Of a stretch of DNA of 64,000 nucleotides, positions 1-64,000 are shown piece by piece; within the stretch, counting starts at the first letter, position 1; each line of letters begins with the position of its first letter. A program made the translations under genes and the position numbers. The DNA comes from Pseudomonas sp. C2B4. GTDB taxonomy: Bacteria; Pseudomonadota; Gammaproteobacteria; Pseudomonadales; Pseudomonadaceae. The notes below the pieces were generated by a model. That model made no database searches. It saw only the letters and a list, made by a program, of their open reading frames with translations, and was not told where the DNA came from. Where the stretch lies: assembly GCF_013359695.1 (NCBI RefSeq), contig NZ_JABFMU010000007.1:100234-164233 (forward strand), in the 5' to 3' direction.

Positions 1-1
1 G

Positions 2-388
2 CAGCGCCTGCAAATCAGCAACAAGCTGATTATCCGCCTGCAACCGGACGAAGGCATTTCCTTGCGCGTGATGACCAAGGACCAAGGCCTGGACAAGGGC
101 ATGCAGCTGCGCAGCGGTCCGTTGCAGCTGAATTTTTCCGACACCTGGAGCAGCGCACGGATTCCCGATGCCTACGAGCGGTTGTTGCTGGAAGTGATGC
201 GCGGCAATCAGAACCTGTTTGTCCGTAAAGATGAAATCGAAGCCGCGTGGAAGTGGTGTGACCAGTTGATCGCCGGGTGGAAAAAATCCGGTGATGCGCC
301 CAAGCCGTACGCGGCCGGGTCCTGGGGGCCGATGAGCTCCATTGCACTGATCACGCGGGACGGGAGGTCATGGTATGGCGATATCTGA
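2..388 (+). CDS. zwf: Glucose-6-phosphate 1-dehydrogenase, C-terminal part
   Basis: The frame is open from the left edge of the window to a TGA at 386-388, so only the last 128 residues or so of the enzyme are present. The segment has the typical Zwf C-terminus: [10 protein letters not shown], then [19 protein letters not shown], the WKWCDQLI helix and the closing YAAGSWGP motif. Zwf oxidises glucose 6-phosphate to 6-phosphogluconolactone in the cytoplasm, the first step into the Entner-Doudoroff pathway. The stop lies inside the start of pgl (14-nt overlap), consistent with a zwf-pgl-eda operon. The start and promoter are outside the window. Confidence 0.95.
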
Positions 389-1088
389 TTTGAAACTGCC
401 CAAGGGCGTCAGCGCCCATGGGTTCAAGAGTCCGGTGCTCTTGGCCGAAGGCCTGGCACTGAACGTGGCCAAACAACTGAGCGACGCGATCGACGCCCAG
501 GGCACCGCGACCCTGGTGGTGTCCGGCGGCCGCAGCCCGGTGGCGTTTTTCCAGCACCTGGCCAAGCAGGCGCTGGACTGGTCGAACGTGGTGATCAGCC
601 TCGCCGACGAGCGCTGGGTGCCGGTGGAACATGCCGACAGCAACGCCGGCCTGCTCAAGAAGTATCTGTTGCAAGGCCCGGCGGCCAAGGCGCAGTTCCT
701 GAGCCTGTACAGCGCCAGCGCCAACCTTGAACAGGCAGCCGATCAGGCTGATCGACTGCTCTCCGAGTTGCCGGTGATCGACGTGCTGGTGCTGGGCATG
801 GGGGATGACGGCCACACCGCGTCGCTGTTCCCCAACAGCCCGAACCTCGCCGAAGCCCTGAAGGCTGACGGCAGTCGTCGCTGCTACCCGATGCTGGCGC
901 CCACCGTGCCGCATCAGCGCCTGACCATGAGCCGGGCGCTGCTGGCTTCGGCCAAACATAAAGTTCTATCGATTTCCGGTCAGTCCAAGTTGACCACCCT
1001 GAGTATCGCGTTGGCCGGTGACGATGTCGCCGAAATGCCGGTGCGCGCATTTTTGCAACCCACGTTAGAGATTTACTGGTGCCCATGA
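375..1088 (+). CDS. pgl: 6-phosphogluconolactonase
   Basis: This 237-residue cytoplasmic enzyme hydrolyses 6-phosphogluconolactone to 6-phosphogluconate. Family hallmarks are visible: SGGRSP at about residues 50-55, DERWVP at 78-83 and [13 protein letters not shown] at 141-153, which form the phosphosugar site of the NagB/Pgl fold. The ATG at 375 sits inside the end of zwf behind a GGGAGG stretch, suggesting translational coupling. Length is normal for Pseudomonas Pgl. It is followed at once by eda. Confidence 0.95.
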
Positions 1089-1105
1089 GCCAAGGAACAG
1101 CCGCT

Positions 1106-1771
1106 ATGACAAACCCATCCCCGACCGTTTCCATGGCGGATAAAGTTGCCCTGATCGACAGCCTCTGCGCCAAGGCGCGGATCCTGCCGGTGATCACCAT
1201 CGCTCGCGAGCAGGACGTCCTGCCGCTGGCCGATGCCCTTGCTGCCGGTGGCCTGACTGCTCTGGAAGTGACCCTGCGTTCGCAGTTCGGCCTCAAGGCC
1301 ATCCAGATCCTGCGTGAGCAACGCCCGGAACTGGTGACCGGTGCCGGTACCGTGCTTGATCGCCACATGCTGGCCGCGGCCGAAGCGGCAGGTTCGCAAT
1401 TCATCGTCACGCCGGGCATCACCCGCGACCTGCTGGAAGCCAGCGTAGAAAGCCCGATTCCGCTGCTGCCAGGCATCAGCAACGCCTCGGGCATCATGGA
1501 AGGCTATGGCCTGGGTTATCGCCGCTTCAAGCTGTTCCCGGCGGAAGTCAGCGGCGGCGTCGCGGCCATCAAGGCCCTGGGCGGACCATTCGGCGAAGTG
1601 AAATTCTGCCCGACTGGCGGCGTAGGTCCGGCCAACATCAAGAGCTACATGGCGCTGAAAAACGTCATGTGCGTGGGCGGTAGCTGGATGCTTGATCCTG
1701 AGTGGATCAAGAACGGCGACTGGGCCCGCATTCAGGAATGCACCGCCGAGGCCCTGGCGCTGCTGGACTGA
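1106..1771 (+). CDS. eda: 2-dehydro-3-deoxy-phosphogluconate (KDPG) aldolase
   Basis: This 221-residue enzyme cleaves KDPG to pyruvate and glyceraldehyde 3-phosphate, the last Entner-Doudoroff step. The Schiff-base lysine is in FKLFPAE (about K142) and the acid/base glutamate in ALEVTLRS (about E54). The CPTGGVGPANI phosphate-binding loop is intact. The ATG at 1106 is preferred over an in-frame GTG at 1079 because AAGGA lies at 1092-1096, nine bases upstream. It follows pgl by 17 nt and ends the operon, with a terminator just downstream. Confidence 0.95.
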   Translation: MTNPSPTVSMADKVALIDSLCAKARILPVITIAREQDVLPLADALAAGGLTALEVTLRSQFGLKAIQILREQRPELVTGAGTVLDRHMLAAAEAAGSQFIVTPGITRDLLEASVESPIPLLPGISNASGIMEGYGLGYRRFKLFPAEVSGGVAAIKALGGPFGEVKFCPTGGVGPANIKSYMALKNVMCVGGSWMLDPEWIKNGDWARIQECTAEALALLD

Positions 1772-1810
1772 TCGCTTCACCCGACACGTAGTTGTGTGTT
1801 TTACGGCTTT

Positions 1811-1843
1811 ACGGTGCGCTTGGTCGGTGCACCGTTTTTTTTT
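1811..1843 (+). terminator. Rho-independent terminator after eda
   Basis: An inverted repeat ACGGTGC / GCACCGT (1811-1817 and 1829-1835) is followed directly by a run of nine T. It closes the zwf-pgl-eda operon. Confidence 0.8.
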
Positions 1844-1903
1844 GCCCAAAGGAAATGCACGAACGCCGCTCCCACAGGGGGTATCTGCCACGACTTCGAT
1901 CAA

Positions 1904-1995
1904 CTGTGGGAGCGAGCCTGCTCGCGAAGGCGGCGTAACATTCAACAATTGTGGTGGCTGACACACCGCTTTCGCGAGCAGGCTCGCTCCCACAG
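1904..1995. repeat. REPIN (paired GI-type REP)
   Basis: Two REP arms in inverted orientation, CTGTGGGAGCGAGCCTGCTC at the left and its complement at the right, enclose about 42 nt of spacer. A stray fragment GCTCCCACAGG lies just upstream at 1867-1877. It sits between the ends of the convergent eda and aminotransferase genes. Confidence 0.9.
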
Positions 1996-1996
1996 G

Positions 1997-3178
1997 TCAG
2001 CGCAACTCCGTCAACGCCGTGACCAGTTGCTTCATGTGCTCGGCAGTGGTGGTCAGCCCCGGCGTAATCCGAATGCACGGACCACACGCCGCGCCGCTGC
2101 GCACCACGGTAAACAGGTTGTAGTCGCTGAGCAGTCGCTGGACCATCACTTGCTGATCGGCCTGTGCGGTAAAGCGCATCGACGTGATGCCGCAATACAG
2201 TCGCGGGTCATCCGGGGTCAGGACTTCGATGCCCGGGAGTTCGCGTACCGCCCGCACCCACCGGTTACGCAGGTAGTTGAGCCGCGCACCCTTGGCGGCG
2301 GAACCGCCCATCGCGTGATGTTCCTCGATGACCAGCGGCAGGGTCAGCAATGCGGGGATGTTCGGTGTGCTGTAGGGGGTACGGGCGCGAATGTCGGTGA
2401 CCGGAAAATGCATTTCGCCCATGTCCGGGTCGATGTCCGCCAGGCGCTCAGGGGCGATATAGAGAAAGCCCAGGGTCAACGGCGCGCCAATCCACTTGTG
2501 CAGGTTGTAGGCGGCGAAAGCGATGCCCAGATCCTTGAGATCGAATTCGAACTGGCCCAGCGCATGGGCGCCGTCGAGGATCACATCAATACCATGTTCC
2601 CTGGCGGCAGCGGCAATCGCCTGAACCGGCATCACCAGACCGGTGCGGTGGGTGACGTGGGTCAGGGCCATCAACTTGAGTCGCGGATGACGCGCAAAGG
2701 TTTCACGGTAGGTGGCCAGCAAGCTGTCGAAACTGGCCGGATGCGCGTGCTCGATCTCTATCACCTCGACACCGCGATGCTTTGCCAGCCAGCGCATGGC
2801 GCCTTTGACGGTGTCGTATTCCAGATCGCAGATCAGCACCTGGTCACCCGGTTGCAGGCGATTGTAGTTGCGGATCAATGACTGCAAACCGTCCGAGGCG
2901 TTGCGGGTGAGGGCGACGGCTTCGGCGGGCGCACCGATCAAACTGGCCACCAGCGCCTGGATTTTCAGGCTGTCGCCCTGTTCAAAACGCTGGCGGACAT
3001 GAACCGAATTGCCGCGGTTGATCAGTTCGATGTTGCGTTGATACTCCTCGACCGCCGTGCGCGACATACGCCCGAAGTAACCGTTTTCCAGGTTGATCGG
3101 GCCGGGTTGCTGATCGTAGCGGTCGGCAAAGGTTTGCCAGAAGGCTTCATCACGGGCGCGGCGGGTATTGTCGGGCAT
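1997..3178 (-). CDS. Class V aminotransferase, PLP-dependent (isopenicillin N epimerase-like)
   Basis: This 393-residue fold-type I PLP enzyme lacks a signal peptide. DGAHALGQ (about 202-209) supplies the aspartate that contacts the pyridine nitrogen, and NLHKW places the Schiff-base lysine near K228. The layout, with SDGLQSLI after TRNA for phosphate binding and a C-terminal arginine in CIRITPG, matches the class V group that includes isopenicillin N epimerase, cysteine desulfurases and kynureninase. The substrate cannot be read from sequence. The real substrate is probably an ordinary amino acid, since no beta-lactam genes lie nearby. The gene ends against a REPIN. Confidence 0.8.
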   Translation of the reverse strand: MPDNTRRARDEAFWQTFADRYDQQPGPINLENGYFGRMSRTAVEEYQRNIELINRGNSVHVRQRFEQGDSLKIQALVASLIGAPAEAVALTRNASDGLQSLIRNYNRLQPGDQVLICDLEYDTVKGAMRWLAKHRGVEVIEIEHAHPASFDSLLATYRETFARHPRLKLMALTHVTHRTGLVMPVQAIAAAAREHGIDVILDGAHALGQFEFDLKDLGIAFAAYNLHKWIGAPLTLGFLYIAPERLADIDPDMGEMHFPVTDIRARTPYSTPNIPALLTLPLVIEEHHAMGGSAAKGARLNYLRNRWVRAVRELPGIEVLTPDDPRLYCGITSMRFTAQADQQVMVQRLLSDYNLFTVVRSGAACGPCIRITPGLTTTAEHMKQLVTALTELR

Positions 3179-3209
3179 GGGTTACTCAATCGGAGGCGGG
3201 ATGAGTGAA

Positions 3210-3446
3210 TCAGTGGCGAGGGGCGGGCTTGCCATGTTTGGCGCGCAACGGTTCGAGCAATTCCGACAAGCCGTTGTGATCGATTTCCTGCATCAGGGCC
3301 AGCAGGCCGCCCAACTCACCATGGGGGAAGCCTTCCCGGGCGAACCAGTTCAGGTAGGGGCCCGGCAAGTCCGCAATGATCCGCCCTTTGTATTTGCCGA
3401 AGGGCATTTCGCGGGTGATCAGCAGTTCAAGTTTTTCAGGGTTCAT
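3210..3446 (-). CDS. DUF3820 family small protein
   Basis: This 78-residue protein starts MNPEKLELL and carries the DUF3820 signature MPFGKYKGRIIADLP followed by YLNWFAREGFPHGELG. The family is widespread in gammaproteobacteria and has been linked to nucleic-acid metabolism, but its role is not established. The open frame extends 25 codons further upstream, but the residues before MNPEK do not fit the family, so the ATG at 3446 was chosen. Its ribosome binding site is weak. It precedes the aminotransferase gene by 31 nt on the same strand and may be cotranscribed with it. Confidence 0.75.
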   Translation of the reverse strand: MNPEKLELLITREMPFGKYKGRIIADLPGPYLNWFAREGFPHGELGGLLALMQEIDHNGLSELLEPLRAKHGKPAPRH

Positions 3447-3649
3447 GACTCGGTCGTCTTGATTCATTCGGTTCGGAAAATACAGGCATTCTGCATGCAG
3501 GCCAATTGACAGATCATGCAAAAAAAACGGATACAGATTTTCTGAGTGGATTTAACTTATTGAAATTAAACAGATAATTAATCATCTACAGGCTGGCATG
3601 CGCTCTGCAACGAGTCAGTCATCTTTCATCAACCGCAAGGAATTGAAAA

Positions 3650-4117
3650 ATGACCGACATGAATAAAGAAGCGATCTCTGTGCTCAACGACCTGATTGAA
3701 ACCAGCAAGGACGGTCAGGAAGGGTTCAAGACGTGCGCTGAAGACATCAAACACCCTGAACTCAAAACCCTGTTCGTGCAACGCTCCGCCGAGTGCGCAA
3801 AGGCTGCCGCGGAATTGCAAAGCGCTGTGCGTTCGATGGGGGGCGATCCGGAGACGTCCACCAGTGTCAGCGGCGACATGCACCGTCGCTGGGTCGACGT
3901 GAAGTCGATGTTCACCGGCAAGGACGAAGAGGCCGTGTTGAACGAAGCCGAGCGCGGTGAAGACCATGCACTGAAGGCTTATCGCCAGGCCATGGAAAAA
4001 ATCAACAAGCACAACCTGGTGGGCATTCGTGACATCGTTGAACGTCAGTATCACGGCGTGCAACGTAACCACGATCAGGTCAAGGCGCTGCGTAATCAGG
4101 CGCGTGCACGTTCATAA
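3650..4117 (+). CDS. PA2169-like four-helix-bundle protein (DUF2383)
   Basis: This 155-residue, mostly helical, charged cytoplasmic protein matches the PA2169 family: NEAIS-type start, LNDLIETSKDGQEGF, then CAEDIKHPELK and an ERGEDHALKAYRQAM helix. The fold is ferritin-like. Family members are often reported among stress-induced genes. AAGGAA lies about 10 nt before the ATG. The 200-nt region upstream is AT-rich and probably holds the promoter. A REPIN follows the gene. Confidence 0.85.
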   Translation: MTDMNKEAISVLNDLIETSKDGQEGFKTCAEDIKHPELKTLFVQRSAECAKAAAELQSAVRSMGGDPETSTSVSGDMHRRWVDVKSMFTGKDEEAVLNEAERGEDHALKAYRQAMEKINKHNLVGIRDIVERQYHGVQRNHDQVKALRNQARARS

Positions 4118-4135
4118 ATCCCAACCGGTGACCCC

Positions 4136-4227
4136 CTGTAGGAGCGAGCCTGCTCGCGATGGCGGCCGTACATTCAACATTGATGTTGACTGAACTGGCG
4201 CTATCGCGAGCAGGCTCGCTCCTACAG
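4136..4227. repeat. REPIN (paired GI-type REP)
   Basis: Inverted arms CTGTAGGAGCGAGCCTGCTC and complement, the TAGGAG sub-variant, lie between convergent genes. Confidence 0.9.
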
Positions 4228-4243
4228 TTTAAAGTGTCGCGAA

Positions 4244-4714
4244 TCAGCCGATGCTGATCTCCGGCAGCTCGGTCAAGGTCACGGACTGCTGTTTGCGCGG
4301 CGCGAGGATTTCCGCCTCGCCATCGACCACCAACTCATCGCGCTGGTTGAATACGCGAGTGGCAATGCGCACGCGGAATTTCGGCAGTTTTTCCAGGATT
4401 TCCAGGCGCACCGTCAGGGTGTCGCCGATCTTCACCGGCTTCTGAAAGCTCATTTGCTGACCGATGTAGATCGTGCCCGGGCCAGGCAACTCGCAGGCGA
4501 CCGCGGCGCTGATCAGGGCTCCGCTGAACATGCCGTGGGCGATGCGCTCCTTGAACATGGTGCTGGCGGCGTATTCGGCGTCCAGGTGCACCGGGTTATG
4601 GTCACCCGACATCGCGGCGAACAACTGGATGTCGCGCTCTTCGACCGTCTTGCTGAAGCTGGCGGTCTGGCCGATTTCGAGGGCTTCGTAAGGTGTGTTG
4701 GTAACCTGGGTCAT
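4244..4714 (-). CDS. phaJ: MaoC-like (R)-specific enoyl-CoA hydratase, PhaJ1-like
   Basis: This 156-residue hot-dog-fold protein has the hydratase-2 motif SGDHNPVHLD, with catalytic Asp and His near D38 and H43. Length and sequence resemble P. aeruginosa PhaJ1, which turns trans-2-enoyl-CoA from beta-oxidation into (R)-3-hydroxyacyl-CoA for polyhydroxyalkanoate synthesis. Neighbouring lipase-like and fadD genes support a role in fatty-acid use; the same grouping (PA3299-PA3302) is known in P. aeruginosa. It lies 41 nt downstream of the hydrolase gene on the same strand, probably in one operon. Confidence 0.85.
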   Translation of the reverse strand: MTQVTNTPYEALEIGQTASFSKTVEERDIQLFAAMSGDHNPVHLDAEYAASTMFKERIAHGMFSGALISAAVACELPGPGTIYIGQQMSFQKPVKIGDTLTVRLEILEKLPKFRVRIATRVFNQRDELVVDGEAEILAPRKQQSVTLTELPEISIG

Positions 4715-4755
4715 GGGTCTGAATTCCTGTGACGAGTAAAAAGATTCACAAAAAG

Positions 4756-5700
4756 CTATTCGCTTCGGTGTGGCCGGGGCGTGCTCAGGGTCTGGTGGAT
4801 CCAGGTCAACACATCGGCGGTCACTTCATCGCGGTTGGTTTCGTTGAACAGTTCGTGCCGCGCCTGCGGGTAAATGGTCAGTTGCAGGTGCTGGCTGCCG
4901 GCTTCGCGCAAGGCGCCGGCCAGATCCTTCAGACGCTTGCCTTCGCTCACCGGATCACATTCGCCGCCGATCACCAGCAACGGCAGGCCCGGATCGATCT
5001 GGGCGAGATTGGACGCTTTGCTGATTTGCTGCAACCCGCCCAGCAAATCGATCCACAGCTGATTGGTGCAGCGGAAGCCGCACAGCGGGTCGTTGGCGTA
5101 CAGGTCGACTTCCGTCGGATCGCGGCTGAGCCAGTCAAACTGCGTGCGTACCGGTTTGAATCGCTTGTTGAAGGAGCCGAACGACAGCCATTCGATGAAC
5201 GCACTGCGCCCCTTCGGCCCCTGGCGCAGACGTTCGAAACGGGCAATCTGCCGGGCGGCGCGATAAAGCACTACGGGCTGGAAGTTCGAGCCGCTGAGAA
5301 TGGCGCCGTGCAGGCTGGCGCTGTGATGCAGCAGATACGCCTGGGCAAGGTAGCTGCCCATGCTGTGCCCCAACAGCACGATGGGCGCGCCGGGATGTTG
5401 CTGGCCGATGTGTTGGTTGAGGCACGCCAGGTCGCCGACCACTTTGGCCCAACCGTCGTTGTCGGCGAAATGGCCGAGTGTCCCGTTTTCGGCAGTTTTG
5501 CCATGTCCACGCAGATCCGGAGCGTACACGCCATAGCCCTGCTCACAGAGCTTTTGCGCCAGACGAGCGTAGCGGCCGCTGTGTTCCGCCATGCCGTGGG
5601 CCAGCAGGATCACGGCCCTGGGGCTTTCGTCGGGCAACCACTGGTTGACGAAGAGGCGGCTGCGGTCGCTGGTGGTCAGCCAGAACGTGTCGTGGATCAT
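4756..5700 (-). CDS. Alpha/beta hydrolase, monoacylglycerol lipase-like
   Basis: This 314-residue serine hydrolase has the nucleophile elbow GHSMGS (S113), the acid in GGECDPVSEG (about D249) and the histidine in ARHELFNE (about H282). The LAHGMAEHSGRY motif provides the oxyanion hole and, with the short cap, is typical of bacterial monoacylglycerol lipases and lysophospholipases. The ATG at 5700 has AAAGGAATCGCC upstream. The frame stays open into the REPIN upstream, but that part is repeat sequence. It is divergent from fadD2 and upstream of phaJ, which suggests release of fatty acids for activation. Confidence 0.85.
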   Translation of the reverse strand: MIHDTFWLTTSDRSRLFVNQWLPDESPRAVILLAHGMAEHSGRYARLAQKLCEQGYGVYAPDLRGHGKTAENGTLGHFADNDGWAKVVGDLACLNQHIGQQHPGAPIVLLGHSMGSYLAQAYLLHHSASLHGAILSGSNFQPVVLYRAARQIARFERLRQGPKGRSAFIEWLSFGSFNKRFKPVRTQFDWLSRDPTEVDLYANDPLCGFRCTNQLWIDLLGGLQQISKASNLAQIDPGLPLLVIGGECDPVSEGKRLKDLAGALREAGSQHLQLTIYPQARHELFNETNRDEVTADVLTWIHQTLSTPRPHRSE

Positions 5701-5735
5701 GGCGATTCCTTTTGCTGAAGGCCTTTGCCTGACTA

Positions 5736-5837
5736 TTGTAGGAGCGAGCTTGCTCGCGATGGGCGTGAACGATAACGCGTACAGCCTGAAGCTCAGTGGT
5801 GCCTTTGGTTTTTTCGCGAGCAAGCTCGCTCCTACAG
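5736..5837. repeat. REPIN (paired GI-type REP)
   Basis: Arms carry AGCTTGCTCGCGA instead of AGCCTGCTCGCGA, with the matching change in the opposite arm, so the palindrome is kept. It lies in the divergent hydrolase/fadD2 intergenic region (5701-6064), whose remaining bases hold the promoters of both genes, not individually resolvable here. Confidence 0.9.
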
Positions 5838-6064
5838 GTCAGCACGAGCCTGGCCGCAATGTATAGCGCATCCTTGGCCGGACGTCTGATCAGGCCACGC
5901 CGCGGCAGCAAGATTCACACGATCAATGACGGCCATGCGCATATTTGCCTGTTTCGCCATAGCTGCTAGTGTCCGTGAAGCTCCGCTTTTCTGCACGTTG
6001 AGTAAACAGACAGAAATGACAGAAAAGCGGCCCCGGATAGGCTCAGGTAAAGAGGACAAGAACA

Positions 6065-7753
6065 ATGCAACCTGATTTCTGGAATGACAAACGCCCGGCT
6101 GGCGTGCCATTGGACATTGATGTCGCCGAATACAAGTCAGTCATCGAGGTGTTCGAGCGTTCCTGCAAGAAGTTTGCTGATCGCCCGGCGTTCAGCAACA
6201 TGGGCGTCACCCTGACCTACGCCGAGCTGGAACGCTACAGCGCGGCCTTCGCCGGTTACCTGCAAGCGGAGACCGACCTGGTGCCGGGGGATCGCATCGC
6301 GGTGCAGATGCCCAACGTCCTGCAATACCCGATTGCCGTGTTTGGCGCCTTGCGTGCCGGGCTGATCGTGGTCAATACCAACCCGCTGTACACCGCGCGG
6401 GAGATGCGTCATCAGTTCAAGGATTCCGGGGCCCGGGCGCTGGTCTACCTGAACATGTTCGGGCAGAAGGTCCAGGAAGTGCTGGCCGATACCGATATCC
6501 AGTACCTGATCGAAGCGAGGATGGGCGACCTGATGCCCGGCGCCAAGGGCTGGCTGGTCAATACAATGGTCAGCAAGGTCAAGAAAATGGTCCCGGCCTA
6601 TTCCTTGCCCCAGGCCATTTCCTTCAAGAGTGCGCTGCGCCTGGGCAAAGGAAAGAGCATCAAGCCGCTGAAGGCCGGCCTCAAGGACATCGCGGTGTTG
6701 CAATACACCGGCGGTACCACCGGCCTGGCCAAGGGCGCGATGCTGACCCACGGCAACCTGGTCGCCAACATGCAGCAGGCGCGGGCGTGTCTCAGTCAGT
6801 TTGCCAAAGACGGCCAACCCCTGCTGCGTGAAGGGCAGGAGGTGATGATCGCGCCGTTGCCGCTGTACCACATCTATGCCTTCACCGCGAATTGCATGTG
6901 CATGATGGTGACCGGCAACCACAACGTGCTGATTACCAACCCGCGGGACATCGGCGGCTTTATCAAGGAGCTGAAAAAGTGGCGCTTCTCGGCGCTGCTG
7001 GGGCTCAACACCTTGTTCGTTGCGCTGATGGACCATCCTGACTTCAAGACCCTGGATTTCTCCAGCCTCAAGCTCACCAACTCCGGCGGCACGGCGCTGG
7101 TCAAGGCCACGGCCGAGCGCTGGGAGCAGTTGACCGGTTGCCGCATCACCGAAGGCTATGGCCTGACCGAAACCTCCCCGGTGGCCTGCACCAATCCCTA
7201 CGGCGACAAATCGCGGATCGGCACGGTCGGCCTGCCGGTGCCGGGCACCACGCTCAAGGTCATCAACGATGAAGGCGTCGAGCAACCCTTGGGCGAACGC
7301 GGCGAGTTGTGCATCAAGGGCCCGCAGATCATGAAAGGCTACTGGCAGAAACCCGAAGCGACCGACGAAGTGCTGGATGCCGAGGGCTGGTTCAAGTCCG
7401 GCGACATCGCGGTAATCGACCCGGACGGCTTTGTGCGCATTGTCGACCGCAAGAAAGACATGATTATCGTCTCGGGTTTCAACGTGTACCCGAACGAGAT
7501 CGAGGACGTGGTCATGGCCCACCCGAAAGTCGCCAACTGCGCGGTGATCGGTGTGCCGGACGAGCGTTCGGGCGAGGCGGTGAAGTTGTTCGTGGTCGCC
7601 CGTGAAGCGGGGGTCAGCCTTGAAGAGCTGAAGGCGTACTGCAAGGAAAACTTCACCGCGTACAAGGTGCCCAAGCACATTGTCTTGCGTGAGACGTTGC
7701 CGATGACGCCGGTGGGCAAGATTCTGCGGCGGGAGTTGCGTGATATCGCTTAA
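6065..7753 (+). CDS. fadD2: Long-chain fatty-acid--CoA ligase (first of a tandem pair)
   Basis: This 562-residue adenylate-forming enzyme activates fatty acids with ATP and CoA. Visible motifs are the P-loop YTGGTTGLAKGA (about 214-225), the adenine-binding EGYGLTETSP, the hinge DRKKDMIIVSGFNVYP and the C-terminal catalytic lysine in PVGKILRRELR. The start has an AAAGAGGACAAGAAC leader. It is very similar to the next fadD gene. By position next to phaJ and the lipase-like gene it corresponds to FadD2 of P. aeruginosa; the 1/2 naming rests on synteny, not on substrate data. Confidence 0.9.
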   Translation: MQPDFWNDKRPAGVPLDIDVAEYKSVIEVFERSCKKFADRPAFSNMGVTLTYAELERYSAAFAGYLQAETDLVPGDRIAVQMPNVLQYPIAVFGALRAGLIVVNTNPLYTAREMRHQFKDSGARALVYLNMFGQKVQEVLADTDIQYLIEARMGDLMPGAKGWLVNTMVSKVKKMVPAYSLPQAISFKSALRLGKGKSIKPLKAGLKDIAVLQYTGGTTGLAKGAMLTHGNLVANMQQARACLSQFAKDGQPLLREGQEVMIAPLPLYHIYAFTANCMCMMVTGNHNVLITNPRDIGGFIKELKKWRFSALLGLNTLFVALMDHPDFKTLDFSSLKLTNSGGTALVKATAERWEQLTGCRITEGYGLTETSPVACTNPYGDKSRIGTVGLPVPGTTLKVINDEGVEQPLGERGELCIKGPQIMKGYWQKPEATDEVLDAEGWFKSGDIAVIDPDGFVRIVDRKKDMIIVSGFNVYPNEIEDVVMAHPKVANCAVIGVPDERSGEAVKLFVVAREAGVSLEELKAYCKENFTAYKVPKHIVLRETLPMTPVGKILRRELRDIA

Positions 7754-7784
7754 GCGGTGAAGGGCCGCGCTTCGCGCGGATCCC

Positions 7785-7889
7785 CTGTAGGAGCGAGCTC
7801 TGCTCGCGAACTGGACGTCAACGATAACGCGCCCTGTCTGAATGACAGCGTTGTCTGGACGTTTTTCGCGAGCAGGCTCGCTCCTACAG
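7785..7889. repeat. REPIN (paired GI-type REP), left arm with an extra base
   Basis: The left arm reads GAGCGAGCTCTGCTCGCGAA, one base different in register from the usual GAGCGAGCCTGCTCGCGAA. The right arm is standard. Confidence 0.85.
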
Positions 7890-7895
7890 TTTTAG

Positions 7896-7917
7896 AGGCC
7901 CCGAATTTCGGGGCTTT
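7896..7917 (+). terminator. Terminator-like hairpin after fadD2
   Basis: The perfect stem GCCCCGA / TCGGGGC with a 3-nt loop (7898-7914) is followed by a short TTT. It separates fadD2 from fadD1, which suggests that the two ligase genes can be transcribed independently. The remaining 230 nt up to fadD1 contain no gene and presumably hold its promoter. Confidence 0.65.
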
Positions 7918-8147
7918 CAGCGGCATATAGGTTTTTTGCTCTAAAATGACCGGTTGATGTTCTTGAGTCACAAAAGTGACCGTAGAGGCCGCTTTTGGCT
8001 CTAGTCGACCCAATTCAAAGCTGCTACTCTCGGCGCGCTTTGTGACTTCTCGGCCTAGTAAAACAGCCAGATTCACCTTGGAACAAACACCAATAATAAT
8101 CGCATCAAATGCGGTGCTGAATTCGCGTTGCTGAGGAGTGGGCTTCC

Positions 8148-9848
8148 ATGATCGAAGACTTTTGGAAGGATAAGTACCCAGCTGGAATTGCTGCCGACAT
8201 CAATCCAGACGAGTACCCGAATATTCAGGCAGTGTTGAAGCAATCCTGCCAACGCTTCGCCAACAAACCGGCTTTCAGCAACCTGGGCAAGACAATCACC
8301 TACGGTGAACTGTACGAACTGTCCGGTGCCTTTGCCGCGTACCTGCAACAGCATACCGATTTGCAGCCGGGCGATCGAATCGCCGTGCAATTGCCCAACG
8401 TGCTGCAGTACCCGGTCGCCGTCTTCGGTGCCATCCGCGCCGGGCTGATCGTGGTCAACACCAACCCGCTGTACACCGCGCGGGAAATGGAACACCAGTT
8501 CAATGACTCCGGTGCCAAGGCTTTGGTCTGCCTGGCCAACATGGCACACCTGGCCGAGGCCGTCGTGCCGAAAACCGGGGTCAAGCATGTGATCGTCACG
8601 GAAGTGGCGGATTTGCTGCCACCGCTCAAGCGTCTGCTGATCAACAGCGTGATCAAGTACGTGAAGAAGATGGTGCCGGCGTATCACTTGCCAAAAGCCA
8701 TCAAGTTCAACGACGTGTTGAGCAAGGGCCACGGCCAGCCTGTGACTGAAGCCAACCCGGCGAGCAGTGATGTGGCGGTGCTGCAATACACCGGCGGCAC
8801 CACCGGCGTGGCCAAGGGCGCGATGCTGACGCACCGCAACCTGGTGGCGAACATGCTGCAGTGCAAGGCGCTGATGGGCTCCAACCTCAATGAAGGCTGC
8901 GAGATCCTGATCACGCCGCTGCCGCTGTACCACATCTATGCCTTCACCTTTCATTGCATGGCGATGATGCTGATCGGCAACCACAACGTCCTGATCAGCA
9001 ACCCGCGTGATTTGCCGGCGATGGTCAAGGAACTGTCGAAGTGGAAGTTCAGCGGTTTCGTCGGCCTCAACACGTTGTTCGTGGCCCTGTGCAACAACGA
9101 AGGCTTCCGCAAGCTGGACTTCTCCGCGCTGAAAGTCACCCTGTCGGGCGGCATGGCCCTGCAACTGGCGGCAGCCGAGCGCTGGAAAGCGGTCACCGGT
9201 TGCGCCATCTGCGAAGGGTACGGCATGACCGAAACCAGCCCGGTGGCCACGGTCAATCCGATCCAGAACATCCAGATCGGCACCATCGGCATTCCGGTGC
9301 CATCGACCCTGTGCAAAGTCATCAATGATGCCGGTGTCGAGCAGCCAATGGGTGAAATCGGCGAACTGTGCGTGAAAGGTCCGCAGGTAATGAAGGGGTA
9401 CTGGCAGCGCCAGGAAGCCACCGATGAAATCCTCGACAGCGAAGGTTGGTTGAAGACCGGTGACATCGCGCTGATCCAGCCGGACGGCTACATGCGCATC
9501 GTCGATCGCAAGAAAGACATGATCCTGGTGTCCGGTTTCAACGTGTACCCGAACGAGCTGGAAGATGTGCTGGCGACCCTGCCGGGCGTGCTGCAATGCG
9601 CGGCCATCGGCGTGCCGGACGAGAAGTCGGGCGAGGCGATCAAGATCTTCATCGTCGCCAAACCGGGCGTGACCCTGACCAAGGAGCAGGTGATGGAGCA
9701 CATGCGCGCCAACGTCACCGGTTACAAGGTCCCACGCTCCGTGGAGTTCCGCGATGCGCTGCCGACCACCAACGTCGGCAAGATCCTGCGTCGTGAATTG
9801 CGCGATGAAGAGTTGAAGAAGATCAACGCGAAGAAAACCACCGCGTGA
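8148..9848 (+). CDS. fadD1: Long-chain fatty-acid--CoA ligase (second of a tandem pair)
   Basis: This 566-residue paralogue of the preceding gene has the same motifs: YTGGTTGVAKGA, EGYGMTETSP, DRKKDMILVSGFNVYP and NVGKILRRELR. The duplication is ancient, because the proteins differ throughout. In P. aeruginosa the equivalent pair has different chain-length preferences and separate promoters. Here too a terminator and about 230 nt lie between the genes. A TGAGGAGTGGGC stretch precedes the ATG. A strong terminator follows. Confidence 0.9.
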   Translation: MIEDFWKDKYPAGIAADINPDEYPNIQAVLKQSCQRFANKPAFSNLGKTITYGELYELSGAFAAYLQQHTDLQPGDRIAVQLPNVLQYPVAVFGAIRAGLIVVNTNPLYTAREMEHQFNDSGAKALVCLANMAHLAEAVVPKTGVKHVIVTEVADLLPPLKRLLINSVIKYVKKMVPAYHLPKAIKFNDVLSKGHGQPVTEANPASSDVAVLQYTGGTTGVAKGAMLTHRNLVANMLQCKALMGSNLNEGCEILITPLPLYHIYAFTFHCMAMMLIGNHNVLISNPRDLPAMVKELSKWKFSGFVGLNTLFVALCNNEGFRKLDFSALKVTLSGGMALQLAAAERWKAVTGCAICEGYGMTETSPVATVNPIQNIQIGTIGIPVPSTLCKVINDAGVEQPMGEIGELCVKGPQVMKGYWQRQEATDEILDSEGWLKTGDIALIQPDGYMRIVDRKKDMILVSGFNVYPNELEDVLATLPGVLQCAAIGVPDEKSGEAIKIFIVAKPGVTLTKEQVMEHMRANVTGYKVPRSVEFRDALPTTNVGKILRRELRDEELKKINAKKTTA

Positions 9849-9853
9849 TCAAC

Positions 9854-9884
9854 AAAAAGCCCCGCCGATGCGGGGCTTTTTTTA
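9854..9884 (+). terminator. Rho-independent terminator after fadD1
   Basis: AAAAAGCCCCGC, a CGAT loop and GCGGGGCTTTTTTT form a perfect hairpin with A and T flanks. Confidence 0.9.
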
Positions 9885-9906
9885 GATCTGTCAAAACACC
9901 GATCTA

Positions 9907-10008
9907 CTGTAGGAGCGAGCCTGCTCGCGAAAAAGGCCCAGACATCGCTGGCAACCAGTCCGCCCGCGTTATCGTTAACGCCCATCGCGAGCAGGCTCGC
10001 TCCTACAG
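9907..10008. repeat. REPIN (paired GI-type REP)
   Basis: Arms of the TAGGAG sub-variant lie between convergent genes, directly after the fadD1 terminator. Confidence 0.9.
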
Positions 10009-10017
10009 GAATGTTGT

Positions 10018-10395
10018 TTATTGGCGGAACGGCGCGAAATTGACGTTGGTGCCCGCCGGGCGCATGTCCTGCAGCCAGGAGTCCTTGTCGGCGCTCAGTT
10101 CCAGGCTCAGGGCTGCCTTGCGCTTGCCCTGGTTACGCACCACCAGGCCTTCGAGTTTCTCGCGCAGGAATACCGTTGGCACTTTCAGGTGCACCAGTTC
10201 ATCGGTCGCTGGCGTGTGCATCAGCAGGTGAATCCACTCGTACTGACCAACGGCCAGGCGCGACACCGGGATGTCGAACCACCAGATGTTGCGGTTGCGG
10301 TTCAGTTCGGTGAAGTGGCAGTTGTTAACGCCAAGCACAGCACCGCCGAGTTCCTGATTTCTGCGGGCAATGGCCTGCTTTTTATCGAGTTTCAT
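10018..10395 (-). CDS. Conserved hypothetical protein
   Basis: This 125-residue protein of unknown function starts MKLDKKQAIARRN, with TAGGAATGTT just upstream; the longer open frame (to 10551) has no ribosome binding site and is unlikely. It has no signal peptide or membrane segment. The middle part, NIWWFDIPVSRL followed by WIHLLMHTP, looks like a compact globular domain. No catalytic motif is visible. It is divergent from csbD. Function cannot be assigned. Confidence 0.7.
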   Translation of the reverse strand: MKLDKKQAIARRNQELGGAVLGVNNCHFTELNRNRNIWWFDIPVSRLAVGQYEWIHLLMHTPATDELVHLKVPTVFLREKLEGLVVRNQGKRKAALSLELSADKDSWLQDMRPAGTNVNFAPFRQ

Positions 10396-10519
10396 AACAT
10401 TCCTACGGGATTGGATCTTCAGCGCCAGGGCCTGAATACGTTGCGCATTCTCGGGGGTTGCCGGGCAAACATAAAGCCCAACCTGCATTGAACGATGAAA
10501 TGTCGTCGGGAAAATAAAT

Positions 10520-10547
10520 GAAACTCCCCGCAAACGCCCCCGGTCAA
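10520..10547 (+). promoter_or_regulatory. Possible AlgU (sigma-E type) promoter of csbD
   Basis: GAAACT (10520-10525), a 17-nt gap and GTCAA (10543-10547) resemble the GAACTT-N16/17-TCTGA pattern of AlgU promoters, 48 nt before the csbD start. The match is partial, so this is a weak inference. Confidence 0.3.
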
Positions 10548-10594
10548 CCATGTGTAATGACTTTTCTCATTGAGATGTTCAGAGGAGAAACACC

Positions 10595-10786
10595 ATGGGC
10601 AGCACAAGCGATAAAGTAAAAGGCATGGCCAACGAAGCTGCGGGTAACGTCAAACAAGGCGTCGGCAAGGTCACCAACAACCCGAATCTGCAAGCTGAGG
10701 GCAAGGCTCAGGAAAGGAAAGGCGAGGCCCAACAAGCCATCGGCAAAGCCAAGGACGCAATCAAGAAAGGCGTCGACAGAGCGTGA
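10595..10786 (+). CDS. CsbD family stress protein
   Basis: This 63-residue hydrophilic protein is rich in Lys, Ala, Gly and Gln, with the CsbD pattern DKVKGMANEAAGNVKQGVGK and a second repeat GKAQERKGEAQQAIGK. CsbD proteins are general-stress proteins of unknown mechanism. AGAGGAGAAACACC is an excellent ribosome binding site. A terminator follows 22 nt after the stop, so the gene is probably monocistronic. Confidence 0.9.
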   Translation: MGSTSDKVKGMANEAAGNVKQGVGKVTNNPNLQAEGKAQERKGEAQQAIGKAKDAIKKGVDRA

Positions 10787-10807
10787 TAAGGCCTTTGATG
10801 AAGTCAG

Positions 10808-10835
10808 AAACGGCCATCCACGGATGGCCGTTTTT
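10808..10835 (+). terminator. Rho-independent terminator after csbD
   Basis: AAACGGCCATCC / GGATGGCCGTTTTT form a hairpin followed by T5. Confidence 0.9.
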
Positions 10836-10962
10836 GTGTCAGCCTGAACTTGAGCGATGAAATTGTTTCAAAGTCGCCAGGTAGGCTACTTTGACTAAAG
10901 AAAACGGCCCCGGAGTCGCCCTGACTTCAAACCAATCCTGTATGCGGCGGATGGAGACGCGA

Positions 10963-11925
10963 ATGATTTTCCCGGACATGAGAGGCCTGCCCCTGCACCG
11001 TGTAATGCTGCGCACGGTGACCGAGTTCGTCGACGACGAGATGTCGACCTATGCCTCGGCGCTGGCCTATCAAATGCTGTTTTCGCTGTTTCCCTTCATC
11101 CTGTTCCTGATCGCCCTGATCGGTTTCCTGCACCTGCCGGATTTCTTTTCCTGGCTGCGCCTGCAATCGGAACTGGTGTTGCCGCCCCAGGCACTGGAGC
11201 AGGTAAACCCGGTGATCGACCAGCTCCAGCAATCCAAGGGCGGGCTGCTGTCGGTGGGTATCGTGATTGCCCTGTGGACGGCCTCCGCCGGTGTGCGCCT
11301 AATGATGAGCGCGATGAACGCCGCCTACGATGTGGTCGAAGGGCGACCGGCGTGGAAGCGCTTTCCGCTGTCGATCATCTACACCGTTGGCATTGCCGGC
11401 ATGCTGCTGATCGCCGCGGCGTTGATGGTGTTGGGGCCGCAGGTGATGAGCTGGATCGCGGCGCAAATCGGCCTTGAATATTTCATTGTCACGCTGTGGA
11501 ACATTGCGCGCTGGCCCGTGATCGTGATTTTGATGATGGTCGCGGTGGCGCTGATCTATTACGTCATGCCAGACGTCAAACAGGAGTTTCGCTTCATCAC
11601 GCCGGGTTCGGTGCTGTCGGTGGTGGTGTGGATCATCGCGTCCCTGGGATTCGGTCTGTACGTCAAGGAATTCGCCAACTACAACGCCATGTATGGCAGT
11701 ATCGGCGCGATCATCGTGCTGCTGTTGTACTTCTACATTTCCGCCGCGGTGCTGCTGCTCGGCGCCGAGATGAATGCGGTGATCGAGCACATGTCGCGCG
11801 AGGGCAAGGACCCTGGCGAGAAGGTTGCCGGCGAGCATGGTCCCGTTCATGAGGAAAAACACCACGTATCGGGACTGGGCCGCGATCACTCCATCAAGCC
11901 ACCCACTGACGAAGTCATCAAATGA
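10963..11925 (+). CDS. YihY/BrkB family integral membrane protein
   Basis: This 320-residue inner-membrane protein has about six hydrophobic segments and the family signature [18 protein letters not shown] near the N-terminus, plus [19 protein letters not shown] late in the protein. The C-terminal 45 residues are hydrophilic and histidine-rich, so probably cytoplasmic. The function of the family is not settled; older annotation as ribonuclease BN is wrong for it. The ATG at 10963 was chosen because GGAGACG precedes it and homologues begin there; an upstream ATG at 10891 is open in frame. The stop overlaps def by ATGA. Confidence 0.85.
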
Positions 11926-12461
11926 TCCGTGAAATCCTGAAAATGGGCGATGAGCGCCTGTTGCGCATTGCCCCGCCAGTGCCCGTCGAAATGTTCGACA
12001 GCCCCGAGTTGTGGCAGTTGATCGACGACATGTTCCAAACCATGGAAAGCGTTGGCGGCGTCGGCCTGGCCGCACCGCAGATCGGTGTCGACCTGCAGCT
12101 GGTGATCTTCGGTTTCGAGCACAGCGAGCGTTACCCGGACGCCGACGCGGTGCCGCAGACGATCCTGATCAACCCGTTGATCACACCGTTGAGCCCGATC
12201 ATGGAAGAGGGTTTCGAAGGTTGCCTGTCGGTGCCCGGCTTGCGGGGCGCGGTGGATCGTTATCAACAGATCCGCTACGAAGGTGTCGACCCCAAGGGCG
12301 AGCCGATTGTGCGCGTCGCTTCCGGTTTCCATGCGCGGGTGGTGCAGCACGAATGCGACCACCTGATCGGCCGCTTGTACCCGTCACGCATTACCGACTT
12401 CAGCAAGTTCGGGTTTACCGAGGTGATGTTCCCGGATCTTGATCCGAATGCGGATGATTAA
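11922..12461 (+). CDS. def: Peptide deformylase (accessory copy)
   Basis: This 179-residue Fe/Zn hydrolase removes the N-formyl group from nascent proteins. All three family motifs are intact: [10 protein letters not shown] (46-55), EGCLS (metal-ligand Cys near C101) and HECDH (143-147). It overlaps the BrkB-like gene by 4 nt and is probably translationally coupled to it. The usual def partner fmt is absent, so this is likely the second deformylase that pseudomonads carry rather than the def-fmt copy. Confidence 0.9.
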
Positions 12462-12477
12462 AATCCACACAAAACCA

Positions 12478-12570
12478 ATGTAGGAGCGAGCCTGCTCGCG
12501 ATGAGGCCGTGTCAGTCAATGATGATGTTGAATGAAACTCCGCCATCGCGAGCAGGCTCGCTCCTACATT
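12478..12570. repeat. REPIN (paired GI-type REP)
   Basis: TAGGAG sub-variant arms lie between the convergent def and methyltransferase-like genes. Confidence 0.9.
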
Positions 12571-12582
12571 TGATCTACGTCG

Positions 12583-13401
12583 TTATTTAGATGGTTTGAC
12601 GAACCGCAACGTCATCCGGTCCGACTCCCCGATCGCCACATACTTCGCCCGGTCCTTTTCCCCCAACGTCAACGCCGGCGGCAGTGTCCACACGCCTTCG
12701 GGGTAATCCTTGGTGTCCTTCGGATTGGCATTGATTTCACTCTGCGCCTCAAGCTTGAAACCCGCATCGGTTGCCAGTTTCACCACAAAATCGGTAGGCA
12801 GATAGCCGCTGTGCTTGATGTCCTCCAGGGACGCCCCGTCCCTGGCTCGATGGTCGACGACGCCGAGCACGCCACCGGGTTTGAGCACCTTGAAAAAGGC
12901 CTGGAACATCAGCGGCGCGGTATTGGCGAGCACCCAGTTGTGCACGTTGCGAAAGGTCAGCACGGTGTCCGCCGAACCGGGTTGGCCGAAGGCCGGGGCT
13001 TTCGGGTCGAACTCGAGCACCTGGGCCTTGGCGTACTGTTCAGGCGTCGCGGCGAATTTGCTCTTCAGCTTTTCTTCGTTCTTGCGCGCGTAGTCACTGA
13101 CCGTCGGCGCCTGGATCGCCGCGATGTACTGCCCATGCTCCTTGAGCAGCGGCGCCAGCAATTCGCTGTACCAGCCGTTGCCGGGGGTGATTTCAATGAC
13201 CGTCTGATTCGGCGCCAGACCAAAGAACTGCAGGCCCTGTTGCGGATGACGATAGCCATCGCGCGCGACGTTTTCCGGGGCACGCCAACTGCCGGCCAAG
13301 ACCTTGGCGTATTGCTCGGCGGACACCGTCGGCGTGGCGGCATGGGCGAAAACAGGGGCGAGCAGGGCGGTCAGCGTCAAAGCCAGAAGAGCGGGTTTCA
13401 T
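12583..13401 (-). CDS. Exported class I SAM-methyltransferase-like protein
   Basis: This 272-residue protein begins with a clear Sec signal peptide (MKPALLALTLTALLAPVFAHA, cleavage near residue 21). The mature part has a Rossmann methyltransferase core: VIEITPGNGWYSELLAPLL as motif I (about 68-86), a hydrophobic strand with TVLTFRNVHNW as motif IV, and LKPGGVLGVVDHRA as motif V/VI. SAM is not known in the periplasm, so either the domain has another role or the protein acts before export. Similar signal-peptide-bearing homologues exist in other proteobacteria. It is probably monocistronic. Confidence 0.8.
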   Translation of the reverse strand: MKPALLALTLTALLAPVFAHAATPTVSAEQYAKVLAGSWRAPENVARDGYRHPQQGLQFFGLAPNQTVIEITPGNGWYSELLAPLLKEHGQYIAAIQAPTVSDYARKNEEKLKSKFAATPEQYAKAQVLEFDPKAPAFGQPGSADTVLTFRNVHNWVLANTAPLMFQAFFKVLKPGGVLGVVDHRARDGASLEDIKHSGYLPTDFVVKLATDAGFKLEAQSEINANPKDTKDYPEGVWTLPPALTLGEKDRAKYVAIGESDRMTLRFVKPSK

Positions 13402-13462
13402 GGGGCGTCCTGAGCGAAGTCGAAGTCGACAGCGAGGCTAGCACGCAGCGCTCCGGGGCCGA

Positions 13463-13900
13463 TCACACATTATCGACGGTGGACCTAACCAACGGTTCTA
13501 AGCCCATGGCGATCATGGGTTTGCTGCGGGCATAACGGCTCAATCGCTCGACCATGGCGTAGGGCATTGGCGGGTCAAAGCTGAAGCCGCGGCGTTCGTA
13601 AAATCCGCGCAAGTCGGGGTGGCAGAACAACCAGACCGGTAGCTCGAGATCCTTGACGGCTTCAGCGATCAACGACGCGGCGACCCCCTGTTCGCGACAG
13701 GCCGGGTCGACAAACAACCCCGTCAGCCAATGCCCGCCGGCCACCGGTCGCAAACACAAGGCAGCGACGATCTCGTCGCGCCTGGCGACCCACAGTTGCG
13801 CGTCGCGCACCGCTTTCATCGACGATTGGTGGGCGCGATAGAACTTGTTCATCAATGGCCACAGCGGCTCATCGAGTCTGGAGTAACGGGTGCTGTGCAT
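13463..13900 (-). CDS. GNAT family N-acetyltransferase
   Basis: This 145-residue acetyltransferase has the acetyl-CoA motif in FVDPACREQGVAASLI (R/Q-x-x-G-x-A) and the terminal FYERRGFSFD beta-bulge. The ATG at 13900 gives the usual GNAT length; the frame is open 25 codons further without a convincing start. The substrate is unknown. Confidence 0.8.
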   Translation of the reverse strand: MHSTRYSRLDEPLWPLMNKFYRAHQSSMKAVRDAQLWVARRDEIVAALCLRPVAGGHWLTGLFVDPACREQGVAASLIAEAVKDLELPVWLFCHPDLRGFYERRGFSFDPPMPYAMVERLSRYARSKPMIAMGLEPLVRSTVDNV

Positions 13901-13999
13901 GGGGCTAAACTGTTGGAGGGCAAGCGCGATTATAAAAGAACGCGCACGTCGGGATAGGTGTATACCTGTTTTCATCCCCCCGCGAGTGGAGTACGCATC

Positions 14000-14110
14000 A
14001 TGTCTAAAGGTATGGAATCAAAAAAAGAGCTGAAGAAAAAACCGGCAAAAACCGCCATTGAAAAACGTGCCGAGAAGAAAGCTAAAAAACTCAACCTGTT
14101 CGGGCATTGA
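14000..14110 (+). CDS. Very small lysine-rich protein, 36 residues
   Basis: ATG at 14000 and TGA at 14108-14110 give a 36-residue product beginning MSKGMESKKELKKKPAK and ending KKLNLFGH. About 14 of 36 residues are lysine; the predicted pI is very high. GTGGAGTACGCATC upstream contains a GGAG ribosome binding site at good spacing. The reading looks like a real gene because of the ribosome binding site, the strong compositional bias and the clean ending before a hairpin. A nucleic-acid-associated role is possible but not shown. Confidence 0.65.
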   Translation: MSKGMESKKELKKKPAKTAIEKRAEKKAKKLNLFGH

Positions 14111-14123
14111 GTCCGCTCCGTTG

Positions 14124-14152
14124 GATCGCTCCCACGCCTCGCATGGGAGCGA
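14124..14152 (+). terminator. Hairpin after the 36-residue gene (terminator or degenerate REP)
   Basis: TCGCTCCCA / TGGGAGCGA form a 9-bp stem with a 9-nt loop. The stem shares GCTCCCA/TGGGAGC with the REP repeats, so it may be a REP remnant; it is followed by CCCTTTG rather than a T-run. Confidence 0.5.
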
Positions 14153-14227
14153 CCCTTTGAAAACAAACTGCAAGAAATCCCGCCGCCGTTGCACAGAAGG
14201 GGACTGGTCCCCGATCCGAGCAACGCC

Positions 14228-15169
14228 ATGCCCCATTACTTCGATAACGCCCACCGAAAAGAAATCGAAACCCTGCGCCAACGCTTCACCGCCCGTACCG
14301 AGTGGCCGACCTGGTTGCTGTTGATCGGCGTGTACGGCGCCTGGTTCGCCATCGTTCTGAGCAGTCATTCATTGGGCTTGTGGGCGAGCACGCTGTTGCT
14401 GATTCCCGTGGTGGTGCTCTGGCTGTCGGTACAGCACGAGCTGCTGCACGGTCATCCGACCCGTTGGCCGGCGCTGAACAAAGTCCTGGGCTACGCACCG
14501 TTCGCGGTGTGGTACCCCTACACGCTGTATCGCGACAGTCATTTGCTGCATCACCGCGACGAAGACTTGACCCTCCCCGGTCGCGATCCGGAAAGCCGTT
14601 ATGTGAGCATCGAGCAATGGCAGGGCAGCTCGCTGTTCGAGCAGGGCCTGCATTGGCTGAATAAAACCGTGCTCGGCCGCTTCGCCCTCGGTGCGCCGCT
14701 GGCCTTGCTGGCCTTGGCCCGGGAAGAAATTCAACGACTCAAGCGCGGTGATCGTCAGGCCTGGTGGATGTGGCTCAGCCACGGGGCGCTGACCCTGCTG
14801 ATGCTGCTGTTCATCGCGCGTTACAGCCTCCTGCCGGTGTGGCATTACCTCTTGCTGATCAGTGTGCCGGCGCTGTCGATTGCGATGATTCGCTCCTACT
14901 ATGAACATCGCCCACATGGGCTGCCCGAGCAGCGCACCGTGCTCAATGAAGCGGCATGGCCCTGGCGCTGGTTGTTCCTCAACCTCAATCTGCACCTGGT
15001 GCACCACGACTTGCCGGGGCTGCCCTGGTACGACTTGCCTCGCGTCTACCGCGCCCGTCGCGAGCAATGGCTGGCGCGCAGCGGCGGGTTTCTGGTGCAG
15101 GGTTATGGACAGTTGTGGCGCGAGCATGGGGTGAAGGCGATTGATAGTCCGCGGCATCCGTTTCACTGA
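14228..15169 (+). CDS. Membrane fatty acid desaturase
   Basis: This 313-residue di-iron membrane desaturase/hydroxylase has three histidine boxes: HELLHGH (70-76), HLLHH (105-109) and HLVHH (256-260). Four hydrophobic segments lie between the boxes. The second box is followed by RDEDLTLPGRDPESRYV, as in short bacterial members of the family. The substrate may be a fatty acyl lipid or a carotenoid-like molecule. A TTG further upstream is in frame, but the ATG at 14228 gives the expected start. The gene stands alone. Confidence 0.85.
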   Translation: MPHYFDNAHRKEIETLRQRFTARTEWPTWLLLIGVYGAWFAIVLSSHSLGLWASTLLLIPVVVLWLSVQHELLHGHPTRWPALNKVLGYAPFAVWYPYTLYRDSHLLHHRDEDLTLPGRDPESRYVSIEQWQGSSLFEQGLHWLNKTVLGRFALGAPLALLALAREEIQRLKRGDRQAWWMWLSHGALTLLMLLFIARYSLLPVWHYLLLISVPALSIAMIRSYYEHRPHGLPEQRTVLNEAAWPWRWLFLNLNLHLVHHDLPGLPWYDLPRVYRARREQWLARSGGFLVQGYGQLWREHGVKAIDSPRHPFH

Positions 15170-15193
15170 CTTTTCATGACCGACACCTACCTC

Positions 15194-15285
15194 CTGTGGG
15201 AGCGAGCCTGCTCGCGAAAGCGATTTAACATCCAACAGATAAGTCGACTGATACACCGCTTTCGCGAGCAGGCTCGCTCCCACAG
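15194..15285. repeat. REPIN (paired GI-type REP)
   Basis: Arms of the TGGGAG variant lie between two genes of the same orientation. Confidence 0.9.
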
Positions 15286-15313
15286 TGGATCTTTGTTCTC
15301 CGGGATTTTTTTG

Positions 15314-16105
15314 ATGACTCAACACCTCGCCGAATTACTGATGTACGTCGCCCCCGAACCGATCCGCGAGGCCAACGAACGCTGGCTGGCGCTTATCCTT
15401 GAGCGACTGGGGGCCAGGCGTCGAAGCGCCGAAGGCCTGTCTTTGATGGACCTTTGGCTGTCGCCGCACCTGTTGCTGACGCAAACCTGCGGTTATCCGC
15501 TGATGACCGCGCTGCGTGGCCAGGTCCGGGTGCTGGGCCGCCCGCGCTATGAAATGCCGGACGCGAGTGGCGGCAACCATTGCAGCCTGCTGCTCGGTCG
15601 CGCCGACGATCCACGACCAAGCCTGCCGGACTTTCATGGCAGCCGTGGCGTGATCAACGGCGAAGACTCCAACAGCGGCATGAACCTGCTGCGCCATCGA
15701 CTGGCGCCGCTGCATCGGGACGGGCAGTTTTTTGCCGGGGTCGGCATCAGCGGCAGCCACCGTGAAAGTTTGCGTTGGTTGCGCGAGGACCGTGCGGATC
15801 TGGCGGCGGTTGACAGCGTGACCTACGCCTATCTGGCGCGTTACGCCGCGGAGGAGGTTGCCGGGTTGCGGGTGGTTGCTCGCAGTGCCATCAGCCCGAC
15901 GTTGCCGTACATCACGGCTTCGAGTGTCAGTGATGAGCAGGCTGAGGAGATTCGACAGGTGATGAACCAGACCTTGGGCGAGTTGCCGGAGGTGGCGCAG
16001 GTTCTTGGTTTGCGGGAGGTATTGCCGGCCAGTGAAGGCGATTACCAGGTGATTATTGATTATCAGCAGGAAGCCGAGGCGTTGGGGGTCGGGCGGTTGC
16101 GATAA
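15314..16105 (+). CDS. PhnD/SsuA-type periplasmic-binding-fold protein without signal peptide
   Basis: This 263-residue protein has the type 2 periplasmic-binding fold of the PhnD group: LMTALRGQVRVLG, RGVINGEDSNSGMN, then a GSHRESLRWLREDRADLAAVDSV segment that forms the second lobe. It begins MTQHLAELLMYVAPEP with no hydrophobic leader, and the frame upstream is REPIN sequence, so the product should be cytoplasmic. No permease or ATPase gene is nearby. It may therefore sense a ligand rather than take part in transport. Confidence 0.75.
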   Translation: MTQHLAELLMYVAPEPIREANERWLALILERLGARRRSAEGLSLMDLWLSPHLLLTQTCGYPLMTALRGQVRVLGRPRYEMPDASGGNHCSLLLGRADDPRPSLPDFHGSRGVINGEDSNSGMNLLRHRLAPLHRDGQFFAGVGISGSHRESLRWLREDRADLAAVDSVTYAYLARYAAEEVAGLRVVARSAISPTLPYITASSVSDEQAEEIRQVMNQTLGELPEVAQVLGLREVLPASEGDYQVIIDYQQEAEALGVGRLR

Positions 16106-16134
16106 GGTTTGGGGAGGGTGTCGACAGACTCTTT

Positions 16135-16197
16135 TTCGCGAGCAGGCTCGCTCCCACAGGCTGTCTGCGGACCTGTGGGAGCGAGCCTGCTCGCGAA
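16135..16197. repeat. REP pair in reversed orientation
   Basis: The two GI REPs face the other way round from the common REPIN (TTCGCGAGCAGGCTC first, GAGCCTGCTCGCGAA last) with a spacer of only about 14 nt. Confidence 0.9.
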
Positions 16198-16222
16198 AGC
16201 CATCGGTCAGGCACCTAAGATT

Positions 16223-16243
16223 TATATTCTTAAAATGAATATA
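16223..16243. promoter_or_regulatory. Inverted repeat upstream of the ECF sigma factor gene
   Basis: TATATTC - 7 nt - GATATA-type complement GAATATA is a perfect 7-7-7 inverted repeat in an AT-rich promoter region, about 100 nt before the sigma factor start. It could be an operator or an AT-rich hairpin. Confidence 0.45.
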
Positions 16244-16341
16244 AAAATCACTTTTAAATATTATTAATGAATAAGGCTCCTTGCTAGGATCGCGTCACCG
16301 GACGACCGGACATTCAGCGACCCCTAACCCCTGGAGCCTCT

Positions 16342-16893
16342 ATGTCGTCCGGCACCGGCCTTTCCCATCGCAATGACGTGGGCGGATTGTTCCGCGCCCA
16401 TTACCCCTGGCTGTGCGCAAGATTGCACCAGTACCTGGGGAACGCTTCCAGTGCCGAAGACGTCGCCGCCGAAGCCTTCGTGCAGTTGCTCGAAGCACCC
16501 GAGCACCTGTCGATCCGCGAGCCTCGCGCCTGGCTGACCACGATTGCCCGCCGGTTGATTTACCAACTGTGGCGCCGCCGTGACCTGGAGCGCCGGCACC
16601 TCGATGAACTGCATCAAGTCGATCCATCCACAACGCCGTCGCCCGAAGAACTGGCGCAACTGAGCCAGGCGCTGCATGGCCTCGACCGCACGCTGGCGCG
16701 CCTGCCCGGCAAGGTCCGGGACACCTTTCTGTTGTCGCGGGTCGACGGCCTGACTTACCCGCAAATCGCTGCCGAGCTCGGCATTTCCCAGCGTTCGGTC
16801 AGCGCCTACATGATCCGCTCCGAAGCCCTGTGTGCCCGGCACCGCGCCAATCCATTCCTGAAACACCCCCTACAGAACAAGAGGTCCGCATGA
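16342..16893 (+). CDS. ECF RNA polymerase sigma factor, FecI-like
   Basis: This 183-residue protein has sigma region 2 (FRAHYPWLCARLHQYLGN, then AEDVAAEAFVQLLE and PRAWLTTIARRLIY) and region 4 (LPGKVRDTFLLSRVDGL, YPQIAAELGISQRSVSAYM as the helix-turn-helix). It looks like the FecI group, yet no FecR-type anti-sigma or TonB receptor gene is adjacent. Instead its stop overlaps the start of a betaine-binding protein gene by ATGA, so the two are translationally coupled. Confidence 0.85.
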   Translation: MSSGTGLSHRNDVGGLFRAHYPWLCARLHQYLGNASSAEDVAAEAFVQLLEAPEHLSIREPRAWLTTIARRLIYQLWRRRDLERRHLDELHQVDPSTTPSPEELAQLSQALHGLDRTLARLPGKVRDTFLLSRVDGLTYPQIAAELGISQRSVSAYMIRSEALCARHRANPFLKHPLQNKRSA

Positions 16894-17903
16894 GATCGAT
16901 CAAAACCCTGCTCGGCAGTTCGCTGCTGGCCCTGAGCCTGATGGCCAACCAGGCACCGGCGGCGGAAAAAAACGCCCCCATCCACTTCGGCGACATCACT
17001 TGGGAAAGCGGCAGCCTCATCACCGAGATCCTGCGCCTGATCGTCGAGAAAGGTTACGGCTACCCGACGGATACGTTGCCGGGCAGCACCGTCAGCCTCG
17101 AAGCGGCGCTGGCCAAGAACGACATTCAGGTGATCGGTGAAGAGTGGGCCGGGCGCAGCCCGGCGTGGGTCAAGGCTGCCGCCGAAGGCAAGGTCTTTGG
17201 CCTGGGCGACACGGTCAAAGGCGCCACCGAAGGTTGGTGGGTGCCCGAATACGTGATCAAGGGCGACCCGGAGCGCGGTATCAAGCCGCTGGCGCCGGAG
17301 CTGAAATCCGTCGCCGACCTGGCCGAATACAAAGACGTGTTTCGCGATCCCGAAGACCCCAGTCGCGGGCGCTTCCTCAACAGCCCTACCGGCTGGACCT
17401 CGGAAATCGTCAACAGCCAGAAACTCAAGGCCTATGACTTGACCGACAGCTTCGTCAACTTCCGTACCGGCTCCGGCGCCGCGCTGGATGCCGAGGTCGC
17501 GTCGTCGATCCGTCGCGGCAAACCGGTGCTGTTCTACTACTGGTCGCCGACGCCGCTGCTGGGTCGCTTCAAACTGGTGAAGCTCGACGAACCGCCATTC
17601 GACGCCGAAGCCTGGAAAACCCTGGCCGATGCCAACAACCCGAACCCCAAGGGCACCCGTTCGATGCCGGCCAGCCTGGCGATCGGTGTGTCCGCGCCGT
17701 TCAAGGCGCAGTACCCGGACCTGGTGGCGTTCTTTGAGAAAGTCGACCTGCCCATCGACCTGCTGAACCAGACCCTGGGCCAAATGAGTGAAAAACGGCA
17801 GAAACCCCGCGAAGTGGCCGAAGCATTTTTGCGTGAACAGCCGCAGGTGTGGACGGGCTGGGTGCCGGGGGAGGTGGCGAGTCGCGTCTCGGCGAGTCTT
17901 TGA
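16890..17903 (+). CDS. Glycine betaine/choline-type (OpuAC) ABC substrate-binding protein
   Basis: This 337-residue periplasmic protein starts with a signal peptide (MRSIKTLLGSSLLALSLMANQ, cleavage after APAA near residue 24). The OpuAC fold is seen in HFGDITWESGSLITEI, LEAALAKNDIQVIGEEW and FYYWSPTPLLGRFKLVKL, which together hold the aromatic cage for quaternary amines. There is no permease or ATPase in the neighbourhood. AAGAGGTCCGC lies just before the ATG, inside the sigma factor gene. It is either an orphan binding protein serving a transporter elsewhere or the sensor partner of the sigma factor. Confidence 0.85.
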   Translation: MRSIKTLLGSSLLALSLMANQAPAAEKNAPIHFGDITWESGSLITEILRLIVEKGYGYPTDTLPGSTVSLEAALAKNDIQVIGEEWAGRSPAWVKAAAEGKVFGLGDTVKGATEGWWVPEYVIKGDPERGIKPLAPELKSVADLAEYKDVFRDPEDPSRGRFLNSPTGWTSEIVNSQKLKAYDLTDSFVNFRTGSGAALDAEVASSIRRGKPVLFYYWSPTPLLGRFKLVKLDEPPFDAEAWKTLADANNPNPKGTRSMPASLAIGVSAPFKAQYPDLVAFFEKVDLPIDLLNQTLGQMSEKRQKPREVAEAFLREQPQVWTGWVPGEVASRVSASL

Positions 17904-18046
17904 ACAGTTTTTTCCCGGGGTGAGGCGCTATAGCACCAGTCGTCGGGTCTGTTATTTCTGACAGTAGACAGGCAATCGCCACAAATCGACTCTGTTCCCT
18001 GCCGGCGCTGGATTTATTCAGTGCTTACAGGGAGCGGAGTTTTTTC

Positions 18047-18706
18047 ATGAACACCCAATGGTACGTTGGAGTCACGGCACTGTGTGTCGGCATCGGCGCA
18101 CTGTTTTTTTCCGCCGGGCATGTCTCGGTCAAGCGCCTCCCCTATACCGCGTTTGAACCCGATATGACGGCTGAGCAAAAAGCCGGGGTGCAGCGGCATA
18201 TTGACCTGCAGTTGCGTCGCAAATCGGGAGGGCAGCAAGTCAGTTCCACACAAGTGGTGTATGCCGACGATTCGATTGTGCTGACGTTCCCGGTACCCGG
18301 TGACGCGGGCCCATCCGACAGCACCTGTGATTACGGTTACTTTTGTGTCTGGGACGGCTTCGATTACACGGGCAGGAAACTGTCGCTGCTCAGCACGCCG
18401 GCCAATCGTATCGTCAACCTCTCGGACTTCGGCATGAACGGCCAGGTCTCGTCCTGGCAGCATCACAACAAGATCCACACGGTGAAAGTCTTCGGCGTGG
18501 ATGGGCCTGGGGCCAAAGGCAACGTGATGATGAGTAATCTCAAGGAAGTGGTATTGGGCAAGGGCTGTTGCCCTTTCAGCATTCCCGATCAGGTCAGCAT
18601 CACGGGCGCCTGGACTGAAATCTATGCTCAAAGCCGGCTGCTCGAACATAACGATCGAATGGTCAGCATTGCGCTGGGGCCCATGTTTTATTTGTTTGCA
18701 CAGTAG
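18047..18706 (+). CDS. Exported protein with peptidase inhibitor I36 / beta-gamma-crystallin-like domain
   Basis: This 219-residue protein has an N-terminal hydrophobic segment (residues 6-24) that may be a signal anchor. Residues 94-140 (CDYGYFCVWDGFDYTGR, then a NLSDFGMNGQVSSW strand) fit the pattern of the I36 family, whose type member is the Streptomyces metalloproteinase inhibitor SMPI, a crystallin-like Greek-key fold. A second cysteine pair (GKGCCPF) follows. ACAGGGAGCGGAG lies upstream. The target, if any, is unknown. The gene stands alone on this strand. Confidence 0.6.
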   Translation: MNTQWYVGVTALCVGIGALFFSAGHVSVKRLPYTAFEPDMTAEQKAGVQRHIDLQLRRKSGGQQVSSTQVVYADDSIVLTFPVPGDAGPSDSTCDYGYFCVWDGFDYTGRKLSLLSTPANRIVNLSDFGMNGQVSSWQHHNKIHTVKVFGVDGPGAKGNVMMSNLKEVVLGKGCCPFSIPDQVSITGAWTEIYAQSRLLEHNDRMVSIALGPMFYLFAQ

Positions 18707-19143
18707 AAAAAGCCTCACGGCCGGGTGATGTCTGACGACGCTGAACCGATTTTGTCCTCAATAGTGGCCGACTAGTGGCCTTGCGCGCCCCTGACGCCTG
18801 TCTATGCTCACTCGTAACTAACTATGTCGGTCGCAATCGGATGTCAGGGATTGAGGCCTCAAGAGTGCGCACGCCAAGGCACCCACGCTGAACAACATGG
18901 AGCGATACGGTAAATGGATTTTGCTTATGAGTACGTTAGGGCTTGCCCGGCTCCGGGCGATCAAGAGAAGGATGTCTTGATGAGGACGTCGCAATAGGGA
19001 CCCTCCGATTCAACATCAACTAATTACCTGACAAGTCCTTCCTTTTGGAGGGGCGCGCGTACCTGTTCCGAGGAACGTAGTGGTGGATGTGAAAGACCCG
19101 TTACTTTCATTTATCAAAAGACCGCGCTTGGGGTGATACGACC
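18707..19143 (+). promoter_or_regulatory. Long structured leader upstream of the BdlA-like gene, no ORF
   Basis: These 437 nt hold no convincing gene. Two hairpins stand back to back: GCCCGG-CT-CCGGGC (18945-18958) and ATCAAGA / TCTTGAT (18960-18981), whose 8-nt loop is GAAGGATG. A GGA in a hairpin loop, close to ARGGAUG, is the signature of RsmA/CsrA binding sites, and further GGA motifs follow (GAGGACG, GGGACC, TTGGAGG, GAGGAAC, GTGGATG). GTTCC-GA-GGAAC near 19069 is another inverted repeat. Post-transcriptional control by RsmA/RsmE is inferred. Confidence 0.5.
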
Positions 19144-20463
19144 ATGTTCAACCTGCATAACAAGGCTGACCTGCTGGAAATCGAACGCTTCAGTTGTGCG
19201 CTGACCGAGGCCAATGCCAAGTTGGCCGCCGTCAGCCGTTCGATGGCAATGATTGAGTTCACCCCGGACGGCATTGTTATCGATGCCAATGAAAATTTTT
19301 GCCGCGCCATGGGTTACAGCGCCGAAGAAGTACGCGGCAAGCATCACCGGATATTCTGCGAAGAGGCGTTTTACCGCAGCGAGGCCTACACCAAATTGTG
19401 GCGTGATCTGGCGCGGGGCGAGGCGGTCAGCGGCACCTTTTCGCGCTTGAACAAGAGCGGCAGGGAAATCTGGCTCGAAGCCAGCTACATGCCGGTGTAC
19501 GGCCCGGATCGCCAGGTTCGCAGCGTGATCAAAGTCGCCACGGACATCACCGACAGGGTCAACAAGGAACACGAAAACCAAAGCATGCTCGCGGCGATCG
19601 GTCGCTCCATGGCGGTGATCGAGTTCACCCCGGATGGCAAGGTGATCGCGGCCAACGAAAACTTCCTCAAGACCATGCATTATTCGCTCAACGAGGTCAT
19701 CGGGCAGCACCACAGTCTGTTCTGTCACCGTGCCGAAGCGGAGTCGTCGGCCTACAAGGCGTTCTGGGCGTCACTCAATCGCGGCGAATATCACTCGCAC
19801 CGTTTCGAACGCAAGGACAAGTATGGTCATACCGTATTCCTCGAAGCGTCCTACAACCCGCTGTTCGACGCCAAGGGGCGGCTGTACAAGGTGGTGAAGT
19901 TTGCCAGCGATATCACCCGGCAGATGACCACCCTGCAAACCGCCGCGGAATCGGCCCACAGCACCTCGGTGCAAAACGACGTCTGCGCGCGCAAGGGCTC
20001 GGAGGTGGTGCAGCAAACGGTGCAGATCATCCAGGACATTTCCAAGGACTTGAACGAAGCCGCGCTGAGCATCGATGCGGTGAGCAAACAGTCCGACATC
20101 ATCGGCACCATCGTGCAGACCATCCGCGGCATCGCCGATCAGACCAACCTGCTGGCGCTGAACGCGGCCATCGAAGCGGCCCGCGCCGGGGAGCATGGGC
20201 GTGGATTCGCGGTGGTGGCCGATGAAGTGCGCAGCCTCGCCGCACGCACGAGCCAGGCGACGGTGGAGATTGTCGATGTGGTGCGCAAGAACCACGATTT
20301 GTCGGTGAGTGCGGTGTCGAGTATGCAATCGAGCCTGAGTCGAACCGGGCTCGGGGTAGAGCTGGCGAACGAGGCGGGGGAGGTGATTCTGGAGATTCAG
20401 CAGGGCTCGCGGCATGTGGTGGATGCGATCAGCCAGTTCAACTCGACCTTGCAGTTGAACTGA
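19144..20463 (+). CDS. bdlA: Soluble PAS-PAS methyl-accepting protein, BdlA-like
   Basis: This 439-residue protein has no transmembrane segment. Two similar PAS domains occupy about residues 30-140 and 150-260 (both begin with a [17 protein letters not shown] motif). A chemoreceptor signalling domain follows ([34 protein letters not shown] hairpin tip around 335-370). The arrangement and length match P. aeruginosa BdlA, which controls biofilm dispersion. The symbol is given by architecture and could be wrong, since pseudomonads have several such proteins. GGGGTGAT precedes the ATG. Confidence 0.75.
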
Positions 20464-20477
20464 ACGTAGCTCAGAAC

Positions 20478-20562
20478 CTGTGGGAGCGAGCCTGCTCGCG
20501 ATGGTGGATCAGTCACATTGCTGTCGACTGACACACCATCGCGAGCAAGCTCGCTCCTACAG
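20478..20562. repeat. REPIN with unequal arms
   Basis: The left arm is TGTGGGAGCGAGCCTGCTC, the right arm is of the CAAGCTCGCTCCTACA type, so the two halves come from different sub-variants and pair with two G:T mismatches. Confidence 0.85.
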
Positions 20563-20576
20563 AGAGGCGCGGATTG

Positions 20577-21140
20577 TTAAAGGGAGGCGAGGAATTTATC
20601 CACCACCTGCGCCTTGTTCTGACCGCCGTCCTTTTGCGCTTTCTCGGCCTCCGCCAACTCTCGCTTGTCTTCCATGCGCTGGGCGATTTCCTCACCGACC
20701 TTTTTCTGCTGCTCGGGCGGCATCGCGTCGACTTCTTCCTGGGTCAGCCCCATCTCTTCCAGAATCGCATCGCGCATGCGCTGTTCCGGGGTTTTACTCA
20801 TGTACTCCTTGAACGCGTCGGCGGCCGATTCACCGCCACCGAGTCGCTTGACGACGTCATCCGGCAGCTTGCCTTCAACCATTTGCAGACCCACGCGGGT
20901 TTTGGCGAACGCCTCATCGACGTTGTCGCTGATACGCGTGGTTTCGCTGACCTGTTGCGTAGCCAGTTGAGTGGCGGATTCCTGAACTTGTGTGGTGGCT
21001 TGCGTGGTTTGCGCCTGCACATTGTTTTGCAGGGCCTGGGTCATGACGCTCTGCAGGCCGGCGGCGGCTTCGGCGGTCGGATCTTCACCCGGACGTTTGG
21101 GGAGCGGTGTAACCAGGTTTAATTTTGCACTGACCAACAT
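20577..21140 (-). CDS. Conserved hypothetical protein, helical and charged
   Basis: This 187-residue protein has no signal peptide. The N-terminal half is rich in Gln, Thr and Ala (VQAQTTQATTQVQESATQ), the C-terminal half is acidic-basic and helical (PEQRMRDAILEEMGL, then PEQQKKVGEEIAQRMEDKRE). The start at 21140 (MLVSAKLNLVT) was chosen; the frame is open 15 codons further. No known domain was recognised. Similar proteins occur across Pseudomonas, sometimes near secretion genes, but nothing here points to a function. Confidence 0.7.
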   Translation of the reverse strand: MLVSAKLNLVTPLPKRPGEDPTAEAAAGLQSVMTQALQNNVQAQTTQATTQVQESATQLATQQVSETTRISDNVDEAFAKTRVGLQMVEGKLPDDVVKRLGGGESAADAFKEYMSKTPEQRMRDAILEEMGLTQEEVDAMPPEQQKKVGEEIAQRMEDKRELAEAEKAQKDGGQNKAQVVDKFLASL

Positions 21141-21295
21141 GATGAATAGACCTTGTAGGTGATGGCGGTGCAGTGCGCTGAGCAATTACTGTGCCTGCAC
21201 GATAAATTCTATAAAAATCAGTCGGTTAGTATTTTTGTGGCAAGCGCTGAAGTGAACGGTAGGCAAACGTTTGCCGACGAGCGGCAAAGGCCTGT

Positions 21296-21934
21296 TCAAG
21301 GCAGGCCGTTGCAGCAATGTTTGAGAAAGCCGGGGTGTTGGGCCAGGCGCTTGAAATAATCATCGACGGCCGGGAGGTCGGGTCGCTCCATGGGGGTCAT
21401 CAGCCAGCGATTGACGGACAGACCGATGACGATATCGGCCAGTGTGAATCGGGTCCCGGCGACATAGGCCTTGGTGCTCGCCAATTGGTGTTCGAGGATG
21501 GCCATTTTCTGGTTCCAGCCACGCAGGCCGACTTCCAGGCGATGCGGGTCCTGGAACTCCGGATCCTTGCGCACCAGTGCCATGAACGCATAGACCCATG
21601 ACGCATTGAGTTCGATGGCCTGCCAATCCATCCATTGTTCCACCCGGGCGCGGGCGGCCGGTTCGGTAGGCAGCAACTCGTTGTAGTGATGATGGTGTTT
21701 GCCCGCCAGGTAGCGGCAAATGGTGTTGGACTCCCACAGCGGACCGTTCTCGTCAATGATCACCGGCACCTGCGCGTTGGGATTGAACCTGAGGAATTCC
21801 GGGCTGTGGGTCGAGGCAAAGCCGCTGCCCCAATCCTCGCGCTCGAAGGACAGGCCCAGTTCCTCGCAGGTCCACAGGACTTTGCGGACGTTGATCGACG
21901 AGGCTTTGCCGAGAATTTTCAGTGCATGGTCCAT
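21296..21934 (-). CDS. Glutathione S-transferase family protein
   Basis: This 212-residue cytosolic GST has an N-terminal thioredoxin-like domain: ILGKASSINVRKVLWTCEELGL, then NPNAQVPVI with the cis-proline and ESNTICRYLA for the glutathione gamma-glutamyl group. The C-terminal helical domain has FTLADIVIG (N-capping box). A serine near residue 13 is the likely catalytic residue. The natural substrate is unknown. Confidence 0.9.
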   Translation of the reverse strand: MDHALKILGKASSINVRKVLWTCEELGLSFEREDWGSGFASTHSPEFLRFNPNAQVPVIIDENGPLWESNTICRYLAGKHHHHYNELLPTEPAARARVEQWMDWQAIELNASWVYAFMALVRKDPEFQDPHRLEVGLRGWNQKMAILEHQLASTKAYVAGTRFTLADIVIGLSVNRWLMTPMERPDLPAVDDYFKRLAQHPGFLKHCCNGLP

Positions 21935-22084
21935 GTTGCTACTCCGTCAGCGAATCAAGGCGTCGGAAATCATAGTGAGCCTGCCAACGGTCGACTTCAA
22001 GTGTGTAGGAAGGGTCTGTAGGCAAGGGGTTTCAGAGGATTTCCGCAGGCAGCGATTTCTTGCAGCCTTGCCTACAACTACGCC

Positions 22085-22344
22085 AGAATCCGCCGACTTG
22101 TGCGTCTGGTGTCCGGATTCTATTGTTCCGTGTCGCTGCAAATTCAGCGATCGGGTTTCGCAGCCCGGGTATCTCTAGACGCATGGCGTCCACCGTTCGT
22201 GATCGACTCACGTTATGGCGGCTGTGCGCGGAAGACCTTCGGGTCTACCGGGTTCTAGAGTCCCGGTCTGCGAGCCGCGTACAGCTGCCACCCTCTTCGT
22301 ATCGCAGCGAATCGTGGCAGCTCCATCACTCTAGGAGCATTGCC
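22085..22344 (+). ncRNA. Highly structured leader RNA of the DUF6124 gene
   Basis: At least eight consecutive inverted repeats precede a small gene: AGAATCCG/CGGATTCT (22085-22121), TCGCTG/CAGCGA (22133-22150), CGGG/CCCG (22152-22167), GACGC/GCGTC (22178-22190), CGTGA/TCACG (22198-22212), AGACC-TTCG-GGTCT (22233-22246), ACCGGG/CCCGGT (22247-22267) and AGCTGCCAC/GTGGCAGCT (22283-22322). The loop sequence TCTAGAG (22254-22260) is complementary to CTCTAGA at 22173-22179 and, alternatively, to CTCTAG at 22329-22334, which overlaps the Shine-Dalgarno AGGAG (22333-22337). This is the layout of a cis-acting switch; the signal it might sense is unknown. Confidence 0.7.
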
Positions 22345-22593
22345 ATGTTCAAACCCACGCCCAACCCCCCGCGCAATCCCAGTCCCCTGTTCCTGATCGC
22401 CCCGGGCATCAATAACGAAACCCTGCTGGCCCATGCCTGCGAATCGCTGGCCTCGGCGAGTGTCATGACCAATGACTTTGCGACGTTTCTGGAAGGCACC
22501 CATCGCAACACGGCATTGGCGATTGCACAGATCATCATGCTGGCCGAACTGGCGGTGAATCGGGTGCTGGATAACCTTGATCCGCAGGATTAG
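22345..22593 (+). CDS. DUF6124 (formerly DUF3077) family protein
   Basis: This 82-residue protein starts MFKPTPNPPRNPSP and has the family core LFLIAPGINNETLLAHACESL, a short SASVMTNDF segment and a terminal helix (ALAIAQIIMLAELAVNRVL). Pseudomonas genomes carry several paralogues; their function is unknown. AGGAG lies 8 nt before the ATG. The preceding 260 nt form an elaborate leader RNA, so expression is likely controlled at translation. No other gene belongs to this transcript. Confidence 0.8.
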   Translation: MFKPTPNPPRNPSPLFLIAPGINNETLLAHACESLASASVMTNDFATFLEGTHRNTALAIAQIIMLAELAVNRVLDNLDPQD

Positions 22594-22602
22594 CACCGAA
22601 CC

Positions 22603-22753
22603 TTGTGGCGAGGGGATGTCTGTGGCGAGGGGATTTATCCCCGTTGGGGCGCGGAGCGGCCCTACACCCTGACACTGTGGTCTATCAGACAGAACGCGTT
22701 GCCGGGTTTTAGGGCTGCTGCGCAGCCCAACGGGGATAAATCCCCTCGCCACA
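22603..22753. repeat. REPIN of a second family (GII, GGCGAGGGGATTTATCCCC)
   Basis: Arms TGTGGCGAGGGGATTTATCC (from 22621) and the complement ending at 22753 enclose about 85 nt. A partial third arm, TTGTGGCGAGGGGATG, lies directly upstream at 22603-22618. This family is distinct from the GI REPs that dominate the window. Confidence 0.85.
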
Positions 22754-22786
22754 GTGAATCTCCCTCCCATAAGAATAAAGTCGTGC

Positions 22787-23818
22787 TTAGGTACTCTCGC
22801 GCACCTTCAACTCAAACCCCATGTCCTGCACCGGTTTGGCCACGGTGTTGCCGGCCATCAGTGTCAGCATCTGCTCCGCCGCGCGGCGGCCGATGGCTTC
22901 GCGTGGGGTGCTGATGCTGCTCAGGCGGGGGACCATGTGGGCCGAGGCGGGCAGGTCGTTGAAGCCGAGGATGGCCACCTGCTCGGGGATCTTGATGCCG
23001 CAGCGCATGGCTTCGAGCAACGCGCCCTGGGCCAGGTCGTCGTTGCCGAAGAAGATCGCATCGACATCAGGATGATTGGCCATCATCTGCAAAAACAACT
23101 CGCCACCCAAACCGACTGAAGAGGGGCGGGGGGTCAGCACTTCCAGTGCCGGGTCGTACAGACTGGCCTTTTGCAGGGCACGGCGGAAACCTTCGCCACG
23201 CAGCAATGTGCGCTGATCGAGTTGCGCGCCGATGTAGGCCAGGCGCTTGCGACCACGGGACAGCAAATGCTCGGCAGCCGTTTCGCCAGCAGCCAGCTGC
23301 GAAAAGCCGACGCAATTGAGGCCGTCGGCGCTGTCCAGTTCCATCATGTACACGCAGGGAATGTTGCTCGCCTCGATCATGCGTCGCGAGCTTTCCGTGC
23401 GGTCGAAACCGGTGAGCAGCAAGCCGCGTGGCTGATAGGCCATGTAGTTGCGCAGCAGGTTTTCTTCTTCGTCGCGGGAATAGTGGAAGTTGCCGATCAG
23501 CACTTCGAAGCCTTTGGGGCGCAAAACCTGATGAATGGCTTCCAGGGTGTCGATGAACAACAGGTTGGACAGCGACGGCACCAACACCACCACCGAATGG
23601 CTCTGGGCCGAGGCCAGGGCGCGGGCCGCGGAGTTGACCACATAATTGAGTTCCAGCGCCGCGTTCTGCACCTTTTCCACCAGTTCGGTGGCTACGGTGC
23701 TGACGCCGCGCAAGGCACGGGACGCTGTGATCGGGCTGACACCGGCCAGGCGCGCGACTTCGTTCAGGGTAGGGCGGCCAGTGGTGCGCGTATTTTTATC
23801 GTTCTTGGTTGAGTTCAT
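22787..23818 (-). CDS. gntR: LacI-family gluconate utilisation repressor GntR
   Basis: This 343-residue regulator has an N-terminal LacI helix-turn-helix (PTLNEVARLAGVSPITASRAL, then RGVSTVATELVEKV and a hinge) and a periplasmic-binding-type effector domain. Length and position divergent from gntK and gntP match the Pseudomonas GntR. It represses gluconate uptake and phosphorylation and is released by gluconate or 6-phosphogluconate. The frame is open 42 codons upstream, but MNSTKNDKNTRTTGRPT is the expected start. TAGCGCT operators lie upstream of its own gene and of both targets. Confidence 0.9.
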   Translation of the reverse strand: MNSTKNDKNTRTTGRPTLNEVARLAGVSPITASRALRGVSTVATELVEKVQNAALELNYVVNSAARALASAQSHSVVVLVPSLSNLLFIDTLEAIHQVLRPKGFEVLIGNFHYSRDEEENLLRNYMAYQPRGLLLTGFDRTESSRRMIEASNIPCVYMMELDSADGLNCVGFSQLAAGETAAEHLLSRGRKRLAYIGAQLDQRTLLRGEGFRRALQKASLYDPALEVLTPRPSSVGLGGELFLQMMANHPDVDAIFFGNDDLAQGALLEAMRCGIKIPEQVAILGFNDLPASAHMVPRLSSISTPREAIGRRAAEQMLTLMAGNTVAKPVQDMGFELKVREST

Positions 23819-23849
23819 CGACGGCTTGCCAAACAAAATACAAGGCACT

Positions 23850-23864
23850 AAGGTAGCGCTGTCT
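23850..23864. promoter_or_regulatory. GntR operator, copy 1 (gntR side)
   Basis: AAGGTAGCGCTGTCT contains the palindromic core AGCGCT. The same 13 to 15 bases recur at 24002-24016 and 24580-24594. This copy is nearest the gntR start and suits autoregulation. Confidence 0.65.
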
Positions 23865-24001
23865 CGATGCAGCTGCAAATGCGTGAGCGGGGGTTCGCCT
23901 GATCCTCGCTTTTTGGCGTTGGGAACAAACATGCTGCAACCCACAAAATGACAAGAAAGGCGTCGGCAACTCCTGCTTTTGGTCTAGTGTCATAACTGGC
24001 A

Positions 24002-24016
24002 AAGGTAGCGCTGTCT
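24002..24016. promoter_or_regulatory. GntR operator, copy 2 (gntK side)
   Basis: AAGGTAGCGCTGTCT is identical to copy 1 and 18 nt before the gntK start, a position that would block transcription of gntK. Confidence 0.65.
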
Positions 24017-24033
24017 GCGCGCTGAGGTGTTAC

Positions 24034-24567
24034 ATGAATCATCCCATCACCGCCCTGGTCATCATGGGCGTTGCCGGTTGCGGCAAGACGTGCGTCAGCG
24101 AGGCCCTGTGCCAGCTCAGCGGCGCCACTGCCATTGAAGGCGACTCTTTCCACCCTGCCGCCAATATCGAAAAGATGAGCGCGGGTATCCCCCTGAACGA
24201 TGAAGACCGTGCCGGCTGGCTCGACAGCCTGTGCGATGAACTGCGCCGTGTCGATGCCCTGGGCCAGCGCCCGGTGCTGACCTGCTCGGCCCTCAAGCAC
24301 ATTTACCGCGAACGCTTGCGCAGTGCCTTGCCGGGCCTGGGCTTCGTGTTCCTGGAACTGACCCCCGAAGTCGCCGCCGACCGTGTTTCCCATCGGCCGG
24401 GCCATTTCATGCCGTCGACGCTGATCGACAGCCAGTTCGCCACCCTCGAATCCCCCGTCGGTGAGCCGCTGACCCTGGCCCTCGATGCCTCGACCCACAG
24501 CGTCGATCAGTTGGCGGTGCAAGCCCACCACTGGTGGCTCGAGCACGGCCTGAAACGCGCCGGTTAA
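24034..24567 (+). CDS. gntK: Gluconokinase
   Basis: This 177-residue P-loop kinase phosphorylates gluconate to 6-phosphogluconate, feeding the Entner-Doudoroff pathway. Walker A is GVAGCGKT (12-19); EGDSFHP and ADRVSHRPGHFMP are gluconokinase-specific substrate motifs, and CSALKHIYRERLR is typical. It is divergent from gntR and followed 82 nt later by the permease gene. Confidence 0.95.
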   Translation: MNHPITALVIMGVAGCGKTCVSEALCQLSGATAIEGDSFHPAANIEKMSAGIPLNDEDRAGWLDSLCDELRRVDALGQRPVLTCSALKHIYRERLRSALPGLGFVFLELTPEVAADRVSHRPGHFMPSTLIDSQFATLESPVGEPLTLALDASTHSVDQLAVQAHHWWLEHGLKRAG

Positions 24568-24579
24568 ATTTTGCTCGAA

Positions 24580-24594
24580 GAGATAGCGCTGTCC
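24580..24594. promoter_or_regulatory. GntR operator, copy 3 (gntP side)
   Basis: GAGATAGCGCTGTCC lies between gntK and the permease gene, 56 nt before the permease start, so gntP probably has its own GntR-controlled promoter besides read-through from gntK. Confidence 0.6.
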
Positions 24595-24649
24595 TTATGG
24601 CTTTCGAATTACCCGCTTTAATAACAACAACAACCAGGAGACACCCCTA

Positions 24650-26002
24650 ATGTTTGGCATGTCCCACGAGACGTTCCTGCTGCTCGATGCAGTGGTCACG
24701 GTGATCGGGCTTATCGTTCTGATCACCAAGTTCAAGTTTCACCCCTTCATTGCCCTGATCATCGCCGCCGCCTTCCTCGGGCTGACTTCCGGCATGCCGA
24801 TTGGCACCATCATCAAGGCCTTCCAGGACGGCTTCGGTGGCGTGCTCGGTTTCGTCGGGATCATCCTCGCGCTGGGCACCATGCTCGGCAAAATGATGGC
24901 CGAGTCGGGCGGGGCGGACCAGATCGCCCAGACCCTGATCCGCGCCTTCGGCAAGGACAAGGTGCAGTGGGCAATGATGTTCGCCGCGTTCCTGGTGGGC
25001 ATCCCGCTGTTCTTCGAAATCGGTTTCGTGCTGCTGATCCCGCTGGTGTTCATCGTCGCCCGGCGTACCGGCGTGTCGATCATCAAGATCGGTATCCCGC
25101 TGCTGGCCGGTCTGTCCGCCGTGCACGGCCTGGTGCCACCGCACCCGGGCCCACTGCTGGCCATCGGCGTGTTCGGTGCCGACATTGGTAAAACCATTCT
25201 GTACGGCCTGATCGTGGCGCTGCCAACGGCGATCATTGCCGGTCCGATCTTTGGTACCTTCATCGCCAAGCACATCCCCGGTCACCCGAATCAGGAGCTG
25301 GTGGATCAACTGGCGCGTGAGACTGACTCGGCCGATCTGCCAAGCTTCAGCATCACCCTGATCACCGTGCTGTCGCCGGTGTTCCTGATGCTGCTCAAGA
25401 CCTTTGCCGATGTGGTGCTGCCGGAGGGCAACTTCTTCCGCACCTTCATGGACCTGATCGGTCACCCGATCTCGGCGCTGCTGCTGGCGTTGCTGCTGTC
25501 GCTGTACACCTTCGGCTACAAACAGGGCATCGGTTCCAACCAGATGCTCAAATGGCTGGACGCGAGCCTCGCGCCAACCGCCGCGATCATCCTGATCATC
25601 GGTGCCGGTGGTGGCTTCAAGCAGATGCTGGTGACCAGCGGCGTGGGTAATGTCATCGGTAACATGGCGGTGGCGGCACAGATCTCGCCCATCCTTCTGG
25701 CGTGGCTGGTGGCGGCGGTGATTCGTATCGCTACCGGTTCGGCGACCGTGGCGACCATTACCGGCGCGGGCATCGTGGTGCCAGTTGTCGGGATGATCCC
25801 AGGGGTTAACCGCGAGCTGCTGGTGCTGGCCACCGGTGCCGGTTCCTTGATCCTGTCTCACGTTAACGACGCCGGTTTCTGGCTGGTGAAGCAGTACTTC
25901 AACATGACCGTGGCGGAGACGTTCAAGACCTGGACGGCGATGGAAACCATCCTGTCGGTGGTGGGGTTGGGCTTTATTCTGTTGTTGTCGTTGTTCGTTT
26001 AA
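24650..26002 (+). CDS. gntP: Gluconate:H+ symporter, GntP family
   Basis: This 450-residue inner-membrane permease has about 12 to 14 hydrophobic segments. GntP-family motifs are present: SAVHGLVPPHPGPL (about 160-174) and the C-terminal LSHVNDAGFWLVKQYF with TWTAMETILS. It imports gluconate. CAGGAGACACCCCT is a good ribosome binding site. The gene ends in a strong terminator. Confidence 0.9.
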   Translation: MFGMSHETFLLLDAVVTVIGLIVLITKFKFHPFIALIIAAAFLGLTSGMPIGTIIKAFQDGFGGVLGFVGIILALGTMLGKMMAESGGADQIAQTLIRAFGKDKVQWAMMFAAFLVGIPLFFEIGFVLLIPLVFIVARRTGVSIIKIGIPLLAGLSAVHGLVPPHPGPLLAIGVFGADIGKTILYGLIVALPTAIIAGPIFGTFIAKHIPGHPNQELVDQLARETDSADLPSFSITLITVLSPVFLMLLKTFADVVLPEGNFFRTFMDLIGHPISALLLALLLSLYTFGYKQGIGSNQMLKWLDASLAPTAAIILIIGAGGGFKQMLVTSGVGNVIGNMAVAAQISPILLAWLVAAVIRIATGSATVATITGAGIVVPVVGMIPGVNRELLVLATGAGSLILSHVNDAGFWLVKQYFNMTVAETFKTWTAMETILSVVGLGFILLLSLFV

Positions 26003-26018
26003 GGCATTCGCCAGACAC

Positions 26019-26047
26019 AAAAAAACCGCAGCGATGCGGTTTTTTTG
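26019..26047 (+). terminator. Rho-independent terminator after gntP
   Basis: AAAAAACCGCA, a GCGA loop and TGCGGTTTTTTT form a perfect hairpin with symmetrical A and T flanks. Confidence 0.9.
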
Positions 26048-26080
26048 TGGGTGAAGAATCTCAAATCTGAACATTGAACC

Positions 26081-26172
26081 CTGTGGGAGCGAGCCTGCTC
26101 GAGAAAGCGGACTTGCATTCAACCTCTTCATTGAATGTTAAGCCCTCTTCGCGAGCAGGCTCGCTCCCACAG
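26081..26172. repeat. REPIN (paired GI-type REP)
   Basis: The left arm has GCTCGAGAA in place of GCTCGCGAA; the right arm is intact. Confidence 0.9.
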
Positions 26173-26187
26173 TATTTTGTGCGGGTG

Positions 26188-27399
26188 TCAGGATTTGCTG
26201 GCTACACCATCCGCCCGGAACATCCCGCGAATCCCGCGCACGGCCTGGCGAATCCGGTCCTGGTTTTCGATCAGGGCGAAGCGCACGTGATCGTCGCCGT
26301 ATTCACCGAAACCCACACCCGGCGAGACGCAGACCTTGGCTTCGGCCAGCAGTTTCTTGGCGAATTCCAGCGATCCCAGGTGGGCATAAGCCTCGGGGAT
26401 CTTGGCCCAGACGTACATCGACGCCTTTGGATTCTCGACCATCCAGCCCAGTTCATGCAGGCCCTTGACCAGCACGTTGCGCCGCTGCCGGTATTGCTCG
26501 GCGATGTCGCGCACGCATTGCTGGTCGCCTTCCAGCGCGGCAATCGCCGCGACCTGCAGCGGGGTGAAGGTACCGTAGTCGTGGTAGCTCTTGATCCGCG
26601 CCAAGGCGTTGACCAGTTCCGGGTTGCCGACCATGAAGCCGATGCGCCAGCCCGCCATGTTGTAGCTCTTGGACAGGGTGAAGAACTCCACCGCGATGTC
26701 CTTGGCACCCGGCACCTGCATGATCGACGGGGCTTTCCAGCCGTCGTAGACGATGTCGGCGTAGGCCAGGTCATGCACCACCAGCACGTCGTATTGCTTG
26801 GCGAGGGCGATGACGCGCTCGAAGAAGTCCAGCTCCACGCACTGGGCGGTGGGGTTGGACGGGAAGCCGAGGATCATCATTTTCGGCTTCGGAATCGAGC
26901 CACGAATCGCCCGCTCCAGCTCGGCGAAGAAATCCACGCCGGGCACCAGCGGCACCGACCGCACCTGGGCGCCGGCAATCACGGCACCGTAGATGTGGAT
27001 CGGGTAGCTCGGGTTGGGCACCAGCACCGTGTCGCCCTGGTCGAGGGTGGCCAGCATCAGGTGCGCCAGGCCTTCCTTGGAACCGATGGTGACAATGGCT
27101 TCGCTTTCCGGGTCGATGTCGACCTCGTAGCGTTCCTTGTACCAGTTGGAGATCGCCCGGCGCAGGCGCGGAATGCCCTTGGACGTCGAGTAGCCATGGG
27201 TGTCTTCGCGCTGGGCGACGGTCACCAGTTTTTCGACGATGTGCGGCGGGGTGGCGCCGTCGGGGTTGCCCATGCTCAAGTCGATGATGTCTTCGCCACG
27301 ACGACGGGCGGCCATCTTCAGCTCGGCTGTGATGTTGAAAACGTAAGGGGGGAGTCGATCGATGCGCGCAAAGCGGCGCGGCGAACCTTGTTCGGCCAT
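26188..27399 (-). CDS. alaC: Alanine transaminase (class I/II aminotransferase)
   Basis: This 403-residue cytosolic fold-type I PLP enzyme has NPTAQCV, the aspartate in VVHDLAYAD, the Schiff-base lysine in [11 protein letters not shown] (about K244) and the closing arginine in HVRFALIEN. It is closest in pattern to E. coli AlaC (YfdZ), which makes alanine from pyruvate and glutamate. In many pseudomonads this gene lies upstream of hom and thrC, which are not in view here. Upstream, the region to 27538 carries the divergent promoter with the LysE-type gene. Confidence 0.85.
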
Positions 27400-27538
27400 T
27401 GTTGCCTCGGATAACGTAAGCGCCCGGAACCGTCCGAGCGACGCTGGTCACTGCGGTGACCTGTGGCGGAATGTACGGGCAGCTGTGGCAGACTGTCCAG
27501 CCTCCATGTAAACAAATTTTTCCGAAGGAAGCGGTTCG

Positions 27539-28201
27539 ATGGAATTTACCAGTGGCTTCTTGCTGAGCCTTTCGCTGTGCCTGGACATAGGCGTGGCCAA
27601 CATCGCGATGATCACCCTGGCGATGCAACGCGGCTATTTTCAAGGCTTCGCCCTGGGCCTGGGCACCTGTGTCGGCGACCTGATCTACGCCGTGCTGGCA
27701 CTGGCGGGCATGACCGTTTTGCTGCAATACGAAACCGTGCGCTGGGTGTTGTGGATCGGCGGCTCGGCGCTGCTGGTGTACTTCGCGGCAAAGATGATTT
27801 ATTCGGCGATCCACCATGAAGCGCTGCTGGCCGAGACCGCTGAAGTGGGCCACAACTCCCATCGCAAGGAGTTCTTTCGCGGGATTTTCCTCGCTATGTC
27901 ATCGCCCAGCGCGATTCTCTGGTTCGCTGCGGTGGGCGGCACCCTGATTGCCCGTTCCGGCGGCGGAGGCCCCCTCAGTTCCGCCCTGTTTCTCGGTGGT
28001 TTTCTCTGCGCCGGGCTGTTGTGGTCTGCGGGCCTGTGCTTCGCCGCGAGCCATGGCGGCAAGTTGCTGGGCGACAAACTGCTGCGCTATTCGTATCTGG
28101 CATCGGCGGCGATCTTCTGCTATTTCGCGGTGTACGTGATCCTATCTGGCTATAACGAGTTTTTCGGTGTCGCTGCCATCGAGCAGTTGCATGCCCTGTA
28201 A
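27539..28201 (+). CDS. LysE/RhtB family amino acid exporter
   Basis: This 220-residue inner-membrane protein has six hydrophobic segments. The N-terminal FTSGFLLSLSLCLDIGVANIAMITLAM and the GLGTCVGDLIYAVLALAG helix follow the LysE pattern. The substrate is unknown; members export amino acids and their derivatives. GAAGGAAGCGGTTCG precedes the ATG. It stands divergent from alaC. Confidence 0.85.
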   Translation: MEFTSGFLLSLSLCLDIGVANIAMITLAMQRGYFQGFALGLGTCVGDLIYAVLALAGMTVLLQYETVRWVLWIGGSALLVYFAAKMIYSAIHHEALLAETAEVGHNSHRKEFFRGIFLAMSSPSAILWFAAVGGTLIARSGGGGPLSSALFLGGFLCAGLLWSAGLCFAASHGGKLLGDKLLRYSYLASAAIFCYFAVYVILSGYNEFFGVAAIEQLHAL

Positions 28202-28212
28202 CTGGGCGAAAC

Positions 28213-28267
28213 GGGTTTGGCCTCTATACTCCCAGCCGAACCCACTTTTCGCTCCAGGAGTCGAGCC
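28213..28267 (+). promoter_or_regulatory. Promoter/leader of first GyrI-like gene, duplicated downstream
   Basis: GGGTTTGGCCTCTATACT with a TATACT -10-like box (28225-28230) and a CTCCAGGAGTCGAGCC leader recurs almost base for base before the second gene (28818-28873). Confidence 0.5.
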
Positions 28268-28753
28268 ATGGATGAGCAAACACCCGTCGGACTGGCCGAG
28301 CCACGCTTCGAACACGGACACTTCCTGCTGATTGCAGGACTTGGCGGACGATTTACCCAGCAAACCACCGCAGGCATTCCTGATCTCTGGGAAAAATTCA
28401 TACCCCACATCGGCAATATTCCGGGCCAGAAGGGCGAGGTGACCTACGGCATCTGCTGCAATCCGGATGGCAAGGGCGGCTTCGAGTACATCGCCGGTGT
28501 CGAGATCGCCAAACTCGACGATCTTCCGGACCAATACCGTTGGATCGAAGTGCAGCCGCAGTATTACGCGGTGTTCGAGCACAAAGGCTCGCTCGATCTA
28601 TTGCCGCAAACCTTCCAGTATCTTTGGCACACCTGGCTGCCGCAGTCCGGCCATGAGGCGGCGGACGCCCCGGAGTTCGAGCGCTACAGCGAAGACTTCA
28701 ACCCGAAGCTGAACACCGGCAAGCTGGAAATCTGGTTGCCGATCAAGGCGTGA
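28268..28753 (+). CDS. GyrI-like small-molecule-binding domain protein, copy 1
   Basis: This 161-residue stand-alone protein has the GyrI/SOUL-type effector-binding fold: GHFLLIAGLGGRFTQQ, then TYGICCNPDGKGGFEYIAGVEI and a PEFERYSEDFNP ending with LEIWLPIK. No DNA-binding domain is present, unlike AraC or MerR family members with the same domain. Such free domains bind hydrophobic or cationic compounds. AGGAGTCGAGCC precedes the ATG. A similar copy follows. Confidence 0.8.
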   Translation: MDEQTPVGLAEPRFEHGHFLLIAGLGGRFTQQTTAGIPDLWEKFIPHIGNIPGQKGEVTYGICCNPDGKGGFEYIAGVEIAKLDDLPDQYRWIEVQPQYYAVFEHKGSLDLLPQTFQYLWHTWLPQSGHEAADAPEFERYSEDFNPKLNTGKLEIWLPIKA

Positions 28754-28817
28754 CACCTGCCTCGGGAGACGGATCGCGCGATTCGTCTCCCGATATCGCA
28801 TCGGGCGCTGTGGAGTC

Positions 28818-28873
28818 GGGGTTGGCTTCTATACTTACAGCCAAATCCGCTTTCTTGCTCCGGGAGTCAGGCC
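28818..28873 (+). promoter_or_regulatory. Promoter/leader of second GyrI-like gene
   Basis: GGGGTTGGCTTCTATACT with TATACT at 28830-28835 and CTCCGGGAGTCAGGCC matches the leader of copy 1, so the duplication includes the control region. Confidence 0.5.
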
Positions 28874-29362
28874 ATGGCTGTGTCACCCTGCGTCTCAACG
28901 ACAGCCCCACGTTTCGAACGTGGAGAATCCATGCTGATCGCCGGGTTTGGCGGCCGATTTTCCCGACAGGACTACCGCGGTATCTATGATTTCTGGGTGG
29001 AATTTTTCGCCCATCTGGACCGTATCCCGGGCACAAAAGGTCAAACGACCTACGGCGTGTGCTGCAATTTCGACGGCAAGGGCGGCTTCGATTACATCGC
29101 CGGGATCGAGGTCAGCAGTCGCGACGATTTGCCGGACACCTACCGCTCGATAGAGATTGAGCCTCGGCAGTACGCGGTTTTCGTTCACGACGGATGGCCG
29201 GATATCTTGCCGCAGAGCCATCTATACATCCTTGATACCTGGCTGCCGCAGTCCGGCTATAAACGGGTAATGGAAGCCCCGATTTTCGAGCGTTACAGCG
29301 AAGATTTCATTCCGAAGGATCACACCGGCAATGTGGAAATCTGGCTGCCGATCACGCAGTGA
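28874..29362 (+). CDS. GyrI-like small-molecule-binding domain protein, copy 2
   Basis: This 162-residue tandem paralogue of the previous gene has the same landmarks (MLIAGFGGRFSRQD, TYGVCCNFDGKGGFDYIAGIEV, FERYSEDFIP, VEIWLPIT). About half of the residues are shared. Its N-terminus (MAVSPCVSTTAP) differs. The duplicated promoter and gene suggest local tandem amplification followed by divergence. Ligand unknown. Confidence 0.8.
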   Translation: MAVSPCVSTTAPRFERGESMLIAGFGGRFSRQDYRGIYDFWVEFFAHLDRIPGTKGQTTYGVCCNFDGKGGFDYIAGIEVSSRDDLPDTYRSIEIEPRQYAVFVHDGWPDILPQSHLYILDTWLPQSGYKRVMEAPIFERYSEDFIPKDHTGNVEIWLPITQ

Positions 29363-29436
29363 CAGGCATTCGCCGCTCGCTGTCATACGGCCCCTGATTT
29401 ATGATTCCGGGCCTTCCCATCTGATTGCGACCTGCC

Positions 29437-29925
29437 ATGAACACCGTCATCCGCCACGTCACGCCCGCCGACCTGGACCGCTGCTACGCCATCGAAACCC
29501 TTGCCTACGAAGGTGACGAAGCCGCGACCCGAGAGAAAATCGCCACCCGCATCGCCACCTGGCCCGAGGGTTTCATCGTCGCCGAGGTGGAGGGCGTGGT
29601 CGCCGGTTTCATCAATTCCGGCGCGGCGTTCCAGGTGGAAATGTCGGACGAGGCATTCAAGGAACTGATCGGCCACGACCCGGCCGGGCCGCACGTGGTG
29701 ATCATGTCGGTGGTGGTGCATCCGGATTATCAGGGCCAGGGTTTGGCGAAGCGCCTGATGGGCGAATTCATCGAGCACATGCGCGCACTGAACAAGGCCA
29801 GCATCCACCTGATGTGCAAGGAACGGCATATTCCGTTTTACGCCGGTTTTGGCTTTGCCTACATCAAACCGTCGGCGTCGGACCATGGCGGGATGGCGTG
29901 GCATGAGATGGTGCTCAATCTCTAA
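29437..29925 (+). CDS. GNAT family N-acetyltransferase
   Basis: This 162-residue acetyltransferase has VVVHPDYQGQGLAKRLM as the acetyl-CoA binding motif A and FYAGFGFAYIKPS near the end. The pattern resembles serotonin/arylalkylamine acetyltransferase-like bacterial GNATs, but the substrate is unknown. ATG at 29437 is chosen over an upstream TTG. Confidence 0.85.
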   Translation: MNTVIRHVTPADLDRCYAIETLAYEGDEAATREKIATRIATWPEGFIVAEVEGVVAGFINSGAAFQVEMSDEAFKELIGHDPAGPHVVIMSVVVHPDYQGQGLAKRLMGEFIEHMRALNKASIHLMCKERHIPFYAGFGFAYIKPSASDHGGMAWHEMVLNL

Positions 29926-29942
29926 TCTCGGCACGGACTTCT

Positions 29943-30107
29943 TGTGGGAGCGAGCCTTTGTGGCGAGGGGATTTATCCCCGTTCGGCTGCGAAGCAGTCG
30001 TAAAACCGGTGTATGCGTTCAATCTGACATACCACGACTACAGAGTTTGGGGCCGCTACGCGACCCAGCGGGGATAAATCCCCTCGCCACAAAGGCTCGC
30101 TCCCACA
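29943..30107. repeat. Nested element: GII REPIN inside GI REP arms
   Basis: Outer arms TGTGGGAGCGAGCCT (29943-29957) and AGGCTCGCTCCCACA (30093-30107) are the outer halves of a GI REPIN. Between them sits a complete GII REPIN (TTGTGGCGAGGGGATTTATC from 29958, its complement ending at 30092). The inner halves of the GI REPs are missing. Confidence 0.85.
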
Positions 30108-30118
30108 GAGAGGCTGCT

Positions 30119-30604
30119 TCAGAACATCAATCCCATCCGCCGCTCATACCCGATCCGCCCCCTGTACGCCTCGCCACTGTCAACAAACCCGTATTTGACA
30201 TACAAGGCAATCGCCGACTCATTGTCCGCATCCACCGACAATTCCAGCCCCCTGATTTCCGGCCACGCCTGGCGCGCTACGCTGGGCAACGCTTGCAGGC
30301 AGGCCTTGCCATAGCCTTTGCCTTGAGAACGCTGGTCGACCTGAAGCGCATGCAGCGTGGCGCTGTGCTCGTCAGCCCAGGCGGGCAAGACGGGCGGGCG
30401 CTTGAGCAGCAGGAAGGCGACCGGAATGTCCTCGGCCAGCAGGGCAAAGCCTTTGACGCCGGGGCAGGGCCTGGACAGCAAGGTGTGCAATGCACCGTGG
30501 ATGTCCCCGGAGAACTTGATTTGATCGGGGTGAACTTCAATGGCCTCGACCTGCTGGCGCTGCAGCGCGTTCAGGCTTTCGTAAGGCACGAGTCGGGCTG
30601 TCAC
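30119..30604 (-). CDS. GNAT family N-acetyltransferase
   Basis: This 161-residue acetyltransferase has LQVDQRSQGKGYGKACLQ as motif A and ALYVKYGFVDSG at the end. Acceptor unknown. It is probably monocistronic and faces the nested REPIN. Confidence 0.85.
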   Translation of the reverse strand: MTARLVPYESLNALQRQQVEAIEVHPDQIKFSGDIHGALHTLLSRPCPGVKGFALLAEDIPVAFLLLKRPPVLPAWADEHSATLHALQVDQRSQGKGYGKACLQALPSVARQAWPEIRGLELSVDADNESAIALYVKYGFVDSGEAYRGRIGYERRMGLMF

Positions 30605-30745
30605 TGGAGTGTCCTTTTTCCGACAAAAATGAGTCTCGAATTCTAGCGAGTCTGGCCGTTTGGATTATTTTTATTTCGTCTGTCGATTTCCCGGATCGCC
30701 GGACGACTAGGGGTGTCTTCACAATAAAAACCACGGAGAACCACC

Positions 30746-31171
30746 ATGTACGCTACCCATGAAATCCAGACCCTGATCGACACCTATCGCCAGGCGGTCA
30801 TCGCCAAGGATGTCGATAAAATCATGGCTCTGTATGCCGACGACATCGTTTCCTACGACGCGGTCAAGGCCCTGCAATTTCGCGGCAAGGCCGCTTACCG
30901 CACGCATTGGCAGGAATGCATGGAAATGTGCCAGGGCCCGCACACGTTCGACTTCGACCATATGAACATCGTGGTGGACGAGCACGTCGCCTTCGCCCAC
31001 TGGCTGGCCCATTGCGGCGGCACCAATGAAAAGGGTGAAACCCAGGCCTGCTGGATGCGTGTGACGGCCTGCTATCGCCGCCAGGATGGGCAATGGCGCA
31101 TTGTCCATGAACACTGGTCGGCGCCGTTCGACATGATGAGCGGCACCACGCTGTTCAATCTGGAGCCCTGA
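30746..31171 (+). CDS. NTF2-like (SnoaL/YybH type) protein
   Basis: This 141-residue alpha+beta-cone protein has IQTLIDTYRQAVIAKDVDKIMALYADDIVSYDAV, then a WRIVHEHWSAPF ending, as in calcium/calmodulin-dependent kinase association-like and SgcJ/EcaC proteins. It precedes a DGPF protein and an ECF sigma factor on the same strand (71 nt gap) and may be part of that unit. Enzyme activity is unknown. Confidence 0.8.
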   Translation: MYATHEIQTLIDTYRQAVIAKDVDKIMALYADDIVSYDAVKALQFRGKAAYRTHWQECMEMCQGPHTFDFDHMNIVVDEHVAFAHWLAHCGGTNEKGETQACWMRVTACYRRQDGQWRIVHEHWSAPFDMMSGTTLFNLEP

Positions 31172-31242
31172 ACGGTTTGTCGGGAGGCCGTACCCGAACG
31201 CCAATCTGCAGCCATAGTTGATCGTTCAATCAGGAGAGCGCC

Positions 31243-31587
31243 ATGAAGTATTTATGTCTGGTCTACAGCGATGAGCGCCTGTTGCATTCGCTGCCGGAGA
31301 GCCCCGAGGACGCGGAGTGCATGGCGTACGCCGAGTCGATCCAGGGCAGCGGGCGGATGGTCGCGGCCGAGGCCCTGGAGTCGGTGCAGACCGCCACGAC
31401 CGTGCGCATGCGCAACGGCAAACTGTCGATTACCGATGGGCCGTTTGCCGAAACCAAGGAGCAGTTGGCGGGCTTCTACCTGATCGATGCCAGGGACCTC
31501 AATGAAGCGATTCAGGTCGCTGGCGACATCCCGGCGGCGCGGGTTGGCTGTGTCGAAGTGCGGCCTGTTCGCCAGTTGAATATTTGA
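31243..31587 (+). CDS. YciI-like DGPF-domain protein
   Basis: This 114-residue ferredoxin-like-fold protein contains the name-giving motif in LSITDGPFAETKEQLAGFYLID. DGPF proteins are regularly encoded next to ECF42-type sigma factors and were shown in Streptomyces to be under their control. CAGGAGAGCGCC precedes the ATG. Its stop lies 1 nt before the sigma factor start. Confidence 0.9.
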   Translation: MKYLCLVYSDERLLHSLPESPEDAECMAYAESIQGSGRMVAAEALESVQTATTVRMRNGKLSITDGPFAETKEQLAGFYLIDARDLNEAIQVAGDIPAARVGCVEVRPVRQLNI

Positions 31588-31588
31588 G

Positions 31589-32824
31589 ATGCCGGGTCTT
31601 TCGGTCAAGGCGCGGGTCGAGCAGGTTTATCGCCAGGAGTCGCGGCGCATCCTGGCGACACTGATCCGCCTGCTCGGCGATTTCGACCTCGCCGAAGAGG
31701 CCTTGCACGAGGCGTTTTTCGTCGCGGTCGAGCGCTGGCAGGCGGATGGCGTTCCGGAGAACCCGCGCACCTGGCTGGTCTCGACGGGGCGTTTCAAGGC
31801 CATCGATGTGCTGCGCAGGCGTGCCCGGTTCGCCGCTTCACGCCCGTTGCTGATCGCGCAACTGGAGGCGCTGGAGCAGGCCGACTGGAGTGACGAAGAC
31901 GTGGAAGACGATCGCCTGCGACTGATCTTCACCTGTTGTCACCCGGCGCTGGCGGCGGACGCCCAGGTGCCGTTGACCCTGCGGGAAGTCTGCGACCTGA
32001 CCACTGAAGAAATCGCCCGGGCCTTTCTCTCGGCACCGGCCACCATCGCCCAGCGCATCGTGCGGGCCAAGGCGAAAATCCGCGACGCGAAAATCCCTTA
32101 TCAAGTGCCGTCCCTGGCGGAATTGCCCGAACGTCTGGACAGCGTGCTGCGGGTGATTTACCTGGTGTTCAACGAAGGCTATTCGGCGTCCATCGGCGCG
32201 CAAGTGACCCGCGAGGACCTGACCCGCGAAGCGATTCGCCTCGGCCGGTTGTTGATGGAGTTGCTGCCGGAACCGGAAGTCATGGGGCTGCTGGCTCTGA
32301 TGCTGTTGCATGAGTCGCGACGGCTGGCCAGAACCTCCTCCGACGGTGAATTGATCTTGCTCGATGAGCAGGACCGGACCCTGTGGGACCGCGAGATGAT
32401 CGCCGAAGGGTGTGCGCTGGTGGAGCGGGCGCTGGGCACTCGTCGTTTCGGTCCGTATGGCCTGCAAGCGGCAATTGCCGCGGTGCATGCCGAAGCGCCA
32501 TCGGTGGAAGAAACCGATTGGGTTCAGATCGTCGGGCTGTATGACGTGCTGCTGCGAGCGGTGCCGTCACCGGTGATCGAGTTGAACCGGGCGGCGGCGC
32601 TGTCCAGGCGCGATGGTCCGTTGGCCGGATTGAGGCTGGTCGAGGCGATTCTGGATCGCGGTGATCTGGCGGATTACCACCTGGCGCATTCGGCGCGGGC
32701 GGAGTTTTGCCGGCAGTTGGGATGGGTGGAGCAGGCGCGGGAGGCGTATGAGCGAGCGCTTGAGTTGACCCGGCAAGAGCCGGAGCGGCGGTTTATCGAG
32801 GCTCGGCTCAAGGCGTTGGAGTGA
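31589..32824 (+). CDS. ECF42-type RNA polymerase sigma factor with C-terminal extension
   Basis: This 411-residue sigma factor has region 2 (LLGDFDLAEEALHEAFFVAVERW, PRTWLVSTGRFKAIDVLRRR) and region 4 (LTLREVCDLTTEEIARAFLSAPATIAQRI) in the first 200 residues. The long tail (AVIYLVFNEGYSAS-like segment, then repeated helical motifs ending in EFCRQLGWVEQAREAYERAL) is the TPR-like extension of the ECF42 group. No anti-sigma factor is present; the extension is thought to regulate activity. It is coupled to the DGPF gene. Confidence 0.9.
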   Translation: MPGLSVKARVEQVYRQESRRILATLIRLLGDFDLAEEALHEAFFVAVERWQADGVPENPRTWLVSTGRFKAIDVLRRRARFAASRPLLIAQLEALEQADWSDEDVEDDRLRLIFTCCHPALAADAQVPLTLREVCDLTTEEIARAFLSAPATIAQRIVRAKAKIRDAKIPYQVPSLAELPERLDSVLRVIYLVFNEGYSASIGAQVTREDLTREAIRLGRLLMELLPEPEVMGLLALMLLHESRRLARTSSDGELILLDEQDRTLWDREMIAEGCALVERALGTRRFGPYGLQAAIAAVHAEAPSVEETDWVQIVGLYDVLLRAVPSPVIELNRAAALSRRDGPLAGLRLVEAILDRGDLADYHLAHSARAEFCRQLGWVEQAREAYERALELTRQEPERRFIEARLKALE

Positions 32825-32842
32825 GGTGATCTGAAGGGCCTC

Positions 32843-32907
32843 TTCGCGAGCAGGCTCGCTCCCACAGATTTAGCGCTTACCCTGTGGGAGCGAGCCTGCT
32901 CGCGAAA
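32843..32907. repeat. REP pair in reversed orientation
   Basis: TTCGCGAGCAGGCTCGCTCC first and CTGTGGGAGCGAGCCTGCTC last, with a spacer of about 15 nt, between the convergent sigma and SDR genes. Confidence 0.9.
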
Positions 32908-32932
32908 GGTCCGAAGGACCTGCTTTTATTGA

Positions 32933-33658
32933 TCAGGCCTGCTGTCGCGTCGCCGCCATCACAATCTCGCGAATGCACACATTCTGCGGCTGCTGATAAG
33001 CAAACGCGATCGCCGAAGCCACATCCTCGGCACTCAACACCGTGCCGCCCATGTCCTGTTTCCAGGCCTGATAACCGGTCTTGATCGCTTCATCGGTGGT
33101 ATGGCTCAACAGCTCGGTTTCCACCGCACCCGGGGCGATGGTGATCACCCGCACGTTGTGTTGCGACAACTCTTCGCGCAGGTTTTCCGACAGGCCATGC
33201 ACGGCGAATTTGGTGCCGACATAGGCCACGTGATTCGGGAAGGTCTTGCGCCCGGCCACCGAGCTGACATTGATGATCGTGCCGTGCTGGCGCTCGACCA
33301 TGCCGGCCACCACCGCATGCACGCCGTTGAGCAAGCCCTTCACATTCACATCGAGCATCTGGTCCCACTGTGCCGGGTCCTGTTTGCTCATTTCGCCCAG
33401 CAGCATCACCCCGGCGTTGTTGATCAAGGCATCGGCCGGGCCGAATTGTGCTTCGGCCTCGGCAACGGCGGCGAGCAGGGCGGCACGGTCGGTGATGTCG
33501 ACACGACGGCTGAGGCTGTTGGGCAGCGCCAAGGCTTCCAGGCGTTCGATGCGCCGGGCCAGCAGTAACAAAGGGTGACCGGCGGCGTTCAACAAACGGG
33601 CGGCCGCTTCGCCAATGCCCGAACTGGCCCCGGTAATGATGATCAATGGCTTGCTCAC
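32933..33658 (-). CDS. Short-chain dehydrogenase/reductase
   Basis: This 241-residue classical SDR has the NAD(P) motif TGASSGIG (10-17), the NNAG motif (84-87) and catalytic Ser-Tyr-Lys in NVSSVAG and YVGTK. Its R-R-x-x-R segment after the second strand suggests NADP. It resembles YdfG/serine dehydrogenase-like oxidoreductases. It lies divergent from a LysR gene, which may regulate it. Confidence 0.9.
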   Translation of the reverse strand: MSKPLIIITGASSGIGEAAARLLNAAGHPLLLLARRIERLEALALPNSLSRRVDITDRAALLAAVAEAEAQFGPADALINNAGVMLLGEMSKQDPAQWDQMLDVNVKGLLNGVHAVVAGMVERQHGTIINVSSVAGRKTFPNHVAYVGTKFAVHGLSENLREELSQHNVRVITIAPGAVETELLSHTTDEAIKTGYQAWKQDMGGTVLSAEDVASAIAFAYQQPQNVCIREIVMAATRQQA

Positions 33659-33769
33659 GGCACGACTCCTGAAATCAGAAAAACAAATGGCTGAATGTGG
33701 ATCGCAGTATATTTAGCGCTTTCATGCCTGAAAAATGCCTTATTCCTCTGCCTGTCATCGGAACTGCCT

Positions 33770-34978
33770 ATGGATGTTCGCCACCTCAAAGCCTTTCTCG
33801 CCGTGTTCGAGGAACGCAATATCACCCTCGCGGCCCAGCGGTTGTTCATCAGTCAGCCCACCTTGTCGGTGACCATCAAACAACTCGAAGAAGAACTGGG
33901 GGCGACATTGTTTGTGCGCCAGCCCCGTGGCGTCGATGTCAGTGATGAGGCGCGGGTGCTGTATCCCCAGGCACTGCGCATGGTGGCGGATGCCCAAGCC
34001 TTGAGCCGGCTGTTCCGCGGCCAGGAGAACCGTACGCCGCTGACGCTGGGCATCGAAGGCGATATCGCCGACAGCCACATCGAAGCGTTCGTGCGCATGG
34101 CCCGGCAGGCGTTGCCCAATTTGCTGCTGACGCTGGAGGAAGGTTGCTGTGGCGACGGGCGTCTGGCGGTGGAAGAGATGTGCTGCGAGGACGAATTGTT
34201 CCTGCCGCTGTGGGAGGAGTCCTACGTGATGGCGCTGCCCATCGACCATCCGATGGCTAACAGCGAAAGCGGACAACCCTGGACGCCAATCAGTGACTGG
34301 ATCACCTGTCCGCAGCATCCCTCGCACCAGCGGTTGATGGCGCTGTACGGGCGTTCGCCGGGCGCGGTGGCCGGGCATGCCGGTTCGTTGAAACAAGCGC
34401 TGCACATGGTCGCCGCCGGGGTGGGTGTGGCGATGTTGCCGCAGTCACTGGTGACTGGACACGAGCGCGTGACGACCCGCGCCATGCACCTGCCGACACC
34501 GACGCGGCGGGTAGGCTTGTGCTATGCCGCGCAGGCACTGGAACTGCCGGCGTTGCGCGGGTTGCATGAGTATTTCCAGATGAATCGACCGATGCGGGTT
34601 GGGGGGGGGTTGATCAGGTTTGGGGCAGGAGGTGTCTGTTCTGACCTCTTCGCGAGCAGGCTCGCTCCCACAGGTTTAGCGCGAACCCCTGTGGGAGCGA
34701 GCCTGCTCGCGAATGGCCGCGCCGCTATTCCAACATCTTGCCCAACAACCAGCTCCCAGCCGGCCCCGGCGGATTCAGCCGCGACCACAGTGCATCCACA
34801 TACACGGTCTTCGGCCAGCCCCGCACTTGCAGTTCCTGCAGCGATCCCGGGCCAAATCGCTCCACCAGCCAGCGCGGCAACGGCGCCCAGCCGAATCCGC
34901 CCTGGGCCATCTCCAGCAGCATCAAATAACTCGGCGCCGACCAGACGCGACCCTTCGCCCGGCTTTCATAGGGATTGA
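33770..34978 (+). CDS. LysR-family regulator with read-through C-terminal extension
   Basis: The first 277 residues are a normal LysR protein: HTH MDVRHLKAFLAVFEERNITL to PTLSVTIKQLEEELG, then an effector domain. After nine consecutive G (34601-34609) the frame runs on through the REP pair and antisense over the next gene, adding about 125 residues of repeat-derived sequence (FASRLAPTG, VGASLLA). If the run had eight G, a TGA at 34611-34613 would end the protein at about 280 residues, a normal length. So the tail is due either to slippage in the G run or to a sequencing error. ATG at 33770; divergent from the SDR gene. Confidence 0.7.
   Translation: MDVRHLKAFLAVFEERNITLAAQRLFISQPTLSVTIKQLEEELGATLFVRQPRGVDVSDEARVLYPQALRMVADAQALSRLFRGQENRTPLTLGIEGDIADSHIEAFVRMARQALPNLLLTLEEGCCGDGRLAVEEMCCEDELFLPLWEESYVMALPIDHPMANSESGQPWTPISDWITCPQHPSHQRLMALYGRSPGAVAGHAGSLKQALHMVAAGVGVAMLPQSLVTGHERVTTRAMHLPTPTRRVGLCYAAQALELPALRGLHEYFQMNRPMRVGGGLIRFGAGGVCSDLFASRLAPTGLARTPVGASLLANGRAAIPTSCPTTSSQPAPADSAATTVHPHTRSSASPALAVPAAIPGQIAPPASAATAPSRIRPGPSPAASNNSAPTRRDPSPGFHRD
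34649..34713. repeat. REP pair in reversed orientation, inside the open frame of the LysR gene
   Basis: TTCGCGAGCAGGCTCGCTCC and GAGCGAGCCTGCTCGCGAA flank an 18-nt spacer. Because the upstream LysR frame has lost its stop, this pair is formally translated. Confidence 0.9.
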
Positions 34979-35579
34979 CGATGGTCGCCAGACGCAGCTC
35001 GCGGTGTTGTTGCAGCACGTCCTGATCAATGTGTTTCAGTGTGGCCAGGGGATGCCTGGGCGAAACGAACAGGGCGATTTCCGTGCGTTCGTCCACCGTT
35101 GAATTGACCAGGTCCGGCGGGTAACTGTCCTGCATTTCGGCGAAGGCCACCTGTGCCCGGCCACTTTGCACCAGCGCCACCAGGTCGTCGCATTCGGCGA
35201 TCAGGCATTCGAGTTCCAGGTCCGGATAGCGTTGCTCGAAGGCACTGAGTGACGCCTCGAAGCGGTCGGACTGGTAGGTATCGGACAATGCCACGGTCAA
35301 CTTCGCCTCAACCCCCTGGGACAGTTGACTGGCGGTCATTTCCAGGCGACTGGTGGCGGCCAGGATGTCTTCGGCGCGTTGCAACATCACGTGCCCGGCC
35401 GGGGTGAGGGTAGGTTTGCGGCTGCTGCGGTCAAACAGTTCCAGATTCAGATCGATTTCCAGGCTGGCCACCGCCGCGCTGATGGTCGATTGGCTGCGAC
35501 CCAACTTACGCGCCGCGGCGGAAAACGAACCTTGAGTGGCCGCTTGAACAAACGCCTGCAACACTTCCTGGGACGCCAT
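34725..35579 (-). CDS. LysR-family transcriptional regulator
   Basis: This 284-residue regulator has an N-terminal HTH (VLQAFVQAATQGSFSAAARKLGRSQSTISAAVASLE) and a LysR effector domain. It lies divergent from a PACE efflux gene with a 90-nt gap, the arrangement seen for AceR and the AceI pump of Acinetobacter. It is likely the local activator of that gene, which is an inference from position. Confidence 0.85.
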   Translation of the reverse strand: MASQEVLQAFVQAATQGSFSAAARKLGRSQSTISAAVASLEIDLNLELFDRSSRKPTLTPAGHVMLQRAEDILAATSRLEMTASQLSQGVEAKLTVALSDTYQSDRFEASLSAFEQRYPDLELECLIAECDDLVALVQSGRAQVAFAEMQDSYPPDLVNSTVDERTEIALFVSPRHPLATLKHIDQDVLQQHRELRLATIVNPYESRAKGRVWSAPSYLMLLEMAQGGFGWAPLPRWLVERFGPGSLQELQVRGWPKTVYVDALWSRLNPPGPAGSWLLGKMLE

Positions 35580-35668
35580 GAACTATCGCCTTGATCGATG
35601 GTTATTGGTTATGAAGTATCGGTGTGATGTTGGACCATGGCAACCATCGCTATTTGAGGAGGTGGGTC

Positions 35669-36106
35669 ATGAACATCAACAAATCCATCACGGAACGTAT
35701 TTTCCAGGCTGTCGGTTTCGAACTGCTGGCCATCCTGATCTGTACCCCGTTATTGGCCTGGATCATGGATAAACCCATGGTCGACATGGGCGTCGTGACG
35801 ATCGCCATGGCAGCGCTGGCGCTGGCGTGGAACGTGATTTTCAACGGGTACTTCGACCGTGTTCTCAAGCGCTTTGCCCTTGCGCACAACGCCTGGACGC
35901 GGGTGGTGCATGCGCTGCTGTTTGAAGGGGGGCTGGTTGCCCTGGGCGTGCCGCTGATTGCCTGGTGGCTGAACATCAGCCTGTGGCAGGCGTTCCTGCT
36001 GGATATCGGCGTGCTGCTGTTTTTCCTGCCGTATACCTATGTTTACCACTGGGTGTATGACGTGGTGCGCGAGCGAGTGGTAATGCGTGAGCACAGCAAC
36101 GCATAA
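35669..36106 (+). CDS. PACE family efflux transporter
   Basis: This 145-residue membrane protein has four transmembrane segments arranged as two bacterial transmembrane pair domains, each with the R/F-x-x-E-type start: ERIFQAVGFELLAILICTP and, after the loop, FEGGLVALGVPLIAWWL. The loop WNVIFNGYFDRVLKRF is typical. PACE proteins export biocides such as chlorhexidine and natural polyamines. TGAGGAGGTGGGTC is a very strong ribosome binding site. The divergent LysR gene is the likely regulator. Confidence 0.9.
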   Translation: MNINKSITERIFQAVGFELLAILICTPLLAWIMDKPMVDMGVVTIAMAALALAWNVIFNGYFDRVLKRFALAHNAWTRVVHALLFEGGLVALGVPLIAWWLNISLWQAFLLDIGVLLFFLPYTYVYHWVYDVVRERVVMREHSNA

Positions 36107-36107
36107 C

Positions 36108-36199
36108 CTGTGGGAGCGAGCCTGCTCGCGAAAGCGGCCTGTCAGGCAACATTGATATCGACTGACACGACGCCTTCGCGAGCAGGCTCGCTCCCACGG
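36108..36199. repeat. REPIN (paired GI-type REP)
   Basis: Standard TGGGAG arms; the last base of the right arm is changed (CCCACGG). Confidence 0.9.
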
Positions 36200-36215
36200 T
36201 TGTTTTGCGGTGTCC

Positions 36216-37829
36216 TTAGAAAATCTGGGTAAACAACCAATACAAACTGCCCGACAACAAAATCGCCGCCGGCAACGTCAGGACCCACGCCATCAGCAGA
36301 TTGCGGATGGTCTTCATCTGCAAGCCGCCGCCGTTGGCGACCATGGTCCCGGCCACGCCTGACGACAGCACATGGGTGGTCGATACCGGCAAGCCGAACA
36401 TATCGGCAGCACCGATGGTCAGCATGGCCACGGTTTCCGCCGAGGCGCCCTGGGCGTAGGTCAGGTGGGTCTTGCCGATCTTTTCACCCACCGTCACCAC
36501 GATGCGCTTCCAGCCGACCATGGTGCCCAATCCCAGGGCGATGGCCACGGCGATCTTCACCCATAGCGGAATGAAACGCGTGGCGTTGTCGATCTGTTGC
36601 TTGAACAATTGCAGCTTGCCGGTGGTGTCGGCGTCGAAGTTGCCGACCTTGTTCTTGTCCATCAGGCGGATGGTTTCGCTGGTCAGGTACATGTCGTTAC
36701 GCACGTTGCCCATGGCCTCGGCCGGGACTTTCGACAAGGAGCCGTAACCTTTCACTTCGTTGCCGATGTTGCCCGCCAGCGCGGCCAGCGCGGGGATCAG
36801 TTGCGGCGTGACTTCCTTGCTGCGCACGTAATCGGACAGGATCGGTCGCGGGTCGGCTGGGGCCGGCAGCGGCGCATTCTTCACCAGGGCCTGCTGGGTG
36901 ACTTCCGCCACGGCCGCGAACTGCAGGGCCTGATCCGCCGGCATGGTACGGTTCAGGGCGTAAGCCATCGGCAGGGTGCCGACCAGAATCAACATGATCA
37001 GGCCCATGCCTTTCTGCCCGTCATTGGAGCCGTGGGCGAAGGACACGCCGGTGCAGGTCAGGATCAACATGCCGCGAATCCACCACGGCGGCGGGCTGTT
37101 GCCTTTCGGCGCCTTGTACAGCGCACGGTTCTTGACGAACGCGCGCAAGGCCAGCAACAACAACGCGGCGCAGCCGAAGCCCACCAGTGGCGAGAGCAGC
37201 AGTGCGTAGCCGACCTTGGTTGCCTGCGCCCAGTCCACGCCACTGGTGCCGTCACGCCCGTGCATCAGCGCGTTGGCCACACCGACGCCGATGATCGAGC
37301 CGATCAGCGTGTGGGAGGAAGACGCCGGCAAGCCCAGCCACCAGGTGCCGAGGTTCCACAGGATCGCGGCGATCAAAAGGGCGAAGATCATCGCGAAACC
37401 GGCGGAAGACCCCACCTGCAGAATCAGCTCCACCGGCAGCAGCGCGATGATGCCGAACGCCACCGCACCGCTGGACAGCAGCACGCCGAGGAAATTGAAG
37501 AAACCCGACCAGACCACGGCAAAGTGCGGTGGCAGCGAGTGGGTGTAAATCACCGTGGCCACGGCATTGGCGGTGTCGTGGAAGCCGTTTACGAACTCGA
37601 AGCCCAGGGCAATCAGCAATGCCACGCCCAACAACAGAAACGGCGTCCAGGTGGTCACCACGGTGCCGAGTCCGTTTATGTCGCGCATCAGGCTGTAGGC
37701 AGTGAACAGCAATCCCATGGCCAGCACTGCGAAAAACACTACGAAGGTGAACAGGCCGGGTTTTTTATCCAGCTGCGGTTGACCACTGCTGACGGGCGTC
37801 TGGGCAGCGGAGAAGGAAGGCGTAGCCAT
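36216..37829 (-). CDS. pit: Inorganic phosphate transporter, Pit family
   Basis: This 537-residue inner-membrane protein has two PitA repeats, each with a GFHDTANA-like motif: FVNGFHDTANAVATVIYT in the first and FAHGSNDGQKGMGL in the second. PASSSHTLIGSIIGVG and PVSTTHVLSSGVAGTM are the paired substrate motifs. It moves phosphate with divalent metal by proton symport. The ATG at 37829 is 9 nt after AGGA; the ATG nine bases upstream has no spacing to it. A soluble loop of about 120 residues separates the repeats. Confidence 0.9.
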   Translation of the reverse strand: MATPSFSAAQTPVSSGQPQLDKKPGLFTFVVFFAVLAMGLLFTAYSLMRDINGLGTVVTTWTPFLLLGVALLIALGFEFVNGFHDTANAVATVIYTHSLPPHFAVVWSGFFNFLGVLLSSGAVAFGIIALLPVELILQVGSSAGFAMIFALLIAAILWNLGTWWLGLPASSSHTLIGSIIGVGVANALMHGRDGTSGVDWAQATKVGYALLLSPLVGFGCAALLLLALRAFVKNRALYKAPKGNSPPPWWIRGMLILTCTGVSFAHGSNDGQKGMGLIMLILVGTLPMAYALNRTMPADQALQFAAVAEVTQQALVKNAPLPAPADPRPILSDYVRSKEVTPQLIPALAALAGNIGNEVKGYGSLSKVPAEAMGNVRNDMYLTSETIRLMDKNKVGNFDADTTGKLQLFKQQIDNATRFIPLWVKIAVAIALGLGTMVGWKRIVVTVGEKIGKTHLTYAQGASAETVAMLTIGAADMFGLPVSTTHVLSSGVAGTMVANGGGLQMKTIRNLLMAWVLTLPAAILLSGSLYWLFTQIF

Positions 37830-37972
37830 GCCGGACATTCCTGAGGAGGGACGGAGTGTTCGTCATGATCGGCGCTAAATATTACACAAAGGCTGCGCTA
37901 GATCAGGGTTTGGGCGTTTGGTGGATCCGTTGATCCGAATCCATTACTACCTGTCGGCGCCAAATCTGAGAC

Positions 37973-38063
37973 CTGTGGGAGCGAGCCTGCTCGCGAAGGC
38001 GGTATTACATTCAGTATCTGTGCGTCTGACACGCCGCCATCGCGAGCAGGCTCGCTCCCACAG
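37973..38063. repeat. REPIN (paired GI-type REP)
   Basis: Standard TGGGAG arms lie between two minus-strand genes. Confidence 0.9.
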
Positions 38064-38077
38064 GATTTCAAGCGCGC

Positions 38078-39100
38078 TCAATAATCCCGCCGCTTGCGAA
38101 ACGCCCACCGCCCGGCAATCACGGTAAAGGTCGCGACCAGTGCCACCAGGATCCAGAACCCTTCCGGATCCTGTGAAAGCGGCACCCCACCCACATTCAT
38201 CCCGAAAAAACCGGCAATGATGTTGATCGGCAACGCCAGCACCGTGACCACGGTCAGGGTGAACAGCGTGCGGTTGCTCTGTTCGTTGAGGTTGGCGGCG
38301 ATTTCTTCCTGCAACAGCTTGATGCGTTCACCGAGGGCCGTCAGGTCGTTGATGATCAGCGCAAATTCCTCGGTGGATTTGCGCAGTTCCTTGACGTCTT
38401 CCTTTTGCAGCCAGGGCGGCGGGCGATTGAGCAGTCGCAGCAGCGACCCCGGTTCCAGCGCCAACAGACGTTGCAGGCGCACCAGCACCCTGCGATTGGC
38501 GCCCAGTTCGGCGCGGTTGGTCGACAATCGCTGCGACAGCAACTCGTCTTCGACCTGATCCACGCTCAGGCTGGTCTTGCGCACGATCTGGGTCAGCACT
38601 TCGCCCTGATCGCGCAGCAGGTGGACCAGCAATTCCAGCGGCGAACGAAAACGCTCGCCGGCCTTCACCGACGAGCGCAATTTGTCCACCGAGTGCAACG
38701 GCTGCAGGCGCGCACTGATGATCAGCCGGCTGCGCACACAGACCCACAGCGTCGAGACATCCGACGAGACCATGCTGCTGAGGTTGAACACCACATCGTT
38801 GACCACCGCCAGCAATGCCGAGTCGACATGCTCGATACGCGTTGAGCGTGAGCCTTCATGCAGGGCTTCGAAAAACTCGTCGGGGAGTTCCAGATGACGT
38901 TTCATCCAGCGTTCGCACGCGGCATGGGCGAGGTTCAGGTGTAGCCACAGGAATTCGTCGCTGTCCTGGGGTTGTTGCAGGCACTGCAAGGCCCTGGCCG
39001 AGTCGATCTCGCGCCCGCGTTCACCGGGGCGAAAACTGAATCCGTACAGCAAGCCGAACAGGTCCGGATCGCGATGGCTTTGATCGATGCTGTGGTTCAT
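38078..39100 (-). CDS. CorA/ZntB-like metal cation transporter
   Basis: This 340-residue CorA-superfamily protein has a long N-terminal cytoplasmic domain and two C-terminal membrane helices; the pore signature is FFGMNVGG (GMN). The ending WRAFRKRRDY-like basic tail follows. The sequence before the helices (LLQEEIAANLNEQSNRTLFTLTVVTVLALP) is typical of ZntB. It probably transports zinc or magnesium. ATG at 39100; the TTG four codons earlier is a less likely start. Confidence 0.85.
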   Translation of the reverse strand: MNHSIDQSHRDPDLFGLLYGFSFRPGERGREIDSARALQCLQQPQDSDEFLWLHLNLAHAACERWMKRHLELPDEFFEALHEGSRSTRIEHVDSALLAVVNDVVFNLSSMVSSDVSTLWVCVRSRLIISARLQPLHSVDKLRSSVKAGERFRSPLELLVHLLRDQGEVLTQIVRKTSLSVDQVEDELLSQRLSTNRAELGANRRVLVRLQRLLALEPGSLLRLLNRPPPWLQKEDVKELRKSTEEFALIINDLTALGERIKLLQEEIAANLNEQSNRTLFTLTVVTVLALPINIIAGFFGMNVGGVPLSQDPEGFWILVALVATFTVIAGRWAFRKRRDY

Positions 39101-39299
39101 GAGGACTCGCAAGGGAGATGCCTGTCGCGGGTTTTACAGGTTCAGGTGAGCCGCATCATCGCAACGCCGTTTGACGGTTTTGTGACGATTGCGTGGCGAG
39201 CAGCCGCTTTGTATCGGTATTGAGACCGAGTCGGTACACAGTCGATCTCAAGTGCGGCCATGGCGTGTCGATGATCGGGTAAACCTGAACCCACATTGG

Positions 39300-39752
39300 A
39301 TGAACACCATGGTCAGCATCACCAACATTTCGATTCCGCAAACCTTGTCCACTGCTTCGACGACCGCCAGCACGGTCGCCAGCGGCGCCACTGAAGACAC
39401 CACGGCGGCGTCTGCCACGACAGCAACAACCGACAGCGCCAAGGTGCCTGTCGGCGGCGCTGCGGCATCGGGGGACAGCAGTTCCAGCAGCAGCGAAGAA
39501 TCCGATGCAGTGAAAGAGCTGCGCAAGCAGATCGCGGAACTGCAAAAGCAGTTGCAGGAACAGCAGCAGCAACTGCAAGCGGCCCAGGCCAAGCGGGAAG
39601 ACGATGCGGCCAAGGCCAGCGCCGTGGCGGCTGCCCAATCGCAGATCGCGTCGACTTCCGCGTCGTTGCAGAGCGCGGCAGCGGCGTTGTTGCAGGCGCT
39701 GACGGACACCTCTTCCAGCACCTCGGGGGCGCTGGTCAGCACCACCGCCTGA
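39300..39752 (+). CDS. Low-complexity Ser/Thr/Ala-rich protein with coiled coil
   Basis: This 150-residue protein has an N-terminal half of Thr, Ala and Ser repeats, a serine run (SSSSSSEES) and a heptad-like coiled coil (KELRKQIAELQKQLQEQQQQL). It ends in an Ala/Ser-rich tail. There is no signal peptide. The coiled coil resembles FlxA-like proteins, but the match is weak. The start may also be the ATG at 39309. Function unknown. Confidence 0.6.
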   Translation: MNTMVSITNISIPQTLSTASTTASTVASGATEDTTAASATTATTDSAKVPVGGAAASGDSSSSSSEESDAVKELRKQIAELQKQLQEQQQQLQAAQAKREDDAAKASAVAAAQSQIASTSASLQSAAAALLQALTDTSSSTSGALVSTTA

Positions 39753-39770
39753 TCAATCGTCCAGACGCAA

Positions 39771-39803
39771 AAAAGCCGCACGATCATCAGACCGTGCGGC
39801 TTT
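39771..39803. terminator. Bidirectional terminator
   Basis: AAGCCGCACG / CGTGCGGCTT form a stem between convergent genes. The A-run before and short TTT after favour termination mainly of the minus-strand PepSY gene. Confidence 0.7.
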
Positions 39804-39823
39804 GCGCGGAGCGTCGGTTTGCC

Positions 39824-40126
39824 TTACTTGTTGTTCAGAACCTCGCCGGTAGCAGCCAGTATGTCCACATCCCACTTCACGTTATTTGGGTCGCGCCCTT
39901 CGACTTCGTAGATGTAACCCTTGAAGCGATGTTCCAGTTGGGTTTCGGTAATCGTCGAACCCGGGTGCAGCTTCAGGGCGATCTGGGTCAGCTCTTCCAG
40001 TGGCTTGACCTTGCCTTCCTTGATCAGCTGAGGAATCTGGTGCAGCAGGACATCATCTTCTTTCGCCTGGACCAAAGCGGCAGGGATCAGGGTGACAGCG
40101 GCGATCAGGGCAAACACGGTTTTCAT
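39824..40126 (-). CDS. Periplasmic PepSY-domain protein, copy 1
   Basis: This 100-residue protein has a signal peptide (MKTVFALIAAVTLIPAALVQA) and a single PepSY-like domain: LIKEGKVKPLEELTQIALKL, then YIYEVEGRDPNNVKWDVDILAATGEVL. It is a paralogue of the next gene upstream. PepSY domains are thought to inhibit proteases or to bind metals; the family is often under two-component control. Its promoter region contains the repeated CTTAAT/CTTAAA boxes. Confidence 0.85.
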   Translation of the reverse strand: MKTVFALIAAVTLIPAALVQAKEDDVLLHQIPQLIKEGKVKPLEELTQIALKLHPGSTITETQLEHRFKGYIYEVEGRDPNNVKWDVDILAATGEVLNNK

Positions 40127-40176
40127 GGGGTTCTTTCCTTGGAAGAGTGAATTTGAAATCAAGTTAATTGCGGTAA

Positions 40177-40203
40177 CTTAATCCACCCTTAAATGCCCTT
40201 TAA
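40177..40203. promoter_or_regulatory. Repeated CTTAA boxes upstream of PepSY copy 1
   Basis: CTTAAT-CCACC-CTTAAA followed by CTTTAA: direct repeats with helical-turn spacing, close to the PmrA/ColR-type pattern (Y)TTAA(K)-N5-(Y)TTAA. The same set recurs before copy 2. Confidence 0.5.
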
Positions 40204-40234
40204 CCGAATCAAAGATTTACAAACCTTCGGGCGC

Positions 40235-40273
40235 AAAAAAAGCCGCGCGATCCGGAAATCGCGCGGCTTTTTT
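40235..40273. terminator. Rho-independent terminator between the PepSY genes
   Basis: AAGCCGCGCGAT / ATCGCGCGGCTT form a perfect 12-bp stem with A7 before and T6 after, so it can act on either strand. It ends the copy 2 transcript. Confidence 0.9.
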
Positions 40274-40284
40274 GGACCTGTGTA

Positions 40285-40596
40285 TCAGTCGTCTATTTTG
40301 TTTTTCAGCACTTCGCCGGTGGCGGCATTCAGCTCCACTTCCCACTTAACGTTTTTGGCGTCACGCAGATCGACTTCGTACTCGTAGAAGCTATTGGAGT
40401 GGTGATTGTCCAGGTCGCTGTCCTTGATGGTGGCGCCGGGGTGCAGCTTCAACACGATCTGATTGAGTTCTTCCAGCGGCTTGATCTTGCCGTCCTTGAC
40501 CAGTTGCGGGATCTGGTCGACCGGTACATCGGCCTGGGCCAAACCGGCGGTGAGTGTCAGGGTGGCAGCGGCGAACAGGGCAGTCAGGGTTTTCAT
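40285..40596 (-). CDS. Periplasmic PepSY-domain protein, copy 2
   Basis: This 103-residue paralogue of the preceding gene has signal peptide MKTLTALFAAATLTLTAGLAQA, the same LVKDGKIKPLEELNQIVLKL helix and a FYEYEVDLRDAKNVKWEVEL sheet. The two genes have separate terminators and similar promoters, so they are duplicated units under common control rather than one operon. A 13-nt direct repeat, GCTGTTTAAGTG, lies just upstream of the start. Confidence 0.85.
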   Translation of the reverse strand: MKTLTALFAAATLTLTAGLAQADVPVDQIPQLVKDGKIKPLEELNQIVLKLHPGATIKDSDLDNHHSNSFYEYEVDLRDAKNVKWEVELNAATGEVLKNKIDD

Positions 40597-40663
40597 GAGC
40601 ATCTTTCCTTAGCTGTTTAAGTGAGGCTGAGCTGTTTAAGTGGGACCAGATTAATTGTGGCAA

Positions 40664-40690
40664 CTTAATTCAGCCTTAAATTCCCTTAAC
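40664..40690. promoter_or_regulatory. Repeated CTTAA boxes upstream of PepSY copy 2
   Basis: CTTAAT-N5-CTTAAA-N4-CTTAAC, three direct repeats at 10-11-nt spacing, matching those before copy 1. They suit an OmpR-type response regulator. Confidence 0.5.
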
Positions 40691-40703
40691 CCGCGCCGAC
40701 GTC

Positions 40704-40767
40704 TTCGCGAGCAGGCTCGCTCCCACAGGTTTACGCCAATATCTGTGGGAGCGAGCCTGCTCGCGAA
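40704..40767. repeat. REP pair in reversed orientation
   Basis: TTCGCGAGCAGGCTCGCTCC and CTGTGGGAGCGAGCCTGCTC enclose about 15 nt. Confidence 0.9.
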
Positions 40768-40788
40768 TGCAGACACCTCGGTCCCGGA

Positions 40789-41925
40789 TCAATACCCGTT
40801 ATTCTTCAACACCAGATCAACACTCGCCGCCGGCCGCTTATAGAATTTCAACAACTCACTGGCACGATTGGTAAAGATCCCATCCACCCCGGCCGCCATG
40901 ACCTTCTGGAAATCCACCGCTTCGTCGATGGTGTAGACATGCACCAGCAGCCCCTGATCGTGGGTGTACTGGTTCATCCACGGTTGCACCAGATCCGCGT
41001 AACTCTGATCGCCACCCAAGGTCAACGCGGCGGACGGGCCAGTGCCGATCGCACCCTGGGTCTTGGCGTAGTCGACCCAGCGCTGGAATTCGGCTTTGTC
41101 CTTCGGTTGCTGTTTGGCGTAGTAAGCGGCCTTGTCCTTCTCGCCGGACTGGGCAAACGTCACCTTCGATTCAGGCTCGATATTGCCTTCGCCGACCCAC
41201 AACAACAGGATTTTCGGCACCTGCGGCATTTCCTTTTGCAGCAGTTCGAGACTGCTCTTCTCGAAGGTTTGCAGGATCACCTTGCCTTTGCCCTGGCCGA
41301 CCGCCAGCTCGCTTTTCGCCAGTTTCGAACCGGCCGGGCTCAGCCAGCCACGGTCCTGGAGTTTCGCCTTCAGGTCATGCTCGATGCCGGGAAATTGCTT
41401 CGGCTCCTTGGTCTCGATGTACAGGCCTGGCTTGTGCAGCGGATTGCTTTGGGCAATGTCGATGATTTCATCGAGGGTCAGGATTTTCAGACCCGGGTAG
41501 GAAGGACGCGCGCGATCCGGGTAAGCCGTGTTGAACCAGCTACCGGCATCCAGGGTTTTCAGTTCGGCCATGGTGAAGGCGTTGGCCGGGCTGTCCTTGC
41601 GCTCGGGGAACTTGATCGCAACGTCGGTGGTGCGTTGCAAGTTGTTGTCGTGCAGGGCGAACAGCACGCCATCCTTGCTGCGTTGCAGGTCGAGTTCCAG
41701 GTAATCGGCACCGAGGTCGCGGGCCAGCTTGTACGCGGCGGCGGTGGACTCCGGTGCATCGAACGACGCGCCACGGTGGGCGATCACGGCCGGGTGCGGG
41801 ATACCCAAACGGGTCGCCAGCGCGGTGGGGCTGGGCTCGCTGGCGGCTTGGGCCTGAGCCGGAACTTGAACGACGCCGAGCAGCAGGCTCAGCATCAGGG
41901 CGCGTTGGGTGAAGGTGGCTGGCAT
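40789..41925 (-). CDS. glpQ: Periplasmic glycerophosphodiester phosphodiesterase
   Basis: This 378-residue enzyme has a signal peptide (cleavage near AQA, residue 27) and the GDPD catalytic motifs IAHRGASFDAPEST (H50, R51, E59) and YLELDLQRSKDGVLFALHD (E77, D79, H92). It hydrolyses glycerophosphodiesters to glycerol 3-phosphate and an alcohol. The length suits GlpQ rather than cytosolic UgpQ. The pit phosphate transporter nearby is not in the same operon. Confidence 0.9.
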   Translation of the reverse strand: MPATFTQRALMLSLLLGVVQVPAQAQAASEPSPTALATRLGIPHPAVIAHRGASFDAPESTAAAYKLARDLGADYLELDLQRSKDGVLFALHDNNLQRTTDVAIKFPERKDSPANAFTMAELKTLDAGSWFNTAYPDRARPSYPGLKILTLDEIIDIAQSNPLHKPGLYIETKEPKQFPGIEHDLKAKLQDRGWLSPAGSKLAKSELAVGQGKGKVILQTFEKSSLELLQKEMPQVPKILLLWVGEGNIEPESKVTFAQSGEKDKAAYYAKQQPKDKAEFQRWVDYAKTQGAIGTGPSAALTLGGDQSYADLVQPWMNQYTHDQGLLVHVYTIDEAVDFQKVMAAGVDGIFTNRASELLKFYKRPAASVDLVLKNNGY

Positions 41926-42148
41926 GGTCGAGATCCTTTCGCGAGGGTTTTCAAAGACGTCCCTTTTAACAACTGAGCGTTGCCGACGCTATCGCGAGAC
42001 CGACATAAGCGTGTTTAAAGCTGATGTTCGTCAGCGTTTTTGTGGGCCTGTTTGCAGTACGCTTGGCCCCGGCAATTTCCCCGGCAGAGGGAAAAGCCAA
42101 TCGCAGGCCCTGCGTGTAAACCAACAATCACTGCTTGTGAGGTTTACC

Positions 42149-42475
42149 ATGCGCATCACTTCCCAGCTCATTTGCCAGGCGGCCGACCAACTCAAAGGCT
42201 TCGTCGGCCTTAATCGCAAGACCGGCCACTACATCGTGCGCTTCAGCGAAGACTCCTTCGGCATGGACGTGGCGGACGACGGCATCATTCCCACCAGCGA
42301 ATTCGTCTGGGCTGCCGGGCCCGAGCAAACCATGACCCTCAAGCGCGAGTTGATCCAGTTGCTGTTGGATCAGAACATCGATGACAGGATCAACATCACC
42401 GAGCCATTGCGGGTGTACATGAACAGGCGGGATGTGCCGGAGATTGCGGCGGTGCGGAGTTTGGTGCGGGGCTGA
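42149..42475 (+). CDS. DUF2025 family protein
   Basis: This 108-residue protein starts MRITSQLICQAADQLKGFVGL and contains HYIVRFSEDSFGMDVADD and INITEPLRVYMNRRD. It is a Pseudomonas-restricted family without known function. TGTGAGGTTTACC precedes the ATG; the longer open frame upstream has no start. It stands alone between glpQ (divergent) and a reversed REP pair. Confidence 0.8.
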   Translation: MRITSQLICQAADQLKGFVGLNRKTGHYIVRFSEDSFGMDVADDGIIPTSEFVWAAGPEQTMTLKRELIQLLLDQNIDDRINITEPLRVYMNRRDVPEIAAVRSLVRG

Positions 42476-42501
42476 GATTTTGCGGTGATTCGGCTGGCCT
42501 C

Positions 42502-42595
42502 TTCGCGAGCAGGCTCGCTCCCACAGGTTGAATCCGGTCGGGCACAAATGCTGTGAACGACACAGATCCACTGTGGGAGCGAGCCTGCTCGCGAA
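42502..42595. repeat. REP pair in reversed orientation, long spacer
   Basis: TTCGCGAGCAGGCTCGCTCC and CTGTGGGAGCGAGCCTGCTC are 44 nt apart, longer than in the other reversed pairs. Confidence 0.9.
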
Positions 42596-42602
42596 AGCGG
42601 TC

Positions 42603-42926
42603 TTACAGTTTGAACCCATAATCGCGCTCAACCCGACACACCCGCGTATGGCACTGCGCATACCAGGTCGACCGCCCGCGCTCCCGGATCGCGCTGTGCT
42701 CGGGATGATGTTTCCACGCCAGAATCGCCGCTTCACTGGCCCAGTACGACACGGTAATACCCAGCCCATCCTCGCCCCGCGCCGACTCCGCGCCGAGGAA
42801 CCCCGGTTGTTCTCGCGCCATCTCCACCATGCGCGCAGCGGCCTCGGCATACCCCAGGTCACCCTCCGTGCGCAGCGAGGTGAAGATCACCGCGTAATAC
42901 GGTGCGGGTGGCGTATTGGCGATCAT
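42603..42926 (-). CDS. Antibiotic biosynthesis monooxygenase (ABM) domain protein
   Basis: This 107-residue dimeric alpha+beta-barrel protein has YYAVIFTSLRTEGD, EQPGFLGAESARGEDGLGITVSYW and AWKHHPEHSAIRERG. Members include heme-degrading and quinone-forming monooxygenases; the H-x-x-H region fits this group. Its start overlaps the stop of the GATase-like gene by ATGA, so the two are translationally coupled. Confidence 0.85.
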   Translation of the reverse strand: MIANTPPAPYYAVIFTSLRTEGDLGYAEAAARMVEMAREQPGFLGAESARGEDGLGITVSYWASEAAILAWKHHPEHSAIRERGRSTWYAQCHTRVCRVERDYGFKL

Positions 42927-43630
42927 GGTCGCTGCTCCGCGCAGGCTTCTACCAGTGCCCGCACCAATGGCGGCAGCGTACCCTTGAGCGCAGCGCGTTC
43001 CGGTTGGAACAGCGTGGCCACGAAGAAGGGATGCCCCCTGAGTTCCAGTGCGCGCAAGCCTTGCGCCGCATCGTGGCCCACACCCTGAAGGTCGTGTTGG
43101 AGCAAGTCCTGTTCGAACTGTGGATTCACACCAAAGCGGCAGCGATAGCCTTCACGAATCTCGGACGTTTCATACGCCTTGGCGATCAACGAACCTGCCC
43201 GCAACCGAATGCTGTCGACCACCTCAACCAGTGAGCACGTCAGAGGCGTGAGCAATGCGCGATCAGCATCGGGCGATGTCTCGCCATGCTCGGCATCCGA
43301 CCAGCCGAGTGCGTTGCGCGCATATTCCAGCACCGCGTGTTGAAAACCGCCGCAGGTGCCGAGGAAAGGTCGCTGGTGTTCGCGGGCAAAGCGAATCGCC
43401 CGTAACGCGCCGTCCGGGCTGCGATAAGGGCTGGCGGGCACACACCAGAAGCCGTCGAATTCATCGAGGGACGCGCCGGCGTCGATGCTTTCGGTGCCGA
43501 GCCAATGCCCTTGCACGCTCAGAACGCTGTGATCGGCGGCCAAACCGAGGGCCAGGGGGATGGCTTGATGGGCGGTGACTTGCGGGTCGTAGTCGCCGAT
43601 CAGAGCGATGCGGATGACGGGGTTTTCCAT
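42923..43630 (-). CDS. CTP synthase C-terminal-like glutamine amidotransferase domain protein
   Basis: This 235-residue stand-alone class I GATase fold protein has IALIGDYDPQVTAHQAIP at the start and a nucleophile elbow GTCGGFQHAVLEYARN with the cysteine in place. It matches the group known as CTP synthase C-terminal region-related (seleno)proteins; here the key residue is Cys, not Sec. No synthetase domain is attached. It is coupled to the ABM gene and divergent from a LysR gene. Confidence 0.8.
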   Translation of the reverse strand: MENPVIRIALIGDYDPQVTAHQAIPLALGLAADHSVLSVQGHWLGTESIDAGASLDEFDGFWCVPASPYRSPDGALRAIRFAREHQRPFLGTCGGFQHAVLEYARNALGWSDAEHGETSPDADRALLTPLTCSLVEVVDSIRLRAGSLIAKAYETSEIREGYRCRFGVNPQFEQDLLQHDLQGVGHDAAQGLRALELRGHPFFVATLFQPERAALKGTLPPLVRALVEACAEQRP

Positions 43631-43708
43631 GGAGCACCTCAGCGCTTGTTGATTCCTGGCGCCCACTATAGATTGGCGTTCACGCACTCAATATTGGCGT
43701 TTTACCAA

Positions 43709-44587
43709 GTGATCAATGCGCCGACGCACTATCGACTGGACTACCCGGACCTGGCCCTGATTCTCGCGCTGGTGCGCGGCGGCTCGTTGGCCCGGGCCTC
43801 ACAGCTGATGCAGGTAGACGTCTCGACGGTGTTTCGGGCCGTGCGGCGACTCGAAGCCGCGCTGGGCCAGCAATTGTTCGAAAAAAGCCGCGCCGGCTAC
43901 CTGCCCACCACCTTGGCACAGTCGCTCGCCAAGCAGGCGGAGCAAGCCGAACAAGCCCTGGAAGCGGCGCGCATCGGCGTGGAGCAGGGCGGTGAAGTCA
44001 TCAGCGGCACGGTGCGTCTGACCTGCACGGATTCAGTCCTGCAAGGTTTGCTGTTGCCGGCGCTGGCGCACTTCATGCCGAACTATCCGGCGCTGACCCT
44101 CGAACTCAGCACCTCCAACGACTTTGCCAATCTAAGCCGCCGCGATGCCGATATCGCCCTGCGCCTGACCCGCACGCCACCGGAACATCTGGTGGGGCGA
44201 CGTTTGGCGGACGTTGCCTACCGGGTGTGTGCCAGTGCGAGTTACCTGCAATCGGCCGGCACCGACGATCCGGCAGCATTGACCTGGATCGCTCCGGATG
44301 ACTTCCTGCCCGATCACCCGACGGTGGCCTGGCGCCGCCAAGCGTTACCGGGCGTGATGCCGGGTTATCGCTGCAACAGTATGCTGTCGGTCACCGAACT
44401 GGTACGAGCGGGGTTGGGCGTGGCAGCGTTGCCGGACTTTTTGATTGGTGAGGGATTGCAAACGCTGGGCGAGCCGTTGCACGGCTACGACACGGCGTTG
44501 TGGCTACTGACGCGCCCGGATTGCCGTGCCTTGCGCTCGGTGGTGACCTTGTTTGACGAGTTGGGGCGGGCGCTGAAATGGGCGTGA
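43709..44587 (+). CDS. LysR-family transcriptional regulator
   Basis: This 292-residue protein is counted from a GTG (VINAPTHYRLDYPDLAL). The HTH is ILALVRGGSLARASQLMQVDVSTVFRAVRRLE, followed by a LysR effector domain. The start is uncertain: TTG at 43694 is also in frame, and neither has a clear ribosome binding site. It is divergent from the GATase-ABM pair, its likely target. Confidence 0.8.
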   Translation: MINAPTHYRLDYPDLALILALVRGGSLARASQLMQVDVSTVFRAVRRLEAALGQQLFEKSRAGYLPTTLAQSLAKQAEQAEQALEAARIGVEQGGEVISGTVRLTCTDSVLQGLLLPALAHFMPNYPALTLELSTSNDFANLSRRDADIALRLTRTPPEHLVGRRLADVAYRVCASASYLQSAGTDDPAALTWIAPDDFLPDHPTVAWRRQALPGVMPGYRCNSMLSVTELVRAGLGVAALPDFLIGEGLQTLGEPLHGYDTALWLLTRPDCRALRSVVTLFDELGRALKWA

Positions 44588-44593
44588 GGTGGC

Positions 44594-44614
44594 TCGGGCT
44601 TCCGCCCGATTTTT
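44594..44614 (+). terminator. Rho-independent terminator after the LysR gene
   Basis: TCGGGC, a TTCC loop and GCCCGA are followed by TTTTT. Confidence 0.8.
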
Positions 44615-44687
44615 CATTCTGAAACACATTGCCGCGATGGGGTTGGAGCGATCGAGCGTTCGACCTCGCCACCCATCGTGTCATTTC

Positions 44688-45296
44688 TTACAGCTGATAA
44701 TTAGCCAGAAACATATCCAGCGCCGACTCCACCACCGTGCTTTGCATCTCGGTCGAGAGTCTTGGCTGGCCCATGGAAATCTGCGGCCAGAACGCGAAGG
44801 ATTTGAGCAGGCCCTGCACCTGTTGCGCAGCAAAGTCGGGGGCGACTGCTTTCAATCGGCCATCGGCCTGTGCTGCACGAATCCACACCGTCAGGTTTTC
44901 TTCACGCTCACCCATTCGGGTCACCATGCTCTGGGCCCGCTCGGGAGAATGGATGGCCGCGGCAATGGCCACACGTGCCAGATCGAGAAGATTGTCATCG
45001 CTCAGCATTTGCAACTTCGCGGTCAGCAATTGGCGCAATTGATCGCGCAAGGGCAGCTCGCGGCAGTAGGACGTTTCCTGCTCCGCCGTCACCCTGATCC
45101 ATAATTGATTGAGGATCTCCGCAAACAACTCTTCCTTGCTGGGAAAGTGGTTGTACACCGTGCGCTTCGACACGCCAGCAGTGGCGGCAATCTTGTCCAT
45201 GCTGGTGATCTCGAAACCGTTGGCACGGAATTCGGCAATCGCCGCCTGAATGATGGCTTCGCGTTTTCGGTCGGTCAGGCGCTGTGGAGCTGTCAT
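44688..45296 (-). CDS. TetR-family transcriptional regulator
   Basis: This 202-residue repressor has an N-terminal HTH (EAIIQAAIAEFRANGFEITSMDKIA, AGVSKRTVYNHFPSKEELFAEIL) and a helical ligand domain of AefR type. It is divergent from the MBL-fold hydrolase gene; a palindrome in the shared promoter is the likely operator. Confidence 0.9.
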   Translation of the reverse strand: MTAPQRLTDRKREAIIQAAIAEFRANGFEITSMDKIAATAGVSKRTVYNHFPSKEELFAEILNQLWIRVTAEQETSYCRELPLRDQLRQLLTAKLQMLSDDNLLDLARVAIAAAIHSPERAQSMVTRMGEREENLTVWIRAAQADGRLKAVAPDFAAQQVQGLLKSFAFWPQISMGQPRLSTEMQSTVVESALDMFLANYQL

Positions 45297-45374
45297 AAAT
45301 ACGCTTCGGCAGGAAGGGGTAAGAAATTACACTCGGTAGTTTACTTGCGATCGGCTTTGATGCAACCTTGAAAC

Positions 45375-45390
45375 TACACTGTGCAGTGTA
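45375..45390. promoter_or_regulatory. Probable TetR operator
   Basis: TACACTG-TG-CAGTGTA is a perfect 7-bp inverted repeat in the divergent promoter region. A related degenerate site, ATTACACTCGGTAGTTT, lies at 45326-45343, near the TetR start. Confidence 0.6.
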
Positions 45391-45511
45391 ATGTTTTGTT
45401 AATCCTGCACGGTGATAACTAGAGTTTCGGCTGATGCGTGCGTGCCTTGGCCATTTATCGTCCCAAAGCGGAAAATCGTGATACGCGCGGTTTTTCTGGA
45501 GTCATTCAGTC

Positions 45512-46570
45512 ATGGCCAACTCAACTTCCCCGGCGGATATCGCTGTCACACCTGAGGCTTCTCGTCAGGCAGAAGGGCAATACCGCAACCATGCACCGTT
45601 CAAGCGCGAGGGCTTTCGCAAGACCCTGCGCATCCTGTGGAACGTGATCTTCAACAAACCGCGCGACACCCGTCCCAGCGCACCGGTCCCGGTACAGCCT
45701 CTGACGCGAGCGGCACTGATGGCCGCACCGAACCACAGCGTCTATCGCCTCGGCCATTCCACGGTATTGCTCAAGCTGCGGGACAAGTTCTACATCACCG
45801 ACCCGGTCTTCGCTGAACGCGCCTCACCCGTGCAATGGGCCGGGCCCAAGCGCTTTCACCAGCCGCCCATCAGCCTGGAGCAATTGCCGCCGATCGAAGC
45901 GGTGATCCTGTCCCACGATCACTACGACCACCTGGATCATCAGGCCGTGTTGAAACTGGCTGACAAGACCCGCTATTTCCTGACGCCGCTGGGCGTGGGC
46001 GACACCCTGATCAAGTGGGGCATCGACGCCAGCAAGGTCCGGCAACTGGACTGGTGGGAAGGCACCGAGGTCGAAGGCCTGCGCTTTATCGCCACGCCAT
46101 CGCAACACTTTTCCGGGCGCGGCCTGTTCGACGGTAACAGCACCCTCTGGGCCTCGTGGGTGATGATCGACGGCGACACGCGGATCTTCTTCAGTGGTGA
46201 CAGTGGCTACTTCGACGGCTTCAAACGCATCGGCGAGCAGTACGGTCCGTTCGACCTGACCCTGATGGAAACCGGCGCCTACAACGTCGAATGGCCGCAC
46301 GTGCACATGCAACCGGAACAAACCCTGCAAGCCCACCTCGACCTCAAGGGGCGCTGGCTGTTACCGATCCACAACGGTACTTTCGATTTGTCGATGCACG
46401 CCTGGTACGAACCCTTCGACCGCATCCTGGCATTGGCTTGGGAGCGTAGCGTGACGATTACCACGCCGCAGATGGGCGAGGCCTTCAACCTGAAGCATCC
46501 GCAGCGGGGTGAGGCCTGGTGGTTAACGGTCGAGCAGCCGGTGTATGAGGATCAACAAAGCCTCGGGTGA
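45512..46570 (+). CDS. MBL-fold metallo-hydrolase, NAPE-PLD/UlaG-like
   Basis: This 352-residue metallo-beta-lactamase-fold hydrolase has the zinc motif HDHYDH (135-140), further ligands in TPSQHFSGRG and FFSGDSGYF, and HNGTFDLSMHAWYEPF near the end. The pattern is that of NAPE-hydrolysing phospholipase D-like proteins. There is no signal peptide, though residues 31-49 are basic/aromatic and may associate with membrane. The divergent TetR gene is its probable regulator; a lipid-like substrate or inducer is plausible. Confidence 0.85.
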   Translation: MANSTSPADIAVTPEASRQAEGQYRNHAPFKREGFRKTLRILWNVIFNKPRDTRPSAPVPVQPLTRAALMAAPNHSVYRLGHSTVLLKLRDKFYITDPVFAERASPVQWAGPKRFHQPPISLEQLPPIEAVILSHDHYDHLDHQAVLKLADKTRYFLTPLGVGDTLIKWGIDASKVRQLDWWEGTEVEGLRFIATPSQHFSGRGLFDGNSTLWASWVMIDGDTRIFFSGDSGYFDGFKRIGEQYGPFDLTLMETGAYNVEWPHVHMQPEQTLQAHLDLKGRWLLPIHNGTFDLSMHAWYEPFDRILALAWERSVTITTPQMGEAFNLKHPQRGEAWWLTVEQPVYEDQQSLG

Positions 46571-46701
46571 AGCGACTACGAACAGGGACGAACATTCTTA
46601 CGAAAGGCTGTGAGCGGTGATGACGGATAATTTCGGCCGCTTCTGTAGGCTGAAATACCGGGTGAAATGCATCACCCGCAATCAGTCATAAGGATGTTTA
46701 C

Positions 46702-48219
46702 ATGGACGTAAGGTTAAGCGGCTGCATGATGCGGTTGGCTGGGGTCGCCCTGTTCTCGATGGCGATAAGCGGATTCTGTGCACAGGCCGCCGCGCCCGAA
46801 ACCCGGCTGGAGTACATGAGTATCGACGAGATCAACCAGAGGATGGACAGCGGTCAGCTGAGTTCCGTAGCGCTGGTTCGACACTTGTTGGCGCGGATCG
46901 AAAGGCTGGACAAAAACGGGCCGGCAATCAACGCCATCATCGAGCTCAATCCCGAGGCCTTGGCGATTGCCGAGGCAATGGATCGGGAACGAAAGGGCGG
47001 CTACACCCGAGGCCCGCTGCATGGCATCCCGGTGTTGCTGAAGGACAATATCGACACCTCCGATCAAATGCAGACCAGCGCCGGCTCACTAGCCATGGTC
47101 GGACAACCCGCCGCGCAGGATGCCTTTATCGTGCAACGCCTCAGGGCGGCCGGGGCGGTGATTCTCGGAAAAACCAATCTCAGTGAATGGGCTAATTTTC
47201 GTGATCCTGCCATTTCCAGCGGCTGGAGCGGGCGCGGCGGCCAAACCAAAAATCCGCACCTATTAAGTGGCGATCCCTGCGGTTCCAGTTCAGGTTCCGC
47301 CGCCGCCGTCGCGGCAGGTTTTGCGCCCCTGACCGTCGGCACGGAAACGTCTGGATCGATCAGTTGCCCGGCATCCATGAATGGTGTGGTGGGCATCAAG
47401 CCCACCGTGGGTCTGCTAAGTGGAAGTGGCATTATTCCGGTGACTCACAAACTGGACACGCCCGGGCCGATGGCACGCACGGTTCGCGACGCTGCACTCC
47501 TGTTGAATGCGATGGTGGGCAACGATGTCGCTGATCCGATCCAAAAGCCGCATAACCTGGAAGCGGTGGACTTCACCGCCTTGTTACGTCCAAACACTCT
47601 GATTGGACGACGAATCGGCTACCCCGCCAAATTTGATCGTGATGCTTTGGCGCTGCAGGTTGACCCGCATTTTTCCAGAGCGTTGGAGCTCATGCAGGCA
47701 GCAGGCGCAACGTTGATCCCCGTGGAACTGATCGACCCGCTTTCGGAGCAGGTTGAGGAAGCATTGCAAATGGGGATCAAGCGAGACTTGCCTCGTTACC
47801 TGGCGACTCGAACCGGAGTTCCTGCCGCGACACTGGACGATCTGCTGCTGTTCAATGCCGCCAGCGCTGAAGGTCATAACCAGGACACCTTGATTGCTGC
47901 CAGCAAAGTTGTCTTCGACGAGCAAACCTACAATCAGCTCTGGCAGAACATCCAAGGTGAAAACGCCGCCGCCATCGATCAATTGCTGGCAACCCATCAA
48001 CTGGATGCCCTCGTATCAGACGTCGAATCACCTGCCATGAATGTCGTACCGCTGGCGGGGTATCCCGGCGTCATGGTGCCTTCCGGAATAGACGATGAAG
48101 GCGCGCCTACGTCGGTCTACTTCTTCGGACCTCGCTGGAGCGATGCCCGGTTACTGGCGTTGGCGTATGGGTATGAACAGATCTCTCATGGGTGGCGTGC
48201 GCCGGCGTTCAAACCGTAG
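46702..48219 (+). CDS. Exported amidase (amidase signature family)
   Basis: This 505-residue hydrolase has a signal peptide (MMRLAGVALFSMAISGFCAQA within residues 9-29). The amidase signature Ser-cisSer-Lys triad is present: K114 in VLLKDNID, the GSSSGSA loop (194-200) and the nucleophile serine near 219 in GTETSGSIS. It acts in the periplasm or outside, on an amide, peptide amide or similar compound. ATAAGGATGTTTAC precedes the ATG. Confidence 0.9.
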   Translation: MDVRLSGCMMRLAGVALFSMAISGFCAQAAAPETRLEYMSIDEINQRMDSGQLSSVALVRHLLARIERLDKNGPAINAIIELNPEALAIAEAMDRERKGGYTRGPLHGIPVLLKDNIDTSDQMQTSAGSLAMVGQPAAQDAFIVQRLRAAGAVILGKTNLSEWANFRDPAISSGWSGRGGQTKNPHLLSGDPCGSSSGSAAAVAAGFAPLTVGTETSGSISCPASMNGVVGIKPTVGLLSGSGIIPVTHKLDTPGPMARTVRDAALLLNAMVGNDVADPIQKPHNLEAVDFTALLRPNTLIGRRIGYPAKFDRDALALQVDPHFSRALELMQAAGATLIPVELIDPLSEQVEEALQMGIKRDLPRYLATRTGVPAATLDDLLLFNAASAEGHNQDTLIAASKVVFDEQTYNQLWQNIQGENAAAIDQLLATHQLDALVSDVESPAMNVVPLAGYPGVMVPSGIDDEGAPTSVYFFGPRWSDARLLALAYGYEQISHGWRAPAFKP

Positions 48220-48227
48220 AGATCGCA

Positions 48228-48329
48228 CTGTAGGAGCGAGCTTGCTCGCGATGCACTCAAGGGCGCCGCGTTTTACCAGGTAATACGCGACATTGTTCAA
48301 GACCATCGCGAGCAAGCTCGCTCCTACAA
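48228..48329. repeat. REPIN (paired GI-type REP)
   Basis: Arms with GAGCTTGCTCGCGA and complement, the same sub-variant as at 5736-5837. Confidence 0.9.
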
Positions 48330-48357
48330 TTGATTCCTCGTCAATCAACGCATCAAC

Positions 48358-48675
48358 TCACTCAACCATCGCAAAATCCGCCCGCCCCACCGGATTCGGC
48401 GTCGACCCTTTCACATTCATCCCACGCCCCGGCGCAAACCCCGGGAAGAACACCAGCCCCTCCGACTCAAACCGATATGCCAACGCCAACCGCGTGACAT
48501 CCAGCACCTCACGCTTGGCCTCGAAACGCTGGATGGCCTCCACCGAAACCCCGGCTTCCTCGGACAATTCCTCCACACTCCAACCCAGCATCGCTCTGGC
48601 CTGGGCGCAGTGGGCCGGGGTGAATTGGAAAAGGGCGATACGCTCCAGGGTGATTTTCATCGCTTGAGAGGCCAT
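48358..48675 (-). CDS. Small HTH (XRE-type) transcriptional regulator
   Basis: This 105-residue protein has a central helix-turn-helix: QARAMLGWSVEELSEEAGVSVEAIQRFE (about 25-52), as in XRE regulators. The C-terminal half is short (LVFFPGFAPGRGMNVKG) and lacks a known domain. A LexA-like box lies 38 nt before the start. It sits at the edge of an accessory segment and its target is unknown. Confidence 0.8.
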   Translation of the reverse strand: MASQAMKITLERIALFQFTPAHCAQARAMLGWSVEELSEEAGVSVEAIQRFEAKREVLDVTRLALAYRFESEGLVFFPGFAPGRGMNVKGSTPNPVGRADFAMVE

Positions 48676-48712
48676 GGTGTTCTCCGGGCTCGAGAGTGTT
48701 GATCAAAATATA

Positions 48713-48728
48713 CTGTGTTTTTGTACAG
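48713..48728. promoter_or_regulatory. LexA-type SOS box candidate
   Basis: CTGT-GTTTTTGT-ACAG fits the CTGT-N8-ACAG consensus exactly. On the minus strand a TATATT -10-like element follows directly, so the box overlaps the probable promoter of the HTH gene. Confidence 0.5.
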
Positions 48729-48797
48729 TTGTTTTGAGCGCGGATCAAATTGATTTTTCGATTTTCTCTATCCCGTGCCATCCGGCCAGACGGACGG

Positions 48798-49760
48798 TTA
48801 CTTGCCTTCCAACCCCGGCGCCTCCCGCACAATCAGGTGATCCAGATTCTCAATGTCGGCACTGAACACCCCGAACGTCTGCTCGGGGTTTTTCTTACTT
48901 GGTACCTGCTTCAACACCGGTGTCACCCCATAAAAGAAGCAATACAACTCACGCCCACTGTCGATGGCATGCTTGATCTCTTCCAGGAACGCCTTGCGCT
49001 TGCGGTAGGTGTCGATCAGCTTCTTGCTCAGGTAAACATTGACCGAATACGGCTTCTTCTCGAACCAGACCTTCTTCTCGAAGTCGATGCGAAAGCTCTG
49101 GGTGTAGTCCTTGATCTCCTTGATCCTGCCCCAGTAAATCAGCCCCTTGTTGTCCTGCAGATACTCGATCTTCTTGAAAAACGCGCCGTAGGTTGCGGTG
49201 TGCTCGCCGATCTTCAGCGGCATGCGCTTGAGCAGCTCCTTGTCGCCGAAATTCGAGACAAAACACTCGACGGGGTGGGCGAAGACATGGGTCTTGTCCG
49301 GCGCCGAATCCTGGGCTGAAGGCTCGACGTTACTGTCCGCCGAAGACGTAACCGCCTCATCCCTCGCAACGTCCGCCACCCCCGCCGGGCTGTGCGGCTT
49401 GCGCACATACTGACGCCGGGTCAGCAACAATTCCGACGGGAAATGCTCCTCACGGCTGTCATCCGCTTCGGCCTCCACCCCCGGCGCCGGCGTCTTCAGG
49501 CTCACATAAGGACAACCCTCGACATGCCGCGTAGTCGGCAGGTTCTTGAAATGCGGCGTACGCACGTAGTTCACATTCTTGGCGTTGAACGTGCCCAACC
49601 CATTCGCGGCTTCGAACGCTAAACGGCAGACATCGTTGGGGCACTGGAAATGCTCCTGGGCGGAATCGAATGCCATGGTTTCGTCGAAATTGAGATCGCG
49701 CACGTCATAGATCGACAGCTTGGCGTCGAGGCTGAGGCAGTAGGCGAGGTCGAATTTCAT
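48798..49760 (-). CDS. Hypothetical protein with N-terminal Cys/His cluster
   Basis: This 320-residue protein was not assigned to a family. The N-terminal third has possible zinc ligands: CPNDVC (C40, C45), H70, H79 and C83 in HVEGCPY, an arrangement seen in CoiA-like competence proteins. Residues 95-165 are low-complexity and acidic. The C-terminal 150 residues (YGAFFKKIEYLQDNKGLIYWG, then SFRIDFEKKVWFEKKPYSVNVYL) look like a beta-rich globular domain. It may be a nucleic-acid-related accessory protein, but this is a guess from the cluster and location. Confidence 0.65.
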   Translation of the reverse strand: MKFDLAYCLSLDAKLSIYDVRDLNFDETMAFDSAQEHFQCPNDVCRLAFEAANGLGTFNAKNVNYVRTPHFKNLPTTRHVEGCPYVSLKTPAPGVEAEADDSREEHFPSELLLTRRQYVRKPHSPAGVADVARDEAVTSSADSNVEPSAQDSAPDKTHVFAHPVECFVSNFGDKELLKRMPLKIGEHTATYGAFFKKIEYLQDNKGLIYWGRIKEIKDYTQSFRIDFEKKVWFEKKPYSVNVYLSKKLIDTYRKRKAFLEEIKHAIDSGRELYCFFYGVTPVLKQVPSKKNPEQTFGVFSADIENLDHLIVREAPGLEGK

Positions 49761-49925
49761 GGGGGCTCGAGTCCGTGAGAGGGAAGGGTATTAATAGCGG
49801 GAGGCGGGGCAGGTTGCACTCACTGTTTTCAACACCCCACAAAATCAACGACAACCTACCGAAACCGTGGAAGCGAGCCCGTTCGCGAATGCCAAAACCA
49901 CCACCGCATCAAGCTAACCACCCAC

Positions 49926-50051
49926 CTGTGGCGAGGGGATTCATCCCCGTTGGATCACGCGGTGCATCAGGCAGACCACGTTGCCTGGATTGGCGACTGT
50001 TGCGCAGCCGAACGGGACGGTGCGGCGTTCCGACAAGCACCCTCGCCACAG
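49926..50051. repeat. Degenerate GII REPIN
   Basis: The left arm CTGTGGCGAGGGGATTCATC is nearly intact; the right arm is eroded to ACCCTCGCCACAG. The rest of the 49761-50087 stretch shows no gene. Confidence 0.7.
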
Positions 50052-50087
50052 GTTTTTTACTTGAACAGCGAGTTCGTGCGGCCGCAT

Positions 50088-50318
50088 TCAAGCGTTGCAG
50101 CTAAGTTGAAATAAGTATGCTGGGTCATAAATCTTTTTCCCCAACAGGTTTTCCAGAGCTCCAAGCTGCTCGTTCGTGAGGTTGTATCCTTCCCAGCCTT
50201 GTTGTTCAGCGGTCCATCCCATGATCCGTTTTACTTCCTGATCCTTTCCAGCCGGGAGCTCTTCTTCGAATGCAAGGAGCTCGTTATCTCTGTAAAAGGC
50301 TTCGATGACATAAATCAT
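50088..50318 (-). CDS. Small bacteriocin-associated protein, DUF7683-like, copy 2
   Basis: This 76-residue protein starts MIYVIEAFYRDNELLAFEEEL and contains QGWEGYNLTNEQLGALENLLG. It is a paralogue of the gene at 51133-51363 and appears to belong to the family annotated as DUF7683, which often accompanies S-type pyocins. Its ATG overlaps the stop of a short upstream reading frame by ATGA. The role, perhaps accessory immunity, is not known. Confidence 0.7.
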   Translation of the reverse strand: MIYVIEAFYRDNELLAFEEELPAGKDQEVKRIMGWTAEQQGWEGYNLTNEQLGALENLLGKKIYDPAYLFQLSCNA

Positions 50319-50410
50319 GGTTCCATGACATCACTGATGAATTTGAGGGCATTCTCTGAGGCAATTGCAGTGGGATGGCCAATCGGGTAAGGGGCCCATA
50401 AACATCCTGA
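50315..50410 (-). pseudogene. Probable C-terminal gene remnant between immunity gene and DUF7683-like gene
   Basis: After the second immunity gene ends, a frame reads YPIGHPTAIASENALKF and then ISDVMEP to a TGA at 50315-50317, overlapping the next start by ATGA. The residues look like real coding sequence, but there is no start codon of its own; upstream the frame overlaps the immunity gene out of frame. It may be what is left of a gene that once preceded this DUF7683-like copy. Confidence 0.35.
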
Positions 50411-50411
50411 T

Positions 50412-50666
50412 TTACCACTTGTCACGATAGATGAATGCCACCTGATAGTCATAGGAGGACAAGTGAATGATATGGAGGAAATGGGGTTGAAGCGTACTGA
50501 CCCAATGGAGGGCAACGTCAAAACCACCGTTGTTTATATTGTCTTCGATACGCATGCCAAGTGCCTCAATCACAGAGCCGTCATCACCCAAATCTTGCGA
50601 CAACTCCTCTCCTTCGCCCAATTCGGTTTCCTTGTCGTACCATTCAAGTCTAATTTTCAGTCCCAT
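50412..50666 (-). CDS. Colicin E3-type (cloacin) immunity protein, copy 2
   Basis: This 84-residue protein begins MGLKIRLEWYDKETEL and has the family core LGDDGSVIEALG and NGGFDVALHWVSTLQPHF; the last residues are YDYQVAFIYRDKW. It closely follows the colicin E3 immunity protein, which binds the rRNase domain. It is a diverged paralogue of the gene at 50745-50999. It may protect against a related toxin from other strains. Confidence 0.85.
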   Translation of the reverse strand: MGLKIRLEWYDKETELGEGEELSQDLGDDGSVIEALGMRIEDNINNGGFDVALHWVSTLQPHFLHIIHLSSYDYQVAFIYRDKW

Positions 50667-50744
50667 GGACCCATCCCTTTTCAAACTACTAATCGTCTGT
50701 ATTCAGGATTAGGGGAAAGCCCAGTAAGAGAAAAATAACTGTTT

Positions 50745-50999
50745 TCACCAAGTATTCCTGTATCGAAAAGATACCTGGTAGTCGAATTTATTTGGCTCAA
50801 TTTTGTGATCAAACAAGGGTTGAATTTTTGGTATCCAGTCATTTTTTACATCGTACCCACCGTCATAAATCTCAAGCTCTTCCATGAGCCCCAAAGCATC
50901 AATGATCGAGCCGTCGTCACCAAGATCGGCCGAGTATTCTTTTCCCTCTAATGCTTCGGTTTTTTTGTCATACCAATTCAATCGGACTTTCAATCCCAT
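50745..50999 (-). CDS. Colicin E3-type (cloacin) immunity protein, copy 1
   Basis: This 84-residue protein begins MGLKVRLNWYDKKTEALEG and contains YSADLGDDGSIIDALG, GGYDVKNDWIPKIQP and FDYQVSFRYRNTW, the E3 immunity fold. As the copy nearest to the toxin gene, it is the likely cognate inhibitor of the bacteriocin rRNase. It lies 133 nt beyond the DUF7683-like gene on the same strand. Confidence 0.9.
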   Translation of the reverse strand: MGLKVRLNWYDKKTEALEGKEYSADLGDDGSIIDALGLMEELEIYDGGYDVKNDWIPKIQPLFDHKIEPNKFDYQVSFRYRNTW

Positions 51000-51132
51000 A
51001 GCATCCTCACAAACACTCTTTAATACTACGTTTCTTATTTGGCGGGTTGATTTGCTCGCCTATAGCGCTTTCGCTCAGGTTTTCCTCCGTTCTCTCACTA
51101 GGGTTGCAGGCCCAACCTTTACATCAATCCAG

Positions 51133-51363
51133 CTATTCGAGACACACCAATTGAACTATGTTCGCCACGTCGTTCAGCTCTCTGTTGGTCCACCTTTCGA
51201 GCGTTTTCACTTGTTCCGGGGTCAGATCGTAGCCATCGAATTCATCCTCGGGATGCTGCCAGTTCATTAACGCTTTTAATTCTTCTCTACGATCACCGGA
51301 AATCTCTACGCTGAAGATCAACTCCTCGGTCTCTCTTTCGAAAACCTCTATTACGTATCTCAT
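51133..51363 (-). CDS. Small bacteriocin-associated protein, DUF7683-like, copy 1
   Basis: This 76-residue protein starts MRYVIEVFERETEELIFSVEI and contains DEFDGYDLTPEQVKTLERW. It overlaps the end of the bacteriocin gene by ATGA, so toxin and small protein are translationally coupled. This tight coupling to the toxin argues for a role in protection, release or toxin folding, though none is proven. Confidence 0.75.
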   Translation of the reverse strand: MRYVIEVFERETEELIFSVEISGDRREELKALMNWQHPEDEFDGYDLTPEQVKTLERWTNRELNDVANIVQLVCLE

Positions 51364-52556
51364 TTTTCTACTCTCCTTGTCGGGTCGGCGGGCTTCGTTT
51401 GCTCCCCCGTTTTCGGGTCGTATTCTCCAAGATGCTTCCCTTGTTTGGTATACAGCTCAACCTTGCCATGTTGTGAGTCCCATTCATAAATTCTTCCTGC
51501 GGAGTCCTTCCACCGTCTGCGTTTTTTACCACCTCCACGTACTGAGGTTTTCAATGGTGCGGGTCTTATATCTGGGAATGCCGGAAGTGTTGTTGGAGCT
51601 GGGTAGTACTTCAAGTCACCTGGAACGCTCAAAACAATGTAAACCGGCCTAACCCCCGACCCCACCGGAAACACCAGAATGAAATCCTTGTACTCAGGCG
51701 GGTAGATCGGATTCACGATGATGTCTGCAGCGTGTTTGTTCGGCGGAAAAACCCAGATGTGTGGCGCCTGTGGCGCAGCTTCCAGCTTGGGAATGCCGAG
51801 GATGTCGGAGCCGTCGACGGCCGGTGTCCAGATCAGTTCGATGCCATCGCCAAGATCGGCAACATATTGGCTGCCGCGGTTCGCGATCTGCACAACATCG
51901 ACCATCTCCCACTCGGGGTTCTTGCCGGTGTAGAAGGCGTAGCCCTTAAGGCTGCCATCGGCTTGTTGTTCGACATGCAGGCGCATGCGGGAGCGAGCCT
52001 GTGTGAGGGCGCGCAGTTGCTCTTCGGTGTAGAGAGCACTGTCGCCCAGGCTGGATGTCCAGAACACGGCGACCAAGCCGGCCAATACCGCTGTTGTCAC
52101 AGCACCAAGAGCAGCGGCGACGCCTATGGTCGGGGCGACGAGGGCTGGAGCGCGAAGTGCAAGTTGGCCAACACCCAGCGCAACGGTGGAACCGCTGATC
52201 GTCTGCAGATTCAGCAGCCCTTCATCGTCGACCTCGCGAGCGCCGAGCCAGGCGATGTCTCCGTAGTCGTTGAGGCTGTCGGTGGGCACCATCCCCGAGG
52301 GATTGGAGTAGTTGATGATCGCGTCCGGCAGCTTGCAGGATTTGGCGAAGACGCAACCGCGAGGCGTGATGTTTTGTTTTTCTTCGACAACGTTACGACT
52401 GCGCATGAATGCTTCCTGCCTGGCGAGCATGGCGTCGTATTTGGCTTGCATGGCGTCGAACACGGCCATTTCATCGGCCGTCATGTAGCGGTAGTGGGTG
52501 TGATGGCCATCACCGGATGGCGGGGTTTGAATCAGGGGGGGCTTGTTGCGAGCCAC
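51360..52556 (-). CDS. S-type bacteriocin with colicin E3-type rRNase domain
   Basis: This 398-residue toxin has an N-terminal part with CVFAKSCKLPDAIINY (68-83), a hydrophobic Gly/Ala-rich stretch (120-165), the S-pyocin translocation domain (about 170-320) and a C-terminal cytotoxic domain (340-398). The latter contains RIYEWDSQHGKVELY; D360, H363 and E367 correspond to the catalytic triad of colicin E3, which cuts 16S rRNA in the decoding site. It is shorter than classical S-type pyocins and lacks a long receptor-binding region or coiled coil. Immunity genes follow. Confidence 0.85.
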   Translation of the reverse strand: MARNKPPLIQTPPSGDGHHTHYRYMTADEMAVFDAMQAKYDAMLARQEAFMRSRNVVEEKQNITPRGCVFAKSCKLPDAIINYSNPSGMVPTDSLNDYGDIAWLGAREVDDEGLLNLQTISGSTVALGVGQLALRAPALVAPTIGVAAALGAVTTAVLAGLVAVFWTSSLGDSALYTEEQLRALTQARSRMRLHVEQQADGSLKGYAFYTGKNPEWEMVDVVQIANRGSQYVADLGDGIELIWTPAVDGSDILGIPKLEAAPQAPHIWVFPPNKHAADIIVNPIYPPEYKDFILVFPVGSGVRPVYIVLSVPGDLKYYPAPTTLPAFPDIRPAPLKTSVRGGGKKRRRWKDSAGRIYEWDSQHGKVELYTKQGKHLGEYDPKTGEQTKPADPTRRVEK

Positions 52557-52734
52557 TGACTGTCCTTGTGTGTTCGTCCATCGGCAGCCCCGAATCAGGG
52601 GCTGCGCGACGTTAACGAGCGGGACAGTTTGTGGCTGTAGGATGGGTCTTTATTGACCGTAGGGGGTGTCTCGAATGTTTGGGGTGGCAGGGCAGAGCTT
52701 TTGCGACGCTCTGCTTTCCAGATTGTGCGAATTT

Positions 52735-52783
52735 ACGACTGCTGCGCTTCCGAACGGAGCAAGCCCCCTCGCCACACAGTTCG
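52735..52783. repeat. GII REP remnant
   Basis: CGACTGCTGCGCTTCCGAAC followed by GCAAGCCCCCTCGCCACACA resembles the inner and right part of GII REPINs seen elsewhere in the window. No left arm remains. The rest of 52557-52793 shows no gene. Confidence 0.5.
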
Positions 52784-52793
52784 AGTCATCTAG

Positions 52794-53507
52794 TCACTCG
52801 GGAATTAACCGTCCGATCTTCTTATAAAGAGAATCAGTGAACGCCTCACTGTCATTCGAATGATGGCAACGACGATGGCAGTTTGGGCACAGCGCTACGG
52901 CATTGGTAACTTGATCCGAGCCTTTTTCGGCGAGCGGCTTAACGTGGTGGACTTCCAGATAAGGCAAATCAAGCTTTTGAAACGGAGCAGGCTCATCGCA
53001 GCCTTCACACCGTCCTTCAGCTTCATTTCGAACCCAGGCTCTAACTTCGGGATCACGCACATAAACCGTACGGGAGCTTGCCGCTCGCTTCGGTTTCTTA
53101 ATGCCTTTGGGCGGTTCCTTTATCTTTTGCTTTTGAAGCGCAGCAGCGCGACGTTCTAGGGTTTCTTCGTCGGCTGTTGGAGCTTTGGGGTCACCAGGCT
53201 GAACGCCTCTTTCAGTGAGCACTGCTCGAATGGATTGCTCAACATTGGAACCAACATTCTTGGCAGGTTTATAGCCCTTGATGAATTCCCTATCCATCTT
53301 CATCAGGACAGTAGAGATATTCTGCATCCGGAATTCGACAGAGCCTTTAGTGCGGGTTGGCAAGGCTGTTTCTCGCAGAGCAAGATTCTCTTCAGTCTTA
53401 ACGAATTTTTGGCCGCTTTGCTCTAGCGCGAGCATCTTCAAATAGGCGTCTACTGCGGCCTTAATTTCCGAAATGCTCCAGTCGCTGTCTTTTTTCGTTG
53501 CGCTCAT
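52794..53507 (-). CDS. HNH endonuclease
   Basis: This 237-residue protein has a C-terminal HNH domain with zinc cysteines C167/C170 and C207/C210, and the catalytic HHVKPLAEKG (H187, H188), N202 and H211. The N-terminal 100 residues (DWSISEIKAAVDAYLKML, RMQNISTVLMKMDREFIKGY) form a module found in McrA-like HNH proteins. It may cleave modified or foreign DNA. The codon use looks less GC-biased than neighbours, which fits an acquired gene. Confidence 0.85.
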   Translation of the reverse strand: MSATKKDSDWSISEIKAAVDAYLKMLALEQSGQKFVKTEENLALRETALPTRTKGSVEFRMQNISTVLMKMDREFIKGYKPAKNVGSNVEQSIRAVLTERGVQPGDPKAPTADEETLERRAAALQKQKIKEPPKGIKKPKRAASSRTVYVRDPEVRAWVRNEAEGRCEGCDEPAPFQKLDLPYLEVHHVKPLAEKGSDQVTNAVALCPNCHRRCHHSNDSEAFTDSLYKKIGRLIPE

Positions 53508-53623
53508 AGAATCGCCGAGGGTTGAAAATCCTCGGACGATACTGAGTGGCCATCACGGCTGTCTACGAAAATTCTTACAGAAAAGAGCGACAAATCTCGC
53601 AAGCGATCCTACGGACGCATCAC

Positions 53624-54163
53624 CTAACCCATCGAATGCTTTGAGGACTGAAACGCCTGCACGACTCTGCGCCACCAGGGTTTGGTCAGCGTTGTCTGTT
53701 GCTGCGTCTGATCGTGCAACCAGTACGGCATGTCCCGCAGCCGAATCCACCCTTCATCCTGCCAATGCAGCAAGCTCAACGACATCTCCGGCCAGTCCAA
53801 CAAACTCAACATCGGTCGATCCGAGTTGTTTGACACCTTCGCATCACGCAAGACTGGCACTACCTGATGAGTCAACCACTCACGCAACAAGCGATTCCCA
53901 GGAACGTAGTGATACACCAACAGTGCATACACACCTGATTCGCTGAGCATTAGCTGTTTTTCTGGTTGCCGGAAATACTCAATCCACAAAATACGGCGCT
54001 GATCTTTATCCAACTTGCTGACCCTACGATCACTCAGGTGGACACCCATCAGGCGGCCGATATCGCGGGCGCAGAACCATGGTTGGTTATCTAGCAGGAG
54101 GGCATGGAGTGGGAGGTGGTGACGGGTGAAGAGTGTCGGGGTGAAAAAATCAGGCATATCCAT
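53624..54163 (-). CDS. BRO-N domain protein (phage antirepressor-like)
   Basis: This 179-residue protein has an N-terminal BRO-N domain: PWFCARDIGRLMGVHLSDRRV, QRRILWIEYF and LMLSESGVYALLVYHYVPGNRLLREWLTHQVVPVLR. BRO-N is found in phage antirepressors and related DNA-binding proteins. The C-terminal 60 residues are specific to pseudomonads. No other phage gene is near. It is likely a domesticated phage-derived regulator. Confidence 0.85.
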   Translation of the reverse strand: MDMPDFFTPTLFTRHHLPLHALLLDNQPWFCARDIGRLMGVHLSDRRVSKLDKDQRRILWIEYFRQPEKQLMLSESGVYALLVYHYVPGNRLLREWLTHQVVPVLRDAKVSNNSDRPMLSLLDWPEMSLSLLHWQDEGWIRLRDMPYWLHDQTQQQTTLTKPWWRRVVQAFQSSKHSMG

Positions 54164-54437
54164 TACCTCTACGGTTGAAGGTGGAGAAGGCCGGAGCCCG
54201 ACGTAGAGGGTCTAAGAAATCCCAACAAGCCGATTCACTCGCACACAAATCGCGCATTCATGGTTAATACCAGTATGCGTTCCCGTGTGAGGAGTTTAGC
54301 TTTCTACGTTGGGCGTTTCTTAGGCACCTGCATTTGAGCTTAGAGATGCTCTGAGGCCTCATCAATGCGGACGGCGCTGGAAATGCTGTAGGAGGTTTAC
54401 CGGGTAGGTTGAGATGAGTAGGCGTTTTCTTACCGAA
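54164..54437. other. Intergenic region without gene
   Basis: No coding or strong structural signal was found. It must contain the promoter of the BRO-N gene. Confidence 0.5.
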
Positions 54438-54470
54438 CAAAAAAGCCCCGATCAGATCGGGGCTTTTTTT
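54438..54470 (-). terminator. Rho-independent terminator after nrdB
   Basis: AAAAAAGCCCCGAT / ATCGGGGCTTTTTTT form a perfect hairpin. It can act on both strands and separates nrdB from the accessory segment. Confidence 0.9.
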
Positions 54471-54519
54471 ACAGTTCGGTTTGTCGATTTACATCGTCAA
54501 ATCACGGCAAGCTCAGGAA

Positions 54520-55767
54520 TCAATCCCAGCTCAGCGCACCACCGGTTTGGTATTCAATTACGCGAGTCTCAAAGAAGTTCTTCTCTTTCTTCAAGTCCAT
54601 GATCTCGCTCATCCATGGGAACGGGTTAGTCGTCCCTGGGTACTCTTCCTTCAGACCGATCTGCGACAGGCGACGGTTAGCGATGAACTTGAGGTAGTCC
54701 TCCATCATCGCCGCGTTCATGCCCAGTACGCCGCGAGGCATGGTGTCGCGGGCGTATTCGATTTCCAGCTGGGTGCCTTGCAGGATCATCTGCGAAGCTT
54801 CTTCCTTCATTTCAGCATCCCACAGGTGTGGGTTTTCGATTTTGATCTGGTTGATCACGTCGATGCCGAAGTTCAGGTGCATGGATTCGTCGCGCAGGAT
54901 ATATTGGAACTGCTCGGCGACGCCGGTCATTTTGTTGCGGCGGCCCATGGAGAGGATTTGGGTGAAGCCGCAGTAGAAGAAGATGCCTTCCAGAACGCAG
55001 TAGTAGGCGATCAGGTTGCGTAGCAGTTCCTTGTCGGTTTCGACGGTGCCGGTTTCGAACTTCGGATCGGAGATCGAGCGGGTGTATTTCAGGCCCCAGG
55101 TGGCTTTTTTCGCGACCGATGGGATCTCGTGGTACATGTTGAAGATCTCGCCTTCATCCATGGCCAACGATTCGATGCAGTACTGGTAGGCGTGGGTGTG
55201 GATCGCCTCTTCGAACGCCTGGCGCAGGATGTACTGGCGGCATTCCGGGTTGGTGATCAGGCGGTACACGGCCAGGACCAGGTTGTTGGCAACCAGGGAG
55301 TCGGCGGTGGAGAAGAAGCCGAGGTTGCGCATCACGATGCGGCGCTCGTCGTCGGTCAGGCCTTCCGGGTTTTTCCAGAGGGCGATGTCGGCGGTCATGT
55401 TGACTTCTTGCGGCATCCAGTGGTTTGCGCAGCCGTCCAGGTATTTCTGCCAGGCCCAGTCGTACTTGAAGGGCACGAGTTGGTTGAGGTCGGCGCGGCA
55501 GTTGATCATGCGCTTTTCGTCAACGGCGACACGGGCGGAGGCGCCTTCGAGTTCGGCGAGGCCTTCGGCGACGTCGAGGGAATCCAGGGCGGCTTTGGCG
55601 CGGGCAACGGCGGCGGAGTCAGCGGCGGTCACGGCGCGGGCTTCCAGGGCGGCGGCACCGCCGGCGCTGTCGAGACGGTCCATATTGGCTTCAGCGGCGT
55701 GGCCGGCGTTGGCGCTCTTGGCCACTACTTCCGTGTCTTCTTTATCGAATTCGTCCCAGCTCAGCAT
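54520..55767 (-). CDS. nrdB: Class Ia ribonucleotide reductase, beta subunit
   Basis: This 415-residue di-iron subunit carries the tyrosyl radical for reduction of ribonucleotides. Iron-binding motifs are seen: [24 protein letters not shown] and the conserved EGIFFYCGF helix; the C-terminus [16 protein letters not shown] binds NrdA. Residues 10-80 form the Ala-rich N-terminal extension typical of Pseudomonas NrdB. The ATG at 55767 was chosen; the frame stays open upstream. nrdA is not next to it here. Confidence 0.95.
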
Positions 55768-56305
55768 GACGTGTCGTCTCCTGCGTGAGGGCCAGATTGC
55801 CCGTGTGAAATGGATGGTCTGTTTTTCACACGGCCGTACTGGCCGCGTTGGATAGCGTTTTTTGCAGCGGTACACGCAGGCAAATAAACATAATTTTGTA
55901 CGGGGTCCGAGAGCCTCTGACGGGCGCGGAAATCGGTGAGGACTTCAGCGTGGGCTTCAGACTGGCTGTCATCCCTGTAAGGGAATATTGCAGGCCCGTT
56001 TAAGGCGGCATTATAGGGAAATTTTTGCGGCCGTGGTGGGGCGAATCCGCGCATGGAGCGGCCGAGAGGGCAGGTTTTTCGGTCAGAGCGAGGGTTTATG
56101 GGGCTTTGACGGGAGAAGATTTTTTTTCGTAAAAATCGCTTGAGTTTTGTTTTGATCAAGAAATGATCAAAAAAGGCCATTTTTCACTACATCTTGTGTT
56201 TCAAAACGCTTTTGGACGACTCCAGACACAACTGAGCCCGACCGAAGCCGGGCTGAAATCGACCTTCAGCTAGACGCTGAAACGGCTCGATTCGGTGCAG
56301 TCTGA
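55768..56305. other. Region upstream of nrdB, no gene
   Basis: No credible ORF was found in these 538 nt. It holds the nrdB promoter. An inverted repeat TGATCAAGAAATGATCA lies near 56153-56169, and an NrdR-like box further up at 56184-56199. Confidence 0.5.
56184..56199. promoter_or_regulatory. NrdR-box-like sequence
   Basis: TCACTACATCTTGTGT resembles the 16-bp NrdR consensus (ACACTA-N-ATCTTGTGT type). Only one box is seen; NrdR normally uses a pair, so this is tentative. It lies about 420 nt before the nrdB start. Confidence 0.4.
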
Positions 56306-56569
56306 TCAGCCGCCGGAGCAGCCATTACCCATGACGCTGTAACGCAGAATATGACGCTGACCTTTGGAGTCGTCGTATACCATTTTGGCCGGGACTACTT
56401 CGCAAACATTCGGCACTTCGCTCATGGAGATCACTTTGGCGATGTCCAGATTCATTGAGTAAGTGTATTCCTCGATGGCGGGTTGTTGCTGTGCGACATC
56501 AGTCTGAATCTCGTCTGCCATGGCGGTTGCGCACAGGCTGCCGAGGGCCAGAACCAATAAAGCTTTCAT
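56306..56569 (-). CDS. DUF2790 family exported small protein
   Basis: This 87-residue protein has a signal peptide (MKALLVLALGSLCATAMA, cleavage before DE) and the DUF2790 core YSMNLDIAKVISMSEVPNVC, then VVPAKMVYDDSKGQ and RYSVMGNGCSGG. Two cysteines may form a disulfide. The family is found in Pseudomonas and is of unknown function. A 9-bp hairpin lies in the leader region. Confidence 0.85.
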   Translation of the reverse strand: MKALLVLALGSLCATAMADEIQTDVAQQQPAIEEYTYSMNLDIAKVISMSEVPNVCEVVPAKMVYDDSKGQRHILRYSVMGNGCSGG

Positions 56570-56601
56570 TTAATGTTTACCTTTTTGAGGGCGAAAGGGG
56601 T

Positions 56602-56626
56602 CACGCAACCTTTTTGGGGTTGCGTG
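56602..56626. promoter_or_regulatory. Hairpin upstream of the DUF2790 gene
   Basis: CACGCAACC / GGTTGCGTG form a perfect 9-bp stem with a 7-nt loop, 33 nt before the DUF2790 start. It may be a leader structure or operator. Further on, GGTTAACT occurs twice (56648-56692). The remaining sequence to acs shows no gene. Confidence 0.4.
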
Positions 56627-56801
56627 TGGAACTGCACTGCTTTGATTTGGGTTAACTGCCTTCGTGGGGGCTGTAACTTGGTTAACTCAGGTTGCCGGGT
56701 TGGCGAGGCGAATTTTAGGCGTGGGGGATACGTTCATATAGACGTGGTTCTGATAAACACTTTTGACAGATCCTGTAACAATCCCTGAATAACCTCTACT
56801 T

Positions 56802-56905
56802 CTGCAGGAGCGAGCCCTGCTCGCGATGAACCTGAGGGCTGCGCGTGATGTCAGGTTGGGCGCGTTATCGTTGACGAACATCGCGAGCAGGGCTCGCTCC
56901 TACAG
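56802..56905. repeat. REPIN with extended arms
   Basis: The arms read GCAGGAGCGAGCCCTGCTCGC and complement: one extra C in both, so the palindrome is preserved by paired change. Confidence 0.9.
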
Positions 56906-57051
56906 GATTACGGGGCGTTTAGCAGAGCGGCGCAGGGCTAATCAGGACAGTTTGTATGGGCTTGTTACTACCATCGTCGAATGGTTCTATAGCGTCGGCC
57001 CGGCTAAAACGGAGGCCATACAAAAACAACTATTCCACCGAGGTAAGAAAG

Positions 57052-59007
<1,956 letters not shown>

Positions 59008-59026
59008 GTAGCGTTTGAAGTCATCG

Positions 59027-59061
59027 AAGCCCTGCCAGGTGTGAGTCTGGTGGGGCTTTTT
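59027..59061 (+). terminator. Terminator after acs
   Basis: AAGCCCTGCCAG / CTGGTGGGGCTTTTT form a stem with one mismatch, followed by T5. Confidence 0.75.
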
Positions 59062-59097
59062 GTTGCCTGGGGGTTTTGTGTTGTCTGGTCGGGCCTC

Positions 59098-59178
59098 TTC
59101 GCGAGCAGGCTCGCTCCCACAGTTAACCGAGGTGCCTCGTCGGGCGCGGTCCAATGTGGGAGCGAGCCTGCTCGCGAA
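59098..59178. repeat. REP pair in reversed orientation
   Basis: TTCGCGAGCAGGCTCGCTCC and ATGTGGGAGCGAGCCTGCTC are about 30 nt apart, after acs. Confidence 0.9.
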
Positions 59179-59179
59179 G

Positions 59180-59695
59180 GCGATCTATCAGGCACCCAAT
59201 AAACAACAGCCAATAATTATCGGCTTACCCTGTAGGGGCTTTCCCACTGTTACCTGTCAGTTTTCAAGTAACTGAATGTGTAACCGCTCGCCGCCGATAC
59301 GGGGCATTGGGAAACGCAAAATGCCAGCAAGGGTGCATTTGCGGTGCTCAAAAAAATAACACCCCACGCCAAGCTTGCCGGATTAGAAGGGTTTGCCAAT
59401 AATAGGCCCACAATTTGCAACATGTATCGGTTCACTGTCTTTTGCCTTCGCATGATTTTGCAAGGCTGTCAACGTGCTCAAACGGCTTTCTCGGTGCTTC
59501 TGTAACTAGTTGTCGCATTGAAGAAATATCGGTCTCGGGCCTGTCGTTAGAATGCCGATCATTCGCTCGTCGTTGTCCGTGTTGAAAATTCGCACGCGCA
59601 ATGTAGGACGCAGCAACGCTTTCCGGTTCCACTCATTCGCATATTGGGCTGTCGCTCACTCTGCCGTTTTAGCCCTTTTCCGATGGAGTCCCAAG
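59180..59695 (+). promoter_or_regulatory. aot operon upstream region with ArgR half-site
   Basis: This stretch of more than 500 nt shows no gene. TGTCGC at 59511-59516, then 8 nt and AA (59525-59526), fits the P. aeruginosa ArgR half-site TGTCGC-N8-AA-N5 as recalled from the literature; the adjoining second half-site is poor. ArgR control of aot is established in P. aeruginosa. Confidence 0.45.
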
Positions 59696-60469
59696 ATGAA
59701 GAAACTCGTGCTGCTTGGCGCCCTGGCACTGTCCGTGCTGTCCCTGCCAACCTTCGCCGATGAAAAACCTCTGAAAATCGGTATCGAAGCGGCTTACCCT
59801 CCGTTCGCGTCCAAGGCACCGGACGGCAGCATCGTGGGTTTCGACTACGACATCGGCAACGCTCTGTGCGAAGAGATGAAGGTCAAGTGCGTTTGGGTCG
59901 AGCAAGAGTTCGACGGTCTGATCCCGGCACTCAAAGTGCGCAAGATCGACGCGATCCTGTCGTCCATGTCGATCACTGAAGACCGCAAGAAGTCCGTGGA
60001 CTTCACCAACAAGTACTACAACACCCCGGCGCGCCTGGTCATGAAGGCCGGCACTCAGGTCAGCGACAACCTGACCGAGCTCAAAGGCAAGAACATTGGC
60101 GTGCAGCGCGGTTCGATCCACGAGCGTTTCGCCCGTGAAGTCCTGGCTCCGCTGGGTGCCGAGATCAAACCATACGGTTCGCAGAACGAAATTTATCTGG
60201 ATGTGGCTGCCGGTCGTCTCGACGGCACCGTGGCAGACGCTACGCTTCTGGATGACGGTTTCCTGAAAACCGACGCTGGCAAGGGTTTCGCGTTCGTGGG
60301 GCCTGCTTTCACCGACGTCAAATACTTCGGTGACGGCGTAGGTATCGCGGTTCGCAAGGGCGACGCGCTGAAAGACAAGATCAACACCGCGATTGCCGCC
60401 ATCCGCGAGAACGGCAAATACAAGCAAATCCAGGACAAGTACTTCGCCTTCGATATCTACGGCAAGTAA
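59696..60469 (+). CDS. aotJ: Arginine/ornithine ABC transporter substrate-binding protein
   Basis: This 257-residue periplasmic protein has a signal peptide ([21 protein letters not shown]) and the basic amino-acid binding fold: [45 protein letters not shown] and [15 protein letters not shown]. It matches AotJ/ArgT-type binding proteins. Gene order J-Q-M-O-P matches the P. aeruginosa aot operon. A hairpin terminator directly follows and may set the SBP to membrane-component ratio. Confidence 0.9.
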
Positions 60470-60491
60470 CACGTCCGGGCAACAAGTCAGA

Positions 60492-60534
60492 AATGGCGCA
60501 AGCAACAGGATCTCTGAGGTTTGCGCCATTTTTT
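60492..60534 (+). terminator. Intercistronic terminator/attenuator after aotJ
   Basis: AATGGCGCAA / TTGCGCCATT form a perfect 10-bp stem with a 19-nt loop, followed by T4. It lies between aotJ and aotQ. Confidence 0.75.
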
Positions 60535-60560
60535 CATCCCAACTTTCGAGGACCTGAATC

Positions 60561-61250
60561 ATGTTGAAAGGCTACGGGGCTGTCATCCTCGATGGCGTTT
60601 GGCTGACGCTTCAGCTCGCCTTGTCGTCCATGGCCCTGGCCATTGTTCTGGGCCTGATCGGCGTCGCGCTGCGTCTGTCGCCGGTGCGCTGGCTGGCCTG
60701 GCTGGGCGATCTGTATGCCACGGTGATCCGCGGGATTCCCGATCTGGTGTTGATCCTGCTGATCTTCTACGGCGGCCAGGACATGCTCAACCGCGTCGCG
60801 CCGATGCTGGGCTATGACGAGTACATCGACCTGAACCCACTGGTAGCCGGTATCGGCACACTGGGTTTCATCTTCGGGGCCTACCTGTCGGAAACCTTTC
60901 GCGGCGCGTTCATGGCAATCCCCAAGGGGCAGGCTGAAGCCGGCATGGCTTACGGCATGAGCGGTTTCCAGGTGTTCTTCCGGGTGTTGGTGCCGCAGAT
61001 GATTCGCCTGGCGATTCCGGGCTTTACCAACAACTGGCTGGTACTGACCAAGGCCACTGCGCTGATTTCGGTGGTGGGTCTGCAAGACATGATGTTCAAG
61101 GCCAAGCAGGCGGCCGATGCCACCCGTGAGCCTTTCACCTTCTTCCTCGCAGTGGCGGCGTTGTACCTGGTGATTACCAGCGTCTCGTTGCTGGCACTGC
61201 GTCACCTCGAGAAGCGCTACTCGGTAGGCGTAAGGGCGGCTGAGCTATGA
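60561..61250 (+). CDS. aotQ: Arginine/ornithine ABC transporter permease AotQ
   Basis: This 229-residue permease of the HisMQ family has several transmembrane segments, an RGIPDLVLILLIFYGG segment and the EAA loop (AEAGMAYGMSGFQVFFRVLVPQ). The start follows TTCGAGGACCTGAATC. It forms a heterodimer with AotM. It overlaps aotM by 4 nt. Confidence 0.92.
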   Translation: MLKGYGAVILDGVWLTLQLALSSMALAIVLGLIGVALRLSPVRWLAWLGDLYATVIRGIPDLVLILLIFYGGQDMLNRVAPMLGYDEYIDLNPLVAGIGTLGFIFGAYLSETFRGAFMAIPKGQAEAGMAYGMSGFQVFFRVLVPQMIRLAIPGFTNNWLVLTKATALISVVGLQDMMFKAKQAADATREPFTFFLAVAALYLVITSVSLLALRHLEKRYSVGVRAAEL

Positions 61251-61945
61251 TCTTCGACTACAACGTCATTTGGGAGGCTTTGCCGCTGTACCTGGGCGGC
61301 CTGGTGACTACCCTCAAATTGCTCGCGCTGTCGCTGTTCTTCGGCCTGTTGTGTGCGTTGCCGCTGGGCTTGATGCGCGTCTCGAAAAACGCCGTGGTCA
61401 ACATGACCGCATGGCTCTACACCTATGTGATTCGCGGCACGCCGATGCTGGTGCAGCTGTTCCTGATCTACTACGGTCTGGCGCAATTCCAAGCGGTGCG
61501 AGAGAGCTTCCTGTGGCCATGGCTGTCCAGCGCCACCTTCTGTGCGTGCCTGGCGTTCGCCATCAACACCAGCGCCTACACCGCTGAAATCATCGCCGGC
61601 AGCCTGCGGGCCACGCCGAACGGCGAGATCGAAGCGGCCAAGGCCATGGGCATGTCGCGGGTCAAGATGTACAAGCGCATCCTGCTGCCGTCGGCCCTGC
61701 GCCGGGCGCTGCCGCAGTACAGCAACGAAGTGATCATGATGCTGCAGACCACCAGTCTGGCGTCCATCGTGACCCTGATCGACATCACCGGTGCCGCGCG
61801 CACGGTCAACGCGCAGTTCTACCTGCCGTTCGAGGCCTACATCACCGCCGGCGTGTTCTACCTGTGCCTGACCTTCATTCTGGTGAAGCTGTTCAAGCTG
61901 GCCGAGCGCCGCTGGCTGGGCTACCTGGCTCCGCGGAAGCACTGA
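61247..61945 (+). CDS. aotM: Arginine/ornithine ABC transporter permease AotM
   Basis: This 232-residue HisMQ-family permease has RGTPMLVQLFLIYYGLAQF and the EAA loop EIEAAKAMGMSRVKMYKRILLP. The ATGA overlap with aotQ implies translational coupling. It is followed after 1 nt by aotO. Confidence 0.92.
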   Translation: MIFDYNVIWEALPLYLGGLVTTLKLLALSLFFGLLCALPLGLMRVSKNAVVNMTAWLYTYVIRGTPMLVQLFLIYYGLAQFQAVRESFLWPWLSSATFCACLAFAINTSAYTAEIIAGSLRATPNGEIEAAKAMGMSRVKMYKRILLPSALRRALPQYSNEVIMMLQTTSLASIVTLIDITGAARTVNAQFYLPFEAYITAGVFYLCLTFILVKLFKLAERRWLGYLAPRKH

Positions 61946-61946
61946 T

Positions 61947-63059
61947 ATGGAACGCATTGACCATGCATTGCCGTGGAGCCACCTCGGTAGCGAGCGCCAT
62001 GTTTCGGTGTTCCGCTTCGGCAGTGGCGAGCGCAAGGCCTACATCCAGGCCAGCCTCCACGCCGATGAACTGCCGGGCATGCGCACGGCCTGGGCGCTGA
62101 AGAAGCGCCTGGCCGTACTCGAAGCCCTGGGCCTGCTCAATGGTGTGATCGAACTGGTGCCGGTGGCCAACCCGCTGGGTCTCGGTCAACTGCTGCAGGG
62201 CAATCATCAAGGGCGCTTCGAGGCGGGCAGCGGCAAGAACTTCAACCGGGATTTCGTCGAGCTCAGCGCACCTGTGGCCGCGCAACTCGATGGCCATCTG
62301 GGCGATGATCCCCACGCCAATATCCGTTTGATCCGCCAGGCCATGAGCGATCATCTGGCAGCATTGCCGCCGGCCAGCAGCCAATTGCAGGGCATGCAGC
62401 GCGTCTTGCTCAGCCATGCCTGCACCGCCGATGTTGTATTGGATTTGCACTGCGACGCCGAAGCGGCGCTGCACATGTATGCCTTGCCGCAGCACTGGCC
62501 GCAGTGGCGTTCGCTGGCGGCGCACCTGAACGTGAAGGTCGGCCTGCTGGCGGAAGACTCTGGCGGCAGCTCCTTCGACGAAGCCTGTTCGCTGCCGTGG
62601 TTGCGCCTGTCGCGCCTGTTCCCCGACGCGCAGATTCCGCTGGCGTGCCTGGCGACTACCATTGAATTGGGTGGTCAGGCCGACACTGGCCGCGCTGAAT
62701 CCGAAGCGCACGCCGAAGGCATTCTGGCGTTCCTCGCCGAGCAAGGCCTGATCAGCGGTGAGTGGCCGAACGCGGCGCACGAACCTTGCGAAGGCCTGCC
62801 GTTCGAAGGCACCGAATTGCTGTTCGCGCCACACCCTGGCGTGGTGAGTTTCCTGCGTAAACCCGGCGAGTGGATTGAAGCCGGTGATGAGCTTTTCGAA
62901 GTGATCGATCCGCTGGCGGATCGGGTCAGCACGGTGTGTGCTGGTACGTCCGGGGTGCTGTTTGCCATTGAACGGCTGCGTTACGCCCAACCCGGTTTCT
63001 GGCTGGCCAAGGTGGCGGGGCGCGAAGCGCTGCGTCACGGGCGCTTGCTCAACGACTGA
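61947..63059 (+). CDS. aotO: Succinylglutamate desuccinylase/aspartoacylase-family protein AotO
   Basis: This 370-residue zinc carboxypeptidase-fold protein has SLHADELPGM (H and E metal ligands), FNRDF and VVLDLHCDAEAALHM (third ligand), followed by a C-terminal beta domain. In P. aeruginosa the equivalent gene lies inside the aot operon but is not needed for transport. It may deacylate arginine-related compounds; the substrate is not known. Confidence 0.85.
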   Translation: MERIDHALPWSHLGSERHVSVFRFGSGERKAYIQASLHADELPGMRTAWALKKRLAVLEALGLLNGVIELVPVANPLGLGQLLQGNHQGRFEAGSGKNFNRDFVELSAPVAAQLDGHLGDDPHANIRLIRQAMSDHLAALPPASSQLQGMQRVLLSHACTADVVLDLHCDAEAALHMYALPQHWPQWRSLAAHLNVKVGLLAEDSGGSSFDEACSLPWLRLSRLFPDAQIPLACLATTIELGGQADTGRAESEAHAEGILAFLAEQGLISGEWPNAAHEPCEGLPFEGTELLFAPHPGVVSFLRKPGEWIEAGDELFEVIDPLADRVSTVCAGTSGVLFAIERLRYAQPGFWLAKVAGREALRHGRLLND

Positions 63060-63087
63060 CTGACTGCTTTTTGTGAGAACCGACCGC

Positions 63088-63852
63088 ATGTACAAACTTG
63101 AAGTCCAAGACCTGCATAAACGCTATGGCAGTCACGAAGTGCTCAAGGGCGTGTCCCTGAAAGCGGCGGCTGGCGATGTGATCAGCATCATCGGCTCCAG
63201 TGGCTCCGGCAAAAGTACCTTCCTGCGCTGCATCAACCTGCTGGAGCAGCCGCACGCGGGCAAGATCCTGCTCAACAATGAAGAGCTGAAACTGGTGGCG
63301 AACAAGGACGGCGCGCTGAAGGCTGCCGACCCGAAACAGCTGCAACGCATGCGTTCGCGCCTGTCGATGGTGTTCCAGCATTTCAACCTGTGGTCGCACA
63401 TGACCGCGCTGGAAAACATCATGGAAGCGCCGGTCCACGTGCTGGGTGTGTCCAAGGCCGAAGCCCGTGAAAAGGCCGAGCACTACCTGAACAAGGTCGG
63501 CGTGGCGCATCGCAAGGATGCTTACCCGGGCCACATGTCCGGCGGTGAACAACAGCGCGTGGCGATTGCCCGGGCGCTGGCGATGGAACCTGAGGTGATG
63601 CTTTTCGACGAACCGACTTCGGCACTGGACCCGGAGCTGGTCGGCGACGTATTGAAGGTGATGCAAGCCCTGGCCCAGGAAGGCCGGACCATGGTGGTGG
63701 TGACCCACGAAATGGGCTTCGCCCGTGAAGTGTCGAACCAGCTGGTGTTCCTGCATAAAGGTGTCGTCGAAGAAAGCGGTAACCCGCGTGAAGTGCTGGT
63801 GAACCCGAAATCCGAACGCTTGCAGCAATTCCTCTCGGGCAGCCTCAAGTAA
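63088..63852 (+). CDS. aotP: Arginine/ornithine ABC transporter ATP-binding protein
   Basis: This 254-residue ATPase has Walker [10 protein letters not shown], the signature [15 protein letters not shown], Walker [15 protein letters not shown] and the H-loop VTHEMGFA. It energises the AotQM permease. ATG at 63088 ([14 protein letters not shown]) has GAACCG upstream; the frame is open five codons further. The regulator gene argR, which follows in P. aeruginosa, would lie beyond the window. Confidence 0.93.
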
Positions 63853-63939
63853 TCAAGACTGCCGTTGTGCACCGGGATAGTGCATGCTTCGCAGTCTAAA
63901 GGCTGGCCCTGATCCCCGGTGGGAGAGTCTGGTCCTGCC

Positions 63940-64000
63940 CTGTGGGAGCGAGCCTGCTCGCGAATGCGGTGTGACATCCAACGCAGATGTCGACTGATCC
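63940..64000. repeat. REPIN, cut by the window end
   Basis: CTGTGGGAGCGAGCCTGCTC and GCGAATGCGG form the left arm and begin the spacer. The right arm is beyond the end. Confidence 0.8.

Follow-up and report, generated by a model that had tools for sequence, protein, structure and literature searches.

The locus and its leader

The window, i.e., the whole stretch of 64,000 nucleotides of Pseudomonas sp. C2B4 DNA that was analysed, carries at 22345–22593 on the plus strand a DUF6124 gene (PF19619, 86.1 bits; ATG at 22345), whose 82-aa product is predicted to form a two-helix hairpin. The flanks of the locus, a GST gene and a LacI-family gene, are ordinary chromosomal genes. Behind the DUF6124 gene lies an inverted repeat of the GTGGCGAGGGGATTTATCCCC type (22603–22763); similar copies occur at other sites of this genome and in relatives, and we take the repeat to resemble a Pseudomonas REP doublet. 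The gene is preceded by a structured leader at 22085–22344, all features of which are on the plus strand. A −35 box TTGTGC (22098–22103) and, 17 nt past it, a −10 box TATTGT (22121–22126) are predicted at its 5′ end. When paralogous cassettes were aligned (48 of 58 placed), TTG and TAnnnT boxes were found just 5′ of the a1b1 stem, the TTG box at the same distance from it. The promoter prediction is based on this conservation because a generic promoter scan found no promoter. The leader RNA is accordingly predicted to start near 22133, and the interval probably begins with promoter DNA, not RNA, over its 5′ part from 22085 to about 22132; the inverted repeat 22085–22092/22114–22121 would therefore be promoter DNA. 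The predicted start lies upstream of 22260, and it was a start downstream of this position that the preliminary description had named as speaking against a regulatory leader.

Two Rfam families matched at their gathering cut-offs and were the only ones to do so across the whole window, namely c4-a1b1 (RF03163) at 22120–22171 (51.9 bits, gathering 46.7; E = 3.3e-10 for the whole window), the first bases of which overlap the predicted −10 box, and C4 antisense RNA (RF01695) at 22211–22295 (68.8 bits, gathering 45; E = 2.8e-11 for the whole window). The family is established and listed for Proteobacteria and phages (PMC2864571, in excerpt). By analogy with the offsets of the P1 annotation, the mature C4 RNA is predicted to span 22217–22292. 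At a permissive threshold isrK (RF01394) matched at 22132–22200 with 37.7 bits, under its gathering score of 50; three of 40 related leaders (L111, L128, L135) reach this score. The conserved structured leader proposed in the preliminary description is thus real in its stems, which belong to the C4 and c4-a1b1 families, but its reading as a riboswitch did not survive, as the leader belongs to the C4 family and no riboswitch family matched at gathering in the window or at E ≤ 1 in 21950–22650.

The pairing words are arranged in two sets. The b′ loop of C4 (22253–22261, with TCTAGAG at 22254–22260) has a 7-nt complement upstream in the b1 word CTCTAGA (22173–22179), and downstream faces the b2 word CTCTAGGAG (22329–22337), in which CTCTAG (22329–22334) overlaps the Shine-Dalgarno sequence AGGAG (22333–22337). 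The a′ word CTGCGA (22268–22273) complements TCGCAG in the a1 word TTTCGCAG (22156–22163; TCGCAG at 22158–22163), which is displayed in a hairpin loop, and in the a2 word TATCGCAG (22300–22307; TCGCAG at 22302–22307), which is the loop of hairpin 22296–22311. Our sequence check agreed with the preliminary description on the b words and located its named repeats where it had placed them, i.e., AGACC-TTCG-GGTCT at 22233–22246 and ACCGGG/CCCGGT at 22247–22252/22262–22267 with TCTAGAG in the loop. The two mutually exclusive pairings of one loop that it had noted correspond to b′:b1 and b′:b2, the latter over the Shine-Dalgarno sequence. It had overlooked the second set, in which a′ pairs with a1 and a2, and inverted pairs extend beyond its interval (16 in 21900–22500, many of them long-range). 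Watson-Crick runs of 7 nt to the b′ loop upstream and downstream were equalled in 8 and 11 of 2000 dinucleotide shuffles, respectively. The runs of 6 nt to a′ are unremarkable alone (302 and 355 of 2000 shuffles), and all four pairings jointly were equalled in none of 5000 shuffles. Fold z-scores were −5.0 for C4 and −4.2 for the leader 22133–22344.

Covariation of the stems, which the preliminary description had proposed to look for in homologous leaders, was found among paralogues and hardly among close orthologues. At least one double change was present in 11 of 25 predicted C4 pairs (40 paralogues aligned, of 58 C4s), so that the three-stem fold is kept by compensatory change; at the locus itself close orthologues had a double change in 1 of 83 pairs, and covariation from orthologues only is uninformative because their divergence is too small. 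The a′ and b′ loops complement a1 and b1 upstream and a2 and b2 at the ribosome-binding site, and the ends of the copies are compatible with release of a ~77-nt RNA by RNase P (GG near the 5′ end in 55/58, CCACC at the 3′ end in 47/58). Judged by its sequence, the leader at this locus contains C4, the antisense RNA first familiar from phages P1 and P7.

C4 cassettes in Pseudomonas genomes

All C4 counts per genome from the own-genome, G005, genus and class searches are lower bounds, many genomes of the genus sample having at least 27. The genome of strain C2B4 (6.84 Mb, 132 contigs) contains at least 16 C4 matches over cut-off, 18 a1b1 matches (nine over cut-off), 14 DUF6124 genes, and three DUF3077 genes. 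By position, the 16 C4s precede 11 DUF6124 genes, two DUF3077 genes, and three genes of another small family; two of the latter were scanned without a Pfam match, and the remaining gene shares 86% identity with one that was scanned. The leader is shared by most DUF6124 paralogues of this genome, a point on which the preliminary description had called for a test, as a full C4 cassette precedes 11 of the 14 and at least an a1b1 match precedes 13. The DUF6124 genes C55b (locus L043) and C33 (L036) keep an a1b1 match and have no C4 match; at both, a b2-like site directly follows a1b1. The DUF6124 gene on contig C68 has neither C4 nor a1b1, and a PrrF sRNA (147.5 bits) is located near it (L028, 1282–1428). 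At L046 (contig C51), around 1501–1707, a1b1 (36.6 bits) and C4 (37.6 bits) were recorded below cut-off, and the next gene appears Bro-N antirepressor-like by eye.

The related complete chromosome G005 (7.04 Mb) has at least 42 C4s, 39 of them over cut-off and some close together. By a simple rule, an ORF of at least 60 aa follows shortly behind 36 of the 42, and by eye the genes behind C4 include DUF6124, DUF3077, Bro-N, and unnamed types. Both Bro-N-type genes of this chromosome that were scanned match Bro-N, one of them also phage antirepressor families. C4 was detected in at least 138 of 149 genomes of the genus sample and in at least 12 of 229 genomes of the class sample including the genome of strain C2B4, the other 11 having one to four copies; the 14 named control genomes yielded no C4 in the genus and class searches. 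DUF6124 is missing from all 11 C4-less genomes of the genus sample. Among 36 chosen genomes, i.e., these 11 and 25 with C4 counts below 27 picked from the same sample, C4 and DUF6124 counts were correlated (Spearman 0.92). Six of the 25 C4-bearing genomes are without DUF6124, which indicates that DUF6124 genes are not the only ones served by C4. From named genomes 80 DUF6124 loci were fetched and 40 of them scanned; all but one of these 40, L171, have C4 upstream of the gene and in the same sense.

Pairing words of individual cassettes

The b′ and a′ words of each C4 were compared with the stretch upstream and the stretch downstream of every copy in its genome; the b′ loops of eight cassettes were set by hand in this comparison, and automatic loops were used for edit distances and leader folds. 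The longest Watson-Crick run between b′ and the downstream stretch averaged 7.56 for the own cassette versus 4.76 for others in the 16 cassettes of strain C2B4, and 7.21 versus 4.57 in the 42 cassettes of G005. Upstream, mean runs were 6.44 versus 4.50 and 6.52 versus 4.55, respectively, and each of the four own-cassette means was reached in 0 of 10000 permutations. With duplex energies of a′ and b′ summed over both stretches, the own cassette was best for 13/16 and 33/42 C4s and in the top three for 15/16 and 39/42. It was best for 12/16 and 24/42 when only downstream targets were considered, and for 10/16 and 15/42 with b′ alone downstream; predicted insulation is partial, since these two tests favour the own cassette less often. 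The words of two copies are at least four edits apart in 118 of the 120 pairs of strain C2B4 and in 858 of the 861 pairs of G005 (eight loops automatic), and a match has been lost in several copies, e.g., C66, L075, L091, and L092. As most pairing words fit their own cassette best, each cassette would silence mainly itself. We infer that regulation of the many copies within one cell is for the most part separate, in the manner of the heteroimmune phages P1 and P7, because most cassettes carry a and b words of their own that are best matched to themselves; it is the presence of so many copies in one genome that makes this address system visible.

The locus in relatives and possible mobility of cassettes

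The cassette is kept beside the GST and/or the LacI-family gene in 14 of 32 named loci checked (of 80). Across these 14 loci and the window (15 rows), the a1, a′, and a2 words change together, reading TCGCAG/CTGCGA/TCGCAG in eight rows and CTAGCAG/CTGCTAG/CTAGCAG in seven. Locus L105 has the first word set amid relatives with the second, which points to coordinated switches or to recombination of whole leaders. The GST–LacI junction was fetched from eight genomes. G021 has the same cassette, G005 has no C4 there, and G002, G030, G032, and G017 have no cassette at the junction, with 123–171 bp between the matched flanks versus 843; in G004 and G031 a C4 cassette is present there but inverted.

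Of 34 viral-database contigs that encode DUF6124 relatives, 20 were scanned, and 18 of these 20 have C4 upstream of the relative and in the same sense; in one contig, L223, a tail-assembly-chaperone gene (PF10109) is located 0.8 kb behind the cassette. On account of these C4–DUF6124 pairs on viral contigs and the neighbouring PF10109 gene, predicted prophages contain at least some of the cassettes. In Pseudomonas aeruginosa phage vB_Pae_CF3a (L175), an 88-aa ORF and a Rha-family gene are preceded by a1b1, a T-run, C4, and a2 and b2 words that match. A protein search found DUF6124 in only one phage-collection record, and 27 phage records had matches to part of the cassette DNA. One 21-nt pattern of the window words gave 0 matches in viral contigs. 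A prophage at the window locus itself was considered and found unsupported, given the GST and LacI-family flanks.

Proteins encoded behind the leaders

The DUF6124 protein has dN/dS values of 0.07–0.14 against ten orthologues, i.e., sequence comparison indicates that it is under purifying selection. Its structural model (pLDDT 85) consists of two helices and matched nothing in the PDB at E ≤ 0.001 (best 1.8); searches against PADLOC, PHROGs, and NCBIfam gave no match at the limits used. With a type I toxin–antitoxin system in view, in which an antisense RNA silences a small toxic protein, PADLOC thus offered no match either. Profile comparisons made with a common origin of DUF6124, DUF3077, and the third family in mind gave probabilities of 5–7%, and one protein, on contig C68, passes both the DUF6124 and the DUF3077 Pfam cut-offs. 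A proline pair (PNPPE/PDPPD-like) occurs at about codons 3–10 in 40 of 52 ORFs of strain C2B4 and G005 from otherwise different families; the ORFs were picked by a simple start rule, and six of 58 cassettes gave no ORF of 60 aa. These proline pairs are, we presume, possibly ribosome-stalling motifs. In the DUF3077 cassette L055, b2 is followed by a short ORF that ends in overlap with the DUF3077 start codon (ATGA), which suggests that the two could be translationally coupled.

Proposed mechanism and alternative explanations

We consider it very likely that the leader is a C4-type module in which one transcript carries a1/b1 decoys, C4, and a2/b2 over the ribosome-binding site, and in which the excised C4 blocks translation of its own DUF6124 gene. 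The parts, their order, and their geometry were seen in the sequence, the start codon being 53 nt past the expected C4 end. A single transcript from about 22133 would carry a1/b1, then C4 (22211–22295), and then a2/b2 over the DUF6124 ribosome-binding site. As in P1 and P7, RNase P would cut C4 free, and the a′ and b′ loops of C4 would bind a2 and b2 and thereby close the ribosome-binding site. Rho may afterwards end the untranslated mRNA early; Biere et al. (1992) reportedly described Rho-dependent termination in P1. When leader RNA is abundant, the a1b1 decoy may lift repression, for which the Gifsy-1 IsrK system serves as a model. Isolated duplexes are predicted at −31.2 kcal/mol for a1b1 versus −22.9 kcal/mol for a2b2. 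In the free leader, the fold in which the a1–b1 stretch is paired with the b′–a′ stretch of C4 has −95.9 kcal/mol and the fold with C4 intact −91.8 kcal/mol, so that by prediction the leader, when uncut, comes close to bistability. It is because of this near-bistability and the stronger a1b1 duplex that a1b1 is read as a putative decoy. A terminator before C4 in every copy was considered and not supported, as a run of five T precedes C4 in only 6/16 and 11/42 cassettes; the window copy is without one.

The same energies bear on an alternative in which the leader is mainly a bistable switch in cis, with a1b1 pairing to the C4 loops in the uncut mRNA (structure A of isrK) and a short a1b1 RNA in trans opening the structure and activating translation. 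The free fold indeed pairs the a1–b1 stretch with the b′–a′ stretch, isrK is matched at gathering in L111, L128, and L135 and weakly in the window, and IsrK activates anrP in trans (PMC4825925, in excerpt). However, the closed C4 fold is strongly conserved by covariation, and the five-T run before C4 is found in only that minority of cassettes and not in the window, so that we regard this switch as an unlikely account of the leader as a whole. Still less probable is a role of the C4 RNAs mainly in trans, with other mRNAs of the chromosome as targets, as has been proposed for the C4-like sRNAs of Acinetobacter baumannii (parts of PMC5320573). Many copies with varied loops would suit such a role, but in the comparison among cassettes the loops fit own-cassette targets well above those of other cassettes, and at the orthologous locus a1 and a2 change along with a′. 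That the leader is a decayed prophage remnant without present function seems very improbable: C4 is a phage RNA, 27 phage records match part of the cassette DNA, and the C55b and C33 genes keep a1b1 and no C4, yet the cassette lies between GST and LacI-family genes and is kept here in 14 of 32 named loci, with its matched words retained and dN/dS at 0.07–0.14. A ligand-binding riboswitch or RNA thermosensor in cis, for which the two exclusive pairings with one over the Shine-Dalgarno sequence had spoken, is unsupported after the Rfam match and the word tests and merits hardly any credence, as only the C4 and a1b1 families reach gathering in the window and the words, unlike a ligand pocket, vary from copy to copy with pairing kept.

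Implications of the C4 module

The RNA family and multi-copy C4 in A. baumannii are known already, as is, in all likelihood, the mode of action, and the target families DUF6124 and DUF3077, the scale in Pseudomonas, and the address system are new. A link of C4 to DUF6124 or DUF3077, or self-addressing, was not found in the open-access literature searched, a corpus outside which most subscription journals lie; in the same literature DUF6124 was not mentioned, and DUF3077 appeared as one mutated gene. The C4 module provides a likely regulator for DUF6124 and DUF3077, large gene families of unknown function, and presents a classic phage antisense RNA as a chromosomal module that is widespread in Pseudomonas and often occurs there in multiple copies. 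RNA orthogonality could be tested on antisense/target pairs that have diversified naturally and number in the tens in a genome, and for the C4-like sRNAs of Acinetobacter our results suggest seeking target words beside each copy before trans targets. More speculatively, and with considerable reservation, the Pseudomonas repertoire could be one of mobile, mutually heteroimmune C4 cassettes that form a self/non-self lock on DUF6124 and DUF3077 proteins acting in competition among phages and mobile elements. If so, a resident C4 would silence only cargo with its own a/b address, and an incoming cassette, phage, or plasmid would be expressed when its address is unfamiliar to the cell and silenced when it is familiar.

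Comparison with known systems

The upstream part of the module recalls the locus of IsrK, orf45 (STnc1160), and anrP in the Salmonella prophage Gifsy-1; in related leaders, a1b1 is the part to which the isrK model has matches. At the isrK locus (passages of PMC4825925) an RNA base-pairs with another that lies further downstream, as is predicted here, and coupled ORFs overlap at ATGA, like in the DUF3077 cassette L055. IsrK is described there as an activator, in trans, of its operon, and the window copy differs in being without the T-run. The published IsrK/STnc1160 pair resembles the a1b1/C4 system; the C4 and P1 terms for which PMC4825925 was searched are absent from it.

A. baumannii offers a parallel at the level of copy number. 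Twenty-one C4-like sRNAs with proposed trans targets were published in 2016 (parts of PMC5320573), and these Group 1 sRNAs, like the C4s of Pseudomonas, are many per chromosome and have variable loops. They were shown to be expressed and apparently processed. Trans targets were proposed for them, whereas here target words lie beside each copy, before genes of the DUF6124 and DUF3077 type.

A further close counterpart is the immI operon of P1 and P7, in which C4 base-pairs around the ribosome-binding site and so keeps the antirepressor from being made (passages of PMC12197685 and PMC8198154). C4 is cut there by RNase P, and the P1 and P7 versions differ by 4 nt, which suffices to rule out cross-reaction (parts of PMC5320573, which cites Citron and Schuster 1990 and Hartmann 1995). 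P1 C4 matches the same Rfam family with the same 68.8 bits as the window copy. Its record lists a1, b1, C4 (48343–48419), a2, b2, and icd, which is the order of the window, and b2 is at the ribosome-binding site in both; the icd start is 51 nt past the C4 end, compared with 53 nt from the predicted C4 end in the window. Moreover, icd and ant1 overlap in P1, as do the short ORF and DUF3077 at ATGA in L055. Downstream, the immI operon continues with icd–ant, whereas in the window DUF6124 stands between C4 and the LacI-family gene on the opposite strand, a comparison that concerns gene order. Unlike c4–icd–ant of P1 and P7, the window C4 has chromosomal flanks and belongs to a set whose members differ in their words and number 16 to 42 in a genome.
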